This document shows positions 1 through 64,000 of a stretch of 64,000 nt of DNA, in pieces; the first letter of the stretch is position 1, and every line of letters begins with the position of its first letter. Source of the DNA: Mesorhizobium sp. ES1-4 (GTDB lineage: Bacteria; Pseudomonadota; Alphaproteobacteria; Rhizobiales; Rhizobiaceae). Position numbers and translations under genes: made by a program. The stretch is taken from the NCBI RefSeq assembly GCF_020164745.1, contig NZ_JAIUGV010000014.1, positions 62,001-126,000 on the forward strand, in the 5' to 3' direction. The notes beneath the pieces were generated by a model that was not told where the DNA came from, did no database searches, and was given only the letters and a program-made list of their open reading frames with translations.

Positions 1-172
1 GGCTGCCGTTGGCGGGCGATCTTGGTCATCGTCATTTCCGCCACGACGAGTGCCTCTCCGGGGCGCTGGCTGCGAAGAACACGCGATCATGAAGGCGCTG
101 TTTCGAACCCCCGTCAGGACGTTCCGGGCGCTGATGGGCCGCTCCAGGTGCCGCCGCGCTACCGGCTGTCGC

Positions 173-400
173 TCAGCCTGCCTGGCTGAGTTGCTGGTTA
201 CGTGCCCGCGCAGCGATAAGCAGAGTAGTCTCGTCGGTCATGCCGCTCTGGAAGAGCAGGACAAGGTCAGCTGCAAGCTTCTCGGCTTCCGGTGAACCCG
301 GCTGCACGTGGCCTTCTTCGCATACCTGAACGAAAATCGCTTTGAGGCATTCGAGATCGGAAGGATAGAGAGCCGGATCAATGTTCATGTGATCAATCAT
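173..400 (-). CDS. Small protein of unknown function, 75 aa
   Basis: I do not recognise a named family. The product is a small soluble, mostly helical protein that begins MIDHMNIDP. The start at 400 was chosen because a GGAGG ribosome-binding site lies about 9 nt upstream on the minus strand; the reading frame stays open further upstream, but that part has no coding character. A second ATG at 388 is possible. It stands alone beside the left edge of the window. Confidence 0.6.
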   Translation of the reverse strand: MIDHMNIDPALYPSDLECLKAIFVQVCEEGHVQPGSPEAEKLAADLVLLFQSGMTDETTLLIAARARNQQLSQAG

Positions 401-771
401 CTGGGGCCTCCACTTGGCGGCAGGGGTTGAACGGAAGGACGGTGGAGAATGACTCCCGTTCTCCCGATTGTCATCGAAAACTTTGTGACATCCGGATACA
501 GAATAGCACCACAGTGCCACGACAGGACATGCGCACTGTGAAGCTTTGGATATGAATCCGACGGTGGCGGTATCACCTGCTATATGGAAAGCGGGAAGTC
601 CTGATGCCCAGCCGTATTTAGCTGCCCAAGCAGCGCAGGTCCGGCGTTTATGACTGCAGTTTGCTCCTTGGGACGCAGTAATGCTGTAGATCGAGCCTGT
701 GTCCGATGGGACTATGGTCCATCTTGGAGCCACTCATTAGAAATATATTATTGTCGAAGGGAGAAGGTTTG

Positions 772-1083
772 ATGTCGGCGGAAGCCATCGTCGAAAAATA
801 CATGGCCGCAGCGACAAAGCGTTTCCTCGGCTCATGCGACTCGCTGATCGCCACGCCGGGAGACGAGGGCATCATATTCGAATTCTCAGTCTCAGGAGCG
901 CTTTCGAGGCTGGAAGTCCATACAGGCAACCTCACGCCGACGAAAGTGCGTTCCGCCTTTGTTGAACTTGGGATGGAAATTGGTAGACTAAGCAGGATCC
1001 GCGACGGAAGAGAGCCGCCGCCGGGACGTGGCCGCAAAGGTCAGGCAAACACGGAGAAAACAACGGTTCTCGGGATGGTGTAG
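772..1083 (+). CDS. Protein of unknown function, 103 aa
   Basis: Begins MSAEAIVEKYMAAATKR, preceded by a GGGAGAAGG ribosome-binding site about 5 nt upstream. I see a helical N-terminus, a central beta-rich stretch (residues ~30-60) and a basic C-terminus with a PPPGRGRKG segment. No catalytic motif or membrane segment is visible. An upstream in-frame start at 706 is possible but has no ribosome-binding site. Function unknown. Confidence 0.55.
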   Translation: MSAEAIVEKYMAAATKRFLGSCDSLIATPGDEGIIFEFSVSGALSRLEVHTGNLTPTKVRSAFVELGMEIGRLSRIRDGREPPPGRGRKGQANTEKTTVLGMV

Positions 1084-1130
1084 CGGCCTGTGGACAGGGT
1101 TTCCGGCACGCTTGCTGGCGATGCGCGCGC

Positions 1131-1708
1131 GTGGTTGTCACCGATCTCTCATTGCGAGCGGCAGAACGTGCGATCGAAACAAAGGTCTCGGCGGAGGCCA
1201 GTTTGATGAGCGATGAAGCGAAAGCATTCATGGCGATCGGCGAGGGCTTCACGAGACCCGCTCTCCTCGAGCGTGACATGCAACGCTGCGTTCATCTTAC
1301 CGAACTGGCTGTTCACCTCCTGCCGCTTCAGGATCGGGGGCGCACAACGTTGGGCTCGTGCCTCGCTACGTCCTTTCGAGACAATGATCGACACGGGCAT
1401 ATTCGCCGCGCTATCGATCCTGCTGGGCTTTCCGGAGGGGCTGTCGATACGTCGCGGCGCACAGCCTCTACGGAACCGGGTCGCGAACAATTCGCACATT
1501 TGACAATCTTGGCGAGGTCGCCAAGGCGGTTGAAGATATCGATGCGCTGGCCCTGAATAATGGCCTCGAGTCCATGTGGCGGGCGACGATTGACCGGATG
1601 GAAAGCGAGGAGACCAAGGAGCTTGTTCGCGGCCATGCCGCATTGGTGATGCACCCAATCGGGGAGGAACGGGGAGAGGAACAATGGTCTGAATGGATCA
1701 TTAGATGA
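1131..1708 (+). pseudogene. Decayed reading frame, unidentified
   Basis: This 600-base stretch has no intact gene. Protein-like segments can be read in successive + frames: residues resembling MSDEAKAFMAIGEGF near 1206, IFAALSILLGFPEG near 1400, and a longer segment from about 1442 to the stop at 1708 that includes TFDNLGEVAKAVED and MWRATIDRMESEETKE. The change of frame between them suggests a gene broken by indels. I cannot name the family. Confidence 0.35.
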
Positions 1709-1731
1709 TCCGTTGCATGCTTGCATTTTTT

Positions 1732-1764
1732 GGCAAGATGCCTTAAATATCTTGGCAGATTGCC
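1732..1764 (+). promoter_or_regulatory. Twin palindromic operator of the Xre/RES operon
   Basis: Two copies of the palindrome GGCANNNTGCC (1732-1742 and 1754-1764) lie exactly 22 bp apart, about two helical turns, just upstream of the antitoxin start at 1776. Repeat position and spacing fit autoregulation by the Xre-like antitoxin, as is usual for RES/Xre pairs. The DNA around it is AT-rich (ATTTTTTGG, TTAAATATC). Confidence 0.7.
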
Positions 1765-1775
1765 GGAGACTGAAT

Positions 1776-2219
1776 ATGAGCACCCCTGTCGCACTCCTTG
1801 ACGATGTTGCACGCAAACTCGGCGGAGCGGCTGTGCTTGGAGCCGATGTCAGGTCGCAGGCGGACCTCGCGATGATGGTGCGGCGCCGGCTTCCGCTTGC
1901 TACGCTGAAGGGCTTGTCTCTCGCCGGGCTCAGCGAGCAGGAGATCGAGCGCTTCGTAATTCCGCAACGCACGCGCCGGCATCGCGCGGAGAAGAACGAG
2001 CCTTTGACGGTCGAGGAATCCGACCGAGCCGTACGGCTCGCCCGTATCCAGTCGCTTGCGGAAGAAACCTTCGGAGATCCCGCCAAGGCGAACCGTTGGC
2101 TTCGCAAGGAACTGGCGGAACTGGGCGGTGAAACCCCGCTGACCGTAGCGCAGACCGAGGCGGGCACACGCGTCATCGAGACCATCCTCGGCAAGATCGC
2201 CTGGGGTGCTGCCGCCTGA
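1776..2219 (+). CDS. Antitoxin, Xre/MbcA/ParS family (DUF2384 toxin-binding domain)
   Basis: 147-residue antitoxin of the RES/Xre type II system. The N-terminal two thirds form a helical Xre-like DNA-binding region with DLAMMVRRRLPLATLKGL. The C-terminal part has the toxin-binding DUF2384 pattern: ESDRAVRLARI, EETFGDPAKANRWL and TEAGTRVIETILGKI. The start at 1776 follows CCGGAGAC; an upstream start at 1713 would run through the twin operator and is unlikely. The stop overlaps the toxin start by one base, so the pair is translationally coupled. Confidence 0.9.
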   Translation: MSTPVALLDDVARKLGGAAVLGADVRSQADLAMMVRRRLPLATLKGLSLAGLSEQEIERFVIPQRTRRHRAEKNEPLTVEESDRAVRLARIQSLAEETFGDPAKANRWLRKELAELGGETPLTVAQTEAGTRVIETILGKIAWGAAA

Positions 2220-2683
2220 TGCGGCTGTGGCGGCTTTCCAGCCTGCAATTCGCGGAAGCCATGGATGGTGGCTACGGGTTGCTGTTCAATGGGCGTTGGA
2301 ACACCGTCGGCCGCCCGGTGACCTATACGGCCACGTCGCCATCGCTTTGCGTCCTTGAAAAGCTTGTCCATGTCGAGGATCCGGCATTGCTGCCGGCACT
2401 TTCAATTGTGGCCTATGACGTCCCCGACGAAACGCCGAGCGCTCGACGAGCCTTGTCCGATCTGCCTGATGACTGGCGCCGCAGAGAAGCAGACACTCAG
2501 CGGATGGGCGACGAATGGCTGGTCGGGCTTGAACACGCGCTTCTGTTCGTCCCGTCAGCGATCGTTCCGGTGGCCGGTAGCCCGGACTGGAACATCATCG
2601 TCAATCACCGCCATCCCGCGGCAGCGGCACTCAAGATCGAGCGGATCGAAGCTTTTGAACTGGATGTCCGGTTGCTCGGGTAA
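2219..2683 (+). CDS. RES-domain toxin (NAD+-degrading type II toxin)
   Basis: 154-residue RES-family toxin. Known members (ParT, MbcT, Res) degrade NAD+ or use it to modify a target. Visible family features are an early Arg in FNGRWNTVGRPVTYTA, a Glu in VLEKLVH, and the C-terminal DWNIIVNHRHP, which matches the usual W-N-x-x-x-N-x-x-H-P. Length is normal. It overlaps its antitoxin gene by one base (TGATG) and is probably made only in complex with it. Confidence 0.9.
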   Translation: MRLWRLSSLQFAEAMDGGYGLLFNGRWNTVGRPVTYTATSPSLCVLEKLVHVEDPALLPALSIVAYDVPDETPSARRALSDLPDDWRRREADTQRMGDEWLVGLEHALLFVPSAIVPVAGSPDWNIIVNHRHPAAAALKIERIEAFELDVRLLG

Positions 2684-2880
2684 CTGTGGGAATACGAATT
2701 AACAATAATCAATGGTTTAGTTCCATAAGATAGATTATGCGACTTTCATAAGTAAAAGACAGTATTTCTTAGTCTCATAAAGTGTGAATGGCGCTTTCTG
2801 GAGGCCTTGTTAATTGTAATCGAGAGGCAAGGCGATCAGTGTTGCAGCGATCGGCTTACTCTAATTCTTAGTTCGACAGC

Positions 2881-3130
2881 TCTCTCCGTTACTCCGCCAC
2901 GTGGAATCGGAATTCCGTCTCCGCTGGTAGTGACGATACTCACGCGGCTTCATCATCCGCGTCGGTAATACGCGAAACAAGGCGCGCCAAACACGCCCCG
3001 CGACTTTGACGCGGACTTTTGGCGCACCGCTCGGACCAACGCGAAACGCATTCGATGTGATGACGCCGTGGGAATTTGGCGTCAGGACTAATGGCAAGGA
3101 AGTCAAGCCGTTGTCTTTCGCAACGAACGC
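2881..3130. repeat. Dispersed ~250-bp repeat, copy 1
   Basis: Bases 2881-3130 closely match 7743-7997 in the same orientation. Shared blocks include GGAATCGGAATTCCGTCTCC, GTAGTGACGATACTC, GACTTTGACGCGGAC and ATGACGCCGTGGGAATTTGG. Read on +, both copies end with a coding-like FDVMTPWEFGV segment, so the family may descend from the 3' end of a gene. No transposase is attached. The two copies bracket the methyltransferase block. The rest of 2684-3180 is AT-rich and shows no gene. Confidence 0.8.
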
Positions 3131-3181
3131 GATGATCTGGAGAAAGCCTCTTTCCACCAGCAGATAGTTTTGTCTAAACAG

Positions 3182-4510
3182 TTACAGTGGAAACTTCTTG
3201 TAATGTTGAGTCATCCGGCGTCCAATCCAGCGCATAACATTGACCGACATCGAGTTACCAATGCATTTGTAGCGCGCGTTGTCGGTCATGACGGCACCGT
3301 TTACATCCACCGCAGTCCATCCTTCAGGGAATCCCATAAGCCGCTCACATTCGGTTGGAAGCAATTCTCGCACAACGAGGCGGTCCCAATCGATCGTTTC
3401 AAGATTGAACGGGTGGCCATCGTCATGATCGGCAGCCGCGACGTACGCGACGCTCGGCACACGGTTGGTGCCCGAGGCCTGTGAACGCAGGGTGGGAATA
3501 ACAGTCGTGGATGCCGCCTGGCTTCGCGCTTTCGCGCTCTGGCCCGCCATGAAGGCTATCGGTCCCCGATATCCGGCGAGTTCTTGAGCGCGTGGTCCAG
3601 GAACACCGGCAGTGGCTTTGATCTTCCTGAGGCTGACCTCAGGACGTAGTTCTTCACATTCCTCGTCAAAGAGTACTTCGCGAGGGTCGACGCCGGCAGA
3701 TCCATGTCCAACACGAGCGAGAGCGTAGACCCGCTCACGTCGGTTGGGCTTGCCGAAATATTGCGCGTCGAGGAGGCGCCAGGCCACGTCGCCGTCCGGC
3801 CCTGATACATAACCAGCGTTGGCGAATCGTCCGTCTGGCGGGACGACCGCTGCTCCGCCTGCCGTCGCAATGCGCCCAAGGAGGTAGCCAAATCCATTCT
3901 GATCGTCATTCAAGACACCCTTTACGTTTTCCCAAAGAACCCATTTCAATCCGTTGATGCGCTTCATTCTCTCGATGAGATCGATGAAACCGAACATCGC
4001 CGCGCTGCGATGGTCGAGCAGTCCAGCCTTCGATCCGGCGGCCGAGAACGCTTGACAAGGTGACCCACCCTCGAGCAGGTCGATTTCGCCCAGTTCTTCC
4101 AGATCTGCGTCCGTGATGTACCAGATGTCCCCAAAGTTGGGCGTCTTGCCATTGATGGGATAGGTGGTCCGCGAGCGTCTGGCGACGATATGTTCTCTGT
4201 TGTCGCGCTCCTTCTCCAGCATTTCCCAGTGCTTTTCGTGGCTTGGGGCTTTGATCCGTGTCGGCGCGCGCGACTGTCCCGCTCCCTTCGCGTGCCCGCT
4301 TTCAATCCGGTGCGCCAACGCGTACATCTCGTCGGCCATCAGATCGGGATCGGTGGTAGGATGGTACTTGGGAGTCGTGGCCCCACATCGCGCCGCCAAA
4401 ACCGCGCAAGCGTCCGGATCGTAGTCAGCGTAGCCCGCGAACGTCCAACCCAGTTCCTTCCACGCGACTGTTGCCGCGCTGATACCGCTGAAAGTTGAGA
4501 ATACACGCAA
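3182..4510 (-). CDS. DNA (cytosine-5-)-methyltransferase, phage type
   Basis: C5-cytosine methyltransferase that transfers a methyl group from AdoMet to cytosine in a specific DNA site. Motif I VFSTFSGISAATVAW is at the N-terminus, motif IV GGSPCQAFS holds the catalytic Cys, motif VI is WENVKGV, motif VIII is RRERVYALA, and motif X is GNSMSVNVM near the end. I chose the TTG at 4510 (product begins MRVFSTFSG) because GGAGGT lies 6 nt upstream; a longer frame from 4561 lacks such a site. A long insert between motifs I and IV is typical of phage and plasmid orphan enzymes. No cognate restriction gene is adjacent. Confidence 0.88.
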   Translation of the reverse strand: MRVFSTFSGISAATVAWKELGWTFAGYADYDPDACAVLAARCGATTPKYHPTTDPDLMADEMYALAHRIESGHAKGAGQSRAPTRIKAPSHEKHWEMLEKERDNREHIVARRSRTTYPINGKTPNFGDIWYITDADLEELGEIDLLEGGSPCQAFSAAGSKAGLLDHRSAAMFGFIDLIERMKRINGLKWVLWENVKGVLNDDQNGFGYLLGRIATAGGAAVVPPDGRFANAGYVSGPDGDVAWRLLDAQYFGKPNRRERVYALARVGHGSAGVDPREVLFDEECEELRPEVSLRKIKATAGVPGPRAQELAGYRGPIAFMAGQSAKARSQAASTTVIPTLRSQASGTNRVPSVAYVAAADHDDGHPFNLETIDWDRLVVRELLPTECERLMGFPEGWTAVDVNGAVMTDNARYKCIGNSMSVNVMRWIGRRMTQHYKKFPL

Positions 4511-4695
4511 GATAATACCTCCGGCTGACGGCCCTTCCGGCCGCAGCTCCAATAGCCGCAATCCAGGTTAGAAGACGTATCGACTCGGTCAGGTCGCAGG
4601 CAGAATCTCGGGCCTGGCCCTTACCGAACCGGGTACGACGTCATGGCGATGGGCCAGCACCGGCGGCCAAAGCCGCCGATTGTGCTCCGCGTCAG

Positions 4696-6882
4696 TCACG
4701 CCATCGCGGCGATGTCCTCGGAGCAAGCGCGCGAGCGCAGTGCGGCAAGGTTCAGCCGCCCTGGTTTTACCCGTCGCGGAACCTTGAGGGCCGCCGCCAG
4801 ATCGATCTCCGAGCCCGTCAGGGCGCGCATGATCGAAGCGCCGACCGCGTGTGCCATGCTGGGCGGAAACGCGTTGGCGATCTGGCGAAATACCTGCAGG
4901 TCGCTTCCCTTGAATTCCCAATCGGCGGGAAAATCCTGGATGCGGGCCATCATTCCCAAGGTCAGCCTTGGCTTGTAGCCGGCAGGAGTATCAGCCCCCG
5001 GAGCGGTCTTGGCCCGCCCGCTGGGATTGACGCCGAGTTTGAGCCAACTCTGGCGCGATTTGTCCTGGGCAAGATCGATGCCCTGTTTATTTTGACTGCC
5101 GCCGATCAATGTCGGCGCGTAGCCGTCCGCTCCCTTGGCCCATTCATTCACATGGGGCCATCCTTCCGTCGCCATGAGGTCGCGTAGCGCCTCTCCCACA
5201 GTTGGCGCTGTCGTATCCAACGGCCTTGGCCAACGGAACCGATGCATGATGCCCGGCTGGAAGCCGACCAGAATTGCTCTTCGGCGCTTCTGTGGCAGCC
5301 CGAAATCGGGTCCTTGAAGAATACGCCACTCGGCGTCGTAGCCAAGGCTTGTCAGTTGTGAAAGGATCCGCAGCCTGTTCACGCTGTTGGAGACATGCAA
5401 TGCACCGGTGACGTTCTCCAGCATGACCGCCTTGGGCCGCAACTGGCGCACGAGGCGGAGTGCTTCCGGAAACAGGTCGCGCTCATCATGCGCGCCACGG
5501 CGCTCGCCGGCAGACGAATAGGGTTGGCAAGGCACTCCCCCGGCAAGCAGGTCGACGCCTTCACAGGCAGAGAGATCCAGGCCACGCAGGTCCGCGTGCA
5601 CGACCGGCCATTTTGGACCGTTGGCCTGGAGAGTGGCAACGGCATCCCGATCGATCTCGACGAGACCGACATGGTGGAAGCCGGCCGCTTCCAGTCCCAG
5701 GGCTTGCCCACCCGCACCGGCACAGATCTCGAGCACGGTTCGCATTCCACCACCTTCGGCCCGCACGCGCCCCGGTTGAGCGTCTGTGTCGAGCGGGACA
5801 TCTCCCGCTTCGCGCATGCGTGTGGTCGCCGATTCCGGACGAGTATCTTCATCGTGGCCAAACGCCCAGGCCAGATGCCAGACCAGATCATGGTCGAAGT
5901 CCAGCACTGTGGTGAGCGGCCGCTGGTAGTGCACCTCCACGAAAACCTCGCCTGCCCCGATCCGGCGCAGCGCGGCATCAACTTTCATCCAGCTGCCACG
6001 ACCGGGTAGCGCGCCAGACGGCCCCTTGCGCGTCACGAAATTCGCCCCTGCGATGGCTGGGAGCTGTGCAAGGAGCTCGCCAGCATCTTTGGCGAGTCTC
6101 GAAACACGAATCGTCTCGAAATCGGCAACTGATTTGGATCTGTCGAATTCCGACAGCATGATCACCTCATTGGTCAACGTCTCGAGCGACGAAAGCCATG
6201 ATGTGGCGGCGCTCCGTGCAATGCGAGCCGCCGCATTCTTCAGGTCACGCGTTCTGCTCTCGTCAAGCAAGCCTTCGTTCGCGGCGCGCGCAAGCGCAAT
6301 GTCCCGCTTGAGACCACGGAACTCCTTGGCCTGCAGGCTGCGACCCGCCTCAATCATCCTGACGGCTTCGTCGCGCACTTCTTCGGACTGGGCGGCGAGA
6401 TCAAGCAGCACGGTGACGGCGACGCCCTTTTCTACAAAGAGTTGCCGCCGGGTGCCGAGCGTCTCGGCCAGCCGCACGTAGCGAGCCACGTCGCGACGGG
6501 GGATCTGGCACTCGCTCGCGAGAAACGCCGATACTTCCTTCGCCGAAAGATTCTCGGTGAGGTTCGCCCAGAGATCGCCGATACGGAAGGCTTCCTTCGC
6601 CTGCATCGCGCGCCAGCGCGAAACCTTGTCCTTGGCCCGGCTGAGTTCACGTCCGTAAAGTGCCTCAATCTGGCGTCGGTCTTCGTCGAGAGCGTCATCG
6701 TCAAGTAGCTCAACGATAGGAGCGTCTTCATCATCGCCCAAGTTACCGTCGACGATTTCTTCCTCAGTGACCTCGATCGGCGGGATGGTGTCGCCCAAGT
6801 CCAAATGTGGCGTTGCCTCATTGGCTTCGGTCTCACCGCTGTCACCCTCAGTCCACGCGGACCTATCTTCCGTCGGTTCCAT
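4696..6882 (-). CDS. C5-cytosine methyltransferase fused to a large N-terminal region
   Basis: A 728-residue protein. From about residue 380 it is a Dcm-type methyltransferase: motif I EICAGAGGQALGLEAAGF, motif IV GGVPCQPYSSAG with the catalytic Cys, motif VI LENV, motif VIII QKRRRAILVGF, and motif X IANAFPPSMAHAV. The first ~120 residues are very acidic. Residues ~90-380 are helical with a DNA-binding look (LSAKEVSAFLASECQIPRRD) and resemble ParB/DUF3102-type plasmid proteins, which I cannot confirm. The start at 6882 follows AGGGGG. An internal ATG at 5745 after GGTGGTGG could also start a methyltransferase-only product. It lies 185 nt upstream of the second methyltransferase on the same strand. 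Confidence 0.85.
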   Translation of the reverse strand: MEPTEDRSAWTEGDSGETEANEATPHLDLGDTIPPIEVTEEEIVDGNLGDDEDAPIVELLDDDALDEDRRQIEALYGRELSRAKDKVSRWRAMQAKEAFRIGDLWANLTENLSAKEVSAFLASECQIPRRDVARYVRLAETLGTRRQLFVEKGVAVTVLLDLAAQSEEVRDEAVRMIEAGRSLQAKEFRGLKRDIALARAANEGLLDESRTRDLKNAAARIARSAATSWLSSLETLTNEVIMLSEFDRSKSVADFETIRVSRLAKDAGELLAQLPAIAGANFVTRKGPSGALPGRGSWMKVDAALRRIGAGEVFVEVHYQRPLTTVLDFDHDLVWHLAWAFGHDEDTRPESATTRMREAGDVPLDTDAQPGRVRAEGGGMRTVLEICAGAGGQALGLEAAGFHHVGLVEIDRDAVATLQANGPKWPVVHADLRGLDLSACEGVDLLAGGVPCQPYSSAGERRGAHDERDLFPEALRLVRQLRPKAVMLENVTGALHVSNSVNRLRILSQLTSLGYDAEWRILQGPDFGLPQKRRRAILVGFQPGIMHRFRWPRPLDTTAPTVGEALRDLMATEGWPHVNEWAKGADGYAPTLIGGSQNKQGIDLAQDKSRQSWLKLGVNPSGRAKTAPGADTPAGYKPRLTLGMMARIQDFPADWEFKGSDLQVFRQIANAFPPSMAHAVGASIMRALTGSEIDLAAALKVPRRVKPGRLNLAALRSRACSEDIAAMA

Positions 6883-7378
6883 CTTTTGCCCCCTTCCTTG
6901 AACAACCCTGCCCCGCTCATAGGCGAGAAGAATTTGAGAACTGGTGAGGTCGATCGCTAAAAGGCGATCGATATGACGGGATATTCCTGTTCGCGCAGAT
7001 GACGCAGGGGCAACTCGGAAGATGACAGCGGGCCGACGACAACTGAGCCGTGACGCGCACGATCTCCTAGCTTGAAGGCTTGTCGGATCTGTCAGATCGA
7101 TGATCCCGTGAGACTTCGATAACGCCATCACCCGACCCCGCGATTGAGGCGGAAATGAACTGTTGTACCCTCGCGGACAGATGCCCGCAGCACGCCATGG
7201 CACGCAGGTCCTCGGCCTCACACCTTCCCAACGCGGATAAAGTTCTCCGTGCGTCATGATAGGTCATGATAAATTGCGTTTGACACCTTTCGGTTACATG
7301 CCGCCGAGAAGCCCTTTGTCGCTTGCATGCCGGATCGGCAACCTCGATCTCGTAGTGAGCGTATCGAAGTGACCGGAG
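6883..7378. other. Intergenic region upstream of the methyltransferase operon
   Basis: About 500 bases without a convincing gene. The methyltransferase frame stays open on the minus strand up to 7257, but that extension (Arg/Cys/Pro-rich, no ribosome-binding site) does not look coding. The divergent start at 7379 means both promoters should lie here; I see no strong -35/-10 pair. Confidence 0.4.
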
Positions 7379-7705
7379 ATGAGCATGCCGAGGCCAGCAC
7401 ATGCCGCAAACAGCGAACAACAACGTCGGCAGCGGCGCTATCGCGCTCGCCTCCGCGCGACCGGGCAACCGGAGGCATCCGCGGTCGATGTCGCAGTCGC
7501 CGCTGCCGTTGCCGCCTATGCCGATAGAGCGGCGCTCGATCCGTCTCTCGATACAACGGCTCTCAGGCGTATCCTGCGAGATGCCGTCGACAGGCTCGCC
7601 GATGCCGGCTGTGACCCCCATCAGGCACGCCTAAAAGTCATCCGCCGCGCGGGACGTTTTGGTCGTTCGGTCCCGCCAGGCCTCGATGAAGATTCTGGGA
7701 AATGA
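7379..7705 (+). CDS. Arg/Ala-rich protein of unknown function, 108 aa
   Basis: Begins MSMPRPAHAANSEQQRRQRR after CCGGAG. The N-terminus is basic and helical (RRQRRYRARLRATGQPEAS), followed by an Ala-rich helix and a C-terminal segment DPHQARLKVIRRAGRFG. The composition suggests a nucleic-acid-binding or regulatory protein, but no family is recognised. It is divergent from the methyltransferases and lies just left of repeat copy 2. Confidence 0.65.
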   Translation: MSMPRPAHAANSEQQRRQRRYRARLRATGQPEASAVDVAVAAAVAAYADRAALDPSLDTTALRRILRDAVDRLADAGCDPHQARLKVIRRAGRFGRSVPPGLDEDSGK

Positions 7706-7742
7706 CGGCGTTCTCGCCCGAAGAGCACCTTCAGCCGATCAT

Positions 7743-7997
7743 GCTCTCCCCGTTACTCTATTATGGGGAATCGGAATTCCGTCTCCGGCGGTAGTGACGA
7801 TACTCGCGCGGCTTCATCGCCCCGCGCCGGCAGTACCCGGAAGAAGACACGCCAAACACGCCCTTTGACTTTGACGCGGACGGTTTTGGAGCGTCGCTGG
7901 GACTAACCAGAAACGCGTTCGATGTGATGACGCCGTGGGAATTTGGCGTCAGGATTAACGGCAGGCAAGTCAGAGCCGTTCTCTTTCGCAACGAACG
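7743..7997. repeat. Dispersed ~250-bp repeat, copy 2
   Basis: Direct repeat partner of 2881-3130. The conserved part runs from CTCTCC..GTTACTC to TTTCGCAACGAACG. The + strand frame ending TPWEFGVRINGRQVRA stops at 8001, just before the next gene, which suggests a decayed coding origin. Confidence 0.8.
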
Positions 7998-8009
7998 TTA
8001 AGGAAATGA

Positions 8010-8318
8010 ATGATGCAACCGGGTGCTGGTGGAGGAATGATGGACGTGCCTGGTTGCGGCAACATCTTCGGCGATTTCGGTGGGTCCGATCGGGATTGCG
8101 CACTCGCCAAGGCCGACACTGCCAGCAGGATCGTTCTCGCAATTGAGGCGTCTCGATTGATGGACGAGGAGGCAGCCACCCTGACCGGCTTCGAACGAGA
8201 TCAGATGCGGTGCGTAGTCCGCGGGCGGGTGGTTGACGGCATATCGGCCGAAAGATTGCAGGCGGCGCTGGAGGCACTCGAGGTTTGGCAAAGGGGACGA
8301 GCGTTATTTGCAGGATGA
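8010..8318 (+). CDS. HTH_37 / Xre-like small regulator, 102 aa
   Basis: Matches the pattern of the HigA2-like HTH_37 group: GNIFGDFGGSDRDCALAKAD, then ASRIVLAIEA and GFERDQMRCVVRGRVVDGIS, ending in the helix ERLQAALEALE. The helix-turn-helix is atypical because a Glu-rich segment (LMDEEAATLTGF) replaces the usual LTQAEAAxLLG. The start follows AAGGAA. Related domains occur in the genes at 12526-12756 and 12756-13766. No toxin gene is adjacent. Confidence 0.6.
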   Translation: MMQPGAGGGMMDVPGCGNIFGDFGGSDRDCALAKADTASRIVLAIEASRLMDEEAATLTGFERDQMRCVVRGRVVDGISAERLQAALEALEVWQRGRALFAG

Positions 8319-8408
8319 AGACCAAGCCCCAGCGTGGAGGAACGGGTGGACAAGGGACGGATTGGCTCTGTTCGGCTTCCACCAACTTTTCGGGAATTCG
8401 CGGGCGGT

Positions 8409-9572
8409 CTAGCGAGGCGCGGAATCTGGAAGATTTTCGTCGTCTTCAGGATCGTCGAAAACGAACTGCACGCCGTCGATGGGGTTGGCCGGGATCAGGT
8501 CTGCGAAGCCGCCCATTTTTCTGGTCTTCGGAGCCTCTTCGATCTTCTCAGCCAAATGCGCCGGGATCGGCCTGGCGATCTCGTCTCCAGACCACGTCAG
8601 GATTGATCCTCCGACTTGCATGCACTCCGGCAGCACGACGCAGCGTTGCCTTGTAGTCAAGAGGTAGACGTCGCCACCGATCGTCAGCCGCTCCGGTATC
8701 TCGGCAATGCCATGCCCGATGATCATGTTGCCCAGCACGGTCAGATTCGGCGGCAGGACAACCGACATGCCGTGAAGAATCGACGCATTGAGCTGGTCGA
8801 ACGTAGTCCCGGCTGGGATCTCGTCGATGTCGTGCTCGACTCCGTTGACGTCGACGGCATACGGCCAGAAGGCTCCCCTGCCCTTCCACCCGGCCGCCTT
8901 CGCCAGCTGCTTCAGGATCGCCATGTGCCTCGCTTCCGGACTGGCGTTGCGCTTGCCCCTGATCTGGTCGATCTCTCCGCAGTTGATTTTGATGGTGGCA
9001 ACTGACCGACCCTTCCGGTCACGCAGGGAATAAATCTCATGGTTGCCGGCCGCGAGTCCTGCGTCGTACGCACCATGGCCCACACAGTGATGCATTCGCC
9101 TGGATTCGAGGTCGAGGGCTTCCGGGGTCAGCAGTTTGACGAGCTTGTAGCCGTCCTCAAGGCCCGCGACGCAGCGCTCGTCGGCGGCGCCGAGCGATTT
9201 GGCAACCTGCGCGTTCCTGCGGTCCATGACTTTGTCAGCCTCGCGGATCAAATCTTCGTAGGTGGCGCATTTCGGCAATTTGCGCGGACGGCCCCGGTCA
9301 TCCGTATTTCCAAGCCAAGGCACGCCTTCGTAGAGATCGACAGCGAGCCAGTCGAGGATGTGCCGCAGGACTTCGCGACGCGGGAACGGGTCATGCCAGC
9401 CTTCGGATATGGTCTTCGGGTATTCCTCGCGCATCCGGTTCGCCGCAATGCGGCCTATGCTGTGACGCCCGAGAAATGCGCCCCCGATGTCGATGTCGTA
9501 TTCCTCGTAGATTCCGTGCAGGTATTCTTCGAGTGCCTCGACATCCTGCGGCAGCAGTCCCTTGAGATTCAT
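8409..9572 (-). CDS. PcfJ-like protein with a C-terminal repeat-like domain
   Basis: A 387-residue protein whose middle carries the PcfJ signature: MHHCVGHGAYD, then IYSLRDRKGRSVATIKI and a following QIRGKRN segment. PcfJ-like proteins are found on mobile elements and their biochemical role is not settled. Residues ~240-350 have short hydrophobic repeats (LPPNLTVLGNMIIGHGIAEI, LPECMQVGGSILTW) like those of leucine-rich-repeat or bactofilin-type solenoids. The second ATG (9572) was chosen because GAGGGGG is ~7 nt upstream of it but almost touches the first (9578). Confidence 0.65.
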   Translation of the reverse strand: MNLKGLLPQDVEALEEYLHGIYEEYDIDIGGAFLGRHSIGRIAANRMREEYPKTISEGWHDPFPRREVLRHILDWLAVDLYEGVPWLGNTDDRGRPRKLPKCATYEDLIREADKVMDRRNAQVAKSLGAADERCVAGLEDGYKLVKLLTPEALDLESRRMHHCVGHGAYDAGLAAGNHEIYSLRDRKGRSVATIKINCGEIDQIRGKRNASPEARHMAILKQLAKAAGWKGRGAFWPYAVDVNGVEHDIDEIPAGTTFDQLNASILHGMSVVLPPNLTVLGNMIIGHGIAEIPERLTIGGDVYLLTTRQRCVVLPECMQVGGSILTWSGDEIARPIPAHLAEKIEEAPKTRKMGGFADLIPANPIDGVQFVFDDPEDDENLPDSAPR

Positions 9573-9755
9573 TGTCATCCCCCTCAGTTCCCTGAAGCAG
9601 GATTGTCTGCCGTCCGGCCTGTTTCAAATCCTTCTGGCGGCAAATTTAGTTGACGATGCCCATGTGTATCTTCGACGCGTCAACATTGCTTCGCGAGATA
9701 TTTCAAAGGAGCATACGATCCCTTCGAGCCGCATTTCGACGTCGTCGGCATGAGG

Positions 9756-9938
9756 TCAGGTGGACTGCCTGCGCCGGGCCGCCGCAAGATCGCGTTTGTC
9801 GAGGGCTGCGCTGCAGCGTGCGCAGCGTGCCAGCTCCGGCTGGGTCCGGAACTCGGCCTCGGGGATGGATGCGATTGCGTTCCTCTTCCTGCATGCGATG
9901 TCCAGCGGCCGGGGCGACATCCTCATGTGATATTTCAT
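9756..9938 (-). CDS. Small zinc-ribbon-like protein, 60 aa
   Basis: Begins MKYHMRMSPRPLD. It has one CARC pair (RCARCSAALDKRD) plus an upstream Cys (DIACRKRN), so it may bind zinc. A strong ribosome-binding site, AGGAGGAAGG, lies 5 nt upstream. The start overlaps the stop of the preceding gene by 4 nt (ATGA), which implies coupled translation. Function unknown. Confidence 0.6.
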   Translation of the reverse strand: MKYHMRMSPRPLDIACRKRNAIASIPEAEFRTQPELARCARCSAALDKRDLAAARRRQST

Positions 9939-10171
9939 GCTGCCTTCCTCCTGAAAACGTCGAACCCGGCCGCCCGGATCCGGTCCATGGCTCTGCCGAC
10001 CAGCTCGGCTTCCATGGCCGCAACCACGTCGGCCGGCGGAATCAGGTTAGGACGGTTGTCCGAGGCCCATGCCTTGACGGTGCCGAATGGCCTCCTGAGG
10101 ATGCGGGCGAGGTCGTCGAGGGGGACGCGCAGTTCCCGCCGGAGTTCGTTGAAGTGGGCTTTCGCGCTCAT
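9935..10171 (-). CDS. Small HTH-like DNA-binding protein, 78 aa
   Basis: Begins MSAKAHFNELRRELRVPLD. The segment LDDLARILRRPFGTVKAWAS reads as a helix-turn-helix with a recognition helix at TVKAW, as in Xre/phage Cro-like proteins. The C-terminal helix is VVAAMEAELVGRAMDRI. A weak GAGGG site lies ~12 nt upstream of 10171. It overlaps the next small gene by 4 nt. Confidence 0.6.
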   Translation of the reverse strand: MSAKAHFNELRRELRVPLDDLARILRRPFGTVKAWASDNRPNLIPPADVVAAMEAELVGRAMDRIRAAGFDVFRRKAA

Positions 10172-10229
10172 GCCGCCGCCCTCGCGCAATGAACGCTTCT
10201 GATCTTCCAGGTCAGCGCCGCCATCTCTT

Positions 10230-10667
10230 TCATGAACCGCACCGCAGCAGCAGTGGCGGGATCGCATCGCCTCCGGCGACACAGTCCATGATTTCATAGG
10301 CGGCGAACGCCCGGTTGCACTCCCCGTCTACGGAAAGACGGATCTCGATGCCGACCCTCTCCACCGCATCAGACCACAGCCGTCCGAACTGGCGTACAGT
10401 CATCACCGGGTCGACGTCGCGGAAGATCGTCAGCGTGTCGCCGTCGGCCATCGGCGCGTTATAGTCCGCGACCCTGGCCTCAGCCGCCATCTCGTCGACG
10501 AAATCGAGATCTCTGTTGTCCGCGCCGATGTTAAGCAATTCGTCCATGGCGCGGTGCAGGATGACGATCGCATCGACGCCGCCAATCTTGCCGGCCATGT
10601 AATCCTGGTGCGCCTGGATTGGGGCGATGCCGATCCTTGCGACCGAGGCCTTGAGTTCCTGGTTCAT
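10230..10667 (-). CDS. Protein of unknown function, 145 aa
   Basis: Begins MNQELKASVARIGIAPIQAH after AAGGGGA, ~6 nt upstream. Features are an acidic middle (DFVDEMAAEARVADY) and VMTVRQFGRLWSDAVERVGI, with an aliphatic C-terminus. No family is recognised. Its leader, between the stop at 10772 and this start, contains the conserved hairpin element at 10719-10771, so expression may be controlled by that RNA structure. Confidence 0.6.
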   Translation of the reverse strand: MNQELKASVARIGIAPIQAHQDYMAGKIGGVDAIVILHRAMDELLNIGADNRDLDFVDEMAAEARVADYNAPMADGDTLTIFRDVDPVMTVRQFGRLWSDAVERVGIEIRLSVDGECNRAFAAYEIMDCVAGGDAIPPLLLRCGS

Positions 10668-10718
10668 GATAGTCCCCTTCTGCCCGGTTGCGCGCTTGTT
10701 GCTGCAGTTCCCCGGCGA

Positions 10719-10771
10719 GATGTCCCCGTATATGCGGCCAGCGCGATGCCGGCCGCATAGGCTGAGACATC
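10719..10771 (-). ncRNA. Structured intergenic RNA element, copy A (candidate)
   Basis: On the minus strand this forms an outer 8-bp stem (GATGTCTC with GGGACATC), a 4x4 internal loop (AGCC/TACG), an inner 9-bp stem (TATGCGGCC with GGCCGCATA) and an 11-nt loop. It begins just before the stop of the upstream gene and ends ~50 nt before the start at 10667. The same fold with different stem bases occurs at 21382-21437. I do not recognise a known RNA family. Confidence 0.6.
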
Positions 10772-11359
10772 TCAAGCTGCTGCGTTGAGATCGCCCAGGA
10801 CGTCGCGGGCGACATAGACCCCGAGATCCTCTACAGCGAAGAGGGCAACTCGCGCTGCGTCGTCGGCTGTCCAGTCGATCATCGGGACCTGATAAGCCGC
10901 ATAGCGCGTCCCGACTTTCACCTGCGCCCATCGCGCGCCGCCGTGCAACTGCTCCCATGCGAGGGGTTCGAGGTTGATCCCCTCGACGTTGTCCTGCGCA
11001 GCCTGCAGGGTCTCGTTCACGGCTTCGACCTGGTGGTTGTCGAGGTTGACGAGGACAACACCTTCTTGTGTCTGGTCAAGCTCGATGAGCATGCCGAGAG
11101 CTGCTGCTACCGCCGTGCGGACCTGCTCTTCGTCGATCTCGACGTCCTCGCCGATCTCGACATGTTCGCGGAAATTCAGGCTGTAGCATTCGATCGCGTC
11201 GGCAACCTTCCAGCTGCCCTAGGTGCCGGGTCCGTTGAGATCCTCGTTGTCGAGGATGCCGTCAATGACCCACGTCGCGAGCAGGTCGGCTTCGTAGTCC
11301 CGCGGAAGTGCCGACCCCATAAGAGCGTCGATCCTCTCAATGCTAAAACGTGTATCCAT
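10772..11359 (-). pseudogene. Unknown gene split by an in-frame amber codon
   Basis: From the ATG at 11359 (MDTRFSIERIDALMGSALP, after GGAGT) the frame runs to a TAG at 11219-11221, giving 46 residues. The same frame continues without another stop to 10772: WKVADAIECYSLNF, then REHVEIGEDVEIDEEQV and a C-terminal part ending VYVARDVLGDLNAAA. No ATG occurs between the TAG and 11092. The simplest reading is a 195-residue protein interrupted by a nonsense change. Two separate genes, the second starting at 11092, or amber readthrough are alternatives. Confidence 0.5.
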
Positions 11360-11401
11360 GTCTAGTACTCCTATATAATGCCCCTGAGGGCTGTCCCTCA
11401 T

Positions 11402-11830
11402 GATCTCGGCCTCGTTTTCTGCCGCTCACGCAACAAAGGTGTCCGTTAATGGACAGTAGTGAAAGGGATAATTTGTTGATGCGTTTCTTAAATAATTGTT
11501 GATTGATCTCAAATCAGTTGACGTAATACAAGATATCATCCGTTAAAACTTCGATTTTACCATGAAATGATTTTTCGGAGACCGGACCTCCGGAGACAGG
11601 GCTATCATTATCTGGTCGGCAGGGTTTCGATCCGCCGCCAGACATCGCCCAGGCCGCCGAAGCCGGCAGCATCGCCGGAGCAGCCGCCACAAGGCCAGAG
11701 GCCTCACCGTCAACAGGATTGGCCGACCCGGCCGCGACGTCAACCACACAGCCGGCGACGGACTGACGCACAGCAGACAGGGAAACGGACAGGAATGCGG
11801 AGGGGCGCAGCGCCACCTCCGCGCGCTTTT
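11402..11830. other. AT-rich intergenic region
   Basis: About 430 bases with no supportable gene. The left part (11455-11580) is AT-rich and probably holds the promoter of the minus-strand gene starting at 11359. I see no clear repeat or terminator. Confidence 0.4.
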
Positions 11831-12388
11831 TCAATTAATAGATATGTGCACGGACGCGCCTGCAGGCGCAGGCGGGCGGGTGCGGGGGAGCGGCGCAGAC
11901 AGGTAGGTTGGAAGCCGCGCTATTCGGTTCCGGCGACGGCACGAAATACAACTCGGCCACCTGTTGCCAGCGCCGTTGACCTCCTTCAAGCGGCCAATGG
12001 CCTCCTCGAAGTTCGAGACGCTGCCTGTCCATTTGTCGGTGACGTAGCAGTAGTTCGGCTTGCAACTCCCCTGTGGCAAGGACTCCATGGCCGCGATCAC
12101 GTCGTCCCTGTCGGCGAAGAGGCCCAACCGATCTCCCAAAACGCTGCCGTCCTGATAGGACGTGGAGATGAATATGGCGGCGTAGCGAGGCAGCCGCTCC
12201 TTGGCCTCCTGCTGCCTGATGTATTCCTGAATCAGGCAGTCGTCGTCGAGGTCCGGACGACATGGAATATGGGTTGCTAATCCTTTGCCAGGTTCGAACG
12301 GCTGTCCGTCACGCCGGAATGCCGACCAGATCAGGCGGCTGATGATGTCGCTGGCTTCGTCGTGTGAAATCTCTCTCGTCTGCGTCAT
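11831..12388 (-). CDS. Protein of unknown function, probably frameshifted near its end
   Basis: Begins MTQTREISHDEASDIISRL after AGGAAGGG. The first ~140 residues read well (YAAIFISTSYQDGSVLGDRL, ADRDDVIAAMESLP, NYCYVTDKWTGS). After FEEAIGRLKEVN the frame turns into Arg/Pro/Cys-rich sequence, while another frame reads WQQVAELYFVPSPEPN. This suggests a one-base indel around 11960-11985 that replaced the natural C-terminus. Function unknown. Confidence 0.5.
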   Translation of the reverse strand: MTQTREISHDEASDIISRLIWSAFRRDGQPFEPGKGLATHIPCRPDLDDDCLIQEYIRQQEAKERLPRYAAIFISTSYQDGSVLGDRLGLFADRDDVIAAMESLPQGSCKPNYCYVTDKWTGSVSNFEEAIGRLKEVNGAGNRWPSCISCRRRNRIARLPTYLSAPLPRTRPPAPAGASVHISIN

Positions 12389-12525
12389 AGCCGTGACCCT
12401 TCCTGATTTCCGAGACCCCCATCCGGGTAATTTCCCGACCCCCACCCCCCGTGTCTTAAGGAGGCCACCGGGGCGTTATTTCGCCGTGAATCAGCTAGCG
12501 GACGCGGATGTCACTGGCAGCGGCG

Positions 12526-12756
12526 CTACCTCTCATATCCAAACCGAGGTCCACTGGCATCGACAGCCTCGAGGAGGTCGGCCAGCTCCTCGACCGAGAA
12601 TTTCTCGATCTCGCGCCGTTCAACGAGCGCACGCATCCGCTCCAACTCGATGCCCGTGATTTCGACCGTGGCGTCGACCGACATGCCGCGCTGCCGCATA
12701 CTGTCTAGGATCGACAGCGTGAGGTCGGCTTTGAGCGCCATAAGGGAGCGCACCAT
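12526..12756 (-). CDS. Small HTH-like protein, 76 aa
   Basis: Begins MVRSLMALKADLTLSILDSM; GGAGG lies 6 nt upstream of the ATG at 12756. The segments MSVDATVEITGIELERMRAL and FSVEELADLLEAV match the layout of the HTH_37-like proteins nearby, with SxERLxxLLxAL replaced by SVEELADLLEAV. The start overlaps the upstream stop by one base (TGATG), so the two genes are coupled. Confidence 0.6.
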   Translation of the reverse strand: MVRSLMALKADLTLSILDSMRQRGMSVDATVEITGIELERMRALVERREIEKFSVEELADLLEAVDASGPRFGYER

Positions 12757-13766
12757 CACAGCCTCCTTCCCGGCGCAGATGCCTCATCATCGCCGTCACC
12801 TTCACAATCGCCAGTTGCCTTGTGCCTGGCCTCGGCGCTGATCCGATCAGCTTTCGACATCACTTCGTCGAAGTCGACACCGAGTCCGGCATCGAGCTGC
12901 GCGATACCCTCTTGTTCCTCCACAGTCCGCTCGGTATCCTGAATCAGCGCCTCAACCACCCGATCGAGCCTCTCCAAGCTCACCCCGTCCACGCGTCCAT
13001 GCGTCACGATCCCGAACAGCGTATCCGCCGCCATGCCGACCAGATCCGCAGCCTCGGCCATGGACAGGCCGCGCTCATGGATGAGGGCGGCGATGGAGAT
13101 GGCGGCGTCGGCTTTGACGAACCGGACGTCTGCGTCCGGAAAGCCGAGATCGCGGAAAATGTTGCCGCTGCTGCCCATCGGGAAGGAGTCGGCGTCGGGG
13201 TCGGGGATGATGATGTCATCCCGTACCCATCGATACGCGGTCCCTACCAGCCGCACGAAAGCCTGATCCGCCCGGTCGGCCGACACCCAGGAAGGATCGG
13301 CAGACAGCAGCCCACGCAGCTCGTCAACGGACAAGCCAGCACGGCGAGCGGCCTCGTCCTCGGCGATCCCCATCACTGTGATCTGCATCCGGGTCTGCGC
13401 TGCCAGATGCCTGAGCTTCTTCAAGTCGAGCCGTGCCTGTTCCGCCGGTGTATGCTCGAAGGGAGCGTTGCCCTGCTTGGCGATAAGAGCCACGGCTTCA
13501 GCGGGGCTGACGACACGGACCTCAGCGTCGCTGGCGTTCCACAGGCTATGAAAAGCAATCAGGGCGTAGCCCGGCTCGGGATCACCGACCAGACGGTACG
13601 GACGTCCGGACGCGGTTACGGCAGTCAGCCGGAAGGGATCGAATTCGACAAGCGGCGTCGACGTCCGGCGGATCTCCAGGTCCTCGCATCCGGCGAGGAT
13701 CGGGCCGATGTGGCCGGCCATGAGCAGTGACCACCTCGAAAGGATTCGCTCACGCTTCCCAGCCAT
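12756..13766 (-). CDS. Xre/HTH_37-domain protein with paralogous N-terminal domain, 336 aa
   Basis: Residues ~1-85 match the neighbouring 112-residue protein (ILSRWSLLMAGHIGPILAG, TPLVEFDPFRLTAVTASGR). Residues ~200-285 form an HTH_37 domain: GNIFRDLGFPDADVRFVKAD, then ISIAALIHERGLSMAEAADL and SLERLDRVVEAL. The C-terminus is acidic and low-complexity. GGGGAG lies ~9 nt upstream of the ATG. The gene starts at the stop of the upstream gene and ends at the start of the downstream one. A regulatory role is inferred; targets are unknown. Confidence 0.65.
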   Translation of the reverse strand: MAGKRERILSRWSLLMAGHIGPILAGCEDLEIRRTSTPLVEFDPFRLTAVTASGRPYRLVGDPEPGYALIAFHSLWNASDAEVRVVSPAEAVALIAKQGNAPFEHTPAEQARLDLKKLRHLAAQTRMQITVMGIAEDEAARRAGLSVDELRGLLSADPSWVSADRADQAFVRLVGTAYRWVRDDIIIPDPDADSFPMGSSGNIFRDLGFPDADVRFVKADAAISIAALIHERGLSMAEAADLVGMAADTLFGIVTHGRVDGVSLERLDRVVEALIQDTERTVEEQEGIAQLDAGLGVDFDEVMSKADRISAEARHKATGDCEGDGDDEASAPGRRL

Positions 13767-14104
13767 CAGTGCCAGCTCCCCTGCGGATTCCGCGGCAGCG
13801 CCAGCGCGAGGTCTGAAATGTCGGCCATCGCGACGTCATGGACGGTCAGGCCCCACATCCGGATGTGTTTGTGGATCATCTCCGCGGCGGCATCCGGATC
13901 GGCGGGACCGCGCAGCCTGTATGTCCGGCCACTTTCCGTTTTCGCGGTCATCGCCATCTCTTCGAATTCCACGATCGGCGAAGTGACGCGGGCAACGCCA
14001 GTGGCGGCGTGGACGCCGACGAGCCGAAATCCGACCAAGTTTTGCTGCATGACACCCCAGTGAGCGAGAATAACCTCGGGCTCGTCGCTTACGGATTTGA
14101 CCAT
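13766..14104 (-). CDS. Protein of unknown function, paralogue of the next gene's N-terminus, 112 aa
   Basis: Begins MVKSVSDEPEVILAHWGVM; a GGGGGGAAAATC site precedes the ATG. It shares the pattern of residues 1-85 of the downstream 336-residue protein (H/RW..M, TSPIVEFEEMAMTAKTESGR, YRL). This points to a small domain that occurs both alone and fused to an Xre domain. No enzymatic motif is seen. Confidence 0.6.
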   Translation of the reverse strand: MVKSVSDEPEVILAHWGVMQQNLVGFRLVGVHAATGVARVTSPIVEFEEMAMTAKTESGRTYRLRGPADPDAAAEMIHKHIRMWGLTVHDVAMADISDLALALPRNPQGSWH

Positions 14105-14131
14105 GATTTTCCCCCCGACGGCCATTCCGTC

Positions 14132-14549
14132 TCACCTCATATGAGCATTGTGGGAATAGTCGAAAGCCACAAGCCGCGGACGGAGGCCCGGCGTCGCCGC
14201 CTCGTCGAACGGGGGCTCGCCGAAACCCGTTTCGAACGGATTGGCTTTTTGCGTCCCGGCCATCGCCTGAAAATCGGCCTCAAGCGGATCGTTGTCGTTG
14301 GAGTGGCGAGTGGGTCGGCGGCGGTTCTTGGCTTGATCGAATCCAGTGATGAGCGACTGCGCCAACGGGCCAAAATTGGAGAAGACTGTCATCTGGTCGT
14401 GGTTCACCGCTTTCGGCGTGGTAACAAACACCGTGATGAAGCAGTCGGGGTCTTTCCACAACCCAAATTTCCATTGTCTCACCGTGTATCTCCGAGCATT
14501 TGCCGAGCACCGATTCAAAACCCTCGATTAATGGGGCTACATCGATCAT
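14132..14549 (-). pseudogene. Frameshifted gene of unknown function
   Basis: From the ATG at 14549 (ATGA overlap with the upstream gene) the frame reads MIDVAPLIEGFESVLGKCSE and IHGETMEI, then loses coding character. A second frame takes over near 14470 with GLWKDPDCFITVFVTTPKAV and runs to 14132. The switch lies in a run of AAA TTT GGG, a typical indel site. Joined, it would encode ~138 residues. Function unknown. Confidence 0.5.
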
Positions 14550-14770
14550 GACGAAACCCCAAGCCGCTTCGGCACGTGGGAAGTCTCGACAATTTCCCCG
14601 ATGTCCTTCCGCGTTTCCCGCGAGGCCCGCCAACGAATAGTATGGGCAGCCTCTCCGCAGGTGGGGCCGCGCCTGACGAGGATGTCGGCAACTCGTCCTT
14701 CCGACGACGGTGTTGTCGCCAGACAAGGATTGGAGACGGCTATGCAAGTCACTAGAGGTTTGACGGTCAA
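14546..14770 (-). CDS. Small protein of unknown function, 74 aa
   Basis: Reads MTVKPLVTCIAVSNPCLATT from a TTG at 14770; a GTG at 14752 is an alternative. No good ribosome-binding site is visible for either. The segment EGRVADILVRRGPTCGEAAH and a basic RASRETRKD look coding, and the 4-nt overlap with the next gene supports it. No family is recognised. Confidence 0.45.
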   Translation of the reverse strand: MTVKPLVTCIAVSNPCLATTPSSEGRVADILVRRGPTCGEAAHTIRWRASRETRKDIGEIVETSHVPKRLGVSS

Positions 14771-15247
14771 ACCTGAGAATAGTTCTGCGCCCGGCGAGGC
14801 TTCGCAAAGACGCCTTCGGCTTCGTTGACGGGAAACCTTTGGGCGGAGCCGGTCGTCGCCTGATGCGGAGCCCTGAAGCCTACAGCCTTGGGTTTCGGGA
14901 ACACGGCCACATCCAGATTCGAACCCTCTGGCGAGGGTGCAGGACTAGCACTGCCCCTCCTCCTGCTCTGACCTGAACGAACAGAACCGCGAAGCGGCAC
15001 GGCTCTTTCTGTTTCATAGCAGGAGGCCTCCGTTGACGTTCGCCTCGCGGAGCCGATCCTCTCCCTCGGAGGAGCCTGCGACGGCGGAGCAGGACCGAGG
15101 CCCTTTCGGCCGTCAGGCCATGCGGATTCTCAACGCCGGACGGCCACTCGAAATCTGACCTGGATCGACCTCTATTATATTCTTTAAGGTATATCCCCCC
15201 ACGAAAATGTGGACCCGGCTAGAACTCATCTCGCCAAATCGGGATTA
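14771..15247. other. Non-coding region left of the iteron origin
   Basis: Nearly 480 bases with no convincing gene. It is G+C-rich and contains several short hairpins (for example around GGAGGAGCCTGCGACGGCGG near 15080). It turns AT-rich at ~15170 just before the iterons. It may hold the promoter for the minus-strand genes, or part of the replication origin. Confidence 0.4.
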
Positions 15248-15596
15248 TTATGATGAGCAATCGGGAAAATCTGTAAACTTATTTGTCGTCTTGATGAGTT
15301 AAACTGCTATTGCTCATAAAGAAACTGACCTCAAATGAATTCAAAGACTTACGGGATCGGCCAATCCGCAGGCCTGCCCCCCCGGATCCGGCCTCTTGAT
15401 GAGTCGAATTCCGACAGCTCACACCGCCTTATGATGAGTTGGAACGCGAAGACTCATCATAAGAATACATGTCCCTTTACAATGGGTTATGGCAATGAGG
15501 CGTGTTCCCGTTTGCTCATCATAATGCCTCATGATGAGCTGTTTTATCCGGCCTCATACAGTCGTCTTAATGAGCTGGAACCCACGGACTCATAAA
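15248..15596 (+). repeat. Iteron array, probable origin of replication of the Rep_3 replicon
   Basis: At least ten copies of a CTTATGATGAGY-type motif occur in 350 bases. In direct orientation they are at 15248-15258, 15290-15299, 15395-15404, 15428-15439, 15527-15539 and 15566-15575; inverted (RCTCATCATAAG type) at 15310-15320, 15452-15463, 15514-15524 and 15588-15596. Iterons upstream of a Rep_3 initiator are the normal origin arrangement. Mixed orientation and uneven spacing suggest that some copies act in autoregulation. Confidence 0.82.
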
Positions 15597-15672
15597 AAGA
15601 ATCGTGCAGGCCCTTGTAGTTCTCTCGGACTGAACTGAACATCGTCAGTAAGCAAATGCGAGGGGGAGCCAA

Positions 15673-17436
15673 ATGCCAGTGACGATGACGGCCGATGGGC
15701 GAATGATAGCCGCCGTCAGGAAATCCAAGAACGCGCCTAGGGGCAAGGACCGCTCGGGCATCCAGGCTTCAGACCTGGTCGCGGCGATGACGGACCCGAT
15801 GCAGGACCTGGTCCAGAATCCACGGGTCGAGAAGCCGCGGGTGATGATCGAAACGCTCCGCTTCCGGAACGACGTCCTGACGGCCAAGGACAAGGCGCTC
15901 TACGAAATGATGCTGGCCTATGCCCGCATGGACGGCATCGAGAAGCCCAGGCACAGCATCGCCGTGGCCGATCTCTCCAAGTTCGTCGACGTCAAGAACC
16001 TAGACCGTCTCGTCGAATCCCTTGAGCGCATCTCGGATGTCAAGGTGACCTACGACTTCGTTGAGGACGGAGAACGCTGCTGCAGCAAGCATCAGCTCAT
16101 CGTGTCTGAGGTCAGGGAGCAGTTGAGCACGGGCGTGGCTCACCTGTCGTATTCGATCCCCGAGGCGATCCGCAAGGTCATCCTCGCCAGCCGCGACTAC
16201 GCGATGCTGGAAATCAACGCCTTCTCGAAGTTCAAGTGCCGCTACACCTCCATGCTCTACCAGCGGCTGGCGTATCGCGCAGGCATGGATGCGGCGGTCC
16301 GCAAGCCGTGGGCCATCGAGCCGGCGAAGCTCGCCGAAGAACTCGGCTACCCCATGAAGAACTTCTCGTTCGGCGTATTCCGCCGCGACGTCCTGCTTCC
16401 GGCGCTGGCCGACATGGCTTCGCCGAATATCACCCGCTTCACTGTCAAGATGGACGCGCCGCGCGGGTCCGGCCGTGGCCGCAGCGTCAAGATGATCACC
16501 TTCCGGGTCACGGACACATGGAAGCGGATGGAAGAACGCAGGGCAGCCACGCTGTCGCCGCAGGGCATGAAAGCGATCAGGCAGGCGGACGCGACCCTCG
16601 GGCATGACGAACTGCCCTCAAACGCGGTCGTCGCAAGGGCGGTCACCGCGACAGGCATTGACGAGATCACACTGAGCGACGGCTGGCGTGCCGCATACGA
16701 GCGGGCGAAGGCCGATCCGAAGGGCGAGGCCTTTCCTGGACTCGAGAGCTGGATGCTGCTCGACGCCGTCAAGAAGAGCGGAGTGGGCGCCGGGTTCTAC
16801 ATGTTCGCCGAAGCCGCGGCCGAAGCCTCGGTGATCCCGACGAACAGGCTTCCGGTTAAGGCTGCGCCGGCCGCAGCCGAACAGGCTCCCGTCCGGACGG
16901 TCAGGACTCCCGAGGAGACGGAGGCGAGGCAGCGGGAGATCGCTGCCAAGTTTGCTGGCGACATCCTCGACCAACTCGCGGGCTTCCATTCCGGCCGCGA
17001 GTTCAAGGCAAGCTTCGCCGCCGACCATTTCGTCCGCCACTGCGACCACGAGATCGCCCCGTGGGCCTGTGCGGCGGACTACATGCAGGAGTTCAGCCTG
17101 CTGTCGAATGCGCTCCGGGCGCTGCGGCGCGTGGACGATGCCACGAGACGGCGGTCGCTGTCAAACTTGGCCTACGCCATTAAGGCATGGGACTTCTACA
17201 AGCTGACCCAGATCGCCGGGGCCGTCGTTAAGTCGTCGAAGGCCGGAACGGCGATGACCCCGCCGCCAGCGCCCGGCAGGATTCACAGGCTGAAAGGATT
17301 CATTCCGACCCGTCAGCTGACCGAGGCTTCAGCCGAATACGATTTTGTCGATCCGGCCTACGCCGCGGGCGCTGTGCAGTGGGACGATCGGGCGGAGGTC
17401 GACATGAGGCCGAGCGACGACGCATGTCCGTTCTGA
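15673..17436 (+). CDS. Replication initiator protein, Rep_3-like
   Basis: 587 residues. Residues ~60-280 carry the two winged-helix layout of Rep_3 initiators: FRNDVLTAKDKALYEMML, then AFSKFKCRYTSMLYQRLAYR, a second winged helix with IEPAKLAEELGYPMKN, and FRRDVLLPALADM. The C-terminal ~300 residues are extra compared with the usual ~250-400-residue Rep_3 proteins and have no motif I know. AGGGGGAG precedes the ATG, and the gene lies 76 nt right of the iteron array it is expected to bind. Confidence 0.85.
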   Translation: MPVTMTADGRMIAAVRKSKNAPRGKDRSGIQASDLVAAMTDPMQDLVQNPRVEKPRVMIETLRFRNDVLTAKDKALYEMMLAYARMDGIEKPRHSIAVADLSKFVDVKNLDRLVESLERISDVKVTYDFVEDGERCCSKHQLIVSEVREQLSTGVAHLSYSIPEAIRKVILASRDYAMLEINAFSKFKCRYTSMLYQRLAYRAGMDAAVRKPWAIEPAKLAEELGYPMKNFSFGVFRRDVLLPALADMASPNITRFTVKMDAPRGSGRGRSVKMITFRVTDTWKRMEERRAATLSPQGMKAIRQADATLGHDELPSNAVVARAVTATGIDEITLSDGWRAAYERAKADPKGEAFPGLESWMLLDAVKKSGVGAGFYMFAEAAAEASVIPTNRLPVKAAPAAAEQAPVRTVRTPEETEARQREIAAKFAGDILDQLAGFHSGREFKASFAADHFVRHCDHEIAPWACAADYMQEFSLLSNALRALRRVDDATRRRSLSNLAYAIKAWDFYKLTQIAGAVVKSSKAGTAMTPPPAPGRIHRLKGFIPTRQLTEASAEYDFVDPAYAAGAVQWDDRAEVDMRPSDDACPF

Positions 17437-17621
17437 TGGAACGGATCCTTGACGCCGTGCATCAGAGCCCGCTATCGATCGTGAATAATTAGATCCTTGC
17501 CGCTATCGGTTGCAGGGACAGGAGTGAAGACCATGAGGTTCTCGACACGAATAGCCAGCTGACCGCCGCGCCCCCACCGGGGCGTTCCCGTCGCCGCTTA
17601 TCGTTTCGAGAGGAATCCGCC

Positions 17622-18188
17622 ATGGTCTACACGACCAAATTCTATACATCCGACACCCATTTTTCGCACCCGCTCATGCTGTCGCCGACCGCCTGCAACA
17701 GGCCGTTCGCGAACATCCGCGACATGGACGAAACCCTTATCGCTAGTTGGAACGCCGTCGTCCGCCCCGACGACATCGTTTATCATTTGGGCGATTTCTC
17801 GATGGGGCTGCACGATGCCAACCGCGTCGGCTCGATCTTCAAGCGCCTCCTGGGCCGGAAGTTCCTGATCCTTGGGAATCATGACTACGCCCGCCAGAAC
17901 ATCGTTCATCCCGTCATTGCGGGACTTGGCTGGGAGCAGCCACCGTGCCAGCAGCTCGAGACGATGGACGAAGGCCAGCGGGTCTTCATGAGCCACTACG
18001 CCTGCCGGACGTGGCCGGGCATCCGGAAAGGCGGATGGCACTTTTTCGGCCATAATCACGGCGACCTGCCGCCGCTCGGTCGTAGCCGCGACGTTGGCGT
18101 GGATTGCAAGGACGTCGGGTTTTCCCCGAGGACATTCAATGAGCTGACATCCGGCATGGACCTCGACAAGCATGGAGAGGCGGCATGA
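17622..18188 (+). CDS. Calcineurin-like metallophosphoesterase, 188 aa
   Basis: Phage-type metallophosphoesterase. Metal-binding motifs occur in order: TSDTHFSH, HLGDFS, LGNHDYA, MSHYA and FGHNHGD. The substrate is not predictable; relatives act on phosphodiesters, nucleotides or RNA ends. GAGAGGAA precedes the ATG. It overlaps the next phosphoesterase gene by 4 nt and heads a cluster of overlapping small genes downstream of rep. Confidence 0.85.
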   Translation: MVYTTKFYTSDTHFSHPLMLSPTACNRPFANIRDMDETLIASWNAVVRPDDIVYHLGDFSMGLHDANRVGSIFKRLLGRKFLILGNHDYARQNIVHPVIAGLGWEQPPCQQLETMDEGQRVFMSHYACRTWPGIRKGGWHFFGHNHGDLPPLGRSRDVGVDCKDVGFSPRTFNELTSGMDLDKHGEAA

Positions 18189-18970
18189 AGCTTTGGGTTC
18201 TTTCCGATCTGCATTCGGAATTCGACTCACCGATGCAGAAGGGCAACCTCGGCCGGATGCCTGACGCGGACGTGTGCGTGGTCGCTGGCGACGTCACGAA
18301 CGGCTGCGGCAACGCGCTCCGCTGGCTGGACCGCATGATCGCGCCGGCGATGCCTGTGGTCTACGTGGCGGGCAACCACGAGTTCTATCAAGACTCCGTA
18401 ATGGAAGGGCTGGAGTGGGCCCGTGTCCATGCCGCGGAATGCCCGAATGTTCACTTCCTGGAGAATGACGTCGCCGTCATCGGCGGCGTGCGGTTCCTCG
18501 GCTGCACCTTGTGGACGGACTACGCACTGGACGGCCGGGAGCGCACGGAGCGGGCATGGGCGATGGCGAACGCGGAAGGCAGGCTGAATGACCACAAGAT
18601 CATCAGCTGGCGGCGGCTGCCCAGGTACGAGGCGTTCACGCCGCTCAAGGCGCTGGACCTCCACGAGCGTAGTCGGGATTTCCTGCGGCGCGAGCTGAAA
18701 ACTCCTTTTGACGCTCAAACCGTCGTCGTCACGCACCATGCGCCGCACCCGCTGTCGGTGAATCCGAAGTGGAAGGGGTCGAGTCTTAACCCGGCGTTCG
18801 CCAGCGACCTGTCGGAGCTGATGGAACTGTATCGGCCGAGACTATGGGTGCACGGCCATATGCATGACAGCGCGGACTACTTTGTCAGGGACACACGGGT
18901 GATCTGTAACCCGAAGGGATACGGCAACGAGAATCCGGCGTTCGATCCGGCACTGGTTTTGGAGATTTGA
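18185..18970 (+). CDS. Calcineurin-like metallophosphoesterase, 261 aa
   Basis: Second metallophosphoesterase in tandem. Motifs are LSDLHSEF, VVAGDVTNG, VAGNHEFY, VTHHAPH and HGHMHDS. It is from a different subfamily (larger, with an insert around residues 110-170) than its upstream neighbour, so this is not a simple duplication. Start coupled by ATGA. Confidence 0.85.
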   Translation: MKLWVLSDLHSEFDSPMQKGNLGRMPDADVCVVAGDVTNGCGNALRWLDRMIAPAMPVVYVAGNHEFYQDSVMEGLEWARVHAAECPNVHFLENDVAVIGGVRFLGCTLWTDYALDGRERTERAWAMANAEGRLNDHKIISWRRLPRYEAFTPLKALDLHERSRDFLRRELKTPFDAQTVVVTHHAPHPLSVNPKWKGSSLNPAFASDLSELMELYRPRLWVHGHMHDSADYFVRDTRVICNPKGYGNENPAFDPALVLEI

Positions 18971-19029
18971 GCCGCGCTGTAAAGTTTTCGCAAAAACTTT
19001 ACGACCGCGTCGCTTTGAGAGATTTGACG

Positions 19030-19440
19030 ATGACTGTCGAGACCGAGCACAGCCGAAAATACGATGCGATCCGGGCTGAATTTCCCGGCGTCGTGACGAA
19101 GGGCTTCGAATGCGATGTCGGCTGGCTCCCGATCCTTCGGGAGTTTTTCTCTGTCGTCAGGCGGATGATCCCAGCAGGCCGCGAGCGCGATTTCGTGTTG
19201 CTGCAGGTCAAAGAAAAACTGGCCGGGCTCCGCATCTACTTTCGCCTCGCTGACAGTCTGCCTGACGCGGCCAAGGCGGCCATTTACGATGACTATAGCG
19301 TCGCCGAAGCTCGTGCGGCCGTGACCTGTGAGGTCTGCGGCCAGCCCGGAGTTTTCCGTAGCCAGAACGGCTGGTTACTGACGCGCTGCGAGGACCACGC
19401 TGAGGGTGGCATTCCAGTGCCACCGCCGGAGGCCACGTAG
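19030..19440 (+). CDS. Protein of unknown function with a C-terminal zinc-knuckle, 136 aa
   Basis: Begins MTVETEHSRKYDAIRAEFPG. Residues ~20-80 are aromatic and amphipathic (DVGWLPILREFF, VKEKLAGLRIYFRL). The C-terminus has CEVCGQPGVF and RCEDHAEG, a likely Cys3-His zinc site. A TTG start at 18967 overlapping the upstream stop is possible, but the ATG at 19030 is preferred. It abuts the next gene (TAGTG). Confidence 0.6.
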   Translation: MTVETEHSRKYDAIRAEFPGVVTKGFECDVGWLPILREFFSVVRRMIPAGRERDFVLLQVKEKLAGLRIYFRLADSLPDAAKAAIYDDYSVAEARAAVTCEVCGQPGVFRSQNGWLLTRCEDHAEGGIPVPPPEAT

Positions 19441-19802
19441 TGACGGACCTTGACCTCAGCCAGCTACGGCTTCTTGGCGACGAAATTCGCGACCGCTACG
19501 GCGACGTCAGCTACGAGCCGCTGGCGGCGGTATCGGTGCTGTGGTCGGGATGGGAATGCGATAGCGTCGCGACCCTCGTCAGGCTGTCGGACGGTCGACG
19601 GGAAATCGTCTTTGTCGACGGAACAGGAATGCCAGGCGGACTGGGGCCGGAAGCGCTGCTCGAGGAGCGGATCGTGGCTTACGAGACGGCGATCCGAAAG
19701 ACGCGGGCGTTCCTCGACCGCCTGCAAGCGGAGCGCGCGTTGGCTGTCCTTGACCGCTCACCTGACGTCTCGCCGGACGCTGGCGACGAGGTGCCGGAAT
19801 GA
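19440..19802 (+). CDS. Protein of unknown function, 120 aa
   Basis: Starts at a GTG that overlaps the upstream stop by one base. Reads MTDLDLSQLRLLGDEIRDRY, with a beta-rich middle (DSVATLVRLSDGRREIVFVD) and a C-terminal coiled segment (AIRKTRAFLDRLQAERALAV). No family recognised. Coupled at both ends in the cluster. Confidence 0.6.
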   Translation: MTDLDLSQLRLLGDEIRDRYGDVSYEPLAAVSVLWSGWECDSVATLVRLSDGRREIVFVDGTGMPGGLGPEALLEERIVAYETAIRKTRAFLDRLQAERALAVLDRSPDVSPDAGDEVPE

Positions 19803-20064
19803 CTGCCTGGATTTGCATGGCGTGCAACGCGCACGGCGAGGGCGATGACCGCGCTGCTCGAAACGCCCCGACAGGCTGTCGGTATGGCTGTGCTGCGAGT
19901 GCTGGACCGAGGGGACTGGAGCACGGCCGGACGAGTGCCCGGCATGCGGACGCGCTGACAGCTGGTTTCAGACATCGACGGACCCGCAGGACCCGCGTCC
20001 CGCGCGCGCTCTGTTCGACGAGATGCTCGACGGGATCATCAGTCCGTCGTGGAGGCAGCATTGA
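19799..20064 (+). pseudogene. Zinc-ribbon small gene, apparently frameshifted
   Basis: Starts MTAWICMACNAHGEGDD (ATGA overlap) with one CxxC. The same frame then becomes Arg-rich without coding character. A different frame reads LSVWLCCECWTEGTG, DECPACGRADSWFQ and ALFDEMLDGIISPSWRQH, stopping at 20064. The two parts together give a ~85-residue protein with three CxxC pairs, so an indel near 19860-19885 is likely. Confidence 0.55.
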
Positions 20065-20252
20065 CCGAAGCTGAGGAACTGGCCGCCTTCGCCCGGCAAC
20101 GCTTCGGCGACATCCTGACCGGTGCGACGTCGCCCGAGCAAATCGGTAGGCTGCTTGTCACCGTGTCGTTGGCTGGCCCGCGGCTTTGGACCGGGATCAG
20201 AATCCTGCGGAGTCTGGGCATTCTTATCGATAGCAGCGGAAGGCCGACATGA
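20061..20252 (+). CDS. Small helical protein of unknown function, 63 aa
   Basis: Begins MTEAEELAAFARQRFGDILT from the TTG at 20061; GGAGG lies 5 nt upstream and the TTGA overlaps the stop of the other frame. A GTG at 20049 is possible. It includes PEQIGRLLVTVSLAGPRLW. Function unknown. The next gene overlaps by 4 nt. Confidence 0.55.
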   Translation: MTEAEELAAFARQRFGDILTGATSPEQIGRLLVTVSLAGPRLWTGIRILRSLGILIDSSGRPT

Positions 20253-20503
20253 CCGATGATCATGACGACGATGAACAGGCGCTGCGCTCGGCGCTGCTTG
20301 CCGCAATCTTGGATGGCATCGCCCGTCAAGGTAGGCCGCTCTCGGAAAAGCCTGAGATCACCGAGAGGACGCCCCTGTGGGCGCTGATGCGGGCGGCAGC
20401 CGCGGACATGACATCACGATCTGGATCGGGCCGCCGCGCAATAGACCTGGCAAAATCGCGGTTGTCAGATCAGACGGCAGGTGATCGGATTTCCGCTTTC
20501 TGA
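20249..20503 (+). CDS. Small acidic protein of unknown function, 84 aa
   Basis: Begins MTDDHDDDEQALRSALLAAI after GGAAGG, with an ATGA overlap. The first ~55 residues look coding. The C-terminus (SRSGSGRRAIDLAKSRL) overlaps the convergent minus-strand gene and may not be original. No family recognised. Confidence 0.45.
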   Translation: MTDDHDDDEQALRSALLAAILDGIARQGRPLSEKPEITERTPLWALMRAAAADMTSRSGSGRRAIDLAKSRLSDQTAGDRISAF

Positions 20504-20771
20504 CGGTCGTACTCATCGAGCACGGCGTCGGTCCATACTGGTGCACGGCCATGCCGATGTCGCTCGCGTGCGCATGGTCGTTCGCCACTTCCTTTGTGCA
20601 TTCGTCCCGGTACACGGCTCGGACGTCCTCGGGCGTGGTTGTCGGCTGCGGCACCTGCGGCATCGATGGCGGGGCGACCCCGAGCAGCCTGCAGAACGCG
20701 GCAACGACGGTAAGGATCGCTCTGAGGATGGCCTCGACGGCTTCAAGTGCCAGACGGACGATGCCTTTCAT
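20470..20771 (-). pseudogene. Frameshifted gene similar in layout to 24506-25039
   Basis: Begins MKGIVRLALEAVEAILRAIL, a hydrophobic/amphipathic N-terminal helix like that of the protein at 24506-25039, then a Pro-rich linker and EDVRAVYRDECTKEVANDHA. After HASDIGMAVHQY the frame loses coding character, while another frame reads DAVLDEYDRQKAEIRSPAV and stops at 20470. A one-base indel near 20525 is likely. Possibly membrane-associated; function unknown. Confidence 0.5.
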
Positions 20772-20866
20772 TGGGCGAACTTCCTTTGGAATAACGTGTT
20801 GACAATTCTAGGGGAGTTATCATGCGTATTTTTAAGGTTAAATTTGTTTAGGATGCCTGCAAAAGC

Positions 20867-20897
20867 TTGCAAGTTGCAAATTGCACTTTGCAAGTTG
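20867..20897. promoter_or_regulatory. Direct-repeat operator between divergent genes
   Basis: TTGCAAGTTG occurs at 20867-20876 and again at 20888-20897, 21 bp apart (two helical turns), with ATTGCA between. A TTGACA hexamer lies at ~20800. The repeats sit in the AT-rich 225-bp gap between the divergent genes starting at 20771 and 20996, so they may be a regulator site for one or both. Confidence 0.5.
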
Positions 20898-20995
20898 TAA
20901 AATAAATTTGGACCAAGGCTTGTCATGATCGTCATTACCGACAACCATCTTCATATCGGCCGCACAATGCAGCCGACATTGAAGGAGGAAGCATC

Positions 20996-21379
20996 ATGGA
21001 ACCCATTGAAACGAAGACCATCGAGCTCGACGGCGACAGCTTCGAGAACCCGATCTTTTGCAGCCATAGGCGCGGCCGGAATTGGGTCGCCAAGCTGACC
21101 GGGAAGAACGCTGCCAACATGAGCAAGAGCTTTCTGAAATCGCGCGGCGAGACCGTCGACGTCGAATCCGTCGGGATCGCCGACGTTCTTGAGATTGCCG
21201 GGGATTACACAACCTCCGGCGGGCGATTTGATCCAAACCGCATCTACTGGCGCGTGGTCGAAAAGACTGACGACGAAATGACCGTCGAGGTCCACGCAAG
21301 TGCGGCGAAGGCTCTCAAGTCCGCGCGGCTAGCGGCGAGAGCCGCAGCAGAATCGGCGGTTGAGTCAATCGCCGCGTGA
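20996..21379 (+). CDS. Protein of unknown function, 127 aa
   Basis: Begins MEPIETKTIELDGDSFENPI, with AAGGAGG upstream. The central part is beta-rich and basic (FCSHRRGRNWVAKLTGKNAA), and the C-terminus is an Ala-rich helix (AARAAAESAVESIAA). No family recognised. It is followed by hairpin element copy B. Confidence 0.6.
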   Translation: MEPIETKTIELDGDSFENPIFCSHRRGRNWVAKLTGKNAANMSKSFLKSRGETVDVESVGIADVLEIAGDYTTSGGRFDPNRIYWRVVEKTDDEMTVEVHASAAKALKSARLAARAAAESAVESIAA

Positions 21380-21381
21380 GC

Positions 21382-21437
21382 GGTGTCCCAGCCTATGCGG
21401 CGCAGGCCCCAAAGCGCGCCGCATATACGGGGACATC
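21382..21437 (+). ncRNA. Structured intergenic RNA element, copy B (candidate)
   Basis: Same fold as the minus-strand element at 10719-10771: outer 8-bp stem (GGTGTCCC with GGGACATC, one G-U pair), 4x4 internal loop AGCC/TACG, and an inner 10-bp stem (TATGCGGCGC with GCGCCGCATA) with a 12-nt loop. It starts 3 nt after the stop at 21379 and ends 25 nt before the next ATG, covering most of the leader of that gene. Confidence 0.6.
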
Positions 21438-21462
21438 TCTCCGGCAACACGAGGAGGACTAC

Positions 21463-21846
21463 ATGACTGACACTGAACTTCGCTATCGTCGCATCGCGCT
21501 CTACGGCGCGATATCGATAGGGCTGCACGATTCCGAAGAGCTGCGATTGGACGCCACCGAAATTCCTAGCGGCGGCTGGACCGCTCGCAACGGCGACGAG
21601 GATGATCGACTCTATGGCCAGGCCGCTTTCGGCTACATCGTTGAGCGCATCGCAGACATGACGAGGTCGATCGACAACCGTTTTTCCCTGTACCGCGAAG
21701 AAGGCGGGAGCAGCGAGGAGGTACTGGGTGACGCAGTGCATGCGCTTGCCGTTATCCGCAAGCGGCAGATCGACGTCGACCGTCGGGCGGACAAAGCCCT
21801 GTGGAACTTCGGTGAGGCCTTCGACGCGGAAGCGCGGCCATCATGA
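21463..21846 (+). CDS. Acidic protein of unknown function, 127 aa
   Basis: Begins MTDTELRYRRIALYGAISIG after GAGGAGG. The sequence is helical and acidic (FGYIVERIADMTRSIDNRF, EVLGDAVHALAVIRKR). No family recognised. Hairpin copy B sits directly upstream, and the gene overlaps the next one by 4 nt. Confidence 0.6.
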   Translation: MTDTELRYRRIALYGAISIGLHDSEELRLDATEIPSGGWTARNGDEDDRLYGQAAFGYIVERIADMTRSIDNRFSLYREEGGSSEEVLGDAVHALAVIRKRQIDVDRRADKALWNFGEAFDAEARPS

Positions 21847-22427
21847 GGGCCGCATCGCACCAGGAAATCCGCGACCATTTCGTAGAGGTCCGGGACCGTC
21901 TCAAGCGCAGCGGCTGGGATTCCAACCGCATCGCCGACGAACTCGGCGTAGCTCGGCAGACCAGCTACCAGTATGCTTTCCAGCCCGGGGCCAAGGGCAC
22001 CAGGCTGATCCCGGCGGACAAGCTGGACAGGCTGCGCACCGCTGCTCGCGGGCAGTTTCCTTGGCTGACACGGGAGCAGCGCCTCTGGATCGTGCTCGGG
22101 CCGCAGCTGGAACTCCTGCTGGAGACGACGCAGCCAGGTTTCGGCGAGTCCTACGCGGCCCGCCACCGTGGCTCGTGCATGCCGGGCAAGGAAAACGTGA
22201 AGCCTGACTACCGACTTCCACCGGACGAGGCCCTGTGTGTCGAGTGGCTGGGTTGGCGGCATGGCGGGCTGGCTGCGAAAGCAGACGCCATGGCGGTCGC
22301 CGAGGTCGACGAATACCTCATCGAGCGGGTCGGATTGGAAAACACCGGCTGGCGGATCATGCCGACGGAGGCGCAGGTCGCGGCCCTTAGGGATATTCAC
22401 GAGAGGAGATTTCGCGATGCTGCGTAA
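21843..22427 (+). CDS. HTH-domain protein, 194 aa
   Basis: N-terminal helix-turn-helix at residues ~10-60: FVEVRDRLKRSGWDSNRIAD, then ELGVARQTSYQYAF, ending with LIPADKLDRLR, like Xre repressors. The C-terminal ~110 residues (WLTREQRLWIVLGPQLELLL and onward) match nothing I know. Probably a regulator. The start overlaps the upstream stop (ATGA). Confidence 0.6.
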   Translation: MRAASHQEIRDHFVEVRDRLKRSGWDSNRIADELGVARQTSYQYAFQPGAKGTRLIPADKLDRLRTAARGQFPWLTREQRLWIVLGPQLELLLETTQPGFGESYAARHRGSCMPGKENVKPDYRLPPDEALCVEWLGWRHGGLAAKADAMAVAEVDEYLIERVGLENTGWRIMPTEAQVAALRDIHERRFRDAA

Positions 22428-23370
22428 ACCGACCCCACCACCGCGCGGCGGTCTCATACCTCCCCGCCGCGCGGAAAAGGCCGCGATCCCGATGACGGGC
22501 GAGGAGCCGATTCCGAAGAAGTGGCCGGATGTGGTCCATTGGCATCTCGAGGAAGGATCGCCGGAGGAAACCGAGATGAAGAAAGGGCGAGGAGTCGACG
22601 ACATGGCTGGCAGACTTGATCTTTCAAAACTTCGGGACACCGGCGCTCTGGAGTGGGATCCTACAATCGAGTGGGACTATCGGAAAGAGGAGCTCTTATT
22701 GGCGGAAGTGATGGGAGGTCCGCTCCAGCTGGCGGTGGACAACTGGAACAGACGATTTGGCGAATGCATTCCCCCGACGGGCGCGGAAGAATGCGATCTT
22801 GACAAAAGGATCGAGGACGAAGTCTGGTTTTTACACCATCACGGCTATGGCGCTATGCAGAGTTTGGGTCCTGGCCGCCACCGCAGCGCGTCGGTCTATT
22901 GGCACGGCGAACCCCTACCGGCAGAGTTCGGCTACGAAGTGTACAGCCTCGATGACCTTTGCCATGCCGCCCAGCCTGCCGCTCAATATCACACAACCGG
23001 AGGGCGTGAACCGGGGGAATACGAAAAGGCTCGCGATCACGCAGAAAGCATCGGCGGAGTCGTCTTGCAACGATGCTTTGTATGGGCTGAAGACCGGGAG
23101 TTGCTCCATTGTGTGTACTTTTCCGAGAGCATCACTCCAAAGCACGCGTACGACGCTTTTATGCAAATGTACGACGACGGAACCGTGATCGCTCGCTTCA
23201 TACCGTTGTTCAAAAAGATGATGGGGCGTGAGCATCGCAATGTCGAAGCAATCGCTGACAGAACGTTTGAACATTACCAACGTCTCGGTGAAATTTCATT
23301 CTATTTAACCGAAGTGCATGAGTGGAAAGCTGCTCGGGACAGCAGGGTCGCGCTAGGTAAGGGTTGGTAG
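22417..23370 (+). CDS. Protein of unknown function, 317 aa
   Basis: Begins MLRKPTPPPRGGLIPPRRAE, with GAGAGGAG ~7 nt upstream, overlapping the preceding gene by 11 nt. A Pro/Arg-rich N-terminus is followed by a globular acidic region rich in aromatic residues (WDPTIEWDYRKEELLLAEV, DEVWFLHHHGYGAMQSLG, FIPLFKKMMG). No motif or membrane segment that I can assign. Confidence 0.6.
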   Translation: MLRKPTPPPRGGLIPPRRAEKAAIPMTGEEPIPKKWPDVVHWHLEEGSPEETEMKKGRGVDDMAGRLDLSKLRDTGALEWDPTIEWDYRKEELLLAEVMGGPLQLAVDNWNRRFGECIPPTGAEECDLDKRIEDEVWFLHHHGYGAMQSLGPGRHRSASVYWHGEPLPAEFGYEVYSLDDLCHAAQPAAQYHTTGGREPGEYEKARDHAESIGGVVLQRCFVWAEDRELLHCVYFSESITPKHAYDAFMQMYDDGTVIARFIPLFKKMMGREHRNVEAIADRTFEHYQRLGEISFYLTEVHEWKAARDSRVALGKGW

Positions 23371-23521
23371 TGTGCTGCGAGTTCTCGCGGCTCTTCGACC
23401 AGCCTGGGGCCGGCGGCCGAGCAGTCGGCTTATGTGTCGTTGGCCGCGACAGCGCGGCCACCTTGGATGCGAACAGCATCGCTCGGGGCTTTGTCCACCG
23501 TAAGCGCGTAGCCGAAGCCGT

Positions 23522-23797
23522 TCAGGGGTTGTAGTCCCATGGCATGAGCTGGTGGATCTGGGAGATGGACCAGAGATTGGCGATGCGGCCATCCTGATCG
23601 ACACGCTGTCGCGGCGCGGCCTCAAGGCGTCGGAGATTGCAGGCATGATCCGCAGGACGGCCGGTCGGTGGAGATACGGAAATGCAGCCTCGGCGTTGCC
23701 GGCCCCGTTTCGCGGCGAAGCAGAATCCAGCCGGAAGCTGGCGGCCGTGCTTGTGCTGCCGTCTCAGCTTCCAATCCCAAGGAATCCACAACCGCAT
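23522..23797 (-). pseudogene. Possible IS66-type transposase C-terminal remnant
   Basis: The 560-base gap 23371-23929 has no intact gene. On the minus strand the frame ends GRIANLWSISQIHQLMPWDY, resembling the RIxxHxxxxIxELLPWNY terminus of IS66 TnpC. Upstream residues in the same and other frames are scrambled. No terminal repeats are seen. Tentative. Confidence 0.35.
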
Positions 23798-23929
23798 CTG
23801 CCTGATTTGCGAGGACTCGGATCTGTGGGACTGAGTTAGATCCCTGCCAGGGATGCTTGCGGAAACCTTGCTGGGAGGCGTCGACGCCGTGCCTTCCGCC
23901 GGCTAACTGTCGGCTCAAGGAGATCGATA

Positions 23930-24253
23930 ATGTCACATCAGCAGCACCGTAGCGTCCCGTGTCCGGCCACAGGCACGGCCATGCAGTTCGCCGCCCTCGC
24001 CACGGTCGGAGCAAGCGTCATCGCGAACGCGCATGGGGCTGGTCTCGCCGCGATGAAGGAAGCACGGGAGCGCCGCGCAAACGGCCTCTGGTCCGCCCGC
24101 CTCATCAACGCGCAGCGTTCGTCGGCGGAAGCCCTCGCTGTCGCGCGATCCGCCGTCTACCGCGTCCAGGAACTCGAAGCCGAAGTCGCCAAGTTGCGCC
24201 GCTCGGTCGCCTCCCGTGACGCGCTGATCCGGGGCATCTCCGCCAATGGGTGA
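23930..24253 (+). CDS. Coiled-coil small protein, 107 aa
   Basis: Begins MSHQQHRSVPCPATGTAMQF after AAGGAG. It has an Ala-rich middle and a predicted coiled coil at residues ~65-100 (RVQELEAEVAKLRRSVASRD). Upstream are three short palindromes (ATCCCTGCCAGGGAT, GGCGTCGACGCC, GCCGGC..GTCGGC), possibly leader structure. Function unknown. Confidence 0.6.
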   Translation: MSHQQHRSVPCPATGTAMQFAALATVGASVIANAHGAGLAAMKEARERRANGLWSARLINAQRSSAEALAVARSAVYRVQELEAEVAKLRRSVASRDALIRGISANG

Positions 24254-24458
24254 GGACGACGACCTGTACGAACGTTTTAGGGACTTGCTTCAGGAAACGC
24301 CGGAGGCGGAAGACGCGCTTCGAGCGTATCGAAAGAAACCGGCAATGGCCGTGGTCGCCGAGCGGCTGCGGGAGAAAAACCAGACGGCGCTCGACGAAAC
24401 CTATGAATGGTGGTCCGAGCGCCGCCGGCAGGGAAAGCAGCCGCACGGGGAAGACTGA
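24246..24458 (+). CDS. Small charged protein of unknown function, 70 aa
   Basis: Begins MGEDDDLYERFRDLLQETPE, overlapping the upstream gene by 8 nt. Entirely helical and charged. No family recognised; conserved-looking overlap with its partner suggests a functional pair. Confidence 0.55.
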   Translation: MGEDDDLYERFRDLLQETPEAEDALRAYRKKPAMAVVAERLREKNQTALDETYEWWSERRRQGKQPHGED

Positions 24459-24505
24459 CTTTCCGGTTGGCGCATAAACCACGAACTCCTATTCGTTCGA
24501 GGAAA

Positions 24506-25039
24506 TCAGGCGGCCCGTCGAAACAGCATGCCGGAAGGAGCTTCGCCTTCGGGAACGAGACCAGGCTCCGGCTTTCCGGCTGGTTTCGTCCCGCTGACCA
24601 GAGAACGCACCCAGCCCCGCTTGACCGGAGGCACGCCGACAAGCCCGGTCTTTTCACCGAGAGCCCACCGTCCGCAGCGTTCCGGTCCCGCGTTGGCGAG
24701 ACGGGCAAGCTGGTCGGGTGTCAGCGTCAACAAGGCTACCGAGACACGCGCCGGGACGGAACCGACGTCGAACGCGTCCCTGTATTCGCGGTCGCCAGCC
24801 GCGTAGGCATGGACATGACCTCCGAGCGAACGGACCGAGATCATGGATTCAGGGGCCGTAGCCGCATCGAGCTGCTCCCGCAGTTTTGCAGCCTGACTGT
24901 CAACCTCATCGGCGAAGTCATCGGTCGCCGGAGGCAGCGGCGTGTCTTGCTGGCCCGTGAGCCAACGCAGGAAGTCGCCAGGAAGCTGGACTAGTCCGCC
25001 GATGATCTGCCGTATGGCCTTGAGGATTACCTTAAGCAT
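24506..25039 (-). CDS. Protein of unknown function with hydrophobic N-terminus, 177 aa
   Basis: Begins MLKVILKAIRQIIGGLVQLP after GGGAGGG. The amphipathic N-terminal helix may attach it to the membrane. The middle (HVHAYAAGDREYRDAFDVGS) and C-terminal part (TLTPDQLARLANAGPERC) look like one globular domain. Its layout matches the broken gene at 20470-20771. Function unknown. Confidence 0.6.
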   Translation of the reverse strand: MLKVILKAIRQIIGGLVQLPGDFLRWLTGQQDTPLPPATDDFADEVDSQAAKLREQLDAATAPESMISVRSLGGHVHAYAAGDREYRDAFDVGSVPARVSVALLTLTPDQLARLANAGPERCGRWALGEKTGLVGVPPVKRGWVRSLVSGTKPAGKPEPGLVPEGEAPSGMLFRRAA

Positions 25040-25087
25040 CCGTCCCTCCCGTGCACTGGGAGGAGAATATTTTGTTTACATGCAAGC

Positions 25088-25117
25088 GACAAACTCCTTG
25101 GCGACAAGGAGGTTGTC
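25088..25117. promoter_or_regulatory. Strong hairpin in the gap between two minus-strand genes
   Basis: GACAA-A-CTCCTTG, loop GCGA, CAAGGAG-G-TTGTC forms a 12-bp stem with one mismatch. It lies between the end of the nucleotidyltransferase gene and the start of the gene at 25039. There is no T-run on the minus side, so it may be a weak terminator, a processing signal or an operator. Confidence 0.45.
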
Positions 25118-25160
25118 AAAAAGGTTTGGCGACATGGCAATCTTTGAGCCCTTTTGCTGA

Positions 25161-26261
25161 CTACGATGCGTGGGTCTTGCGCGTGAAGCCTTCCAGGCCC
25201 TCGCTGATTTCGGACAACCCACCTCTGATTGTCTTTTCAACTGCCTCTCGTTTTTTGGGGGACAACATACCTAGCCCTATCTGGATCGCCTCACGCCAGC
25301 TTTGCCCCCTGCCCCACGCCTCCGAAAACACCACTGCAAGATCGTCCTGGCGGCGCGTGGCCTCCAGCGCCTCCACAAGAAGGCTGGCCTGGTAGACATC
25401 TTTCTCGCGCTTGGCGACGCCGTTTGCATCCGATTGTCGACGAGAGGCAACAATCAGCTTGTGTACGGCGTACCGTTCGGGTGATGGCACAACCACAGGC
25501 ACCCCTGAACGATGCAGCAGCACTGTTCTAATGGGTTGATGGATCAGGAAATCGAGAAATCGTAGCGGCTGTGCAGATGCTCCGCCCAAAGACGGCATTG
25601 GGCTTGCATGATCGGCATAGTCATCGGAACCGCGGTTTGGAGTCAGGAACTCCACCTTGTATCGCGCGGCGTTCTCATACTGCGTTACGCGCATGCGATC
25701 GGATCGATGGGGGATCTCACGAAAGGTCGGGTCGATCTCCCTCAGGACATCCAGGATAGGAGGCAGGCTGTCGTCAACGGCCGACGAGATTGAATAGTGC
25801 TGCGCGAAATCGGCATCACCCGTCTGCAACGATCCTCCCGGCAACCGTACACCCAGATACCCGGCGTAGCTCTGGAACGCGACCGTACCAACGAGAACCC
25901 CCCGCAGTCGAAAGATTCCGGCTTTCCCCAGCGCCTGGACGATATCACCGGTGAATTTCTCCGGTTCGGTCAGTCCAGCTTCGCGAACGAGTGTAGACAC
26001 CAGTTTCCGACGACTTCGAAGGTCATCCTTGATCTCACGGAAGGCCCCTACCCTCTTCGCGATCTCGGGGTCGTCGGCGGGGCCGACGTAGCGCCTCGTC
26101 TTCTTCGGCTGTGTTTCTTCGAAATACCAGTAAATACGTTCTTTGACTGGAACCCGAACGAAATTGCCCGTCGTCGGGAAATCGGACTCGAACGAAGCAT
26201 CAAGGGATCGTTGGACGAGTTCGGCAAACATTGTTCGATAAGCGAGATCCACCGTCCTCAT
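25161..26261 (-). CDS. GSU2403-family nucleotidyltransferase-fold protein
   Basis: 366 residues. It shows the GSU2403 family pattern: a helical N-terminus (YRTMFAELVQRSLDASFES), IYWYFEETQPKKTRRYVGPA, a core with LVGTVAFQSYAGYLGVRL and TGDADFAQ (the acidic pair of a nucleotidyltransferase active site), and a C-terminal AVHKLIVASRR. Substrate unknown; such folds occur in toxins and defence genes. The ATG at 26261 is preferred, with TGGAG upstream; an in-frame ATG at 26273 would start inside the operator. Confidence 0.75.
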   Translation of the reverse strand: MRTVDLAYRTMFAELVQRSLDASFESDFPTTGNFVRVPVKERIYWYFEETQPKKTRRYVGPADDPEIAKRVGAFREIKDDLRSRRKLVSTLVREAGLTEPEKFTGDIVQALGKAGIFRLRGVLVGTVAFQSYAGYLGVRLPGGSLQTGDADFAQHYSISSAVDDSLPPILDVLREIDPTFREIPHRSDRMRVTQYENAARYKVEFLTPNRGSDDYADHASPMPSLGGASAQPLRFLDFLIHQPIRTVLLHRSGVPVVVPSPERYAVHKLIVASRRQSDANGVAKREKDVYQASLLVEALEATRRQDDLAVVFSEAWGRGQSWREAIQIGLGMLSPKKREAVEKTIRGGLSEISEGLEGFTRKTHAS

Positions 26262-26272
26262 ATGCGACTCCA

Positions 26273-26358
26273 TTATAAGAGGAACACGGTTCTCTTATAA
26301 CTGCCCGTCGACTGATAGTGCAAGCGAAGTTATAAGAAAAATACGAAAATCTTATAAC
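26273..26358. promoter_or_regulatory. Two large palindromic operators upstream of the nucleotidyltransferase
   Basis: A 28-bp palindrome at 26273-26300 and a 30-bp palindrome at 26329-26358 share the half-site TTATAAGA/TCTTATAA. Their centres are 57 bp apart. The first covers the leader of the gene starting at 26261. The arrangement suggests tight repression by a dimeric regulator that is not encoded next door. Confidence 0.7.
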
Positions 26359-26529
26359 GCAAAGGCAACGTCGGGATAATTAAGCGCTCCTTCAGCCGGC
26401 CGATGCAAACCGACCGCTCGCACCTTTACCGACGATGAACATCCAGCGGCCGAGTATCGCGATACACGGACCTTTCCGCAAAGACAGACATCTGAAATCG
26501 CTTAAGCACCGTCGCGATACGGTCTATGC

Positions 26530-26740
26530 GCATGGGAACGGCCTCAAGCCTCCTTCACACAGAGTCCGGACGGCGGTCGACGCGGACAGCGGGCTGATCA
26601 TCCACCACGATGTGACGGATGAGGTAATCGACATGCGCCAACTCCATCCAATGGCCAAAGGTCAAGTGTCGCCTCGGCCGATGCTGCGTGAGTTCAGCGC
26701 ACGGTGCAAGACATTCACCGAGTTCAATCGGCGCCGGTAA
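26530..26740 (+). pseudogene. Transposase fragment (IS1182/IS5-like)
   Basis: The frame contains HRVRTAVDADSGLIIHHDVT followed by DMRQLHPMAKGQ, matching the conserved core VQTAVDxxHxLIVxHxVTN of IS1182-type transposases. It is short, has no ends and no DDE triad, so it is a remnant. The rest of 26360-26530 has no gene. Confidence 0.55.
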
Positions 26741-27059
26741 CGCTCGGGTCAACGTAGCCTCGCCGTCGCTTTGCGCGCTCAAGCCGGATGAATGCGTCAT
26801 CGATCTCTTGCGGCTCATCAAAGGTCTCGACTTTGATCTGGCCGTTCGTTCCGATCCGTCCCCAGTTGCGGATGAGCGATGCACCGCCGAACAGCGTCGG
26901 CTGGATCGAGAGCGAATAGAACCGCGCCATGTTGCGTGCGGCGTCGATACGGCGAAGATAAGCCGGTCTTGTCTCGTAGTTGTGCATGGACCGTGTCTCG
27001 CTCTCGAAGGAAGCAGCGTCCAACGAGTTCGATGAATCGATCTCAGCCAAATGATTCAT
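26724..27059 (-). CDS. WGR-domain protein, 111 aa
   Basis: Residues ~35-100 form a WGR domain: NMARFYSLSIQPTLFGGASL, then RNWGRIGTNGQIKVETF and FIRLERAKRRRGY. WGR domains bind nucleic acid and occur in PARPs and small rhizobial plasmid proteins. Most relatives lack the first ~24 residues, so the ATG at 26987 (MHNYETRPAYL) may be the true start. Neither start has a good ribosome-binding site. Confidence 0.75.
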   Translation of the reverse strand: MNHLAEIDSSNSLDAASFESETRSMHNYETRPAYLRRIDAARNMARFYSLSIQPTLFGGASLIRNWGRIGTNGQIKVETFDEPQEIDDAFIRLERAKRRRGYVDPSVTGAD

Positions 27060-27429
27060 AACGCTGATGGATTGCCATCAAGGCGGCTGCCCGAAGGGCC
27101 GCCGTCGGCGTTTCCCGCGCCGAAGCGGAGGGGCTGAACGCGCAATCCAAACTGCGCCGAAGAGAAGCCCCGGAGCTTCCATGGGAAAAAAGGACCCGGC
27201 TAGCCAAATTTCTTAACTCACTTTTCCACTCCGCCGAAAATCCTTTGGCGAAGCCCGAAATTTCGGCGCTCGATCCGACATGTCTATCCCGATCTTCGAC
27301 GGGTTTGGGCGCCGCGCGCTGCTCACATTTTCGTCCGGAGCGAAAGCCCGACACCACCATGCTCGCGGACCAATATTCCGTCCTGACACTTGGCGCGTTC
27401 GTCGATGGCTACCTGCTGAACCGAGACGA

Positions 27430-27645
27430 CGACGGCCTGATGAACGCAGCCCCCTCCCCTCTCAGAGCTATCAGCTGGAATGCCTTGCGTGGCTTCTTCA
27501 AGGGAAGACGAATGATGACATCGCCGCCTTACGGAATATCTGACGTCGCGCGGTCGAGTTTCAGCTGCAGAACATACGGCAGAAGCTCAACGTCGTGACC
27601 ACATACCAGGCCCTCGGCATCGCGATAAAGCGCAAGTGGATATGA
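27430..27645 (+). pseudogene. LuxR-type HTH remnant with internal stop
   Basis: The frame reads [20 protein letters not shown], then a TGA at 27541-27543, then [20 protein letters not shown] and [13 protein letters not shown]. This is the C-terminal HTH of a LuxR-family (quorum-sensing type) regulator. The autoinducer-binding domain is absent and the stop lies at the turn of the HTH. Confidence 0.65.
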
Positions 27646-27654
27646 GATCCCGGA

Positions 27655-28360
27655 TGTCCGCAGATCATGATGTCGTTGTCGGACGCCATCAGCCGCCATC
27701 GTCTGGCAGGACGATGGCCTTTATGGAGTATTTCCAGAAACGGTTTGCGATGGTCGAAAGGCAGGCCAGCCTGCGGATCATCGCGATTGCGTCGGCTCAT
27801 CACCGTCTCAATTACATCCACCCGTTTCCAGACGGCAACGGCCGCGTCAGTCGGCTGATGTCTCACGCCATGGCGCTCAAGGCCGGGATCGGCGGCAATG
27901 GCCTGTGGTCGATATCTCGTGGTCTCGCTCGTGGCCTGAAAGATCGGGGCGAATACAAGCGTACGATGGATCACGCCGACAGTCCCAGACAGGGCGATCG
28001 CGACGGACGGGCAAATCTTTTGGAATCGGCACTCAAGGATTTCGTCGAATGGTTCCTGACGATCGGGCTCGCTACCGCGCCCTGGTGCAAGATATCGTCG
28101 ACGACAAACGCGCGCCTGATCTGGTGGCGGCGGTATTGCGGCACGGTAGGCTGCCCGGTGGCGAGGCCAATTTCGTGCTGAAGACATCCGAGCGCACGGC
28201 ACGGAACGGAACACCCTGTCACATCTCGTCGACCGCGGTTTCCTGAAATCTGAGACTCCGAAGGCACCAGTGCGGATCGCTTTTCCTCTCGATTTCAGGG
28301 AGCGGCTGTTTCCCAATCTTTTCACCGATGCCGAAGTCAATGTCCCTGGACCGCCCCGTT
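27655..28360 (+). pseudogene. Fic-domain protein, broken by frameshifts
   Basis: One frame carries [20 protein letters not shown] and the Fic motif [13 protein letters not shown] near 27822-27860, up to [14 protein letters not shown]. Another frame continues [35 protein letters not shown], and a third ends RIAFPLDFRERLFPNLF. At least two shifts break an otherwise normal Fic protein with a C-terminal winged-helix part. The N-terminus is lost next to the LuxR remnant. Confidence 0.7.
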
Positions 28361-28856
28361 GTCTTTCAGATGAGTGGAATTTCAGGAAATTGGGAAGATC
28401 TGGTGCGATCGGATCGCCGACCATACCGGCAAGCAACGGCCCCGCCTCCTGACCGGGTAGCAGATGCAAGCGGCGCTCCTTGATATCACGCAGTCGGGCC
28501 GCGAAGCGGTAACCGAAGAACGGCATCAGTCCGAGCACATGGTCGGACGCGCCGCCCGTATCTGTAAAATGCTCTTCGATTGACAGCCCGGTCTGGTGGT
28601 ACAGCAAACCATCGAGAACATAGGGGGCCTGCCTGCGGTCGCGTCGATCACGCAAGGGGCGACCGGATCATACTGATCCGAGATATGGGTATCCGAGAAC
28701 TGGGCGTAGAAAGATCTGCCCAGTCCGTAGCCTTCGCGCGTTGATGTCGCCGATCGCGACACCGCGCTCCCAGCAAGGAAATGCCGACCGTCGCTCGACG
28801 AGCTGATGCCGCTGTCCCATAATCCGGCGAGCACTATCGCGCGATGCGTCGAACAA
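28340..28856 (-). pseudogene. Tn3-family transposase fragment
   Basis: Two minus-strand frames together match the C-terminal core of Tn3 TnpA: WDSGISSSSDGRHFLAG, FYAQFSDTHISDQYDP, then YVLDGLLYHQTGLSIEEHFT, TDTGGASDHVLGLMPFFGYR and ARLRDIKERRLHLLPG. Frame changes and missing ends show that it is inactive. It overlaps the end of the Fic remnant. Confidence 0.75.
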
Positions 28857-28961
28857 TCGCCCCAGCGCCTCGATAGGCAGCCTCGCTGTTCAATTATGCT
28901 GGTTCATGCCGGAATTACATCACTTTGACAAAGGGCGGCATTGAGATCAAATCGAAGTCAG

Positions 28962-28977
28962 GTTGTCCGCGGACAAC
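28962..28977. promoter_or_regulatory. parS-type centromere site 1 of repABC
   Basis: Perfect 16-bp palindrome GTTGTCCGCGGACAAC, which matches the repABC centromere consensus GTTNNNNGCNNNNAAC. It lies 125 nt upstream of repA and is identical to the site inside repB at 31036-31051. It is the expected binding site of the RepB partition protein. Confidence 0.85.
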
Positions 28978-29017
28978 TCGGCTCCTCTGACCCGCCGTGA
29001 CCATCTTGGTTAAACGT

Positions 29018-29090
29018 TTGTAAATTCTTTACGAATCGGACCATATTGTAACTGCGCAGTTTGGTTGAAATCTGCATTAATTGCGCAGTT
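29018..29090 (+). promoter_or_regulatory. repA promoter and RepA operator
   Basis: A possible -35 TTGTAA (29018-29023) and -10 CATATT (29042-29047), 18 bp apart. Just downstream are AACTGCGCAGTT (29050-29061, perfect palindrome) and AATTGCGCAGTT (29079-29090), 29 bp apart. GCGCA palindromes in this position are typical RepA/RepB autorepression sites in repABC operons. Confidence 0.6.
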
Positions 29091-29102
29091 CGAGGTTCGA
29101 CG

Positions 29103-30296
29103 ATGTTACAGACAAAAATCCAAGGCGGAGAGCAGGAACACCTGCCATCGATTTTATCGGCGGATTCACTCGAATTGTCGCGGCAGCTTCAACTGCATCA
29201 ACAGAAGATTTTCCCGCCGACGTCCCAGAAGACGATCCGGCATTTCACGCCTGCCGAAGCGGCTTACTATATCGGGATCGGCGAGGGCTATTTGAGACAA
29301 GTAGCTTCGGACGGACATGGGCCCGAACCGCTGGCCAATGGGCGCCGCGTCTACTCGCCCGATGATATGGAAAACATCCGTCGGTCGCTGGACGAGAAGA
29401 ACGGGTCACCAAAGTACGCTCCTGTCCGTCGCGCTGGGGAGAAGCTTCAGGTTATTGCCGTAATGAATTTCAAAGGCGGCTCGGCAAAGACAACGACTTC
29501 TGCGCATCTCGCACAGTATCTTGCGTTGCGCGGCTATCGGACTCTCGCCATCGATCTCGATCCTCAGGCCTCGTTGTCCGCTCTTTTTGGACACCAGCCT
29601 GAACTGGATGTCGGAGAGGGCGAAACCCTCTACGGAGCAATCCGTTACGAAGATCCGCGACCGATCGCTGAAATTGTCAGGGCTACATACACGCGGAACC
29701 TTCACATTTTGCCGGGCAATCTCGAGCTGATGGAGTTCGAGCATGAGACACCGAGAGCGATCACCTCGGGAACTGCCGAATCCATGTTTTTTGCCCGGAT
29801 TGGCGAGGTTTTGACAGACATCGAAAGCCTCTATGATGTCGTAATCATCGACTGTCCGCCTCAGCTTGGTTTTCTGACGATGTCGGCGTTGTGTGCAGCA
29901 ACGTCAGTGCTGATCACCGTGCATCCGCAGATGCTGGACGTGATGTCGATGAGCCAGTTCCTGGCGATGACGAGCGAAATGATGGCCGTTGTCGAAAGGG
30001 CAGGAGGCCGAACCAGCTATGATTGGATGCGTTATCTTGTTACCCGCTATGAGCCCAACGACGGTCCTCAAAGCCAAATGACAGGGTTCATGCGGGCCAT
30101 CTTCGGGAACCGGATGCTTCACAATCATATGCTGAAGTCGACTGCGATATCGGACGCGGGTGTTACCAAGCAGACGCTTTACGAGGTTGAGCGGGCGCAG
30201 TTCACGCGCGGCACCTATGACAGAGCGATGGAATCCCTGAACGCGGTGAACTCCGAGATTGAAGGGCTGCTGAGAGCGACCTGGGGGAGGAGATAA
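29103..30296 (+). CDS. repA: Plasmid partitioning protein RepA (ParA-type ATPase)
   Basis: 397 residues. N-terminal regulatory domain (HFTPAEAAYYIGIGEGYLRQ), then a ParA/MinD ATPase with the deviant Walker A FKGGSAKTTTSAHLA at residues ~138-152, DLDPQASLSALFG and Walker B DVVIIDCPPQLG. It drives plasmid segregation and represses the operon. I chose the ATG at 29103 with GAGG 9 nt upstream; the in-frame codon at 29061 lies in the operator. repB starts on its stop codon. Confidence 0.95.
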   Translation: MLQTKIQGGEQEHLPSILSADSLELSRQLQLHQQKIFPPTSQKTIRHFTPAEAAYYIGIGEGYLRQVASDGHGPEPLANGRRVYSPDDMENIRRSLDEKNGSPKYAPVRRAGEKLQVIAVMNFKGGSAKTTTSAHLAQYLALRGYRTLAIDLDPQASLSALFGHQPELDVGEGETLYGAIRYEDPRPIAEIVRATYTRNLHILPGNLELMEFEHETPRAITSGTAESMFFARIGEVLTDIESLYDVVIIDCPPQLGFLTMSALCAATSVLITVHPQMLDVMSMSQFLAMTSEMMAVVERAGGRTSYDWMRYLVTRYEPNDGPQSQMTGFMRAIFGNRMLHNHMLKSTAISDAGVTKQTLYEVERAQFTRGTYDRAMESLNAVNSEIEGLLRATWGRR

Positions 30297-31303
30297 TGTC
30301 CCGCAAAAATCTCATAGAGGTTTCATCTTCGGAAGGGGCCCTGACGCCAATGACATCAGTCAGGCCAATTGCGGGCTTTGTCGCTCCCGCGACTCGCGGT
30401 GCTCCCGTCGGTGGCATCACGAAAACCCTTGGCAACATCACGCAGAAGTTCGAACGGGCCCAGGACATCGAGAAGCAGCTGGCGCAAGGCCAGACAATTG
30501 TGGAACTCGATCCAGCCTTCGTTGATGGGTCGTTCATCAGAGATCGGCTCGGCATTGATTCCGTAGGGCTGGCCGAACTTGTCAGCCAAATCCGAGATCA
30601 CGGACAACAGGTGCCGATCTTGGTCCGACCGCATCCGGAAACCAATGGCCGATATCAGGTAGCCTATGGCCACCGCAGACTAGCAGCGGTTAGAGAATTG
30701 CGCCTCCGCGTTCGAGCCGTGATCCGCGATCTTTCTGATGACCAGCTTGTTGTCAGTCAGGGGCAGGAAAACAACGCTCGGACGAATCTTTCGTACATCG
30801 AGAGAGCGTTGTTTGCTGTGCGTCTCGAAGACCGTTCGTTCTCCCGTGAGGTCATCATGGCAGCGCTAAATGTGGACAAGGCTGCTCTGTCCAAGATGAT
30901 ATCGGTTGTCCGGGAGATACCAATCGGGCTGATAGAGGCGATTGGAGCCGCGCCGGAAGTCGGCCGCCGGAGATGGATGGAATTCGCGGAAACGCTGCCA
31001 AAGGCGAAAATTGACATGACGGCGCTCTTGGTCTCGTTGTCCGCGGACAACTCAAGTGATCAACGCTTTCAAAAGGCTGCCGACACTATCAAAAACCGAC
31101 TTGTCCAGCCTAAGGGGCAGGCCTCCCAACCTTGGGCGCCCACGGACAAATCGGTTAGCGTAATCGTGAAAACCACCGCGAAGAGGGCCACCGTTACCCT
31201 AGAGGCCGCGAACGGGCCGCGCTTCGCCAAATATATCGCAGGACGGCTGGATGACCTCTACGAGGCCTTCCTAAAGTCCACCAACGCAACCACTGGAGAG
31301 TAG
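30296..31303 (+). CDS. repB: Plasmid partitioning protein RepB (ParB-type)
   Basis: 335 residues. ParB nuclease-like/CTPase domain with QIRDHGQQVPILVRPHPE and YGHRRLAAVRELRLRVRA (a GxxRxxA motif), then QENNARTNLSYIERA and an HTH (MAALNVDKAALSKMISVVRE). It binds parS and forms the partition complex with RepA. GGGGGAGG precedes the ATG, which overlaps the repA stop by one base. One parS copy lies in its own coding sequence. Confidence 0.95.
   Translation: MSRKNLIEVSSSEGALTPMTSVRPIAGFVAPATRGAPVGGITKTLGNITQKFERAQDIEKQLAQGQTIVELDPAFVDGSFIRDRLGIDSVGLAELVSQIRDHGQQVPILVRPHPETNGRYQVAYGHRRLAAVRELRLRVRAVIRDLSDDQLVVSQGQENNARTNLSYIERALFAVRLEDRSFSREVIMAALNVDKAALSKMISVVREIPIGLIEAIGAAPEVGRRRWMEFAETLPKAKIDMTALLVSLSADNSSDQRFQKAADTIKNRLVQPKGQASQPWAPTDKSVSVIVKTTAKRATVTLEAANGPRFAKYIAGRLDDLYEAFLKSTNATTGE
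31036..31051. promoter_or_regulatory. parS-type centromere site 2, inside repB
   Basis: Second perfect copy of GTTGTCCGCGGACAAC, read in repB as LSADNS. Internal or flanking parS sites are known in repABC replicons. Identity over all 16 bases with 28962-28977 in coding sequence supports function. Confidence 0.8.
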
Positions 31304-31315
31304 AAACCGCAAAAG

Positions 31316-31365
31316 AAAAAGGCCCCCGAGCGACTTTCGTCGTGGAAGCCCTTCTCCGTAGTAGC
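31316..31365 (-). ncRNA. Antisense counter-transcribed RNA (incompatibility RNA) of repABC
   Basis: In the repB-repC gap the minus strand has -35 TTGACA (31400-31395), 17 bp, -10 GATTCT (31377-31372), and an intrinsic terminator: GGCTTCC..CGAC GAAA GTCG..GGGGGCC followed by TTTTT (31342 to ~31316). This is the position and fold of the ctRNA that controls repC expression and incompatibility. Ends are estimated from promoter and terminator. Confidence 0.85.
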
Positions 31366-31461
31366 TGACTGAGAATCGCATTTCCCCGAATCACTGTCAA
31401 GAGTCGTTGGCGCCGTTTCGGCGGGCAGGGTTCTTTTGCCTTATTGAAGGCGAAGGAAGAA

Positions 31462-32667
31462 ATGGAAACGGGTATTGCAACGACGCCCTTTGGGCGGCGG
31501 CCGATGTCGCTTGCCCTAGTGCAAGTGAATACGGCATCGCGAGAGATTCCTGAAGGAGCTCTCGTCGAAAAATGGCAGGTCTATCGCTGGCTGTGTGAAG
31601 GCAAGACCATCGTGGGCGTGGGAGATCGCGCACTGGCCGTGCTGAGCGGGCTCTTGTCCTTCTATCCGGACGACCAGATCAGCGAGGAAAACGGCCTGAT
31701 GGTATTTCCGTCGAATGCGCAGCTATCGCTGCGTGCGCACGGCATGGCCGATTCCACGCTGCGAAGAAACCTGGCGGAATTGGTCAGTTGCGGTCTGATC
31801 ATCCGTCGCGACAGCCCGAACGGTAAAAGGTTTGCTCGCAAGGGAAAGGGCGGAGCCGTCGAGGAAGCCTTCGGGTTCTCGTTGGCGCCGTTGCTGACGC
31901 GGGCCGCGGAGTTTCAGCATGCGGCCGAGCAGGTCCGTGCCGACATCCGGGTGCTCAAATTGATGCGGGAGCGGATCACGCTCCATCGCCGTGACATACA
32001 CAAGCTTGTCGAGGCTGCGATCGAGGAAGGCGCTCCTGGGGACTGGGGAGCTATCTGGCTGCGTTTTAGGGCCATCGTGGATGCGATTCCGAGACGAGCA
32101 GGTTTGCCAGAACTGGAGTGGATCGTCGCGGATATGACAGCACTCCATGATGAAGTGGATATGTTGCTGGAAAGTTTCATGAAATCCACGAATCCAAGCG
32201 CCAATGAGTCCCAAAATGAGCGGCAGCAATCTGATTCAAACACAGACTCCACTTTTGTATTTGAACCGGCTTTAGAGAAAAGCTGCGCGGCGGTCGAACC
32301 AAGACCTGCACCCGACGGGAAGCCGAAAAGCTATCCGATAGGGCTTGTGCTGAAAGCCTGCCCCGAAATTGCTGATTATGCCGTGGACGGGATTAGAAAC
32401 TGGCGCGATTTGATGATCACCGCGGCGCAGGTGCGGGGCTACCTGGGCGTTTCGCCTTCGGCGTATGAGGAGGCTTGCCATACAATGGGCCAGGAGGTTG
32501 CAGCGATCGTGATTGCCTGCATCCTCCAACGGGCGCAGCACATCAACTCGGCTGGCGGCTATCTGCGGGTGCTGACCGAAAAGGCGAGGGCAGGGGAGTT
32601 CTCTGTCGGGCCGATGCTGATGGCCGCGCTTAAGGCCAACGGCTCGACCGTGAGAATGACCGGATGA
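31462..32667 (+). CDS. repC: Replication initiator RepC
   Basis: 401 residues, the initiator of repABC plasmids. N-terminal domain with WQVYRWLCEGKTIVGVGDRA and ALAVLSGLLSFYPDD; C-terminal domain with ACPEIADYAVDGIRNWRDLM and VIACILQRAQHINSAGGYLR. AAGGAAG precedes the ATG at 31462; an in-frame TTG at 31444 is less likely. The AT-rich stretch at ~32195-32270 inside the gene is the usual place of the origin. Expression is probably limited by the ctRNA. Confidence 0.95.
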   Translation: METGIATTPFGRRPMSLALVQVNTASREIPEGALVEKWQVYRWLCEGKTIVGVGDRALAVLSGLLSFYPDDQISEENGLMVFPSNAQLSLRAHGMADSTLRRNLAELVSCGLIIRRDSPNGKRFARKGKGGAVEEAFGFSLAPLLTRAAEFQHAAEQVRADIRVLKLMRERITLHRRDIHKLVEAAIEEGAPGDWGAIWLRFRAIVDAIPRRAGLPELEWIVADMTALHDEVDMLLESFMKSTNPSANESQNERQQSDSNTDSTFVFEPALEKSCAAVEPRPAPDGKPKSYPIGLVLKACPEIADYAVDGIRNWRDLMITAAQVRGYLGVSPSAYEEACHTMGQEVAAIVIACILQRAQHINSAGGYLRVLTEKARAGEFSVGPMLMAALKANGSTVRMTG

Positions 32668-32745
32668 ATCGGCGGAAGCATGGCCAGGCTGTTTCTGTGC
32701 ATAGCGCTCGTCGACTTCGACCGAGGAGGCAAGGCCGGCGTTGAC
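32664..32745 (-). pseudogene. Integrase C-terminal fragment, duplicate of the end of 33500-34735
   Basis: About 70 bases match 33567-33640 of the intact integrase at roughly 80% (shared GAGGAGGCAAGGCCGGCG and CATAGCGCTC). The minus frame reads GLASSVEVDERYAQKQPGHA, the tyrosine-recombinase box around the second His. It starts at the repC stop codon. It looks like a leftover of a related integrase. Confidence 0.7.
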
Positions 32746-32795
32746 ATTCGAGCTAAACCAAACCATATCATAGCCCATTGGGTTACAGAAACGAT

Positions 32796-33119
32796 ATGCA
32801 GACCATCGCCGAGGTACCGTTATTCATCAAGCAAGCTTCGGAGCTTTTCACCTAGGATGAGCGGAAAGAGCTGATCGATTTTCTAGCCGCCAATCCGCTG
32901 GTTGGCGATGAAATTCCAGCGACAGGCGGCGTTCGCAAGGTTCGATTTGGCGCGAAGGGCAAAGGCAAGCGGGGCGGAGCGCGAGTGATCTACTATTGGT
33001 ACAGTGACGATGCCCCGATTTACGCCCTTCTGGCTTACGGCAAGAACGAAAAGACGGATTTCAAGCCTGAAAAGGCCAAGGCAGTTGCAGCGTTTGCGAA
33101 GGCGATAAAGGCCGCGAAC
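32796..33119 (+). pseudogene. HigB/RelE-like toxin with amber codon at position 20
   Basis: From the ATG at 32796 the frame reads MQTIAEVPLFIKQASELFT, then TAG (32853-32855), then DERKELIDFLAANPLVGDEI and a RelE/HigB2 core: VRKVRFGAKGKGKRGGARVI, YYWYSDDAPIYALLAYGKNE. Relatives have Glu at the TAG position. The usual toxin stop is also missing, so the frame runs straight into the antitoxin. The toxin should not be made unless the amber is read through or translation restarts. Confidence 0.75.
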
Positions 33120-33467
33120 ATGAGCGAGATGACGAAATTCGGTGCGGATCTGATCCAGGCCATGTCTGAGGCTCCGGCACATGCGCAAGGCAAGGACGTT
33201 CCCGGCATTCGGGTGACTGCTGTGGATGCCGGTACAGTTGACGCGAAGGCGATCCGCAAGAAGCTTGACCTTACTCAGGACGAAATGGCCACTGTGCTCG
33301 GTACAAGCCCTTCCGGGTACAAGAAATGGGAGCAAGGAAAGCGGCAACCCAGTGGCGCTGCTCGGACCTTGCTCCGCATCATGGAGAAAGAGCCCGAAGC
33401 GGTCTTGCGAGCTCTGTCAACCGACAAATCTGCCGAGGAAAATCGTACCGTCGCTGCATCTCACTGA
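33120..33467 (+). CDS. higA: HigA-like Xre antitoxin
   Basis: 115 residues, beginning MSEMTKFGADLIQAMSEA. C-terminal Xre HTH: AIRKKLDLTQDEMATVLGTS, PSGYKKWEQGKRQPSGAART. AAGG lies 8 nt upstream of the ATG at 33120. The same frame is continuous with the toxin remnant, so a fused product starting further upstream is conceivable. It would repress its own promoter and, in the intact system, bind the HigB toxin. Confidence 0.8.
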   Translation: MSEMTKFGADLIQAMSEAPAHAQGKDVPGIRVTAVDAGTVDAKAIRKKLDLTQDEMATVLGTSPSGYKKWEQGKRQPSGAARTLLRIMEKEPEAVLRALSTDKSAEENRTVAASH

Positions 33468-33499
33468 AATTGGGCGAGGGAGGGGGCTTTTCGCCCGGT

Positions 33500-34735
33500 C
33501 TACAGCCCGCTCGCCTTGGTGAGGTTGACGCGGAACCTGTCTCTGCGGCGCTGATAGCGGCGGGTCATTTCAGCGGAGGCATGGCCGAGTTGCTTCTGCA
33601 CATAGCGCTCATCGACCTCGGCCGAGGAGGCAAGGCCGGCGCGCAAGGAGTGGCCAGAGAATTTTGTTGCGCGATCGCCTTCGGGCAGGTCGCCGCGAAC
33701 ATCAGAGGCAAGCGCCGTGCGCTTGACCAGCCGCGCCACTTCCTGGTCGTTCAGCCGCTCGGCGCCCACTTTTTTGCCTTGCCCTGCCACCCTGCGAAAG
33801 AGGGGACCGTGGCCGATCCTGGAAAATTTGAGCCAGGTCTGCAGCGCGGCAACGGGGCAGGTGCTGTCGCCCGACCCGCGGCCGATCTCGACCTCACGCC
33901 AGCCGGTCTTGCCCCGCAACGTTACGAGCACACCCTTGTCGGGGAAAAAATCAATCCAGCCGCGGCCGTCCTCGGTTTGATCCCTGGCAATGTCGAGACC
34001 GACAATTTCCGAGCGGCGCAGGCCACCAGTGAAGCCAAGCAACAGCATGGCTCGGTCGCGCAGGCCACGCAGCGTGCCGCGGTCGAGCGTTTCGAGCATG
34101 GCAATGAGATCCTCAGGCAGGATCGCCTCCTTCTGCACCGGCGGTTTTGCATGGCTGTTGCGAATGCCGGCCAGCACGGTGGCGATGTGCCGGTCTTTTC
34201 TATCCAACGGCTGGCCACGCTGTGTATAATTCCAGGTCAGGGATGAGAGACGGCGCTCGATCGTTGCCACGGATTTTTTATCCTTACCAAATCCCGAAGC
34301 CTGCGCCGTGATGTAGAGGCCAACGGTCTGTGGGTCAGGTGGAAACACCGACAAATTCTGGCGGCGGGCCCATGCGCTAAAATGCTTCCAGTCGGCAGCA
34401 TAGGCACGGCGGGTGTTGGCGGAACTCGCTGCCTCGACGTACTTTCGCGCATGACCGGCGAGTTGTTCCAGATGCGCCGGTATACGATTTGACGGCGTGA
34501 TCGGCTGGGGAGGGGAGGGCGTCCCGTCCGACGTCTGGTCGTCGGATCGGCCCATAGCCATGACGACGTCGACGATATCGGGCAGATCGCTGCCGAGACC
34601 ATCGTCGGCGATCGCGCTCTCGGACTCGGCCGACAGCTGGGTGGCGGGAACACCGTTTCCAAATGCCGTGCTGTGGGACGGTGCTGAGGTCGGCTCGACG
34701 TGATTTTCGGGTTTCTGCTCGCTGAAAATGGCCAT
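33500..34735 (-). CDS. Tyrosine-type site-specific recombinase/integrase
   Basis: 411 residues. SAM-like core-binding domain (residues ~95-190, SANTRRAYAADWKHFSAWAR), then the catalytic domain: Arg in GGLRRSEIVGL, Lys in LRGKTGWREVEI, HSLRAGLASSAEVDERYVQK, His in QLGHASAEMTRRYQRR with the nucleophilic Tyr. A Pro/Ser-rich N-terminal extension of ~90 residues is unusual. It is divergent from DUF1403 across a large palindrome. Confidence 0.9.
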   Translation of the reverse strand: MAIFSEQKPENHVEPTSAPSHSTAFGNGVPATQLSAESESAIADDGLGSDLPDIVDVVMAMGRSDDQTSDGTPSPPQPITPSNRIPAHLEQLAGHARKYVEAASSANTRRAYAADWKHFSAWARRQNLSVFPPDPQTVGLYITAQASGFGKDKKSVATIERRLSSLTWNYTQRGQPLDRKDRHIATVLAGIRNSHAKPPVQKEAILPEDLIAMLETLDRGTLRGLRDRAMLLLGFTGGLRRSEIVGLDIARDQTEDGRGWIDFFPDKGVLVTLRGKTGWREVEIGRGSGDSTCPVAALQTWLKFSRIGHGPLFRRVAGQGKKVGAERLNDQEVARLVKRTALASDVRGDLPEGDRATKFSGHSLRAGLASSAEVDERYVQKQLGHASAEMTRRYQRRRDRFRVNLTKASGL

Positions 34736-34751
34736 TTTGGCAGCCTACGTA

Positions 34752-34786
34752 ATGACGAACGATAATGCAACATTATCATTCGTCAT
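34752..34786. promoter_or_regulatory. 35-bp inverted repeat between integrase and DUF1403 gene
   Basis: ATGACGAACGATAATG (34752-34767) and CATTATCATTCGTCAT (34771-34786) are inverted repeats with one mismatch around a CAA spacer. It sits in the 125-bp divergent promoter region 17 nt from the integrase start. It could be an operator, a partition-like site or a recombinase site. Confidence 0.65.
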
Positions 34787-34860
34787 GGCTCGGCGACAGC
34801 CTGTGCGTTTTGATGCGAAATCGATGGCATAAAGCGCACCCGTATTTTACGCTCCAGACC

Positions 34861-35817
34861 ATGATTCGCCTCAACCCCGCCACCGCCAGCCCTACCGCGC
34901 CACCGATCGTTCCGGCCTGGGCGCTGGCCACTGGCGGCGCGCCGAGCGACGCCGATGCAGCCTTCCAGGCCGGCGCCGCCCTGGGTGCGCTCGACAGCCT
35001 CGCCCGCGCGCAGCCGGGCTGGGCCGGCGCGTGGCGCCAGCGGCTGGCACTTCGCTGTGCCGCCGCCAGCATGCGACTGGCCGGCCGCGCCGAGGACGAA
35101 GCCGCGCTGCGCGATGCCTGGCATCTGTGCTCGACCGGCGCCGATCCCGGCCCCGCCGGCGCTATTTTTGGTGTGTGGCGGCAGCTGACGCTGCGATCGC
35201 CCGTGGCCAGCGCGGAACAGATGGCCAAGGTGGTTGAGATGCTCGGGCTAGCCTTTGATGACGAAGCTCTCTCAGATCTTTGTGCGGCGATCGACGATCA
35301 GGTCCGCGCCGGCAAGTCGGCGCCGTTCGCCGCGGCCGCGATCGTCGCCCGCGTCGTCGCGGTACGGCCCGATGCCGAGCTTTTGGCCTGGTGGCTCGCC
35401 GACCTGGTGCTGGCGCAAAGCCTGCGCTGGCCACGGCCGCTGCCGCTGTTGATGGCGCAGACTTATGGACCAGTCTTCCGCGCCGAGGCCGGCGGCGGCA
35501 AGCGCATCCGACCCGGGGAAGAAGGTTTTGAACGGGCGGTCTGCCTGGCGCTGGTTCAAGCGGCGGCCGATGCCTGTCGGCTGGCTGCGGAGCTGTCGCG
35601 CCGCGCCGAAAAGCTCCTGACGGTGGCGCCGAAACTGCGTGCCAAAGGCGCCGGCGACGTGATTTTTCTGCTGCTCAACGAAGACGCCGTCTCCGGTTCG
35701 CTGACGACGAAAAGCCTGTCGCGTTTCGCCGCACGGCGCCTGTTCGAGCGGCTGCAACAGCTCGAGGCGGTGCGCGAGCTGTCTGGCCGTTCCTCTTTCC
35801 GGCTGTTTGGGCTGTAG
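34861..35817 (+). CDS. DUF1403 family protein
   Basis: 318 residues, Ala-rich and helical. Family pattern: VPAWALATGGAPSDADAAFQ, AAASMRLAGRAEDEAALRDA, ELLAWWLADLVLAQSLRWPR and LLLNEDAVSGSLTTKSLSRF. DUF1403 genes are commonly paired with scpB on rhizobial mobile elements; biochemical role unknown. The ATG at 34861 was chosen; an upstream frame from 34765 runs through the palindrome. scpB starts 2 nt after the stop. Confidence 0.85.
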   Translation: MIRLNPATASPTAPPIVPAWALATGGAPSDADAAFQAGAALGALDSLARAQPGWAGAWRQRLALRCAAASMRLAGRAEDEAALRDAWHLCSTGADPGPAGAIFGVWRQLTLRSPVASAEQMAKVVEMLGLAFDDEALSDLCAAIDDQVRAGKSAPFAAAAIVARVVAVRPDAELLAWWLADLVLAQSLRWPRPLPLLMAQTYGPVFRAEAGGGKRIRPGEEGFERAVCLALVQAAADACRLAAELSRRAEKLLTVAPKLRAKGAGDVIFLLLNEDAVSGSLTTKSLSRFAARRLFERLQQLEAVRELSGRSSFRLFGL

Positions 35818-35819
35818 CG

Positions 35820-36593
35820 ATGAGCGAAGCCTCCGCCCGCCGCAAGCCAAGCGATCAGCCGGCACTGCTTGACACCGAGCTCGAGCACCTGCCGTCGGAA
35901 CTGCGCTGGCGCGAGTGGATGGGCCGGGTCGAAGCGGTGATCTTTGCAGCAAGCGAACCGGTGACACGTAGTGTCCTCGCGCGCGTGGTCGGCAAAAACT
36001 GCAATCTCGAGCTGGTCATCGACGACATCCGCGCCGAGCTCGCCGGCCGCCCCTACGAGCTGGTCGCGGTCGCCGGCGGCTGGCAGCACCGGACCAAAAA
36101 AGCCTTTGCCGACGTTATCCGCAGTGCATTCGGCTCAGCCGGCCAGGAGGCGAAGGAATTATCGCAGGCGGAGGCGCTTGTCTTGATGTGCATTGCCTAT
36201 TTCCAGCCGATCACGCGTGGCGAGCTGTCGAGCTTTTTCGGCAAGGAGGTGTCACGCGACCTGATCGGCGTGCTGCGCGGGCAGGAGCTGATCGCGTCGG
36301 GGCCGCGCAGCCCCACTCAAGGCGCGCCCTACACCTATGTGACGACGAAGAATTTTCTGTCGCAGTTCGGGCTCGACACGCTGCGCCAGCTGCCGGATTT
36401 CGAGGCACTCGAGGACGCCGGGCTGCTGTCGAAGGAGAAGCTGGTGGCCCGGGATATTCCGACCGGATTGGCGAACGGGGAGAGCGACGGGGAAGAGTCA
36501 AAGACAGAGGTCGTTGAAAATGGAATGCCGTCAGCGGTGGTCTCTGGATCTCGTCCCCAGGGACAGGTCCCAATCCAACACCAGGATGATTGA
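35820..36593 (+). CDS. scpB: SMC-Scp complex subunit ScpB-like
   Basis: 257 residues. Two winged-helix domains of ScpB: WMGRVEAVIFAASEPVTRSV, AELAGRPYELVAVAGGWQHR, LSQAEALVLMCIAYFQPITR and PYTYVTTKNFLSQFGLDTLR. The last ~50 residues are low-complexity. Chromosomal ScpB works with SMC and ScpA in condensation; neither partner is encoded here, so this element-borne copy may act with DUF1403 instead. Confidence 0.88.
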   Translation: MSEASARRKPSDQPALLDTELEHLPSELRWREWMGRVEAVIFAASEPVTRSVLARVVGKNCNLELVIDDIRAELAGRPYELVAVAGGWQHRTKKAFADVIRSAFGSAGQEAKELSQAEALVLMCIAYFQPITRGELSSFFGKEVSRDLIGVLRGQELIASGPRSPTQGAPYTYVTTKNFLSQFGLDTLRQLPDFEALEDAGLLSKEKLVARDIPTGLANGESDGEESKTEVVENGMPSAVVSGSRPQGQVPIQHQDD

Positions 36594-36617
36594 TCCTGCG
36601 CCAGGCGAAACACAGCG

Positions 36618-38849
36618 ATGACGTTTGATCTGACAAAATTGGGCTGGAAAGCCTTTCAGGATCTCGCCACAGCCGTTGCGGCCGAGATCCTGAAACGCCC
36701 GGTGCAGACCTTCCTGGGGTCGAACGATGGAGGTCGAGATGGAGCGTTTCTTGGGACTTGGACCGGTGACGACGGCCAGCCGGTCAAGTCGACGCTCCAG
36801 TGCAAGTACAAGGGGAAGCCGGGCGCCAACCTGACGTTGGCCAACCTCAAGAGCGAGCTGCCAAAGGCAGTGCTGCTGGCTCAGAACGGGCTCGCTGAGG
36901 ATTATGTGATCCTGACCAATGCCGGCGTCTCGGGTGACGCGGACAAGGAGATTTGTGCCGCCTTCGAGGCGGCTGGCGTTAAGCGATGTCAGGTATTTGG
37001 CGGCTCGTGGATCCAGCAACAGCTCGACCAGAGTGTGCGTTTGCGCATGCTGGTGCCCCGCATCTACGGGATCGGCGACCTCTCGCACGTCATCACCGAC
37101 CATGCCTATAAACAGGCCAAGGCAATCCTCGACAATATGGGATCCGATCTCAGCTGCTTCGTGCCGACCGACGCCTATCGACAGGCGGTCAAGGCGCTCC
37201 AAGAGCATCGCTTCGTCATCTTGCTGGGTGATCCGGCCTCGGGCAAATCGACGATCGCGGCGATCCTGGCGCTGGGCGCACTCGACGACGGCTGTATTGG
37301 CGCCGTGAAGATCAACGCGCCAGACCAGTTGCACTTTTGGCATCCTGGCGAGAAGCAGTTGCTATGGGTTGACGACGCCTTCGGGTCCAATCACTTCGAC
37401 GTGGACCGGATGAGCCGGTGGAATGCCGAACTCGGCACGATGCGTGCGGCGATCGAGGGCGGCGCCCGGATCATCTTTACGTCCCGCAACTATATCTGGG
37501 GAGCGGCCCGACCCCACCTAAAGCAGAGCGCGTTCCGCTTGTTCAAGGAGAGCCAGGTCGTCGTAAATGTCCAAGAGCTGACCGATAATGAGCGCGCGCA
37601 GATGCTTTATAATCACGTCCGCCGGATCCAGCCTCAGGCAATGCGCCGGCGGCTGAAGCTGTTTATGCCCGCTGTCGCTGCCAACAAAGCATTTCTGCCA
37701 GAAACCGCACGACGGCTCGGTGATCCGCTGTTCATCAGCAAGCTGAAGCTGAGCTCGGGCCGGATGAAGGAGCTTGTCGAGCAGCCGGTCGAGTTTCTGA
37801 CCGAAGTGCTCGAACAGCTCGATGCGCCATCGCTCGGCGCGATCGCATTGATTTTCCTCAATTCGGAAAGCGGCGTGCCGTCGCCGATCGGGCAGCACCC
37901 GGCGCTCGAAATGGTCACGCGGCTCTTGGGCGTGCAGCCGGCGGCTGTCGCCATGGCAATGGAGCATTTGAATGACAGCCTCACGCGGCGCCTTTCTGCT
38001 GACGACGGTGATCGCTGGGTGTTCCGACATCCGACCGTGACCGATGCATTCGCCGAGATAGTTGCCCGCTCCCCCGAACTGATCGAGCTTTATGTGCATG
38101 GCGCCAAGGTCGATCGGCTAATGCGCGAGGTGGTATGCGCACCGTTGACTGCTGAACATGCCCATGTCCGCGTCCCGGCCTCGCTGTTTGCAGTGCTCTT
38201 GGAGAGATTTCAGGATCGTTCACTCGACGAGAGTTTCAAATCGTTCCTTGGGGCCCGTGCGGGTGACGGCTTTCTCGGCAAGATCGTCGTTGCGCGGCCA
38301 GACATACTCGAATGGGCAGCAACGACAAATACCAGCTACCTTTCGTCGGGCAGTCTGGTGCTCTTGGCGGCCCTCAACTCATACGGTCTCCTGCCCGAAG
38401 CAGCCCGAGAGAGGATCGTGGAACGCGTGGACGATGACACGATCACCTGGATGCGGACTGATGTGTTTGCGAACAATATGTACCGGCAGATCTTCACTCA
38501 CGAGGAGTTCGATGACCTTGCGGCGCGCTTCCGCAAAGAATGGCTGAATAATCTCGGGAACCTGCTCGACGACCTGCGCGACCGTTTCTCCTCAGACAAC
38601 GAGCTCGGTCTCTATGAGGAGTTCAAGGACAGCATGGAAAAGGCCGAGGCCTTCTTCTTCCCCGAGGGCCGGACAGAGCTGCTCGATACCTTCTATTCCG
38701 AAGTCAGCACACATATCAGCACGCTCGAGGAGGACAGGTCCTCCTCTGAACCTTCCGTATGGTCGGCGCAGGCGACAACGTCGGCAAGTATCTCCGCGAC
38801 GTCGGCTACGGCAGACAGCAGTACGATCTTCGACGATGTCGATGATTAG
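36618..38849 (+). CDS. Nuclease-STAND NTPase (restriction-like domain + nSTAND3-type ATPase)
   Basis: 743 residues. Residues ~1-150: Mrr/PD-(D/E)XK-like nuclease domain with SNDGGRDGAFLGTW and LQCKYKG (D...QxK). Residues ~190-450: STAND-type ATPase with Walker A LLGDPASGKSTIAA (~203) and Walker B LLWVDDAFG (~250). The C-terminal part is helical, probably the sensor, ending in a Ser/Thr/Asp-rich tail. Such proteins are predicted or shown to sense phage proteins and trigger nuclease activity (Avs-like). It follows scpB by 25 nt and may be co-transcribed. Confidence 0.82.
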   Translation: MTFDLTKLGWKAFQDLATAVAAEILKRPVQTFLGSNDGGRDGAFLGTWTGDDGQPVKSTLQCKYKGKPGANLTLANLKSELPKAVLLAQNGLAEDYVILTNAGVSGDADKEICAAFEAAGVKRCQVFGGSWIQQQLDQSVRLRMLVPRIYGIGDLSHVITDHAYKQAKAILDNMGSDLSCFVPTDAYRQAVKALQEHRFVILLGDPASGKSTIAAILALGALDDGCIGAVKINAPDQLHFWHPGEKQLLWVDDAFGSNHFDVDRMSRWNAELGTMRAAIEGGARIIFTSRNYIWGAARPHLKQSAFRLFKESQVVVNVQELTDNERAQMLYNHVRRIQPQAMRRRLKLFMPAVAANKAFLPETARRLGDPLFISKLKLSSGRMKELVEQPVEFLTEVLEQLDAPSLGAIALIFLNSESGVPSPIGQHPALEMVTRLLGVQPAAVAMAMEHLNDSLTRRLSADDGDRWVFRHPTVTDAFAEIVARSPELIELYVHGAKVDRLMREVVCAPLTAEHAHVRVPASLFAVLLERFQDRSLDESFKSFLGARAGDGFLGKIVVARPDILEWAATTNTSYLSSGSLVLLAALNSYGLLPEAARERIVERVDDDTITWMRTDVFANNMYRQIFTHEEFDDLAARFRKEWLNNLGNLLDDLRDRFSSDNELGLYEEFKDSMEKAEAFFFPEGRTELLDTFYSEVSTHISTLEEDRSSSEPSVWSAQATTSASISATSATADSSTIFDDVDD

Positions 38850-39038
38850 CAGGCAGAGCTGAGCCCCTCTGCTTGAATGGCTGCTTTGGTGCCGAGGAGA
38901 CAGGCGCCTGTTGCGCGCTGGCCGCGGCGCCGCCTCGATGCCGTCAAGATGCTTGGAGGCACGTGCCTCAGCCCGGCTTTAGCCGCGTCGCGAGACGCCC
39001 GTCTTGAAAAAGGACTCGAACGGCGCACACCCAAGATC

Positions 39039-39614
39039 TCAAAGGAGCAGACCACGAAGCTCCAGGACCAAACTGGTGAGATCGCCCGCATAGCTCGCAA
39101 CCATCGCCGGCAAAAATGTTTCTCTTCTGACGCGACTGAAATCCATGGGATGTCCCGCGCGCTCGCCGAGCATCGCCATGAATGACAGTTGCGATCGGCC
39201 ATTGCCTTCCCGGAAAGGATGGATCGCATTCAGCTCGCCTAGGAAATGGGCGGCCTGGGCCACGAAAGCCTCAGCGGTCTCCGCTCCGATCACCGAGGGA
39301 AGCGCATTGAAAAGCCGCTTCATCTCGCCGTCGATATACTCCGGAAAGCAGAACGGATTGCCCGCCTTCGCAGTTCGCACCGTGCGGTACTTGCCAGCCC
39401 AGCTGTAGACATCCTGGAACAGGTGGTAATGGACGCGGCGATAGTGGCTCGGGTCATAACGACCGCGCGGTAGCGGCTCGCCAGCGCGCAGCGTTGTCAT
39501 TTCAAGCTCAAAGGCCTCGAGCAATGCGGGATCCCGCAAGCCAAGCTTGTTCTTTAGGATTGTGGTACCTTTATAGGCGTAGGGATCGTCGAAGGCGTCG
39601 TAACCGACCGACAT
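39039..39614 (-). CDS. Fic/DOC family toxin
   Basis: 191 residues. Complete Fic core: YHLFQDVYSWAGKYRTVRTA, NPFCFPEYIDGEMKRLF (the flap and target-binding part), and the active-site motif HPFREGNGRSQLSFMAML with His and both Arg/Gly residues. Members usually transfer AMP from ATP to a target protein. The ATG overlaps the antitoxin stop by one base (TGATG), so the pair is coupled. Confidence 0.92.
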   Translation of the reverse strand: MSVGYDAFDDPYAYKGTTILKNKLGLRDPALLEAFELEMTTLRAGEPLPRGRYDPSHYRRVHYHLFQDVYSWAGKYRTVRTAKAGNPFCFPEYIDGEMKRLFNALPSVIGAETAEAFVAQAAHFLGELNAIHPFREGNGRSQLSFMAMLGERAGHPMDFSRVRRETFLPAMVASYAGDLTSLVLELRGLLL

Positions 39615-39823
39615 CACCCGCGGGACTTGGCGTCCAGATAAGCGCGGATGATCTCGGCCCGCTGATCGTCAGGCGAAAGCTTGCGCTTCTTTAAATCCGC
39701 AAGACGCTTGCGGCTGGCCGCGCTCAAGTTGATGCCTTCGACGGCTGTGATCGCCGCGAATGTGCGCTGTCCGAGGATATGGCTTGGCGCGCTAGGCGTC
39801 AGACCCTTGGTGGATTTCTTCAT
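39614..39823 (-). CDS. Small antitoxin partner of Fic
   Basis: 69 residues, beginning MKKSTKGLTPSAPSHILGQR; GGGGAAG lies 4 nt upstream. The helix FAAITAVEGINLSAASRKRL contains an ITAVEG segment resembling the Fic inhibitory motif [S/T]xxxE[G/N], but with the Thr one residue too close to the Glu. The C-terminus (RAEIIRAYLDAKSRG) is typical of Fic antitoxins. It probably inserts its Glu into the ATP site of Fic. Confidence 0.75.
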   Translation of the reverse strand: MKKSTKGLTPSAPSHILGQRTFAAITAVEGINLSAASRKRLADLKKRKLSPDDQRAEIIRAYLDAKSRG

Positions 39824-39856
39824 GCTTCCCCTGTCATCGAAGGCGACACTGACCAA

Positions 39857-40063
39857 CTAGCGGTCGAGCAGCTTACGCGCCTGTGAAATGCGGTCCTTGA
39901 GCCCGGCTTGAAAGCTTGGGTCACGTCTGCGGGTCTCAATATGAGTGGTTATCGCTGCCCGAATAATATCGGACACGGGCCGATTTTCAACGCTGGCGAC
40001 CATCTCAAGGGCCTGAGCCTGCTCTTCGGAGAGGCGAACAGTCATCGCTTTAGCTTGTTTCAT
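39857..40063 (-). CDS. Ribbon-helix-helix antitoxin-like regulator
   Basis: 68 residues. N-terminal RHH: AMTVRLSEEQAQALEMVASV, ENRPVSDIIRAAITTHIETR. Likely the DNA-binding repressor of the Fic module, which begins 33 nt downstream. The MTVRLSEEQ start at 40045 is an alternative; no strong ribosome-binding site is seen for either. It is divergent from the ubiquitin-like operon over an 81-bp gap with GGTATC repeats. Confidence 0.82.
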   Translation of the reverse strand: MKQAKAMTVRLSEEQAQALEMVASVENRPVSDIIRAAITTHIETRRRDPSFQAGLKDRISQARKLLDR

Positions 40064-40105
40064 GGCGCTGTTTTGCACCAAAACATGCCTCTTGTCAACC
40101 ACCTT

Positions 40106-40127
40106 GGTATCGTGGTATCACGGTATC
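40106..40127. promoter_or_regulatory. Triple GGTATC operator shared by Fic module and Ubl operon
   Basis: Three GGTATC hexamers at 40106, 40114 and 40122, with an exact 8-bp period, lie in the divergent promoter region. Tandem short repeats are typical of RHH repressors. A TTGTCA (40092-40097) and GTATCA (40115-40120) could be the -35/-10 of the rightward operon, overlapping the repeats. Confidence 0.65.
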
Positions 40128-40144
40128 AAATTACGGAGGTGACG

Positions 40145-40420
40145 ATGAGCGAAATTCAGAATGACGAGCACGGGCGCCCTGACCGTCCCAAGATGTTCGA
40201 GATCAAGATAGATCGCATGAACTACAAGGTCTCCGAGGCGATTCTGACGGGAGCGCAGTTGCGGCAGTTGCCTGAGCCCAACATTGGGCCGGATCGCGAT
40301 CTCTTCGAGGTTGTGCCGGGCGGATCCGACGTAAAGATCGAGGCTGACGCGAAGGTCGAGATGCGCAATGGTCTGCGCTTGTTCACGGCGCCGGCGCAGA
40401 TCAATCCTGGCCGTGGATGA
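40145..40420 (+). CDS. Multiubiquitin-domain (Ubl) protein, single domain
   Basis: 91 residues beginning MSEIQNDEHGRPDRP, with ACGGAGGTGACG upstream. Residues ~18-88 match one Multi_ubiq beta-grasp domain: FEIKIDRMNYKVSEAILTGA, QLRQLPEPNIGPDRDLFEVV, then VEMRNGLRLFTAPAQINPGR. It is the presumed modifier of the operon. The C-terminus is PGRG, not the classical GG, so JAB trimming or another chemistry would be needed for conjugation. It is followed 12 nt later by the E2-like gene. Confidence 0.85.
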   Translation: MSEIQNDEHGRPDRPKMFEIKIDRMNYKVSEAILTGAQLRQLPEPNIGPDRDLFEVVPGGSDVKIEADAKVEMRNGLRLFTAPAQINPGRG

Positions 40421-40432
40421 GGGAAGGCGACG

Positions 40433-40822
40433 ATGCTGCCAGCGGTCGACCAGGACTATCTGCAGGCGCGGGTGCCGGGCCATAGCGTTTCGCTCGATGG
40501 CGGCATGATCGCTATCATAATCCCATCCTTCCCGCTGCCGTCGGGATTCACGGCTGTCGCAGCCGATCTCCTGCTGCGGCTCTCGCCCGGGTACCCGGAT
40601 GTTGCGCCGGACATGTGGTGGTTTGAGCCAGCGGTGCACCGCACGGATGGGCAGGTGATCGAGGCGACCCAGTCGCAGGAGGCCTATCTCGGCCGTACGT
40701 GGCAGCGTTGGTCGCGCCACTTTCAAGCCGGACAATGGCGGTCCGGCATCGACTCGCTCGAAAGCTATCTGACCCTCGTCAGGAAGGAACTTGACGCTGC
40801 CGGGAGGGCGCGCGCTGCATGA
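40433..40822 (+). CDS. E2-like protein, prokaryotic E2 family E
   Basis: 129 residues. Family E pattern: LPAVDQDYLQARVPGH, IIIPSFPLPSGFTAVAADLL, LSPGYPDVAPDMWWFEP, then WQRWSRHFQAGQWRSGIDSL. The UBC-like fold is clear, but the protein contains no cysteine at all, so it cannot form a thioester; lack of the catalytic Cys is known for this family. It may act as a scaffold. AAGGCGACG precedes the ATG, and the stop overlaps the next gene by 4 nt. Confidence 0.85.
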   Translation: MLPAVDQDYLQARVPGHSVSLDGGMIAIIIPSFPLPSGFTAVAADLLLRLSPGYPDVAPDMWWFEPAVHRTDGQVIEATQSQEAYLGRTWQRWSRHFQAGQWRSGIDSLESYLTLVRKELDAAGRARAA

Positions 40823-42204
40823 TCACCACCTTGGTCCTTCCGGGCTCGCTCGCCGATGAGATCGCGACAGCCTCGCGCAACCCGATTGAATGCGCTGCGG
40901 TCCTTCTTGCGCGGCGTGTCGACACCGGCGCCGAGGTTCGTCTTCTTGGGCGATCGCTGCATTGGGTGCCGCAGGCGGCCTATTGCGAGCAGAGTTCGCA
41001 CCACATGCTGATCCGCTCCGAAGGCTATGTCGGCGCGCTCGGCACTGCCGAAAAAGACGGTGCGGTCCCGATCTGGTTTCACACCCATCCCGGCCAGGAG
41101 GGCGTTCCCCTGCCGAGCCCCCACGACCGACAGGTCGACCGGGAAATAGGTGATCTCTTTCAATTGCGCAGCGGCTCTGGCGTATACGCGACGCTGATAG
41201 CGTCACCGCGTGGCGAGAACTTTGTCTTTAGCGGCGAGGTCACGCCTGAAGACGGCGAGACGGCGCCGATTGATCGCGTGTGGATCGTCGGCGATCGCTG
41301 GCGCCTTCTGCCGAGTCTCGCGAGCCAAGTCGCGAAGCCAGACGCGATCTTCGATCGCAATGTGCGCGCTTTTGGCCCCGATATTCAAGGTGTGCTCGGC
41401 GATATTCGGGTTACCATTGTCGGGGCCGGCGGCACCGGGTCGGCCGTCGCGGAACAGCTTGTTCGGCTCGGCGTGAGACATCTCCAACTGATCGACAACG
41501 ATACCCTGTCGGCGAGCAACGTAACTCGCGTGTATGGCTCGACACCGCGGGAAGTCGGCCAGCCGAAGGTGGACGTGCTGGCGGCGCATCTGACGCGGAT
41601 CGCTCCCGAACTTCGCTGTTCAACAATCCAGGGCATGGTGACGGTCAAGCATGTTGCCCAGGCCCTTCGGGCAAGCGATCTCGTCTTCGGCTGTACCGAT
41701 GACAACGCAGGCCGGCTCGTCTTGTCGCGACTGTCGACCTTCTTGTTGACCCCGGTGATTGACGTGGGCGTTTTGCTCAGCAGCGATCGTAGAGGGGTGT
41801 TGACCGGCATTGACGGCCGAATAACGACGCTAACGGCCGGCGCGGCCTGCCTCGTCTGCCGCGGTCGGATCGATATGGCACGTGCGGCCGCCGAGATGCG
41901 CACGCCCGAGGAGCGGCAGCGATTGGCAGACGAGGGCTACGCGCCGGCCTTAGGCCAGGTCGAACCGGCGGTCGTTGCCTTCACGACCGCCGTCGCCGCC
42001 GCCGCAGTCAACGAACTGCTCGATCGCCTGATCGGCTACGGTCCCTCTGAGCGGCCGACCGAGACGCTGCTGAGGCTTCACGAACGCGAGATCTCGACCA
42101 ATGAGGCCCTACCGCGCCAGGGCCACTATTGCGATGTGGCCCAGGGCAAGTGGGGGGCGGGCGATGAGGAGCCGTTCCTAGGCCAGTTGTGGGGCACGGC
42201 ATGA
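40819..42204 (+). CDS. JAB deubiquitinase-like domain fused to E1-like (ThiF) adenylyltransferase
   Basis: 461 residues. N-terminal JAB/JAMM domain (residues ~1-160) with a complete zinc motif: Glu in NPIECAAVLL, WFHTHPGQEGVPLPSPHDRQ (HxH...SxxD). C-terminal E1/ThiF domain (~190-440): ATP loop VGAGGTGSAVAEQLVRLG, LIDNDTLSASNVTRVYG (Asp, Asn, Arg), QPKVDVLAAHL (Lys), VFGCTDDNAGRLV, and a CLVC pair. It would both trim the Ubl and activate it by adenylation. Coupled to both neighbours by ATGA overlaps. Confidence 0.92.
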   Translation: MITTLVLPGSLADEIATASRNPIECAAVLLARRVDTGAEVRLLGRSLHWVPQAAYCEQSSHHMLIRSEGYVGALGTAEKDGAVPIWFHTHPGQEGVPLPSPHDRQVDREIGDLFQLRSGSGVYATLIASPRGENFVFSGEVTPEDGETAPIDRVWIVGDRWRLLPSLASQVAKPDAIFDRNVRAFGPDIQGVLGDIRVTIVGAGGTGSAVAEQLVRLGVRHLQLIDNDTLSASNVTRVYGSTPREVGQPKVDVLAAHLTRIAPELRCSTIQGMVTVKHVAQALRASDLVFGCTDDNAGRLVLSRLSTFLLTPVIDVGVLLSSDRRGVLTGIDGRITTLTAGAACLVCRGRIDMARAAAEMRTPEERQRLADEGYAPALGQVEPAVVAFTTAVAAAAVNELLDRLIGYGPSERPTETLLRLHEREISTNEALPRQGHYCDVAQGKWGAGDEEPFLGQLWGTA

Positions 42205-42536
42205 AGATTTCCTGGTGGCAATGGCTTCCGATCTGGCGCTGGCGCGTGGTCGGTGCGGCCGAGTCGGCCGACGAGGTGCCGGACAGGTTGCCGCGCAACG
42301 GTGTCGCGCTCATTGGCGACGTCAATCGAACGAAGTGGATCGTCTTTGATTGCCCTTGTCGAACTGGACATCGGATTATGCTCAACGCCGATCCAAGTCG
42401 GCGGCCCCACTGGACGTTGAACCAAGTCGTTCGACTAACCATTTCTCCAAGTGTGGATTTCAAAGGAAGTCAACGACGGTGTCATTACTTCATTCGTAAC
42501 GGCAGGATTGCCTGGGCTAAGGATAGCGACCGATGA
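42201..42536 (+). CDS. DUF6527-type protein
   Basis: 111 residues beginning MKISWWQWLPIWRWRVV. It fits the DUF6527 pattern known from Ubl operons: WIVFDCPCRTGHRIMLNADP, SRRPHWTLNQVVRLTISPSV, CHYFIRNGRIAWA. The CPC plus a later Cys-His suggest a zinc site. Role unknown. Overlaps both neighbours by 4 nt. Confidence 0.75.
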   Translation: MKISWWQWLPIWRWRVVGAAESADEVPDRLPRNGVALIGDVNRTKWIVFDCPCRTGHRIMLNADPSRRPHWTLNQVVRLTISPSVDFKGSQRRCHYFIRNGRIAWAKDSDR

Positions 42537-43429
42537 ACGATAGCGGAGAAGCAGCCGAAGAGCCGCAACCAATTACGCCGCAGCCGCCGCGTGCGATCGA
42601 AAAGACACCCATGTACACGGCGATGAATGCGGCGCGCTATCAACGCCAAACACTCATCCGCGACATCGAAAGGGACCAGCCCAAATTGATCTGCTACGTC
42701 GCAGGCAACAAGGCCGCCGTCGACCGCATCGATACGCTTGGCTTCGTCGACATGCTTCACAACATCAATCCGGGCGACCCCATCGATCTCCTGCTGCATA
42801 CGCCCGGCGGCGACATTGATGCAGCCGAAAAGCTAATTACGCTGGTCAGGAGCGCGGCCGGCGAGGATGGGCAACTAAGGGTCATCGTACCTGATTATGC
42901 CAAGAGTGCCGGAACATTAATGGCGCTCGGCGCCAACACGATCGTCATGAGCGACTCGTCGGAGCTCGGACCGATCGATCCTCAGGTCTCATCCAAGGAT
43001 GGCAACGGCTCCGACGTAGTTTATTCCGTTTTGACCTATCTGAACGCCTATGACGCGGCAAAAAAGGCGCTTCGCGAAGCACCCGGCGATCTTGCGGATA
43101 GGATCACCTTCGAAAAATTCGACCCCACGATCGTGCGCAAGTTCCAGTCGGTCAGGGACCGGGCGCGGTCCTTCGCCGAGAATCTGCTCAAACGGAGGGG
43201 CAAGAATTTCTCGAAAATCACCACCGAATTGATGGACGTCGCCAAATATCAGTCGCATGCTCAGATGATCGGCTGGGAAGCCGCGACCGAGATCGGTTTG
43301 ACGGTCGAATACATACCAGCAACCGACGTGGTCTGGCGCAAATATTGGGCGCTCTACTGCCATTTGCGTCTGGCTATCGAGAGCGAGCAACGGATTTTCG
43401 AATCGAATTATGTGTCGCTGCTGCTTTAG
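42533..43429 (+). CDS. Clp-fold serine protease, SDH (SppA-like) family
   Basis: 298 residues. SDH-family ClpP/crotonase fold: DPIDLLLHTPGGDIDAAEKL, IVPDYAKSAGTLMALGANTI, MSDSSELGPIDPQVSSKDG. These are the substrate-binding Gly-Gly strand, the Ser-containing helix and the ELGPIDPQ segment of the family. There is no signal peptide or clear membrane segment, so it is probably cytosolic. The start overlaps DUF6527 by 4 nt, which makes it the fifth gene of the Ubl operon and suggests a degradation or processing step. Confidence 0.85.
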   Translation: MNDSGEAAEEPQPITPQPPRAIEKTPMYTAMNAARYQRQTLIRDIERDQPKLICYVAGNKAAVDRIDTLGFVDMLHNINPGDPIDLLLHTPGGDIDAAEKLITLVRSAAGEDGQLRVIVPDYAKSAGTLMALGANTIVMSDSSELGPIDPQVSSKDGNGSDVVYSVLTYLNAYDAAKKALREAPGDLADRITFEKFDPTIVRKFQSVRDRARSFAENLLKRRGKNFSKITTELMDVAKYQSHAQMIGWEAATEIGLTVEYIPATDVVWRKYWALYCHLRLAIESEQRIFESNYVSLLL

Positions 43430-43519
43430 GGTGGCAAAGCCCATGTGATGCGCTGGCCGTCGCAACCTGTGGCTTGTGGCAGGCCGAGCGCGACGGACTG
43501 GAGTGGGCGGTAGGGCGAC

Positions 43520-43672
43520 ATGGCCCGGCTGTTTCACACCTACGCATTCGTTCCGGCCGTGCGGACCTTTGCGCAGCAGGACATACCATTGCCGGTGCAG
43601 CAGACCGACGTCGGGGCGCCTCAGGTTCCAGGCATTGCCAGAGTGGACGCTGTTGCGGCCAAGCCACGGTAA
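43520..43672 (+). CDS. Possible small protein, 50 aa
   Basis: Reads MARLFHTYAFVPAVRTFAQQ and ends IARVDAVAAKPR, with AGGGCGAC before the ATG. Composition is plausible for a coding gene, but no family is recognised and frames overlap. The rest of the 357-base gap 43430-43786 shows nothing else. Confidence 0.3.
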   Translation: MARLFHTYAFVPAVRTFAQQDIPLPVQQTDVGAPQVPGIARVDAVAAKPR

Positions 43673-43786
43673 GGGGAACCTAACTTTCAAATCGATAGAC
43701 TACTTGGCCTCGAGTTCTATGAAACGGAAGTTGCTTCGCAAGTGCCCCAACGCTAATGTTCGCTTCAAAGTACGCGCGGGGGCGCA

Positions 43787-44590
43787 GTGGGGTTTAGATA
43801 CAGAAAGTCATTGAGGCTTATTCCCGGTGTTCGCCTGAACGTCACCGGGAAAGGGCTCAGCAGTGCCTCCTTTGGGAGACCCGGCTCCACCTTGAACATG
43901 GGCCGTGGCGGCATTCAGAGCACGGTTGGTCTTCCCGGTTCGGGCATGTCCTATTCTTCCAAGCGCAGCGGCAAATCAGCTCTTTTTCTGGGTTTGTTGA
44001 TCGCAGCACTCCTGGCCCTGATCTACCACGCCGCCAGGGGGAGCCGTGCGGCCCAAGTCTCCTTGCTCGTTATTGTCGTCGTCGGTGTGGGAGCGGCCTT
44101 GATAGCACAGAATTCCGACACAAAATCCGGGGCTGCGCCAAACCTGACATTGGCCCCCCGAACCCACCGCCAGGAACCGGTGCCGACCCAACCTCTGCCG
44201 CCGGCAAGCCGCGACATCAGCCCTTCGAATCCGCCGCCAGATGTGGAAGCAGCCAAAGGGCCGGTTAAGCAGGACGCTCCTGTTGGCGATAGCTCGCCCA
44301 CCTCCGCTGCTGATCTGAAAAGGCCAAGCACGTCATCGGGAACCGATCTGGGTTCCTCGGTAGCGGTCGAGCAGCCGCCAGGCGAGCAATTCCCAACGGC
44401 AGTCGCGACCAGGAACGCGAATATCCGTTCGGATCCTTCCATGGCCGGCGCTGTGATGAGTCAGGTTCCGGCGGGCACCACTTTGACAGTGGTCGAAATC
44501 AATGGTCGTTGGGCCCGGGTCAGCAAGGACGAAGTCACATTGGGGTGGATCAACCGCTCGCTGCTGGCGGCGCAGCCCTCCTACCAGTAG
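43787..44590 (+). CDS. DUF4236 + SH3-domain membrane protein
   Basis: 267 residues from a GTG. Residues 1-~55: DUF4236 (MGFRYRKSLRLIPGVRLNVT, GSTLNMGRGGIQSTVGLPGS). Residues ~66-107: two hydrophobic segments (LFLGLLIAALLALIY, VSLLVIVVVGVGAALIA). Then a Pro/Ser-rich linker and a C-terminal bacterial SH3 domain (ANIRSDPSMAGAVMSQVPAG, GRWARVSKDEVTLGWINRSL). Probably anchored, with the SH3 domain outside. It ends convergently, overlapping the next SH3 gene by 10 nt. Confidence 0.8.
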   Translation: MGFRYRKSLRLIPGVRLNVTGKGLSSASFGRPGSTLNMGRGGIQSTVGLPGSGMSYSSKRSGKSALFLGLLIAALLALIYHAARGSRAAQVSLLVIVVVGVGAALIAQNSDTKSGAAPNLTLAPRTHRQEPVPTQPLPPASRDISPSNPPPDVEAAKGPVKQDAPVGDSSPTSAADLKRPSTSSGTDLGSSVAVEQPPGEQFPTAVATRNANIRSDPSMAGAVMSQVPAGTTLTVVEINGRWARVSKDEVTLGWINRSLLAAQPSYQ

Positions 44591-45192
44591 CACACCGGGC
44601 TTCTGCCGCCTGGCCTGCTGTAAGCGCTCCGACCCCCGCACAAACGCCCGTTTCGCATCAGGTCGTATGGGCAATCGCATCTGCCGACCACGGCGTCTCT
44701 GACAGGATCGCCCGAGGCATGCTCCGAAACCGTGCCGTCATCTGATGCAGCCGCTGGCGCGACCGGTGTGGTCGAAGTCAGTTCGACTGGCTTTGCCTGG
44801 CTGAGGTAGTCGCCATGGATCCATCCGATCCGTGCGGAGACCGTCACGTTGTACCAGTCGCCTTGTTGACCGTTGGTCTGGACCAGGTCGCCCAGCGGAA
44901 GTGTGGTGATGATACGCGCCCCGGTGTCCGGCGCGACCCTGACACGGACTTTTTTGGTGGTGTACAGCCAGCGAACCAACGTGGCGGGGTTGGGCTCCTG
45001 GGCAGCCACTGCGTCGGGCTTTGCATAGGAAATCGAGCTGTTGCTCGGCTGTACCTCAGGCACCGCGGCGGTGGTTGCCGCAGGCACCGCGGGCGGGGCG
45101 GGGGGTGGCGATCGGGCGTCGATGCTCGACATGGCCCACCCGATAGCGCAGAAAACCGCGATGCCCCAGCCGATCCGTTGTTGGCTGACCAT
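44581..45192 (-). CDS. Secreted or anchored SH3-domain protein, 203 aa
   Basis: Begins MVSQQRIGWGIAVFCAIGWA, an N-terminal signal or anchor; GGAGGG lies upstream of the ATG at 45192. A bacterial SH3 domain follows at ~80-140 (VRVRVAPDTGARIITTLPLG, GDWYNVTVSARIGWIHGDYL), then a Cys-rich tail (RCDCPYDLMRNGRLCGGRSA) known in rhizobial SH3 proteins and DNase-like secreted proteins. Convergent with the DUF4236-SH3 gene. Confidence 0.75.
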   Translation of the reverse strand: MVSQQRIGWGIAVFCAIGWAMSSIDARSPPPAPPAVPAATTAAVPEVQPSNSSISYAKPDAVAAQEPNPATLVRWLYTTKKVRVRVAPDTGARIITTLPLGDLVQTNGQQGDWYNVTVSARIGWIHGDYLSQAKPVELTSTTPVAPAAASDDGTVSEHASGDPVRDAVVGRCDCPYDLMRNGRLCGGRSAYSRPGGRSPVCYW

Positions 45193-45442
45193 TTCACCCT
45201 CCCTGCACAATACAAAACAGAGCAGTCCGCGAAAGTCGAATCGACTTTTGGGTGGCGAAATCTCAAGTCAATTGACAGCAGAAACCGAGCATCTTTAGAT
45301 AGGGAAGGGGATTGAAAATTGGGGCGGGCAAGCGCCTCGACGCGCTTTGCAATTCCGGTTTCAATAATTTTGGACGCTACCTGCCGAATGCCGGAAGACC
45401 CGGGCTTGCGGGAAGCGATATTTTGGCGAAAAGGCGAGTAAA

Positions 45443-46111
45443 ATGTCCAACCAGTTTGATCAGATACCATTTGGGGCTGCAGAGTTCGCGGATAACCCAG
45501 AACCTCGCTGTCCATGCCTCCTTCTGCTCGACACGTCCTATTCCATGAACGGAGCGCCGATCGACGCGCTGAACCAGGGCCTTGTCGCGTTCAAGGACGA
45601 GCTCGCGGCCGACAGCCTGGCGATGAAACGCGTCGAGGTCGCCATCGTCACCTTCGGACCGGTCAACATCGTCGCGCCTTTCCAGACCGCTGACCTATTC
45701 ACGCCCAGCACGCTGGCGACCAGTGGCGACACCCCAATGGGTGCGGCGATCGAGCAAGGCCTCGAGATGTTGCGACGTCGGAAAGATGAGTACCGCGCGA
45801 ACGGCATCTCCTATTACCGCCCCTGGGTCTTTCTGATGACGGACGGCGCGCCCACGGACAGCATCGTTGCTGCCGAACACGCGGTCAAATCCGGCGAGGC
45901 GGCAAAGGCGTTTTCGTTCTTCGCCGTTGGCGTCGAGGGTGCCAACATGGACATCCTTGCCAAGCTCTCCACACGCCAGCCGCTCAAGCTAAGTGGCCTC
46001 AAATTCCGCGAGCTGTTCTCATGGCTCTCCGCATCGCTGTCGGGCGTCTCGCAGTCGCAGGTCGGACAGACCGTGGCGCTCCAATCTCCCGCAGGTTGGG
46101 CCGAGGTGTGA
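45443..46111 (+). CDS. VWA-domain protein (TerY-like)
   Basis: 222 residues. VWA fold with the MIDAS motif [20 protein letters not shown] (DxSxS), a Thr in [10 protein letters not shown] and [13 protein letters not shown] (TDG). First gene of a VWA-PP2C-kinase set, the TerY-P triad described from tellurite-resistance and stress loci. The next gene overlaps by one base. Confidence 0.88.
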
Positions 46112-46908
46112 TGTCTTGGCGCATAGCGTCGGCTAGCGCCATCGGCACTTCGCATGTCACGGCCGGCAAGCCCTGTCAGGATAATTCGGTCCATGCCCTG
46201 ATCGAGGGCAGGGAAGGTCCAATCCTCGCGGCCGCTGTCTGCGACGGCGCTGGCAGTGCGGCGCACTCGGAGGTTGGGTCTTGGCTAGCCGGGCAGAACC
46301 TGCTGGAGCTCATTTTCGTGCACTTCACAGAGAACGGGGCGCTCGATCAGATCGACCGGCCAAAAGCGTTGGGCTGGGTGACCGAAATTGCCGAGCGCAT
46401 CGCCGCTCATGCTCGCGCCCTCGGGCACGAGGTGCGCGATTATGCATGCACGCTGCTGGTTGCCATCCTCGGCCCCACAAGCACCGTGTTCTTTCAGGTC
46501 GGTGACGGCGCGATGGTTGTTTCGCATGGCAGTGAAGACGGATGGTCCTACGTGTTCTGGCCGCAGCACGGCGAGTTTGCCAATACGACCAACTTCGTCA
46601 CGTCGTCAAATGTCGCAGATGTCCTCGAATTCGAGTTCGCGCCGCGGCGCATTGATGAGGTCGCGCTGTTCTCGGACGGTATCGAGAACCTCGTCTTGCA
46701 TCAGGCTTCGCGCAGCGTTCATCAGCCTTTCTTCGATACGATGTTCCCGGCTGTCAGACGATCGGCGGCGGCGGGCGAGGATTCCACGCTGTCGGATGGG
46801 CTGAGGGCTTATCTGCTTTCGCCGCAGATTTGCGAGAGGACCGATGATGACAAGTCGTTGATCCTGGCCACGAGATCGCCAGCTGAAGCGATGGTGGCCG
46901 CAAAATGA
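46111..46908 (+). CDS. PP2C-family serine/threonine phosphatase
   Basis: 265 residues. PP2C_2 pattern: ASAIGTSHVTAGKPCQDNSV (metal site entry), LAAAVCDGAGSAAHSEVGSW (DGxG), TVFFQVGDGAMVV, VALFSDGIENLVL (SDG) and DDDKSLILATR. Second gene of the VWA-PP2C-kinase triad; it would reverse phosphorylation by the kinase downstream. Coupled to both neighbours. Confidence 0.88.
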   Translation: MSWRIASASAIGTSHVTAGKPCQDNSVHALIEGREGPILAAAVCDGAGSAAHSEVGSWLAGQNLLELIFVHFTENGALDQIDRPKALGWVTEIAERIAAHARALGHEVRDYACTLLVAILGPTSTVFFQVGDGAMVVSHGSEDGWSYVFWPQHGEFANTTNFVTSSNVADVLEFEFAPRRIDEVALFSDGIENLVLHQASRSVHQPFFDTMFPAVRRSAAAGEDSTLSDGLRAYLLSPQICERTDDDKSLILATRSPAEAMVAAK

Positions 46909-47390
46909 ATGCCAAGGTCCGCGAGGTGTTCACCCTGCGAGGGGAAGTCCTCAAGCTTGGCGAAATCGTCGGCCAGGGCGGCGAGGGCGCCGTCTACGAC
47001 CTAGCTGCACACAAGAACCATGTCGCCAAAATCTACCACCGGCCGCTCGAGCAGCAGAGGATCGACAAGATCCGTGCGATGGGCAAGATCAAGACCGATT
47101 CACTCGAAAAGCTAACGGCCTGGCCGACGGGGCTCGTCTGTTCCAAGGACAGCAAGCCCATCGGGCTGATTATGCCGAAGATCAGCGGGCGCAAGAGCAT
47201 CCATCAGCTCTACAGCCCCAAAAGCCGCAGAACTGACTTTCAGCGGGTTGATTGGCGATTTCTGACACGTGTGGCAGCAAACACCGCGAGGGCATTTGCG
47301 GCCGTTCACGACAACCCTCATCGAGCGAGCGGCGCTCGCACCTCTCGGCGGAGCGCTATTGCAGCGCTTAATCTTCTTGCCGGGGACTGA
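46905..47390 (+). pseudogene. Protein kinase of the triad, truncated
   Basis: Begins MNAKVREVFTLRGEVLKLGE, with the nucleotide loop IVGQGGEGAVYDL and the Lys of HVAKIYHRPLEQQ. The kinase N-lobe continues to TARAFAAVHD at ~47312, just before where the HxD catalytic loop should come. From there the frame reads unrelated NPHRASGARTSRRS to a stop at 47390. The C-lobe is missing, so the kinase is dead. The junction joins a TniB-like fragment. Confidence 0.8.
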
Positions 47391-48006
47391 CATTGATATT
47401 GCCTCCGCAGGTGGTCTCGGACGATCTTCAAATAGCCTACACGTTCGCGATGTAGCATACGGCGTCCAAAGGGACAGCAAGCACACATACGATCTTGCGA
47501 AGGATTGCATGAATTTTTTGGGCGCCCGATACGGCCCGACGCGTCCGTTGTTGGTGGACGAATATCAGAACTTCACACCCACTGTTTTGCGGGAGCTGCT
47601 GCATCTTCAGGAGCGCTGCGGCTTCGCTTTACTGCTCGCCGGCAACACTCATCGGTTAGCGGGCACGAGGCGTGATACCCACGCTGTGGATCAGATCGAA
47701 AGCCGTATCGGCATGCGTTTCGAGATCGGGCAGCCGACGCGGGAGGACTGCGTGAGGATTGGCGCCGAACACAACGTTGAGGGAGCCGACGCCTACGAGG
47801 CAATCGCCACCTACGGGCAAAACACCTCACTTCGCGCGCTTTGCCATCTCCTCCAGAATTGCGCTGCCGATACCAGCGGCCTCGGCAGCATTCGTCTTCC
47901 CCGGATAGAGACCACGCTTCGCGGCATGTCGTGCGGCGGCGATGTGCTCAGGCTTCTGCACGAGCGCCGAAACGCCGCCGCAGACGACCTCCGCGGCCCG
48001 GCTTAA
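47306..48006 (+). pseudogene. TniB/MuB-like transposition ATPase, N-terminally truncated
   Basis: The frame includes a Walker B region PLLVDEYQNFTPTVLREL, a sensor segment FALLLAGNTHRLAGTR, QIESRIGMRFEIGQPTREDC and NTSLRALCHLLQNCAAD, typical of the AAA+ helper ATPases TniB/TnsC/MuB. The Walker A part is missing and the sequence begins at the kinase junction. No DDE transposase partner is present. Confidence 0.7.
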
Positions 48007-48472
48007 TTCCGGACGGCGACAGATAATTCCGGACGGCACACTGGTATGATGTCCGGAATTGTTTGGCATTTCATGGGGTTTACCAGTCCGGAATTAAGGG
48101 CCTCGGGTGTCCGGCCTATGCCATTGAAAACAAAAGGGTTTTCAGGCCGAGGATAGGGGTTCCAAGGACCAGGTTTACCAATGGCCTCAATGGCAGCTAA
48201 TTCTGGACGGGCGTTAAGTGGTTGGATTAGCGTGGAATTTAAGCGCCTTTATTGGTCAACCCGCTTACGGTCAGCAGCGGATTGGTCAACCCAAGACCCC
48301 CAGGATTGGTAAACCGAAGCAGCAGCCCTATCGACCAAGACTCAGCTCTGTACTTCCCCCACAATCCGTTGAGACAGATGGCGTCAGAATCTCAGCGTAG
48401 GTAACGTGCGCGCAATAGCGACGTCCTGACTTAATTCCGGACTGCGACAGATAATTCTGGACGCCACACTGG
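48003..48472. repeat. Array of TTAATTCCGGAC motifs, transposon-end-like
   Basis: TTAATTCCGGAC-type 12-mers occur at 48003-48014, 48023-48034, 48431-48442 and 48451-48462 (last with one change), inverted at 48051-48060 and 48086-48096, and as TAATTCTGGAC at 48198-48208. A 42-bp block at 48003 recurs at 48431. ATTGGTCAACCC-type repeats are at 48251, 48281 and 48305. Multiple spaced repeats are typical of the ends of TniAB/Tn7-like elements; the TniB-like fragment stops at 48006. Confidence 0.65.
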
Positions 48473-49046
48473 ACTTTGAAGATAGATTTCCAGAAACCGC
48501 CATCCTCTTCACGGCCTCAGATTGCGTTGAACGTGCCGGCATCGCCAAAATCTGCGAGCGATTTCCTTGGATCGGTATAGCGCGCGGTGTCAGAGCCGTT
48601 TCGGCATCCAGGCTATGCATTGTTCCAAGCGTTCCAACCTAGCCTTTTGCGAACGAAGCTGGTGACCTACGTTAAGCAGATTGGATTTGCCTTTGGAACC
48701 AGCCGCATTGATCAATTCGGATTCAAGCAAGGCTATCCGATCGCGCATCTGCTGATGCCTCCGTCAATCGTATTTCTCTAATCCAGCCTAGGCCGCGCAT
48801 ATTCAACGATCACCATCCATGCAGCACGGAGTAGCATCCGAAAACTAACACCGGCAGATTCGAAAAACTCGCATTTTAACCGTTGCTAAAATTCTCCGCG
48901 CTGTTTTACGTTTGCACGCTCTCCCGACCTCAGACGACGGCGACCTTTCCTCGCCCCTCTAGTTTCAGAATAATCTTAATTGACTTGGTAACGGCTCTTT
49001 CATAGCCTCTATCTAAAGAAACAGTGTCAATCTTCAAAGAAAGAAC
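48473..49046. other. Region without intact gene left of the diguanylate cyclase
   Basis: About 570 bases. A coding-like + frame segment without a start (DRFPETAILFTASDCVERAG, ending at ~48642) may be the tail of a lost gene. The part from 48780 to 49040 is AT-richer and probably carries the promoter of the diguanylate cyclase gene. Confidence 0.35.
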
Positions 49047-49832
49047 ATGACGCCTCGCGCAAAGCGTATTCTTGGCAAATCGATAGTCGTGACGATAATT
49101 GCAATCGTCGCGACGTTTGGTCTGTCGTTCACGGCAAGAATCGCCTTGGACATGCCGATCGATTGGCTGAGTTGGGTGGAATGCACCCTCATTCCCATCC
49201 TGATTGGAATGCCCGTCGGCGCCTACATCTTCGCCCAGTCGGAAACGATCCAGGACACATGTGACAAGTTGGAGAAGTCCTATGCGGCCCTGAGAGAGAC
49301 CCACGACAGGCTGGCGTTCGTCACCAGCCACGACCCGATGACGGGGCTTCTTAGCCGCGGCGGATTCATGGCAAGGATGGACAGGAAGCGCGATGAGGGT
49401 GAATACGACACGCTTCTTCTTGTCGACCCGGATCACTTCTCCTTGTTTAATGACAAGCACGGATATTCCAAAGGTGACGAGGCCTTGGTTCGAATAGCAA
49501 AAGCGCTTGTCTATCTAACGCGCCCTGGTGATTCAATTGGGCGCCTTGGTGGCGAAGAGTTCGGGGTGCTGCTGCGAGGAGTGCACAAAGAGCAGGCAAT
49601 GACCATTGCGGAGAACATCCGCCGTCTTATCGAAGGGATGCCCTGGATCAAAGGGCAACAGGACGATGTAAAGGTGACTGCCAGCATCGGGGGTGCGGAA
49701 ATTCCTCCCAATGCAGATACTCAGGATATTCTTCGCACAGCGGAACGATGCCTTTTTGAAGCAAAACAGCGTGGCCGGAACCGCGTTTCGTTCGACTGTG
49801 AAGCGACCAGATTGCGAGTCGTGACACCATAG
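49047..49832 (+). CDS. Membrane diguanylate cyclase (GGDEF)
   Basis: 261 residues. Two N-terminal membrane segments (IVVTIIAIVATFGLSF; LSWVECTLIPILIGMPVGAY), a short coiled linker (residues ~70-92), then GGDEF domain: SHDPMTGLLSRGGFM, LLVDPDHFSLFNDKHGY, and GGEEFGVLLRG at the active site. An inhibitory RxxD site (RPGD) lies five residues before GGEEF. It would make cyclic di-GMP from GTP. It lies between direct transposon-end-like repeats, so it may be cargo. Confidence 0.9.
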   Translation: MTPRAKRILGKSIVVTIIAIVATFGLSFTARIALDMPIDWLSWVECTLIPILIGMPVGAYIFAQSETIQDTCDKLEKSYAALRETHDRLAFVTSHDPMTGLLSRGGFMARMDRKRDEGEYDTLLLVDPDHFSLFNDKHGYSKGDEALVRIAKALVYLTRPGDSIGRLGGEEFGVLLRGVHKEQAMTIAENIRRLIEGMPWIKGQQDDVKVTASIGGAEIPPNADTQDILRTAERCLFEAKQRGRNRVSFDCEATRLRVVTP

Positions 49833-49848
49833 CTTGCCCCCGCTGTAA

Positions 49849-50013
49849 TGTCCGGAAATATCTGGCATTTCGCGGGGTTTACCAGTCCGGAATTATGGGT
49901 CGCTGGTGGGTGGCCTATGAGATTGAAATCAGGAGGGTTTTCTGGCTGAGGGCAGGGGTTTCCGATCTTAAACCGGGTTTACCAATGGCCTCAATGACAG
50001 TTAATTCTGGATT
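49849..50013. repeat. Second copy of the transposon-end-like block
   Basis: Bases 49849-50013 match 48049-48210 in direct orientation: GTCCGGAA, TGGCATTTC, GGGGTTTACCAGTCCGGAAT, GGGTTTTC, TTTACCAATGGCCTCAATG and TTAATTCTGGA. TTGGTCAACC follows at 50050. The two blocks bracket the diguanylate cyclase gene. Confidence 0.65.
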
Positions 50014-50575
50014 GGCATTAAGCGATTTGCGCAGAGTATAGGCGCCTTGTTGGTCAACCATCCAGCCACGGTTGGATTGGTCCAAAAGCGTTCAAGAACA
50101 TCGGCTAGGGTTGTTGGCAACCTTACATAGTTTCGGCTTGCCAGTGCAGAGGCATAAAGGAGCGAAAGATCTTCGGTGGTCGCATTGGGCGTAGGCAGTT
50201 CTTCTTCAATTCCCTGGGCGCCGGAATGGACTATGGCTGCCAATTGCAAGTGCGGGCTTGCCGTGGCGTCGGCTGCGCGGAACGCGAAGTTGAATTGAGC
50301 GCCCTTGGCAATGTCTCTCATGTCAGACACAGGGCAAATGCACTCTGAGGCTTCGCGGTCGCGGAAGCTCAGATTGTTGAAGGCAGCGCTCCAACGATGT
50401 GGTGTCAGCCGCAGATAGGAGACCACGCTTGGCGCCGTTATTGCGATGATCGCGTCCAGGTACTTCAGGATGCGGGCGACGAAGTGTCCCAGCGGATTTC
50501 GATAGCTCGTTCTTGCCCTTCGGATCCCAGGTCGTATGTGATCTTCCGGGGCGGAGAACCGAAAGCATCAAATCA
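50010..50575 (-). pseudogene. Glutamine synthetase fragment
   Basis: The minus frame from ~50426 reads SYLRLTPHRWSAAFNNLSFR, ICPVSDMRDIAKGAQFNFAF, then RAADATASPHLQLAAIVHSG, a recognisable glutamine synthetase C-terminal half. Other frames upstream carry TWDPKGKNELSKSAGT. The N-terminal half and the C-terminal end are missing, and frames shift near 50430. It ends at the transposon-end-like block. Confidence 0.75.
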
Positions 50576-50712
50576 TGGCCCAGCGCTGAGTAAGACGAGG
50601 GGCGCCGGGACTGCTTGGCGTACCGCCCGGCAGAGTGGACGTGGCCAAAAAAGATGCCCCGGCCACCAGATCGGCTTCGTCGTACGTTTCAGCGCGCTGT
50701 TTTGCGTTTCGC

Positions 50713-51237
50713 CTATTTTGCGGGAGCCTTCCGCGATTTCTTAACTGGCGACTTAGCAACCGGCGCCCTAGCGGCCGCCAACGACGCACGTGGCGCCCGT
50801 TTCGGTTTCGATTCCGCCTCTGGCTCCGCTGGCTTCCGTCCCAATCCAGCTGCTTTAGCCAACGCAGATCGAGCAGCAGCGTAGTTCGGCGCCACCATTG
50901 GATAATCGGCAGGTAGATTCCATTTCTGCCGATACTTATCCGGGCTGAGATTATAGTGGACATTGAGATGACGCTTCAAGGACTTGAATTTATTTCCGTC
51001 CTCCAGGCAAATAATGTAGTCCGGCGTGACCGATTTTTTAATCGAAACCGCCGGCTCTTGCTTGGCCACAGGCTCGGCCATTGGCGTGCCGGTCCGTTGC
51101 AGGGCAGCGTGGATATCGCCGATCAGCTTTGGCAATTCTGGAACTGGCACCGGATTGTTCGACACGTATGAAGAAACTATGTCGGCGGCGAGTGATACTA
51201 GGTCGGCGTTGTCGTGCTGCTCATCGGATGCGGTCAT
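50713..51237 (-). CDS. mucR: MucR/Ros family transcriptional regulator
   Basis: 174 residues beginning [20 protein letters not shown] after AAGGAAAG. The Ros/MucR zinc finger is complete: [20 protein letters not shown] followed by [20 protein letters not shown]. The N-terminal helix ([20 protein letters not shown]) mediates oligomer formation in MucR; the C-terminal ~50 residues are a Lys/Ala/Pro tail. MucR proteins silence AT-rich and horizontally acquired promoters in rhizobia. Confidence 0.93.
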
Positions 51238-51541
51238 GTTGCTTTCCTTTTCCATTGCATCCCGCTTGTGCAGTTTGTGCAGCTATATTGTCGAGGCCGT
51301 TTTTGCAATGTCCGCAGTGTCGAAGGACGATATGCCCGCTTCGCGCCCCCAAGTCTGTCGTTCAGCCATCTCTTTCGAAAACTTAAAACCGGACATCGTT
51401 TTGGCCTGAGCCGATTGTCGGAGATGTCGGACAGTTGCGGACTTTCCGGATTTGGTGGCTCGCCCGCAATAAGCTGCCGTTCGCATAGCCGCATCGATCC
51501 TGGGAATAACGCTCCGGCCGGCTGAAAATGGCGCGCCAAGC
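51238..51541. other. Intergenic region upstream of mucR
   Basis: About 300 bases with no supportable gene. It should contain the mucR promoter; I see no clear repeat or terminator. Confidence 0.4.
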
Positions 51542-52085
51542 TCAGCGGCCGGTAACGTCGCCTAGAAGATCACCCATCGGGTTGTTCGCCGTCGGCGTCC
51601 AAACGGCCAGCCTGTCGGCGATAGCACAGAAGCAACGCGTAAACGCGACCTGCGCACGATGGATATCGACAGCGTGATCGCGCTCTCCAATGTGCACAAT
51701 CGAGCTGCGGGCGTAGTAGATCGCGTAGCCGGCGAGCCTTGGCACACCTTTCATGCAGATGCCGATCCGGCGACGAAGCCGTTCCGCGACCCCGAGCCCA
51801 TAATGATCGGTGAGCAGCGTCTCGAATGCCACCGCGAGCGCGACGATAGCCTCGTCCTCGTTTGCACGAGCGCTAAAGGATTGCCGGAACCAGCTCAACG
51901 CCGTGAGCAACGTCGGCAAAGGCGGTTCTCCGGCTTCTCTGCCTGTTCGCGCTGGCGCTTGAAGGGGTCATTGAATAAGGCTACCGAGGCCAAATGGAAT
52001 TGCAGATTCGCGTGTCCGTTTCGAGCAACATCTGGTGAACCACCGGCAACCGCGCGAAGATTTTTCAGTGTATCAGTGGCATCGA
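51542..52085 (-). pseudogene. HEPN (Apea-like) protein remnant
   Basis: The minus frame from ~51919 reads LLTALSWFRQSFSARANEDE, VALAVAFETLLTDHYGLGVA and YAIYYARSSIVHIGERDH, with the RNase-like HEPN motif R-x4-H (RSSIVH). Another frame upstream (52085-51930) reads NLRAVAGGSPDVARNGHANL and HLASVALFNDPFKRQREQ, so an indel near 51930 splits the gene. The N-terminus is absent. HEPN domains are common in defence and toxin proteins. Confidence 0.6.
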
Positions 52086-52153
52086 GCCCCTGACTTTCGA
52101 TCGGTATACAAGCAATCGTTTCGCCCGCGGCGGGGCCGCGTTAGGAAAGGCGC

Positions 52154-55100
52154 ATGTTCACTGTCAAAGCGGATGACATCAAAAACTTCAACGGCGACCA
52201 GCTGGTCGAGCTGCTGCGTGTCCTCCTCTATGCCGAAGCCCGCAAGGCCGGCGTACCACTCCGCAATGTCGATGTGCCTCTCCAGATCACAGTTGCCGAC
52301 GGCGGCCAGGACGCGACCGTCCAATGGGAAGGCGGGAAAACATCGACTGATTATTTCCCCGGCCGCGATGTCATCTTCCAATGCAAGGCGAAGGATTACG
52401 GCGACGCTCAGTGGGAAAAGGAGGTCTGGACCAAGCCGACACAGGCCAAGACGGCTAAGGTCAAGGTCCTCAACGACGCGGTTAAAGGCGTGCTCGCGCG
52501 TGGCGGCACCTATATCGGCGTCACCGCCAAGCCTCTGGTCGGCACCAAGCCGAGCGACCGCGTCACGGCGATCGAAAGGGGTATCAAGGCCGCCGGCGGC
52601 GATCCAGCCAAGCTTACAGCGATCCGCGTCTACGAAGGCAACACGCTCGCCGCCTGGGCCAGTACCCATCCGGCGGTCGCCGTGTGGATCAAGCAGCAGA
52701 AAGCGGCGATTGAGCTCGCCGGCTTCGCGACCCTCGACCAATGGGGCAAGCGCGTCGATATCGCGTCGCCCCCATTCGTGCCGAGCCCGGACCGGAAATT
52801 CTCGCTTGGCCCCAACGACGCCGACGTCATCGACTTCACCCAGCTCGCCGCGCGCCTCGTCGACGATCTCGCCGAGGGCGGTGCCTGCGCGCGCATCTGG
52901 GGTGCATCAGGCATCGGCAAGACGCGGGCCCTGCATTATGCCCTGAGCACGAGCACGGGAGCGCTCCAGGGACTGACTGCCGCTAACTTCATCTTCTGCG
53001 ACTTCCGCGAGGTCCCTCTGAAAGTCTGGGACGTCGCCAATCAGATTGTGAAGGAAAGCTCCGCCGCGGTCCTTGTCGTCGACGGTTGCTCGATGGACGA
53101 GTCGCGCCGGCTCAATGACATCGCGCGCGGCGATGATAGCCAGCTCCGCGTTATCACGCTCGGCCCTGACGGCAGCGACCATGACGATTATTGCCAGATG
53201 ATCCGGCCGGCCCAAGCCGATCGGGAGACCATCAGGGGTATTCTCAAGGCCGGACTCGCAAAAGCGAAGGCGGACGAGATCGACTATATCGCCACGCTCT
53301 GCGACGGCTTCCCGCGCATCGCGGTCCTGGCGACCCACAGCTACGACAAACGCGGCATCCTCAAATCGGTCGACGATGTCGCGGAGCAGATTCTCGGCGC
53401 CGCTGACGTCGAACGCGATACGGTCCGTGCGCTCGAATGCCTCTCCCTGTTCGAGCGGCTCGCGCCCGACGAGAATCCGGCTGGTTTCGACGATATCGCC
53501 GAGACGCTCGTCCACATAAAGGGCGAGCGGATGTACGAAAATCTCGTCATCGCCGCAGGCAAGCACCTGGTCGATCGCAACCACGGCAGCATGAATGCTC
53601 AGCCCCGACCAATTGCCGATTTTCTGGCGTTGCGCCGGCTCGATTATTTGCGGCCTTCGACCCTCATCAGCTTCCTCGACCGCGCACCGTCCGCCCACCG
53701 CAACGCGATGCTCGCGCGCTGGCGCTTCCTTGCTCGATCACGGACGCTGAGCGACGTCGTCCACTCCCTGCTGCACGGTGCCTTCGCGGACGCCACCGAC
53801 CTGCTCGGCCCCAATGCCGCCCAGTTCCTACCATCCTTCACGCATGTCGCTCCTGACCGGACAGGATCTGCCCTATTCTTCGCCATCATGCGAATGCCAC
53901 TCGACGATCTGGCGGCAATCCCCGTCACCGATGGTATGCTCGACGCGTTGCGCTTGCTCGCCTCTCGTTCGTCGAGCTTCAGGCAGGCCGCGCAAATCGT
54001 TCTGCGTCTGTCTGCAGTCGCCAGTACCGAGGGATCACCGCCCATCGTCGACCTGATGCGGCAGCTCTTCCAAATCGCCCTGGCGGGAACGCAGGCCGAT
54101 GATCGACGCCGCCGCGAAGCCCTTACCGAGGCGCTGGACGAGGATGATCCCCGGATCAGGCGGGCATGCGTCGAGGCGTTGGGGGCGATGATCCAGACCC
54201 ACATCTCGCGCTCGACGGACTTCGAGCAGATCGGCGCCGAACCCTATCGGCCCGAATGGGCGCCCGCCGATCACGACACGATTCACGGCTATTTCAAATG
54301 GGCGCTCGAGCGCCTGCTCGACGTCTGGCGCAAGACCCCTGAGCTGCGCCCGACCATCGAGGAGCACATCGCTGGCGACCTACGCAACTTGCTGGTGCCG
54401 GAACTTTTGTCGACCATCGAGGCCTTCGTCCGCGAGGTCGTTGCGACATCGGGTCACTGGTTCGGGGCGACCAAGAGCATCGGCGACTGGCTTTATTTCG
54501 ACCGTCCCAGTCCGCCGGACGACTTTGCTGCGGCCGTGCGTGCTCTCTACGATCTGACGCTCCCGGAAGACCCCGTCGAGCAGGCGCTGCTCTACAGCCG
54601 GTTCTGGGTCTCGGACATCCACGACCCGGAAAAACGATACGCCGACAATGTCGATGATCCCGATTTCGAGTATTCGGCTCGGCGAGCGCAGGCGCTCGCG
54701 CCCGATATTGCGCGCGATCCGGACCAGCTCGCCCGGATCGTCGCCGCCATGTCGAGCAGGGAAATGAACGCTCCTTATCCCTTCGCCGAAGTGCTGGCCG
54801 GGCATTTGCCCGACCCGCTCGGCGCCTTGGAGCAAGCCGTCATCGCACTCGATGCCAGCGGCAATCGTGGCGGCATGGCCTTCGTCCGCGCGCTCCTCTC
54901 GGCCATTGACCTTCGGCTTGCCGATCAGGCCGATCAGATCGCGAAGCTGGAAACGATCGCCGAGTCTTCCGCGATGCTCGCGGCGAGCCCGATGAACATC
55001 TATACCGCGCTTCGTGTCACCGACAAGCGGTTGGCGCGCCTCACGGCACAGGTCCGCGAAGGCGCGATCGACACCGCTCAGGTGGTGACCATCTCCTACG

Positions 55101-55972
55101 GCAAGGGCCTGGCCCAGGTCTCGCCGCCGGCGCTGGCTGACTTCATCAAGGCGCTCGTCGAGCGCGAGGATGGCGGTGCCTGGGCTGCGCTCGAAATCCT
55201 CTCGATGGTGACACATGAGCGCAATGCGCTCACGTCCGAAATCGTCGAGCTTGTGAAGGCGGCCATACTCGCGCCTGCTATCGCGGACGGGACCGACGGC
55301 AATGCGAGCAACGCCGACTATATCCACGATCGCATGCTCCGTCTGCTCGCCGCGTCCGGCGCTATTGACGACAGTTTCGCGCGCGCTTTCGCGCTCCAGA
55401 TCGAGCGAGCATGCCGTTCGGCCGGTTCGCGCTACGGTCGTCCTTCGGATGCCATTCGCTCGGCGCTAGCGATCGTCGTCAAGCAAGCCCCCAACGAGGT
55501 CTGGCCGGTCCTGAGCGGTTTCTACGAGATCGCAACGCGCGTCGAACGCGAGCGCCTTAACGCGATCACCTCCGCGACCAAGCTTTTCGCCTATGACGCC
55601 TCGAGAACCGGCCCGGGCGCACTCTTCGATACACCGCTGCCCTTGATGCTCGACTGGGCTGTAGAGGATCCGGACCGACGCGTTGCCTTCCTGATCAGCT
55701 TCTTCCCAATTCTGCAGCAGCAGGGCGACGGCTGGACCTGGCACCCCGCGTTGCAGCAGCTCGCTCATCTTTATGGAGCCTCAAAGCGCTTCCAGGCCGC
55801 CCTCCGGCTGCGGATTTTCCCCAGCTCCTGGGGCGGCTCGCTGAACGCGCATCTGACCAGCTTCAAGGACCCCCTGACGACATGGGTCGACGATCCCGCC
55901 CTCGGCGACTGGGCGAGCGGAATGCTGGAGGTAGTCAACCGGTCGCTGGAGGACGGACTCTACGGGCGCTGA
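52154..55972 (+). CDS. Large nuclease-STAND NTPase, 1272 aa
   Basis: Residues ~1-150: restriction-like domain with ADGGQDATVQWEGG and VIFQCKAKD (D...QxK of PD-(D/E)XK enzymes). Residues ~230-480: STAND/AAA ATPase with Walker A IWGASGIGKTRALHYA (~250) and Walker B AVLVVDGCSMDES (~308). The remaining ~780 residues are helical repeats, HEAT/TPR-like, probably the ligand sensor. Layout matches Avs-type and similar antiphage STAND proteins. AGGAAAGG precedes the ATG. Divergent from the HEPN remnant. Confidence 0.82.
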   Translation: MFTVKADDIKNFNGDQLVELLRVLLYAEARKAGVPLRNVDVPLQITVADGGQDATVQWEGGKTSTDYFPGRDVIFQCKAKDYGDAQWEKEVWTKPTQAKTAKVKVLNDAVKGVLARGGTYIGVTAKPLVGTKPSDRVTAIERGIKAAGGDPAKLTAIRVYEGNTLAAWASTHPAVAVWIKQQKAAIELAGFATLDQWGKRVDIASPPFVPSPDRKFSLGPNDADVIDFTQLAARLVDDLAEGGACARIWGASGIGKTRALHYALSTSTGALQGLTAANFIFCDFREVPLKVWDVANQIVKESSAAVLVVDGCSMDESRRLNDIARGDDSQLRVITLGPDGSDHDDYCQMIRPAQADRETIRGILKAGLAKAKADEIDYIATLCDGFPRIAVLATHSYDKRGILKSVDDVAEQILGAADVERDTVRALECLSLFERLAPDENPAGFDDIAETLVHIKGERMYENLVIAAGKHLVDRNHGSMNAQPRPIADFLALRRLDYLRPSTLISFLDRAPSAHRNAMLARWRFLARSRTLSDVVHSLLHGAFADATDLLGPNAAQFLPSFTHVAPDRTGSALFFAIMRMPLDDLAAIPVTDGMLDALRLLASRSSSFRQAAQIVLRLSAVASTEGSPPIVDLMRQLFQIALAGTQADDRRRREALTEALDEDDPRIRRACVEALGAMIQTHISRSTDFEQIGAEPYRPEWAPADHDTIHGYFKWALERLLDVWRKTPELRPTIEEHIAGDLRNLLVPELLSTIEAFVREVVATSGHWFGATKSIGDWLYFDRPSPPDDFAAAVRALYDLTLPEDPVEQALLYSRFWVSDIHDPEKRYADNVDDPDFEYSARRAQALAPDIARDPDQLARIVAAMSSREMNAPYPFAEVLAGHLPDPLGALEQAVIALDASGNRGGMAFVRALLSAIDLRLADQADQIAKLETIAESSAMLAASPMNIYTALRVTDKRLARLTAQVREGAIDTAQVVTISYGKGLAQVSPPALADFIKALVEREDGGAWAALEILSMVTHERNALTSEIVELVKAAILAPAIADGTDGNASNADYIHDRMLRLLAASGAIDDSFARAFALQIERACRSAGSRYGRPSDAIRSALAIVVKQAPNEVWPVLSGFYEIATRVERERLNAITSATKLFAYDASRTGPGALFDTPLPLMLDWAVEDPDRRVAFLISFFPILQQQGDGWTWHPALQQLAHLYGASKRFQAALRLRIFPSSWGGSLNAHLTSFKDPLTTWVDDPALGDWASGMLEVVNRSLEDGLYGR

Positions 55973-56248
55973 CGCGCCCAGCCCGCGAAAACGGAGAGAG
56001 AAGAGGAACCCAGCCATTGGTTGCAACTGAACCAACGGAAGGTTTCGGGCAGCGACTTAGCTATGCTGAATGACTCATGAAGGCGACTGCCGACCGCTCC
56101 GACCGTTCGTTTGAGCGTCAGCTTTCCCATGTGCAGCATCTGTAAGCGGCCTGTCCAGGTCCAATGATGGGTTTAGCCAGGGCGTCCGGTGAGTAGACGA
56201 CCGCTCGGCTCTGACCCAAGATTTGGCCGACGCGCCCGGCAGTTTGCT
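55973..56248. other. Intergenic region between convergent STAND and gabD genes
   Basis: About 275 bases with no gene. The two flanking genes converge here, so terminators are expected, but I see no clear hairpin plus T-run. Confidence 0.35.
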
Positions 56249-57724
56249 TCAAATTCCGCCCATGCAGAGATATTTCAATTCGAGGTAGTCCTCGAGGCCA
56301 TGGCGGGACCCCTCGCGCCCAATGCCGGACTGCTTCATTCCTCCGAAAGGAGCAGCTTCCGAGGACATTCGTCCTGTGTTGATGCCCACCATGCCATATT
56401 CCAAAGCTTCGGCCACGCGCCACACAAGTTTCAGGTTAGACGCATAGAAGTAGGCGGCGAGCCCGTAGATTGTGTCGTTGGCCTCACGGACAACTTGATC
56501 CGCATCTTCAAAGCGAATGACAGGCGCCAGCGGTCCAAAGGTCTCTTCTTGCGCCACGGTCATATCGCGAGAAACCTCGGTGAGGACAGTCGGTTGGAAA
56601 AGCGTGCCTTGCATACCGACGCGATCGCCCCCGCATCGAACGACGCCGCCTTTCGCAACGGCATCGGCGATATGGGATTCGATCTTTGCCAGAGCGCGTT
56701 TATCGATCAGCGGTCCGATGAATACCCCAGGATCGAAGCCGTCGCCGACTGAAAGCTGGCGGACCTTTCCGGTGAGCTTTTCGACGAACTCATCGTGGAC
56801 GCCGGATTGGACGTAAAGGCGATTTGCTGAAACGCATGTCTGGCCGGCATTGCGGAATTTCGCCTGGATCGCACCCTCAACGGCAGCATCGATATCGGCA
56901 TCGTCGAAGACGATGAAAGGTGCATTGCCGCCGAGCTCGAGGCTGACTTTCTTGATCTGGTCTGAGCACTGACGCATCAGCAGCCGGCCGACCTCGGTCG
57001 AGCCCGTAAAGCTGATCTTGCGGATCTTGGCGTTGGTGCAGAGTTCGCGGCCGACAGCATCGCCTTCGGAAGCGTAGATAAGGTTGACCACGCCTTCGGG
57101 AAAACCAGCCAAATGCGCCAGGGCGAACATCGCGCCCGCTACGAGTGGCGTCTGCTCAGCGGGCTTCAGCACGATTGTGCAGCCGGCGGCGAGAGCCGGC
57201 GAAATCTTGCGCGCGACCATTGAGGCGGGAAAATTCCAGGGCGTGATCGTACCAACGACGCCGATCGGTTGCTTGATGACCAGCATGCGACGGTCTGTCG
57301 ATGGCGCCGAGATCGTTTCGCCATAGATGCGATTGGCTTCTTCGGCGTACCATTGCAGATACGCAGCCGCATGGGTTACCTCCGACTTCGCTTCGGCGAG
57401 TGGCTTGCCCATCTCCGCGGTGAGAATGGCAGCGAGGTCGTCGGTATGATCCACGATCAGTTGGTGCCAGCGCCAGAGTATGTCGCTGCGCTCCCGGGCC
57501 GTCAGGGCTGCCCACCCAGGCTGTGCGTCATAGGCCCTGTCAATGGCGGCGCGCGTCTCTTCGACACCCATGTCGGGGAGTTTGGCCAGCAATTCGCCGG
57601 TCGATGGATTGGAGACTTCGAACGTCCGCGTGCTAACCGGCGTGCCCAATGCCGGCATGCGGTCGATCCTCGCGAACAGGGCAGGAGACTTCAGGTGACG
57701 GATCATCGGCTGGCAGATTGGCAA
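56249..57724 (-). CDS. gabD: NAD(P)-dependent succinate-semialdehyde dehydrogenase
   Basis: Aldehyde dehydrogenase of the GabD group, oxidising succinate semialdehyde to succinate in 4-aminobutyrate use. Seen: TITPWNFPASMVARKISPAL, SFTGSTEVGRLLMRQ, catalytic Glu in VSLELGGNAPFIVFDDAD, catalytic Cys in NAGQTCVSANRLYVQSG, and EETFGPLAPV. Length (~490) is normal. A TTG at 57724 has GAGGAG 8 nt upstream and is used here; the ATG at 57706 is the alternative, with no such site. Related semialdehydes are possible substrates. Confidence 0.88.
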   Translation of the reverse strand: MPICQPMIRHLKSPALFARIDRMPALGTPVSTRTFEVSNPSTGELLAKLPDMGVEETRAAIDRAYDAQPGWAALTARERSDILWRWHQLIVDHTDDLAAILTAEMGKPLAEAKSEVTHAAAYLQWYAEEANRIYGETISAPSTDRRMLVIKQPIGVVGTITPWNFPASMVARKISPALAAGCTIVLKPAEQTPLVAGAMFALAHLAGFPEGVVNLIYASEGDAVGRELCTNAKIRKISFTGSTEVGRLLMRQCSDQIKKVSLELGGNAPFIVFDDADIDAAVEGAIQAKFRNAGQTCVSANRLYVQSGVHDEFVEKLTGKVRQLSVGDGFDPGVFIGPLIDKRALAKIESHIADAVAKGGVVRCGGDRVGMQGTLFQPTVLTEVSRDMTVAQEETFGPLAPVIRFEDADQVVREANDTIYGLAAYFYASNLKLVWRVAEALEYGMVGINTGRMSSEAAPFGGMKQSGIGREGSRHGLEDYLELKYLCMGGI

Positions 57725-58048
57725 AAAGGGATCTCCTCAACGCGATGGATGTGTCCGTTGGCGGGGTCGATGCGTATCCTCACGTTCGGCCGCCGCATAG
57801 GACCTCGTACAGATGGCGGTTGGACCTCCTCAACGGAAGGAAGTACCGGAAGTCATCATCAGATCGTCACTCCGAAGCGTCTTGATCGGCCATCGGTGTC
57901 GAGCACTAATTTGGCGCCGATTCCTCCTTCAGCAATCCCCGAGAAAAGCGCCAGGCGCGAACCTAGTCGGCGAACTGTTGTGCACTGACGCATTTGCACA
58001 AAAATGTGGCAAACGTTCTGCCCAGTTGACGCTAGGGAATGAGGACGG
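57725..58048. other. Divergent promoter region between gabD and panB
   Basis: About 320 bases with no supportable gene. It separates gabD (leftward) and panB (rightward), so it should contain both promoters. The stretch at 57985-58020 (GCACAAAAATGTGGCAAACG) is AT-richer and closest to panB. Confidence 0.35.
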
Positions 58049-58894
58049 ATGAGCGCAACCGGAGGAAACACGGCATTGACCCCGCCCGACATTGCGGCGC
58101 GCAAGGGGCTGCAGCCGCTTGTATGCCTGACGGCCTATACAACACCAATCGCCGAGCTGATTGATGATCATTGCGATGTTGCGCTGGTTGGCGACAGCGT
58201 TGGCATGGTGTTGCACGGCTTGCCTTCGACGCTTGGCGTGACCCTCGAAATGATGATCCTCCACGGCAAGGCTGTGCGACGTGGGCTCGAGCGGGCACTG
58301 ATGGTCGTGGACATGCCTTTCGGCTCCTACGAGGAAAGCCCCGAGCAAGCGTTCCGTAATGCGGCCCGTGTGATGACCGAAACCGGTTGTGCGGCGGTCA
58401 AGCTCGAGGGCGGCGAAAGCATCGCGCAGACAATCCAATTTCTGACCGCGCGCGGTGTGCCGGTGATGGGCCATGTCGGCCTGACGCCGCAGGCTGTCAA
58501 TGCCTTCGGCGGCTACCCTGTGCAGGGGCGAGGCGAAGATGCCGAGCGCATTCTGCGCGATGCGGTCTCTGTGGCCGAGGCGGGCGCCTTCGCGGTTGTG
58601 CTCGAAAAGATACCGGAAGCGTTTGCTCGGCGGACTACCAAGGAAGTCTCAATCCCCACGATCGGGATTGGCGCATCGGCGGCCTGTGACGGGCAGATCC
58701 TGGTTGTCGATGACATGCTGGGGCTGTTTGGCACCTTCCGGCCGAAATTCGTCAAACGTTACGCAGAGCTCGGCAAGGCGGCCGAGGCAGCGATCGCGAC
58801 ATTCGCAAACGAGGTGCGCGAGCGCCGCTTTCCGGCGAGCGAGCATGTCTTCGGCGACGAGCCGCGCAATGTCAGTGGGGGTGAGGCCGCATGA
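58049..58894 (+). CDS. panB: 3-methyl-2-oxobutanoate hydroxymethyltransferase
   Basis: 281 residues. First step of pantothenate synthesis: 2-oxoisovalerate plus methylene-tetrahydrofolate gives ketopantoate. Signatures: [33 protein letters not shown] (metal Asp), [43 protein letters not shown], and [24 protein letters not shown] precedes the ATG. Coupled to panC by ATGA. Plasmid-borne panBC is known in rhizobia. Confidence 0.96.
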
Positions 58895-59778
58895 ACGTCG
58901 CAATAGTCCGGATCGTCGCTGAATTGCGCAGCATCGTTGCCGCGTGGCACCGGGAGGGCCTGAAGATCGCCGTGGTGCCAACCATGGGCGCCTTGCATGA
59001 GGGACATTTGAGCCTGGTGAGTGCGGCATTGGCGAAGGCCGATCGGGTGATCGTAACGCTCTTTGTCAATCCCAAGCAGTTCAACAATGCCGAGGACCTG
59101 GCCGCCTATCCACGCACGGAGCAGGAGGACGCCGCCAAGCTCGCGTCGGTCGGCGCTCATATCCTTTACGCTCCCGATGCAGCCGACATGTATCCGCAAG
59201 GCTTTGCTACCAAGGTTTCGGTGAGCGGTCCGAGCGACGGTCTGTGCGGCGCGTTCCGGCCCGGCCATTTTGACGGCGTTGCGACGGTGGTGACCAAGCT
59301 CTTTCTTCAGACCGGCGCCGACCTGGCATTTTTCGGCGAGAAAGACTTCCAACAGCTCCACGTGGTCCGCCGCCTTGTTCGTGATCTCGACATCCCAATC
59401 GAAATTATCGGCAACCCGACGGTGCGCGAGAGCGACGGCTTGGCCATGTCGTCACGCAACACGCGACTGTCTTCGGCCGAGCGCCGGACAGCACCGAAGC
59501 TGCCCGAAATCCTGTTCAAAACTGCTCGGCGGCTGACTTCAGGAGAACTCGTCGAGCGGACGTTGCGGGAGGCTCGACAGGCGATCCTTGCTGCTGGCTT
59601 TTCGAAGGTCGAGTATCTCGAATTGCGTGCCGATGATGACCTTGTCTCGATCGCTACTTTGAACCGGCCAGCGCGGCTCCTCGTTGCCGCTTGGCTCGGC
59701 CAGACGCGCCTGATTGATAATGTCGAGGTGAGATCGCCGCAACGATTGGATCAAATCCTGAAGCAGGCCGCAGCCTGA
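58891..59778 (+). CDS. panC: Pantothenate synthetase (pantoate-beta-alanine ligase)
   Basis: 295 residues. Joins pantoate and beta-alanine with ATP. Signatures: [16 protein letters not shown] (HxGH nucleotidyltransferase motif), [46 protein letters not shown], and [13 protein letters not shown]. Length is normal. Its start overlaps panB by 4 nt. It converges with thiD, leaving an 86-nt gap. Confidence 0.96.
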
Positions 59779-59864
59779 ATCTGCGGCTCTGATCAACTGG
59801 GCCCACCACGAGTTCCTCGACAGGGGGAAACAGCAGATTGACCAAACGAGACTGAAACTCTGCC

Positions 59865-60608
59865 TCAACTCGATCGAGCAAGGGCGTCGAAGACGAACTG
59901 CTTGGCGTTGCGCACGCTTGCTTCCAGTGACGCGCCTTGCGCCAGAGACGCGGTGATGGCGCTGGACAGCATGCAACCCGTTCCGCGCATTCCACGCTGC
60001 AGGCGAGGCCCTTCCAATCGAACTACCGGGCGCTCTGGTTGCACGAGCAAATCGATGGCCTGCGGTCCTTCCGCATGACCGCCCTTGACGAGCACGGCGC
60101 TTCGGACCGTTCTCGACAATTCCTCGCCTTGAAGCTGGGCGATTTCTTCGTCGGGCGCCGGTGCCGATCCGGTCAATCGAGCCAGCTCGATCAAGTTGGG
60201 TATTACGAGCCGGCAGATAGGCATCAGATCGCCGCGCAGTGCGTCGATGGCACCGTCCTCCAGCAGCATTCGTCCGGAGGTCGAGGCCAGCACCGGGTCG
60301 AGAACCACTGGCACTTGGCGGTTGCTCGCCAAAACTGAGCCGACCGCGTCGATCGCCGCGGCCGTCCCCAGCATGCCTATCTTGACTGCCGCGACAGCGT
60401 TGGCGGCGAAGGCAGCGCGCATCTGGGCGGCGATAATCTCCGGGGGCATGTGCTCGATGTGCTCGACGGCCGTGTGCGTCTGGACGGTTGCGGCCGTTAC
60501 TGCAAGGCAACTGCGCAGCCCAAAGGCAGCGACGGTCTCGACGTCGCGGGCTATGCCGGCGCCACCGCTGGAATCGGAGCCGGCAACGATGAGCACATGC
60601 GGTGTCAT
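59865..60608 (-). CDS. thiD: Hydroxymethylpyrimidine/phosphomethylpyrimidine kinase
   Basis: 247 residues from the ATG at 60608, which overlaps the thiE stop (ATGA); an in-frame ATG at 60614 is possible. Phosphorylates HMP and HMP-P for thiamine synthesis. Signatures: VLIVAGSDSSGGAGIARDVE, TAATVQTHTAVEH, VVLDPVLASTSGRMLLED, VIPNLIELARLTG, AVLVKGGHAEG and GMRGTGCMLSSAIT. Last gene of the thi operon in the window. Confidence 0.95.
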   Translation of the reverse strand: MTPHVLIVAGSDSSGGAGIARDVETVAAFGLRSCLAVTAATVQTHTAVEHIEHMPPEIIAAQMRAAFAANAVAAVKIGMLGTAAAIDAVGSVLASNRQVPVVLDPVLASTSGRMLLEDGAIDALRGDLMPICRLVIPNLIELARLTGSAPAPDEEIAQLQGEELSRTVRSAVLVKGGHAEGPQAIDLLVQPERPVVRLEGPRLQRGMRGTGCMLSSAITASLAQGASLEASVRNAKQFVFDALARSS

Positions 60609-61210
60609 CGCCATCGCGACGTCGCCGCCAGCCATTCCAGCGCGCGTGCCTCCGGACGTGCGTTGCGGGTAATGTCGGTCACGACTGCGGCGCTCTCGGC
60701 GCCCTGCGCAAAGACACCGGCAATGCGCTCGACGGTCAGTCCACCGATGGCCACCAGCGGAAGCTTTCCGACGCGCTGCTTCCAGACGGCGATGCGGTCG
60801 AGCCCCTGCGGGGCCCATTTCATCTGCTTGAGGATGGTCGGGTAAATCGGGCCAAGCGCGATATAGTCCGGCTCGGCCTGAAACGCGGTTTCGAGCTCGG
60901 CGTCGTCGTGCGTGCTGAGGCCCAGCCTCAGGCCCGCCTTGCGGATCGCCTTCACATCAGCCGCCGCCAGATCCTCCTGGCCGAGATGCACGAAATCGCA
61001 ATCCTCCTCGATCGCGAGGCGCCAGTAATCATTGACGATGAGCTGGCAGCCATGGCGGTCGCAAACCGCCTTCGAAGCCCGCATCTCCCGGCGCAGCAAA
61101 GCTTCTTCCTGATCCTTGATGCGCAGTTGCACCAGTTTCACGCCAAGCGGCACCAGGCGTTCGATCCACGCGGCTGAATCGACGATCAGATAGAATGGAT
61201 CGAGCTTCAT
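60605..61210 (-). CDS. thiE: Thiamine-phosphate synthase
   Basis: 201 residues. Couples HMP-PP and thiazole phosphate to thiamine phosphate. Signatures: [86 protein letters not shown] and [11 protein letters not shown]. Starts on the thiG stop (ATGA). Confidence 0.95.
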
Positions 61211-61980
61211 GAGAACGCCGCCATGCCGATCATTGGAGTTGAGGGAACGGCCATGTCGCGCGGCTCGAGCAGACCGGCGCAATAGGCCTCGCGGCCCGCC
61301 TCGACCGCCTTGCCGAAGGCCGAGGCCATGGCGACCGGATCGCCTGCCTTGGCGACCGCGGTATTGAGAAGCACGGCGTCGTAACCGAGCTCCATGACGC
61401 TTGCTGCATGCGACGGACGGCCGATGCCGGCATCGACAATCAGCGGAACGCCGGGGAAATGGCCGCGCAGGCTGCGCAGCGCATCGGGATTTTGCGGCCC
61501 GCGCGCGGAGCCGATCGGGGCGCACCACGGCATCAGTAACTTGCAGCCGGCGTCAAGCAGGCGCTCGGCGACGACGAGGTCGTCGGTCGTGTAAGGGAAG
61601 ACTTCAAAGCCTTCCGAGGCAAGGATCCTGGCGGCCTCGACCAGCCCGAAGACGTCAGGCTGCAATGTATCATGATTGCCAATCACTTCGAGCTTGATCC
61701 AGTCCGTGCCGAACACCTCGCGCGCCATCCGCGCCGTCGCTACCGCTTCGCTCACCGAATGGCAGCCGGCGGTGTTGGGCAGGACGCGAACGCCCAGCGA
61801 CTGGATCAGCGACCAGAACTGGCCGCCGGATTTGCCGCCGGCGGTTTCGCGGCGGAGTGACACGGTCACGATCTCCGTGCCGGACGCCTTGACCGCATCG
61901 GCCATGACGGCAGGCGAGGGATAGAGCGCTGTACCAAGCAGAAGGCGGGACGAAAGTTTCTGTCCGTAGAGCACGAGCAT
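61207..61980 (-). CDS. thiG: Thiazole synthase
   Basis: 257 residues. Forms the thiazole ring from DXP, dehydroglycine and ThiS-thiocarboxylate. Signatures: [28 protein letters not shown]-type segment [15 protein letters not shown], Schiff-base Lys in [29 protein letters not shown] and [20 protein letters not shown]. Normal length; overlaps thiE by 4 nt and is 4 nt downstream of thiS. Confidence 0.95.
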
Positions 61981-61984
61981 GGGA

Positions 61985-62165
61985 TCAGCCTCCCTTCATC
62001 GGTGAGAGGATTTCGATGCGGTCACCCTCGGTCAGCCAGCAGCGGTCGCGCTCCTTGGCCTGCACGACGTCGCCGTTCAGCGCGGTGGCGAGCCAACTGC
62101 CCCGGAAATCGAGTTCGACAAGCAACGCGGCAAGCGTCGCGGCCGCGACTTCGTGGCTCTGGCCG

Positions 62166-62182
<17 letters not shown>
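61985..62182 (-). CDS. thiS: Sulfur carrier protein ThiS
   Basis: 65 residues, a beta-grasp (ubiquitin-fold) sulfur carrier ending in the required Gly-Gly (SPMKGG). The start is the TTG at 62182 ([20 protein letters not shown]), with GGAG 7 nt upstream; no ATG is available. It overlaps the end of thiO by 17 nt. The C-terminal glycine is adenylated and thiocarboxylated for the ThiG reaction. Confidence 0.93.

Positions 62183-64000
<1,818 letters not shown>

What the first reader, a model, noticed from the sequence alone, without database searches (positions are those of the whole stretch)
40145..43429. Five-gene ubiquitin-like operon that includes a Clp-fold protease
Seen: Ubl, E2-like, JAB-E1 fusion, DUF6527 and SDH-type protease genes are on one strand with a 12-nt gap and then three 4-nt overlaps. 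Known: Ubl/E1/JAB/E2-like clusters exist in bacteria and some act against phages. I do not recall an SDH/Clp-fold protease described as the last, translationally coupled member. Inference: the protease may degrade or process Ubl-tagged proteins, giving a minimal tag-and-destroy pathway.
Basis: partly seen in the sequence, partly recalled or inferred. Interest (0 to 1): 0.88.

Follow-up and report, generated by a model that had tools for sequence, protein, structure and literature searches.

The report
Ubiquitin-like operon with added protease gene
A plasmid-type contig of a soil bacterium related to Mesorhizobium carries a known kind of bacterial ubiquitin-like gene set (Bub) with an extra, co-inherited ClpP-fold protease gene at its end, a place that a few relatives fill with other enzymes, which suggests that the protease may be what the ubiquitin-like machinery acts through.

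Summary
In detail: Ubl, cysteine-less E2, JAB-E1 fusion, DUF6527 and SDH/ClpP-fold protease lie on one strand with a 12-nt gap and three 4-nt overlaps. Genes 1-4 are a Bub operon: E1 and E2 match Citrobacter BubCD and BubB in the PDB, and the set is Iyer 2006's type 6e.

Gene 5 is conserved but not general. No protease match lies in 34 of 34 informative Bub loci from genome draws (44, 64, 101), yet 12 of 13 members of the window's own clade in the E1 tree have it, in three phyla, co-diverging with E1 (r=0.84, 11 loci). The 13th has a dCTP-deaminase-like gene in the same ATGA-coupled place, a distant Bub locus a ResIII-helicase-like gene. The slot looks swappable, so an effector reading fits better than tag-and-destroy.

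The clade has its own likely regulator: a divergent RHH gene, usually with Fic, and an operator of three 8-bp repeats. The contig carries repABC.

Function is untested; the key Bub papers could not be read.

The parts
40145..40420 (+). Single-domain ubiquitin-like protein (Multi_ubiq, BubA-like), C-terminus ...INPG plus two residues
   Evidence: PF14452 25.0 bits; C-termini compared
40433..40822 (+). E2-like protein (Prok-E2_E, BubB-like), no cysteine at all; W, H, W, D around the WSRH motif invariant in 51 aligned E2s
   Evidence: PF14462 120 bits; Citrobacter BubB E=9.6e-10; conservation; Cys count
40819..42204 (+). JAB deconjugase fused to E1 adenylating domain (BubCD-like)
   Evidence: Citrobacter BubCD 9ea4 E=1.9e-26 over residues 24-455; JAMM residues H88, H90, S100, D103, invariant in 48 of 48
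42201..42536 (+). DUF6527 putative zinc-binding protein
   Evidence: PF20137 71.9 bits; C51, C53, H57, C94 and H95 invariant in 9 clade members
42533..43429 (+). ClpP-fold SDH-type serine protease, the clade-specific fifth gene; candidate catalytic S125, H242, D149 and oxyanion G92-G93
   Evidence: PF01972 61.3 bits; predicted model pLDDT 85.5; ClpP chains Z 14.2 over residues 33-266; residues invariant in 13 sequences, numbering
40105..40128 (+). Putative operator: three 8-bp direct repeats TGGTATCG TGGTATCA CGGTATCA
   Evidence: two exact pattern hits, 0.01 expected; conserved in the loci with the window-type RHH gene
39857..40063 (-). Divergent ribbon-helix-helix protein, probable repressor (start codon inferred; the longest ORF reaches 40102)
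   Evidence: RelB-like NCBIfam hits below their cut-offs; homologues annotated as CopG-family RHH; conserved in the clade
39614..39856 (-). Small antitoxin-like partner of Fic (no family hit; longest ORF)
   Evidence: homologues beside Fic in L002, L003, L046, L099, L100, L101
39039..39617 (-). Fic-domain protein, divergent from the operon
   Evidence: PF02661 61 bits; PADLOC PDC-S04 209.5 bits; Fic beside eight other clade loci

Best explanation
This is a plasmid-type Bub operon carrying its own effector. Shown by sequence: the Bub core (Ubl, cysteine-less E2, JAB-E1, DUF6527) is followed by a coupled ClpP-fold serine protease that has diverged together with the core; the same place holds other enzymes in two other Bub loci; and a divergent RHH gene with a tandem-repeat operator faces the operon. 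Inferred: RHH represses the operon. When it is relieved by a mobile-element or stress signal, E1 and E2 attach Ubl to a target, JAB removes it, and DUF6527 helps choose the target. The attachment or removal (perhaps on the protease itself) switches the protease, which then cuts host or invader proteins. The Ubl cascade is thus the control unit and gene 5 the interchangeable effector, analogous to the way CBASS E1-E2 proteins prime a partner enzyme (recalled).
For: 12 of 13 window-clade members in the E1 tree have the protease directly after DUF6527, across Pseudomonadota, Spirochaetota and Actinomycetota; they were found through E2 or E1, not through the protease. It co-diverges with E1 (r=0.84, Mantel p=0.0005, 11 loci), much as DUF6527 does (r=0.86). 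In the 13th member (L007, Geobacter MAG) a dCTP-deaminase-like gene with HAE and PCxxC motifs takes the same ATGA-overlap position. In L139 a ResIII-helicase-like protein (918 aa, DEAH, SAT and QxxGRxxR motifs) takes it. Three other loci carry a TCAD9/APH kinase-like gene overlapping the E1 end. Candidate catalytic Ser, His and Asp are invariant in 13 proteases, non-Bub ones included. The neighbourhood holds Fic and nSTAND3 genes that match PADLOC candidate defence models, and repABC.
Against: No activity, toxicity or defence has been shown for this operon, and Bub operons have not been shown to protect against phage (PMC13373217, passages). The slot swap rests on one locus in the clade (a MAG contig) and one distant locus. 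Most Bub loci examined have no coupled fifth gene, so an effector is not a general need. A Ubl-processing role is not excluded: all 14 clade Ubls carry a tail after the conserved Gly. One drawn locus, L062, has an AAA ATPase ORF 23 nt behind DUF6527 (longest start; no protease there), which could hint at a degradation link instead.
Confidence: 0.43

Rival explanations
1. Ubl maturation or deconjugation: the protease trims the 1-7 residue tail behind the conserved NPG glycine of the Ubl, or cuts Ubl ester/isopeptide conjugates, as a second, serine-type deubiquitinase beside JAB.
For: All 14 clade Ubls (window included) have 1-7 residues after NPG, while 10 of 18 separate-gene Ubl rows from other lineages end exactly at their conserved Gly (one further row, a broken L048 fragment, dropped). 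The coupling ties its dose to the Ubl operon.
Against: L007 keeps a 6-residue tail without the protease. Eight of the 18 other rows also have a tail, and 20 of 23 fused Ubl-E2 rows are in loci without a protease match (two of these, L063 and L124, end on a contig edge), so a similar cut, if needed, is made without it. JAMM residues are invariant in 48 of 48 E1s.
Confidence: 0.25
2. Tag and destroy: Ubl-tagged proteins are delivered to the protease for degradation.
For: ClpP fold and co-operonic with a complete conjugation core. L062 has an AAA ATPase ORF behind DUF6527, though without a protease.
Against: No AAA unfoldase among the five genes. SDH/SppA-type proteins are not known to me to process folded proteins on their own (recalled). 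No protease match in 34 of 34 informative drawn Bub loci; replaced by a non-protease in L007.
Confidence: 0.14
3. Neighbouring cargo: the protease is an independent defence or toxin gene that sits behind Bub for transcription only.
For: Related SDH proteases occur without annotated Bub genes in prophages and plasmids. In the second clade (R. gallicum type) the gene lies 50-142 nt behind DUF6527, and is broken in 3 of 4 records; in R. gallicum it has a small partner gene related to one behind a Methylosinus SDH gene. In L002 of the window clade the protease is frameshifted.
Against: In the window clade it is coupled, present in 12 of 13 and co-diverges with E1 across phyla. The protease tree rejects one common clade for the two sets (p-AU 1.2e-5).
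Confidence: 0.13

Closest known systems
Bub (bacterial ubiquitination-like) operons; PDB Citrobacter BubCD and BubB
   Same: JAB-E1 fusion matches BubCD at E=1.9e-26 and E2 matches BubB at 9.6e-10; same order, DUF6527 after E1
   Different: A Citrobacter freundii plasmid Bub operon (not necessarily the strain in the PDB) has Ubl and E2 fused, a winged-HTH gene next to an unnamed gene upstream, and no protease after DUF6527. The window has a single separate Ubl, RHH/Fic upstream and the protease downstream.
Operon type 6e of Iyer, Burroughs and Aravind 2006 (PMC1779556)
   Same: polyUbl, inactive E2/RWD-like domain, JAB-E1 fusion, metal-binding protein (passages)
   Different: Row 6e lists no serine protease; the terms ClpP, SppA and serine protease have no occurrence in that paper's main text
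Bil (BilABCD)
   Same: Ubl, E2, E1, JAB in an operon (PMC11354881, passages)
   Different: Bil E2 uses a catalytic Cys (CEHH motif); this E2 has no Cys
SDH-type ClpP-like proteases (PF01972)
   Same: fold and active-site residues
   Different: Below the NCBIfam Clp_like_SDH equivalog cut-off (73.3 against 250); those of the window clade form their own clade
CBASS Cap2 (E1-E2) priming of a partner enzyme
   Same: Proposed logic only (recalled): conjugation machinery controls an enzyme in the same operon; the E1 domain is related to Cap2
   Different: No cyclase among the five genes; separate cysteine-less E2; the analogy is inference

Membership tests
Bub / Iyer type 6e | Multi_ubiq-type Ubl | tested here: met
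   PF14452 25.0 bits against 24.5; marginal, single domain
Bub / Iyer type 6e | E2/RWD-like protein without catalytic Cys | tested here: met
   PF14462 120 bits; 0 Cys in 129 residues; BubB match
Bub / Iyer type 6e | JAB fused to E1 | tested here: met
Bub / Iyer type 6e | Small metal-binding protein after E1 | tested here: met
   DUF6527. The paper's C-x3-C...H-x2-C spacing is not the one here: the window has CxC...CH; metal binding itself not tested
Bub | Conjugation through a serine oxyester (recalled, not read) | not testable with these tools
   E2 WSRH serine is aligned in 43 of 51 sequences, gap in 8
Bub | CapW, CapH+CapP or CapK+CapS next to the operon (common, not defining: 278 of 544 in PMC13373217) | tested here: not met
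   The genes directly upstream are RHH, antitoxin-like and Fic
SDH_protease PF01972 | Family score and ClpP fold | tested here: met
   61.3 bits; Z 14.2 on a predicted model
SDH_protease PF01972 | Active-site Ser, His, Asp | tested here: met
   S125, H242, D149 invariant in 13; geometry not measured
Bil | Catalytic Cys in E2 | tested here: not met
Ubl-directed degradation system | Unfoldase ATPase partner in the operon | tested here: not met
   None among the five genes; one acting from elsewhere is not excluded

The most novel reading that the evidence does not exclude
Bub operons have a swappable, translationally coupled effector slot behind DUF6527 (SDH protease, dCTP-deaminase-like, ResIII-helicase-like) and a second one between E1 and DUF6527 (TCAD9/APH kinase-like), so a cysteine-less ubiquitin-like cascade serves as the on/off control of interchangeable effectors; in the window clade it is run by an RHH repressor with its own operator.
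Probability: 0.38. Interest if true: 0.82.

Novelty: new variant of a known kind. Interest (0 to 1): 0.6.

Why it matters
What Bub conjugation is for is open; PMC13373217 states that Bub operons have not been shown to protect against phage (passages). A coupled enzyme with a clear active site gives a direct handle: mutate Ser125 and watch conjugates, growth and phage. If the fifth place is an effector slot, it explains what some Bub cascades act through and gives a way to find more effectors by reading what follows DUF6527.

Tried and rejected
Viral contigs: scans with the protease and with E1 gave no relative (exact short-peptide patterns, so only close ones could be found). Phages: 7 records with distant SDH proteases, at most 30% identity. 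PDB: no solved relative of DUF6527 (one chance hit at E=0.46; none) or of the Ubl; the profile of 13 proteases found only NfeD/PH1510 and ClpP chains, none named Bub. The DUF6527 model is poor (pLDDT 65) and its fold search had no hit under E=0.001, so its fold is open. The sigma-70 scan found no promoter at 40000-40200.

Considered and dropped: the second protease clade (L048, L105, L107, L131) as support for a general Bub protease. It is a different SDH subfamily (which used only the larger piece of the broken copies and did not include L131), 50-142 nt away depending on locus and start codon, broken in 3 of 4 records. In L105 a small gene follows that is related to one behind a Methylosinus SDH gene.

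Other same-strand ORFs behind DUF6527 that I did not treat as coupled partners: L062 (455 aa, gap 23 at the longest start, AAA ATPase), L126 (279 aa, gap 91, no Pfam hit), L034 and L120 (109-113 aa, gaps 69 and 57; L034 no Pfam hit), and L035, L037, L041 and L060 (not scanned; some may be chance ORFs). L141 lacks a DUF6527 match and has a UvrD-like gene downstream.

Papers: Ye et al. 2026 and Gong et al. 2025 (Bub) and Chambers et al. 2024 are not held, so I cannot say whether they mention this protease. Searches listed (capped lists, title and abstract start only) no paper that joins Bub to an SDH or ClpP-fold protease. PMC13373217, PMC12687455, PMC1779556 and PMC11354881 were seen as passages only.

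Counts: dropped before counts were L043-L045 (weak E2 hits without E1), L063, L122 and L124 (contig ends inside the operon), and in the E1 tree L062, L068, L102, L122 and L124 (short or broken E1). L068 and L141 have no DUF6527 match but are kept among the 34, with no protease match. L042 has only about 750 bases behind DUF6527. The HMMs of the survey were built iteratively from the window proteins and these loci, so weak relatives could be missed. The operator score uses the window's own repeat as consensus, so the window's rank is circular; one RHH-less locus, L121, scored 14 against 13 for its best shuffle.
Full report
OBSERVATION. The five genes are at the stated coordinates and spacing: Ubl 40145-40420, a 12-nt gap, E2 40433-40822, then 4-nt overlaps into JAB-E1 40819-42204, DUF6527 42201-42536 and protease 42533-43429. 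Pfam names every one. The Ubl score is marginal (25.0 against 24.5 bits) and JAB is just under its cut-off, but the JAMM residues are there.

WHAT THE CORE IS. Against the PDB the E1 protein finds Citrobacter BubCD over nearly its full length (E=1.9e-26) and the E2 finds Citrobacter BubB (9.6e-10). The same four-gene set was described in 2006 as operon type 6e: polyUbl, inactive E2/RWD-like domain, JAB fused to E1, and a metal-binding protein (PMC1779556, passages). That row lists no serine protease, and a term search of that paper found no ClpP, SppA or serine protease. PMC13373217 (passages) counts 544 Bub operons, ties 219 to CapW or CapH+CapP and 59 to CapK+CapS regulators, and says that phage protection has not been shown for Bub. 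I recall, but could not read, that Bub conjugation runs through a serine oxyester; the window E2 has no cysteine, and the serine of its WSRH motif is aligned in 43 of 51 E2s, with a gap in the other 8.

HOW COMMON THE FIFTH GENE IS. Genome draws with PF14462 gave matches in 9 of 398 genomes of the phylum, 12 of 297 of the order, 19 of 394 of the family (a smaller family draw found 11 of 199) and 5 of 293 Gammaproteobacteria (the window genome counts in the first three, and three weak hits without E1 in the first). Together these gave 37 other Bub loci; three end on a contig edge inside the operon. None of the remaining 34 has a protease match in the fetched stretch. Ten Bub plasmid loci outside the two protease clades, picked by hand (L047, L109, L110, L142-L148), lack it too. 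By contrast, close relatives of the window operon nearly all have it. They were found through E2 (8 loci) or E1 (the 7 best plasmid records, of which I fetched 5), not through the protease. In the E1 tree of 48 rows the window clade holds 13 rows, 12 with protease, one of them (L002) frameshifted; Microbacterium L102, left out of the tree because its genes are broken, has it too. With the start codons I chose, DUF6527 and protease overlap by 4 nt in 10 of the 12; in L006 and L008 there are gaps of 11 and 5 nt (annotated starts). Protease-bearing rows belong to Pseudomonadota, Spirochaetota and Actinomycetota, the one without to Thermodesulfobacteriota. Protease and E1 distances correlate over 11 loci (r=0.84) about as well as DUF6527 and E1 (r=0.86). 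For comparison, 38 of 385 genomes of the class hold any SDH-type relative at E<=0.001, so constant adjacency is not chance.

A SECOND, WEAKER CASE. Rhizobium plasmids L048, L105, L107 and L131 have an SDH protease behind DUF6527, at 50-142 nt. The protease tree rejects one common Bub clade (p-AU 1.2e-5; 15 rows against 35, L131 not included), so this looks like a separate event. Three of the four copies are broken, and in L105 a small gene follows that is related to one behind an SDH gene in Methylosinus with no Bub gene annotated nearby. I give it little weight.

OTHER ENZYMES IN THE SAME PLACE. The single window-clade tree member without the protease, L007 (Geobacter MAG), has another gene whose ATG overlaps the DUF6527 stop in the same ATGA manner: a 528-aa deaminase (PF00383, 56 bits) with HAE and PCHNC motifs; plasmid relatives at 32-38% identity are in part annotated as anti-phage dCTP deaminase. 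In L139 (Gammaproteobacteria) the ATGA-coupled gene behind DUF6527 is a 918-aa ResIII-helicase-like protein. In L031, L041 and L042 a TCAD9/APH-like gene overlaps the E1 end and precedes DUF6527 (in L031 the TCAD9 score is under its cut-off, the APH score over). Most loci examined show no large coupled gene behind DUF6527; a few have looser same-strand ORFs, among them an AAA ATPase in L062, listed under Tried and rejected. These are few cases, but they point to interchangeable coupled partners.

THE PROTEASE. The predicted model is good (pLDDT 85.5) and has the ClpP fold (Z 14.2, 3.5 A over 173 residues; Foldseek's best hits are PH1510/NfeD and ClpP). G92-G93, S125, D149 and H242 are invariant among 13 proteases, including Bub-free ones. 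This predicts an active serine protease; triad geometry was not measured. No unfoldase is among the five genes.

UBL TAIL. All 14 clade Ubls end in a conserved NPG plus 1-7 variable residues, whereas 10 of 18 separate-gene Ubl rows of other lineages stop at their conserved Gly and 8 have a tail. That keeps a processing role for the protease alive, but L007 has the tail and no protease, and 20 of 23 fused Ubl-E2 rows lie in loci without a protease match (two of them on a contig edge).

REGULATION. 12 clade loci, window included, have a divergent RHH gene of the window's type; L007, L008 and 42 other loci scanned (three of them not Bub) have none by phmmer, and nine of the 12 also have a Fic gene beside it, split in L002 (window). 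L146, not in that scan, has an annotated CopG-type RHH gene but no such operator. A threefold 8-bp repeat, TGGTATCN, lies between RHH and Ubl: 0.01 hits expected in the window, 2 found. Scored over 63 upstream stretches, the 12 RHH loci rank first (15-20 of 21, each above its own 100 shuffles) and no other exceeds 14. RHH is thus the likely operon repressor in place of the Cap regulators; its binding is inferred.

CONTEXT. The contig carries repABC (29061-32667), an integrase, ScpB- and DUF1403-like genes and an nSTAND3 protein upstream of the operon, and five clade operons lie on plasmids, so this is probably mobile cargo.

VERDICT. A real, conserved five-gene variant of Bub. The first four genes are known; I found no description of the fifth gene, its slot or the RHH operator in what I could read, but the two main Bub papers were out of reach. 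Mechanism: effector control most likely (0.43), Ubl processing next (0.25), tag-and-destroy less so (0.14). All functional steps are inference.

Noticed in passing
window 29061-32667: repA, repB and repC genes: the window contig is a repABC replicon (plasmid or chromid), or carries one.
   Followed up: partly
window 39039-40063 (-): Divergent RHH, antitoxin-like and Fic genes, conserved with the operon in most clade loci; Fic matches PADLOC candidate PDC-S04.
   Followed up: partly
window 36618-38849: nSTAND3 NTPase matching PADLOC candidate PDC-S73 (E=1.1e-27), upstream of the Fic module.
   Followed up: no
window 45443-47390: VWA, PP2C and a short ORF that I read as a truncated kinase (161 aa, no Pfam hit) in a row: resembles a TerY-P-type triad (recalled name).
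   Followed up: no
L130:5977-7050, L049:5992-6987: SDH-type proteases in E. coli lambdoid prophage-like regions, one right behind the repressor gene with a small ORF after it (a place known for exclusion genes, recalled), one between antiterminator Q and holin.
   Followed up: no
L105:4812-5914, L129:5890-7106: An SDH protease plus a related 68-76 aa protein in a row, once behind Bub and once without annotated Bub genes.
   Followed up: partly
L031, L041, L042: TCAD9/APH kinase-like gene between Bub E1 and DUF6527.
   Followed up: partly
L032:10996-11253, L067:6578-6877: A second single-domain Ubl gene directly behind DUF6527 in two Bub loci of the window's order.
   Followed up: no
L062, ORF behind DUF6527 (- strand): An AAA ATPase ORF follows a Bub operon that has no protease.
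   Followed up: no
L002:4540-5438 and L002:1055-1667: In Mesorhizobium waimense both the protease and the Fic gene are split into two frames while the four core genes are open; assembly error not excluded.
   Followed up: partly
L146:3035-3250: A CopG-type RHH gene also sits next to a Methylomagnum Bub operon without the TGGTATC operator, beside HTH and ImmA genes.
   Followed up: no
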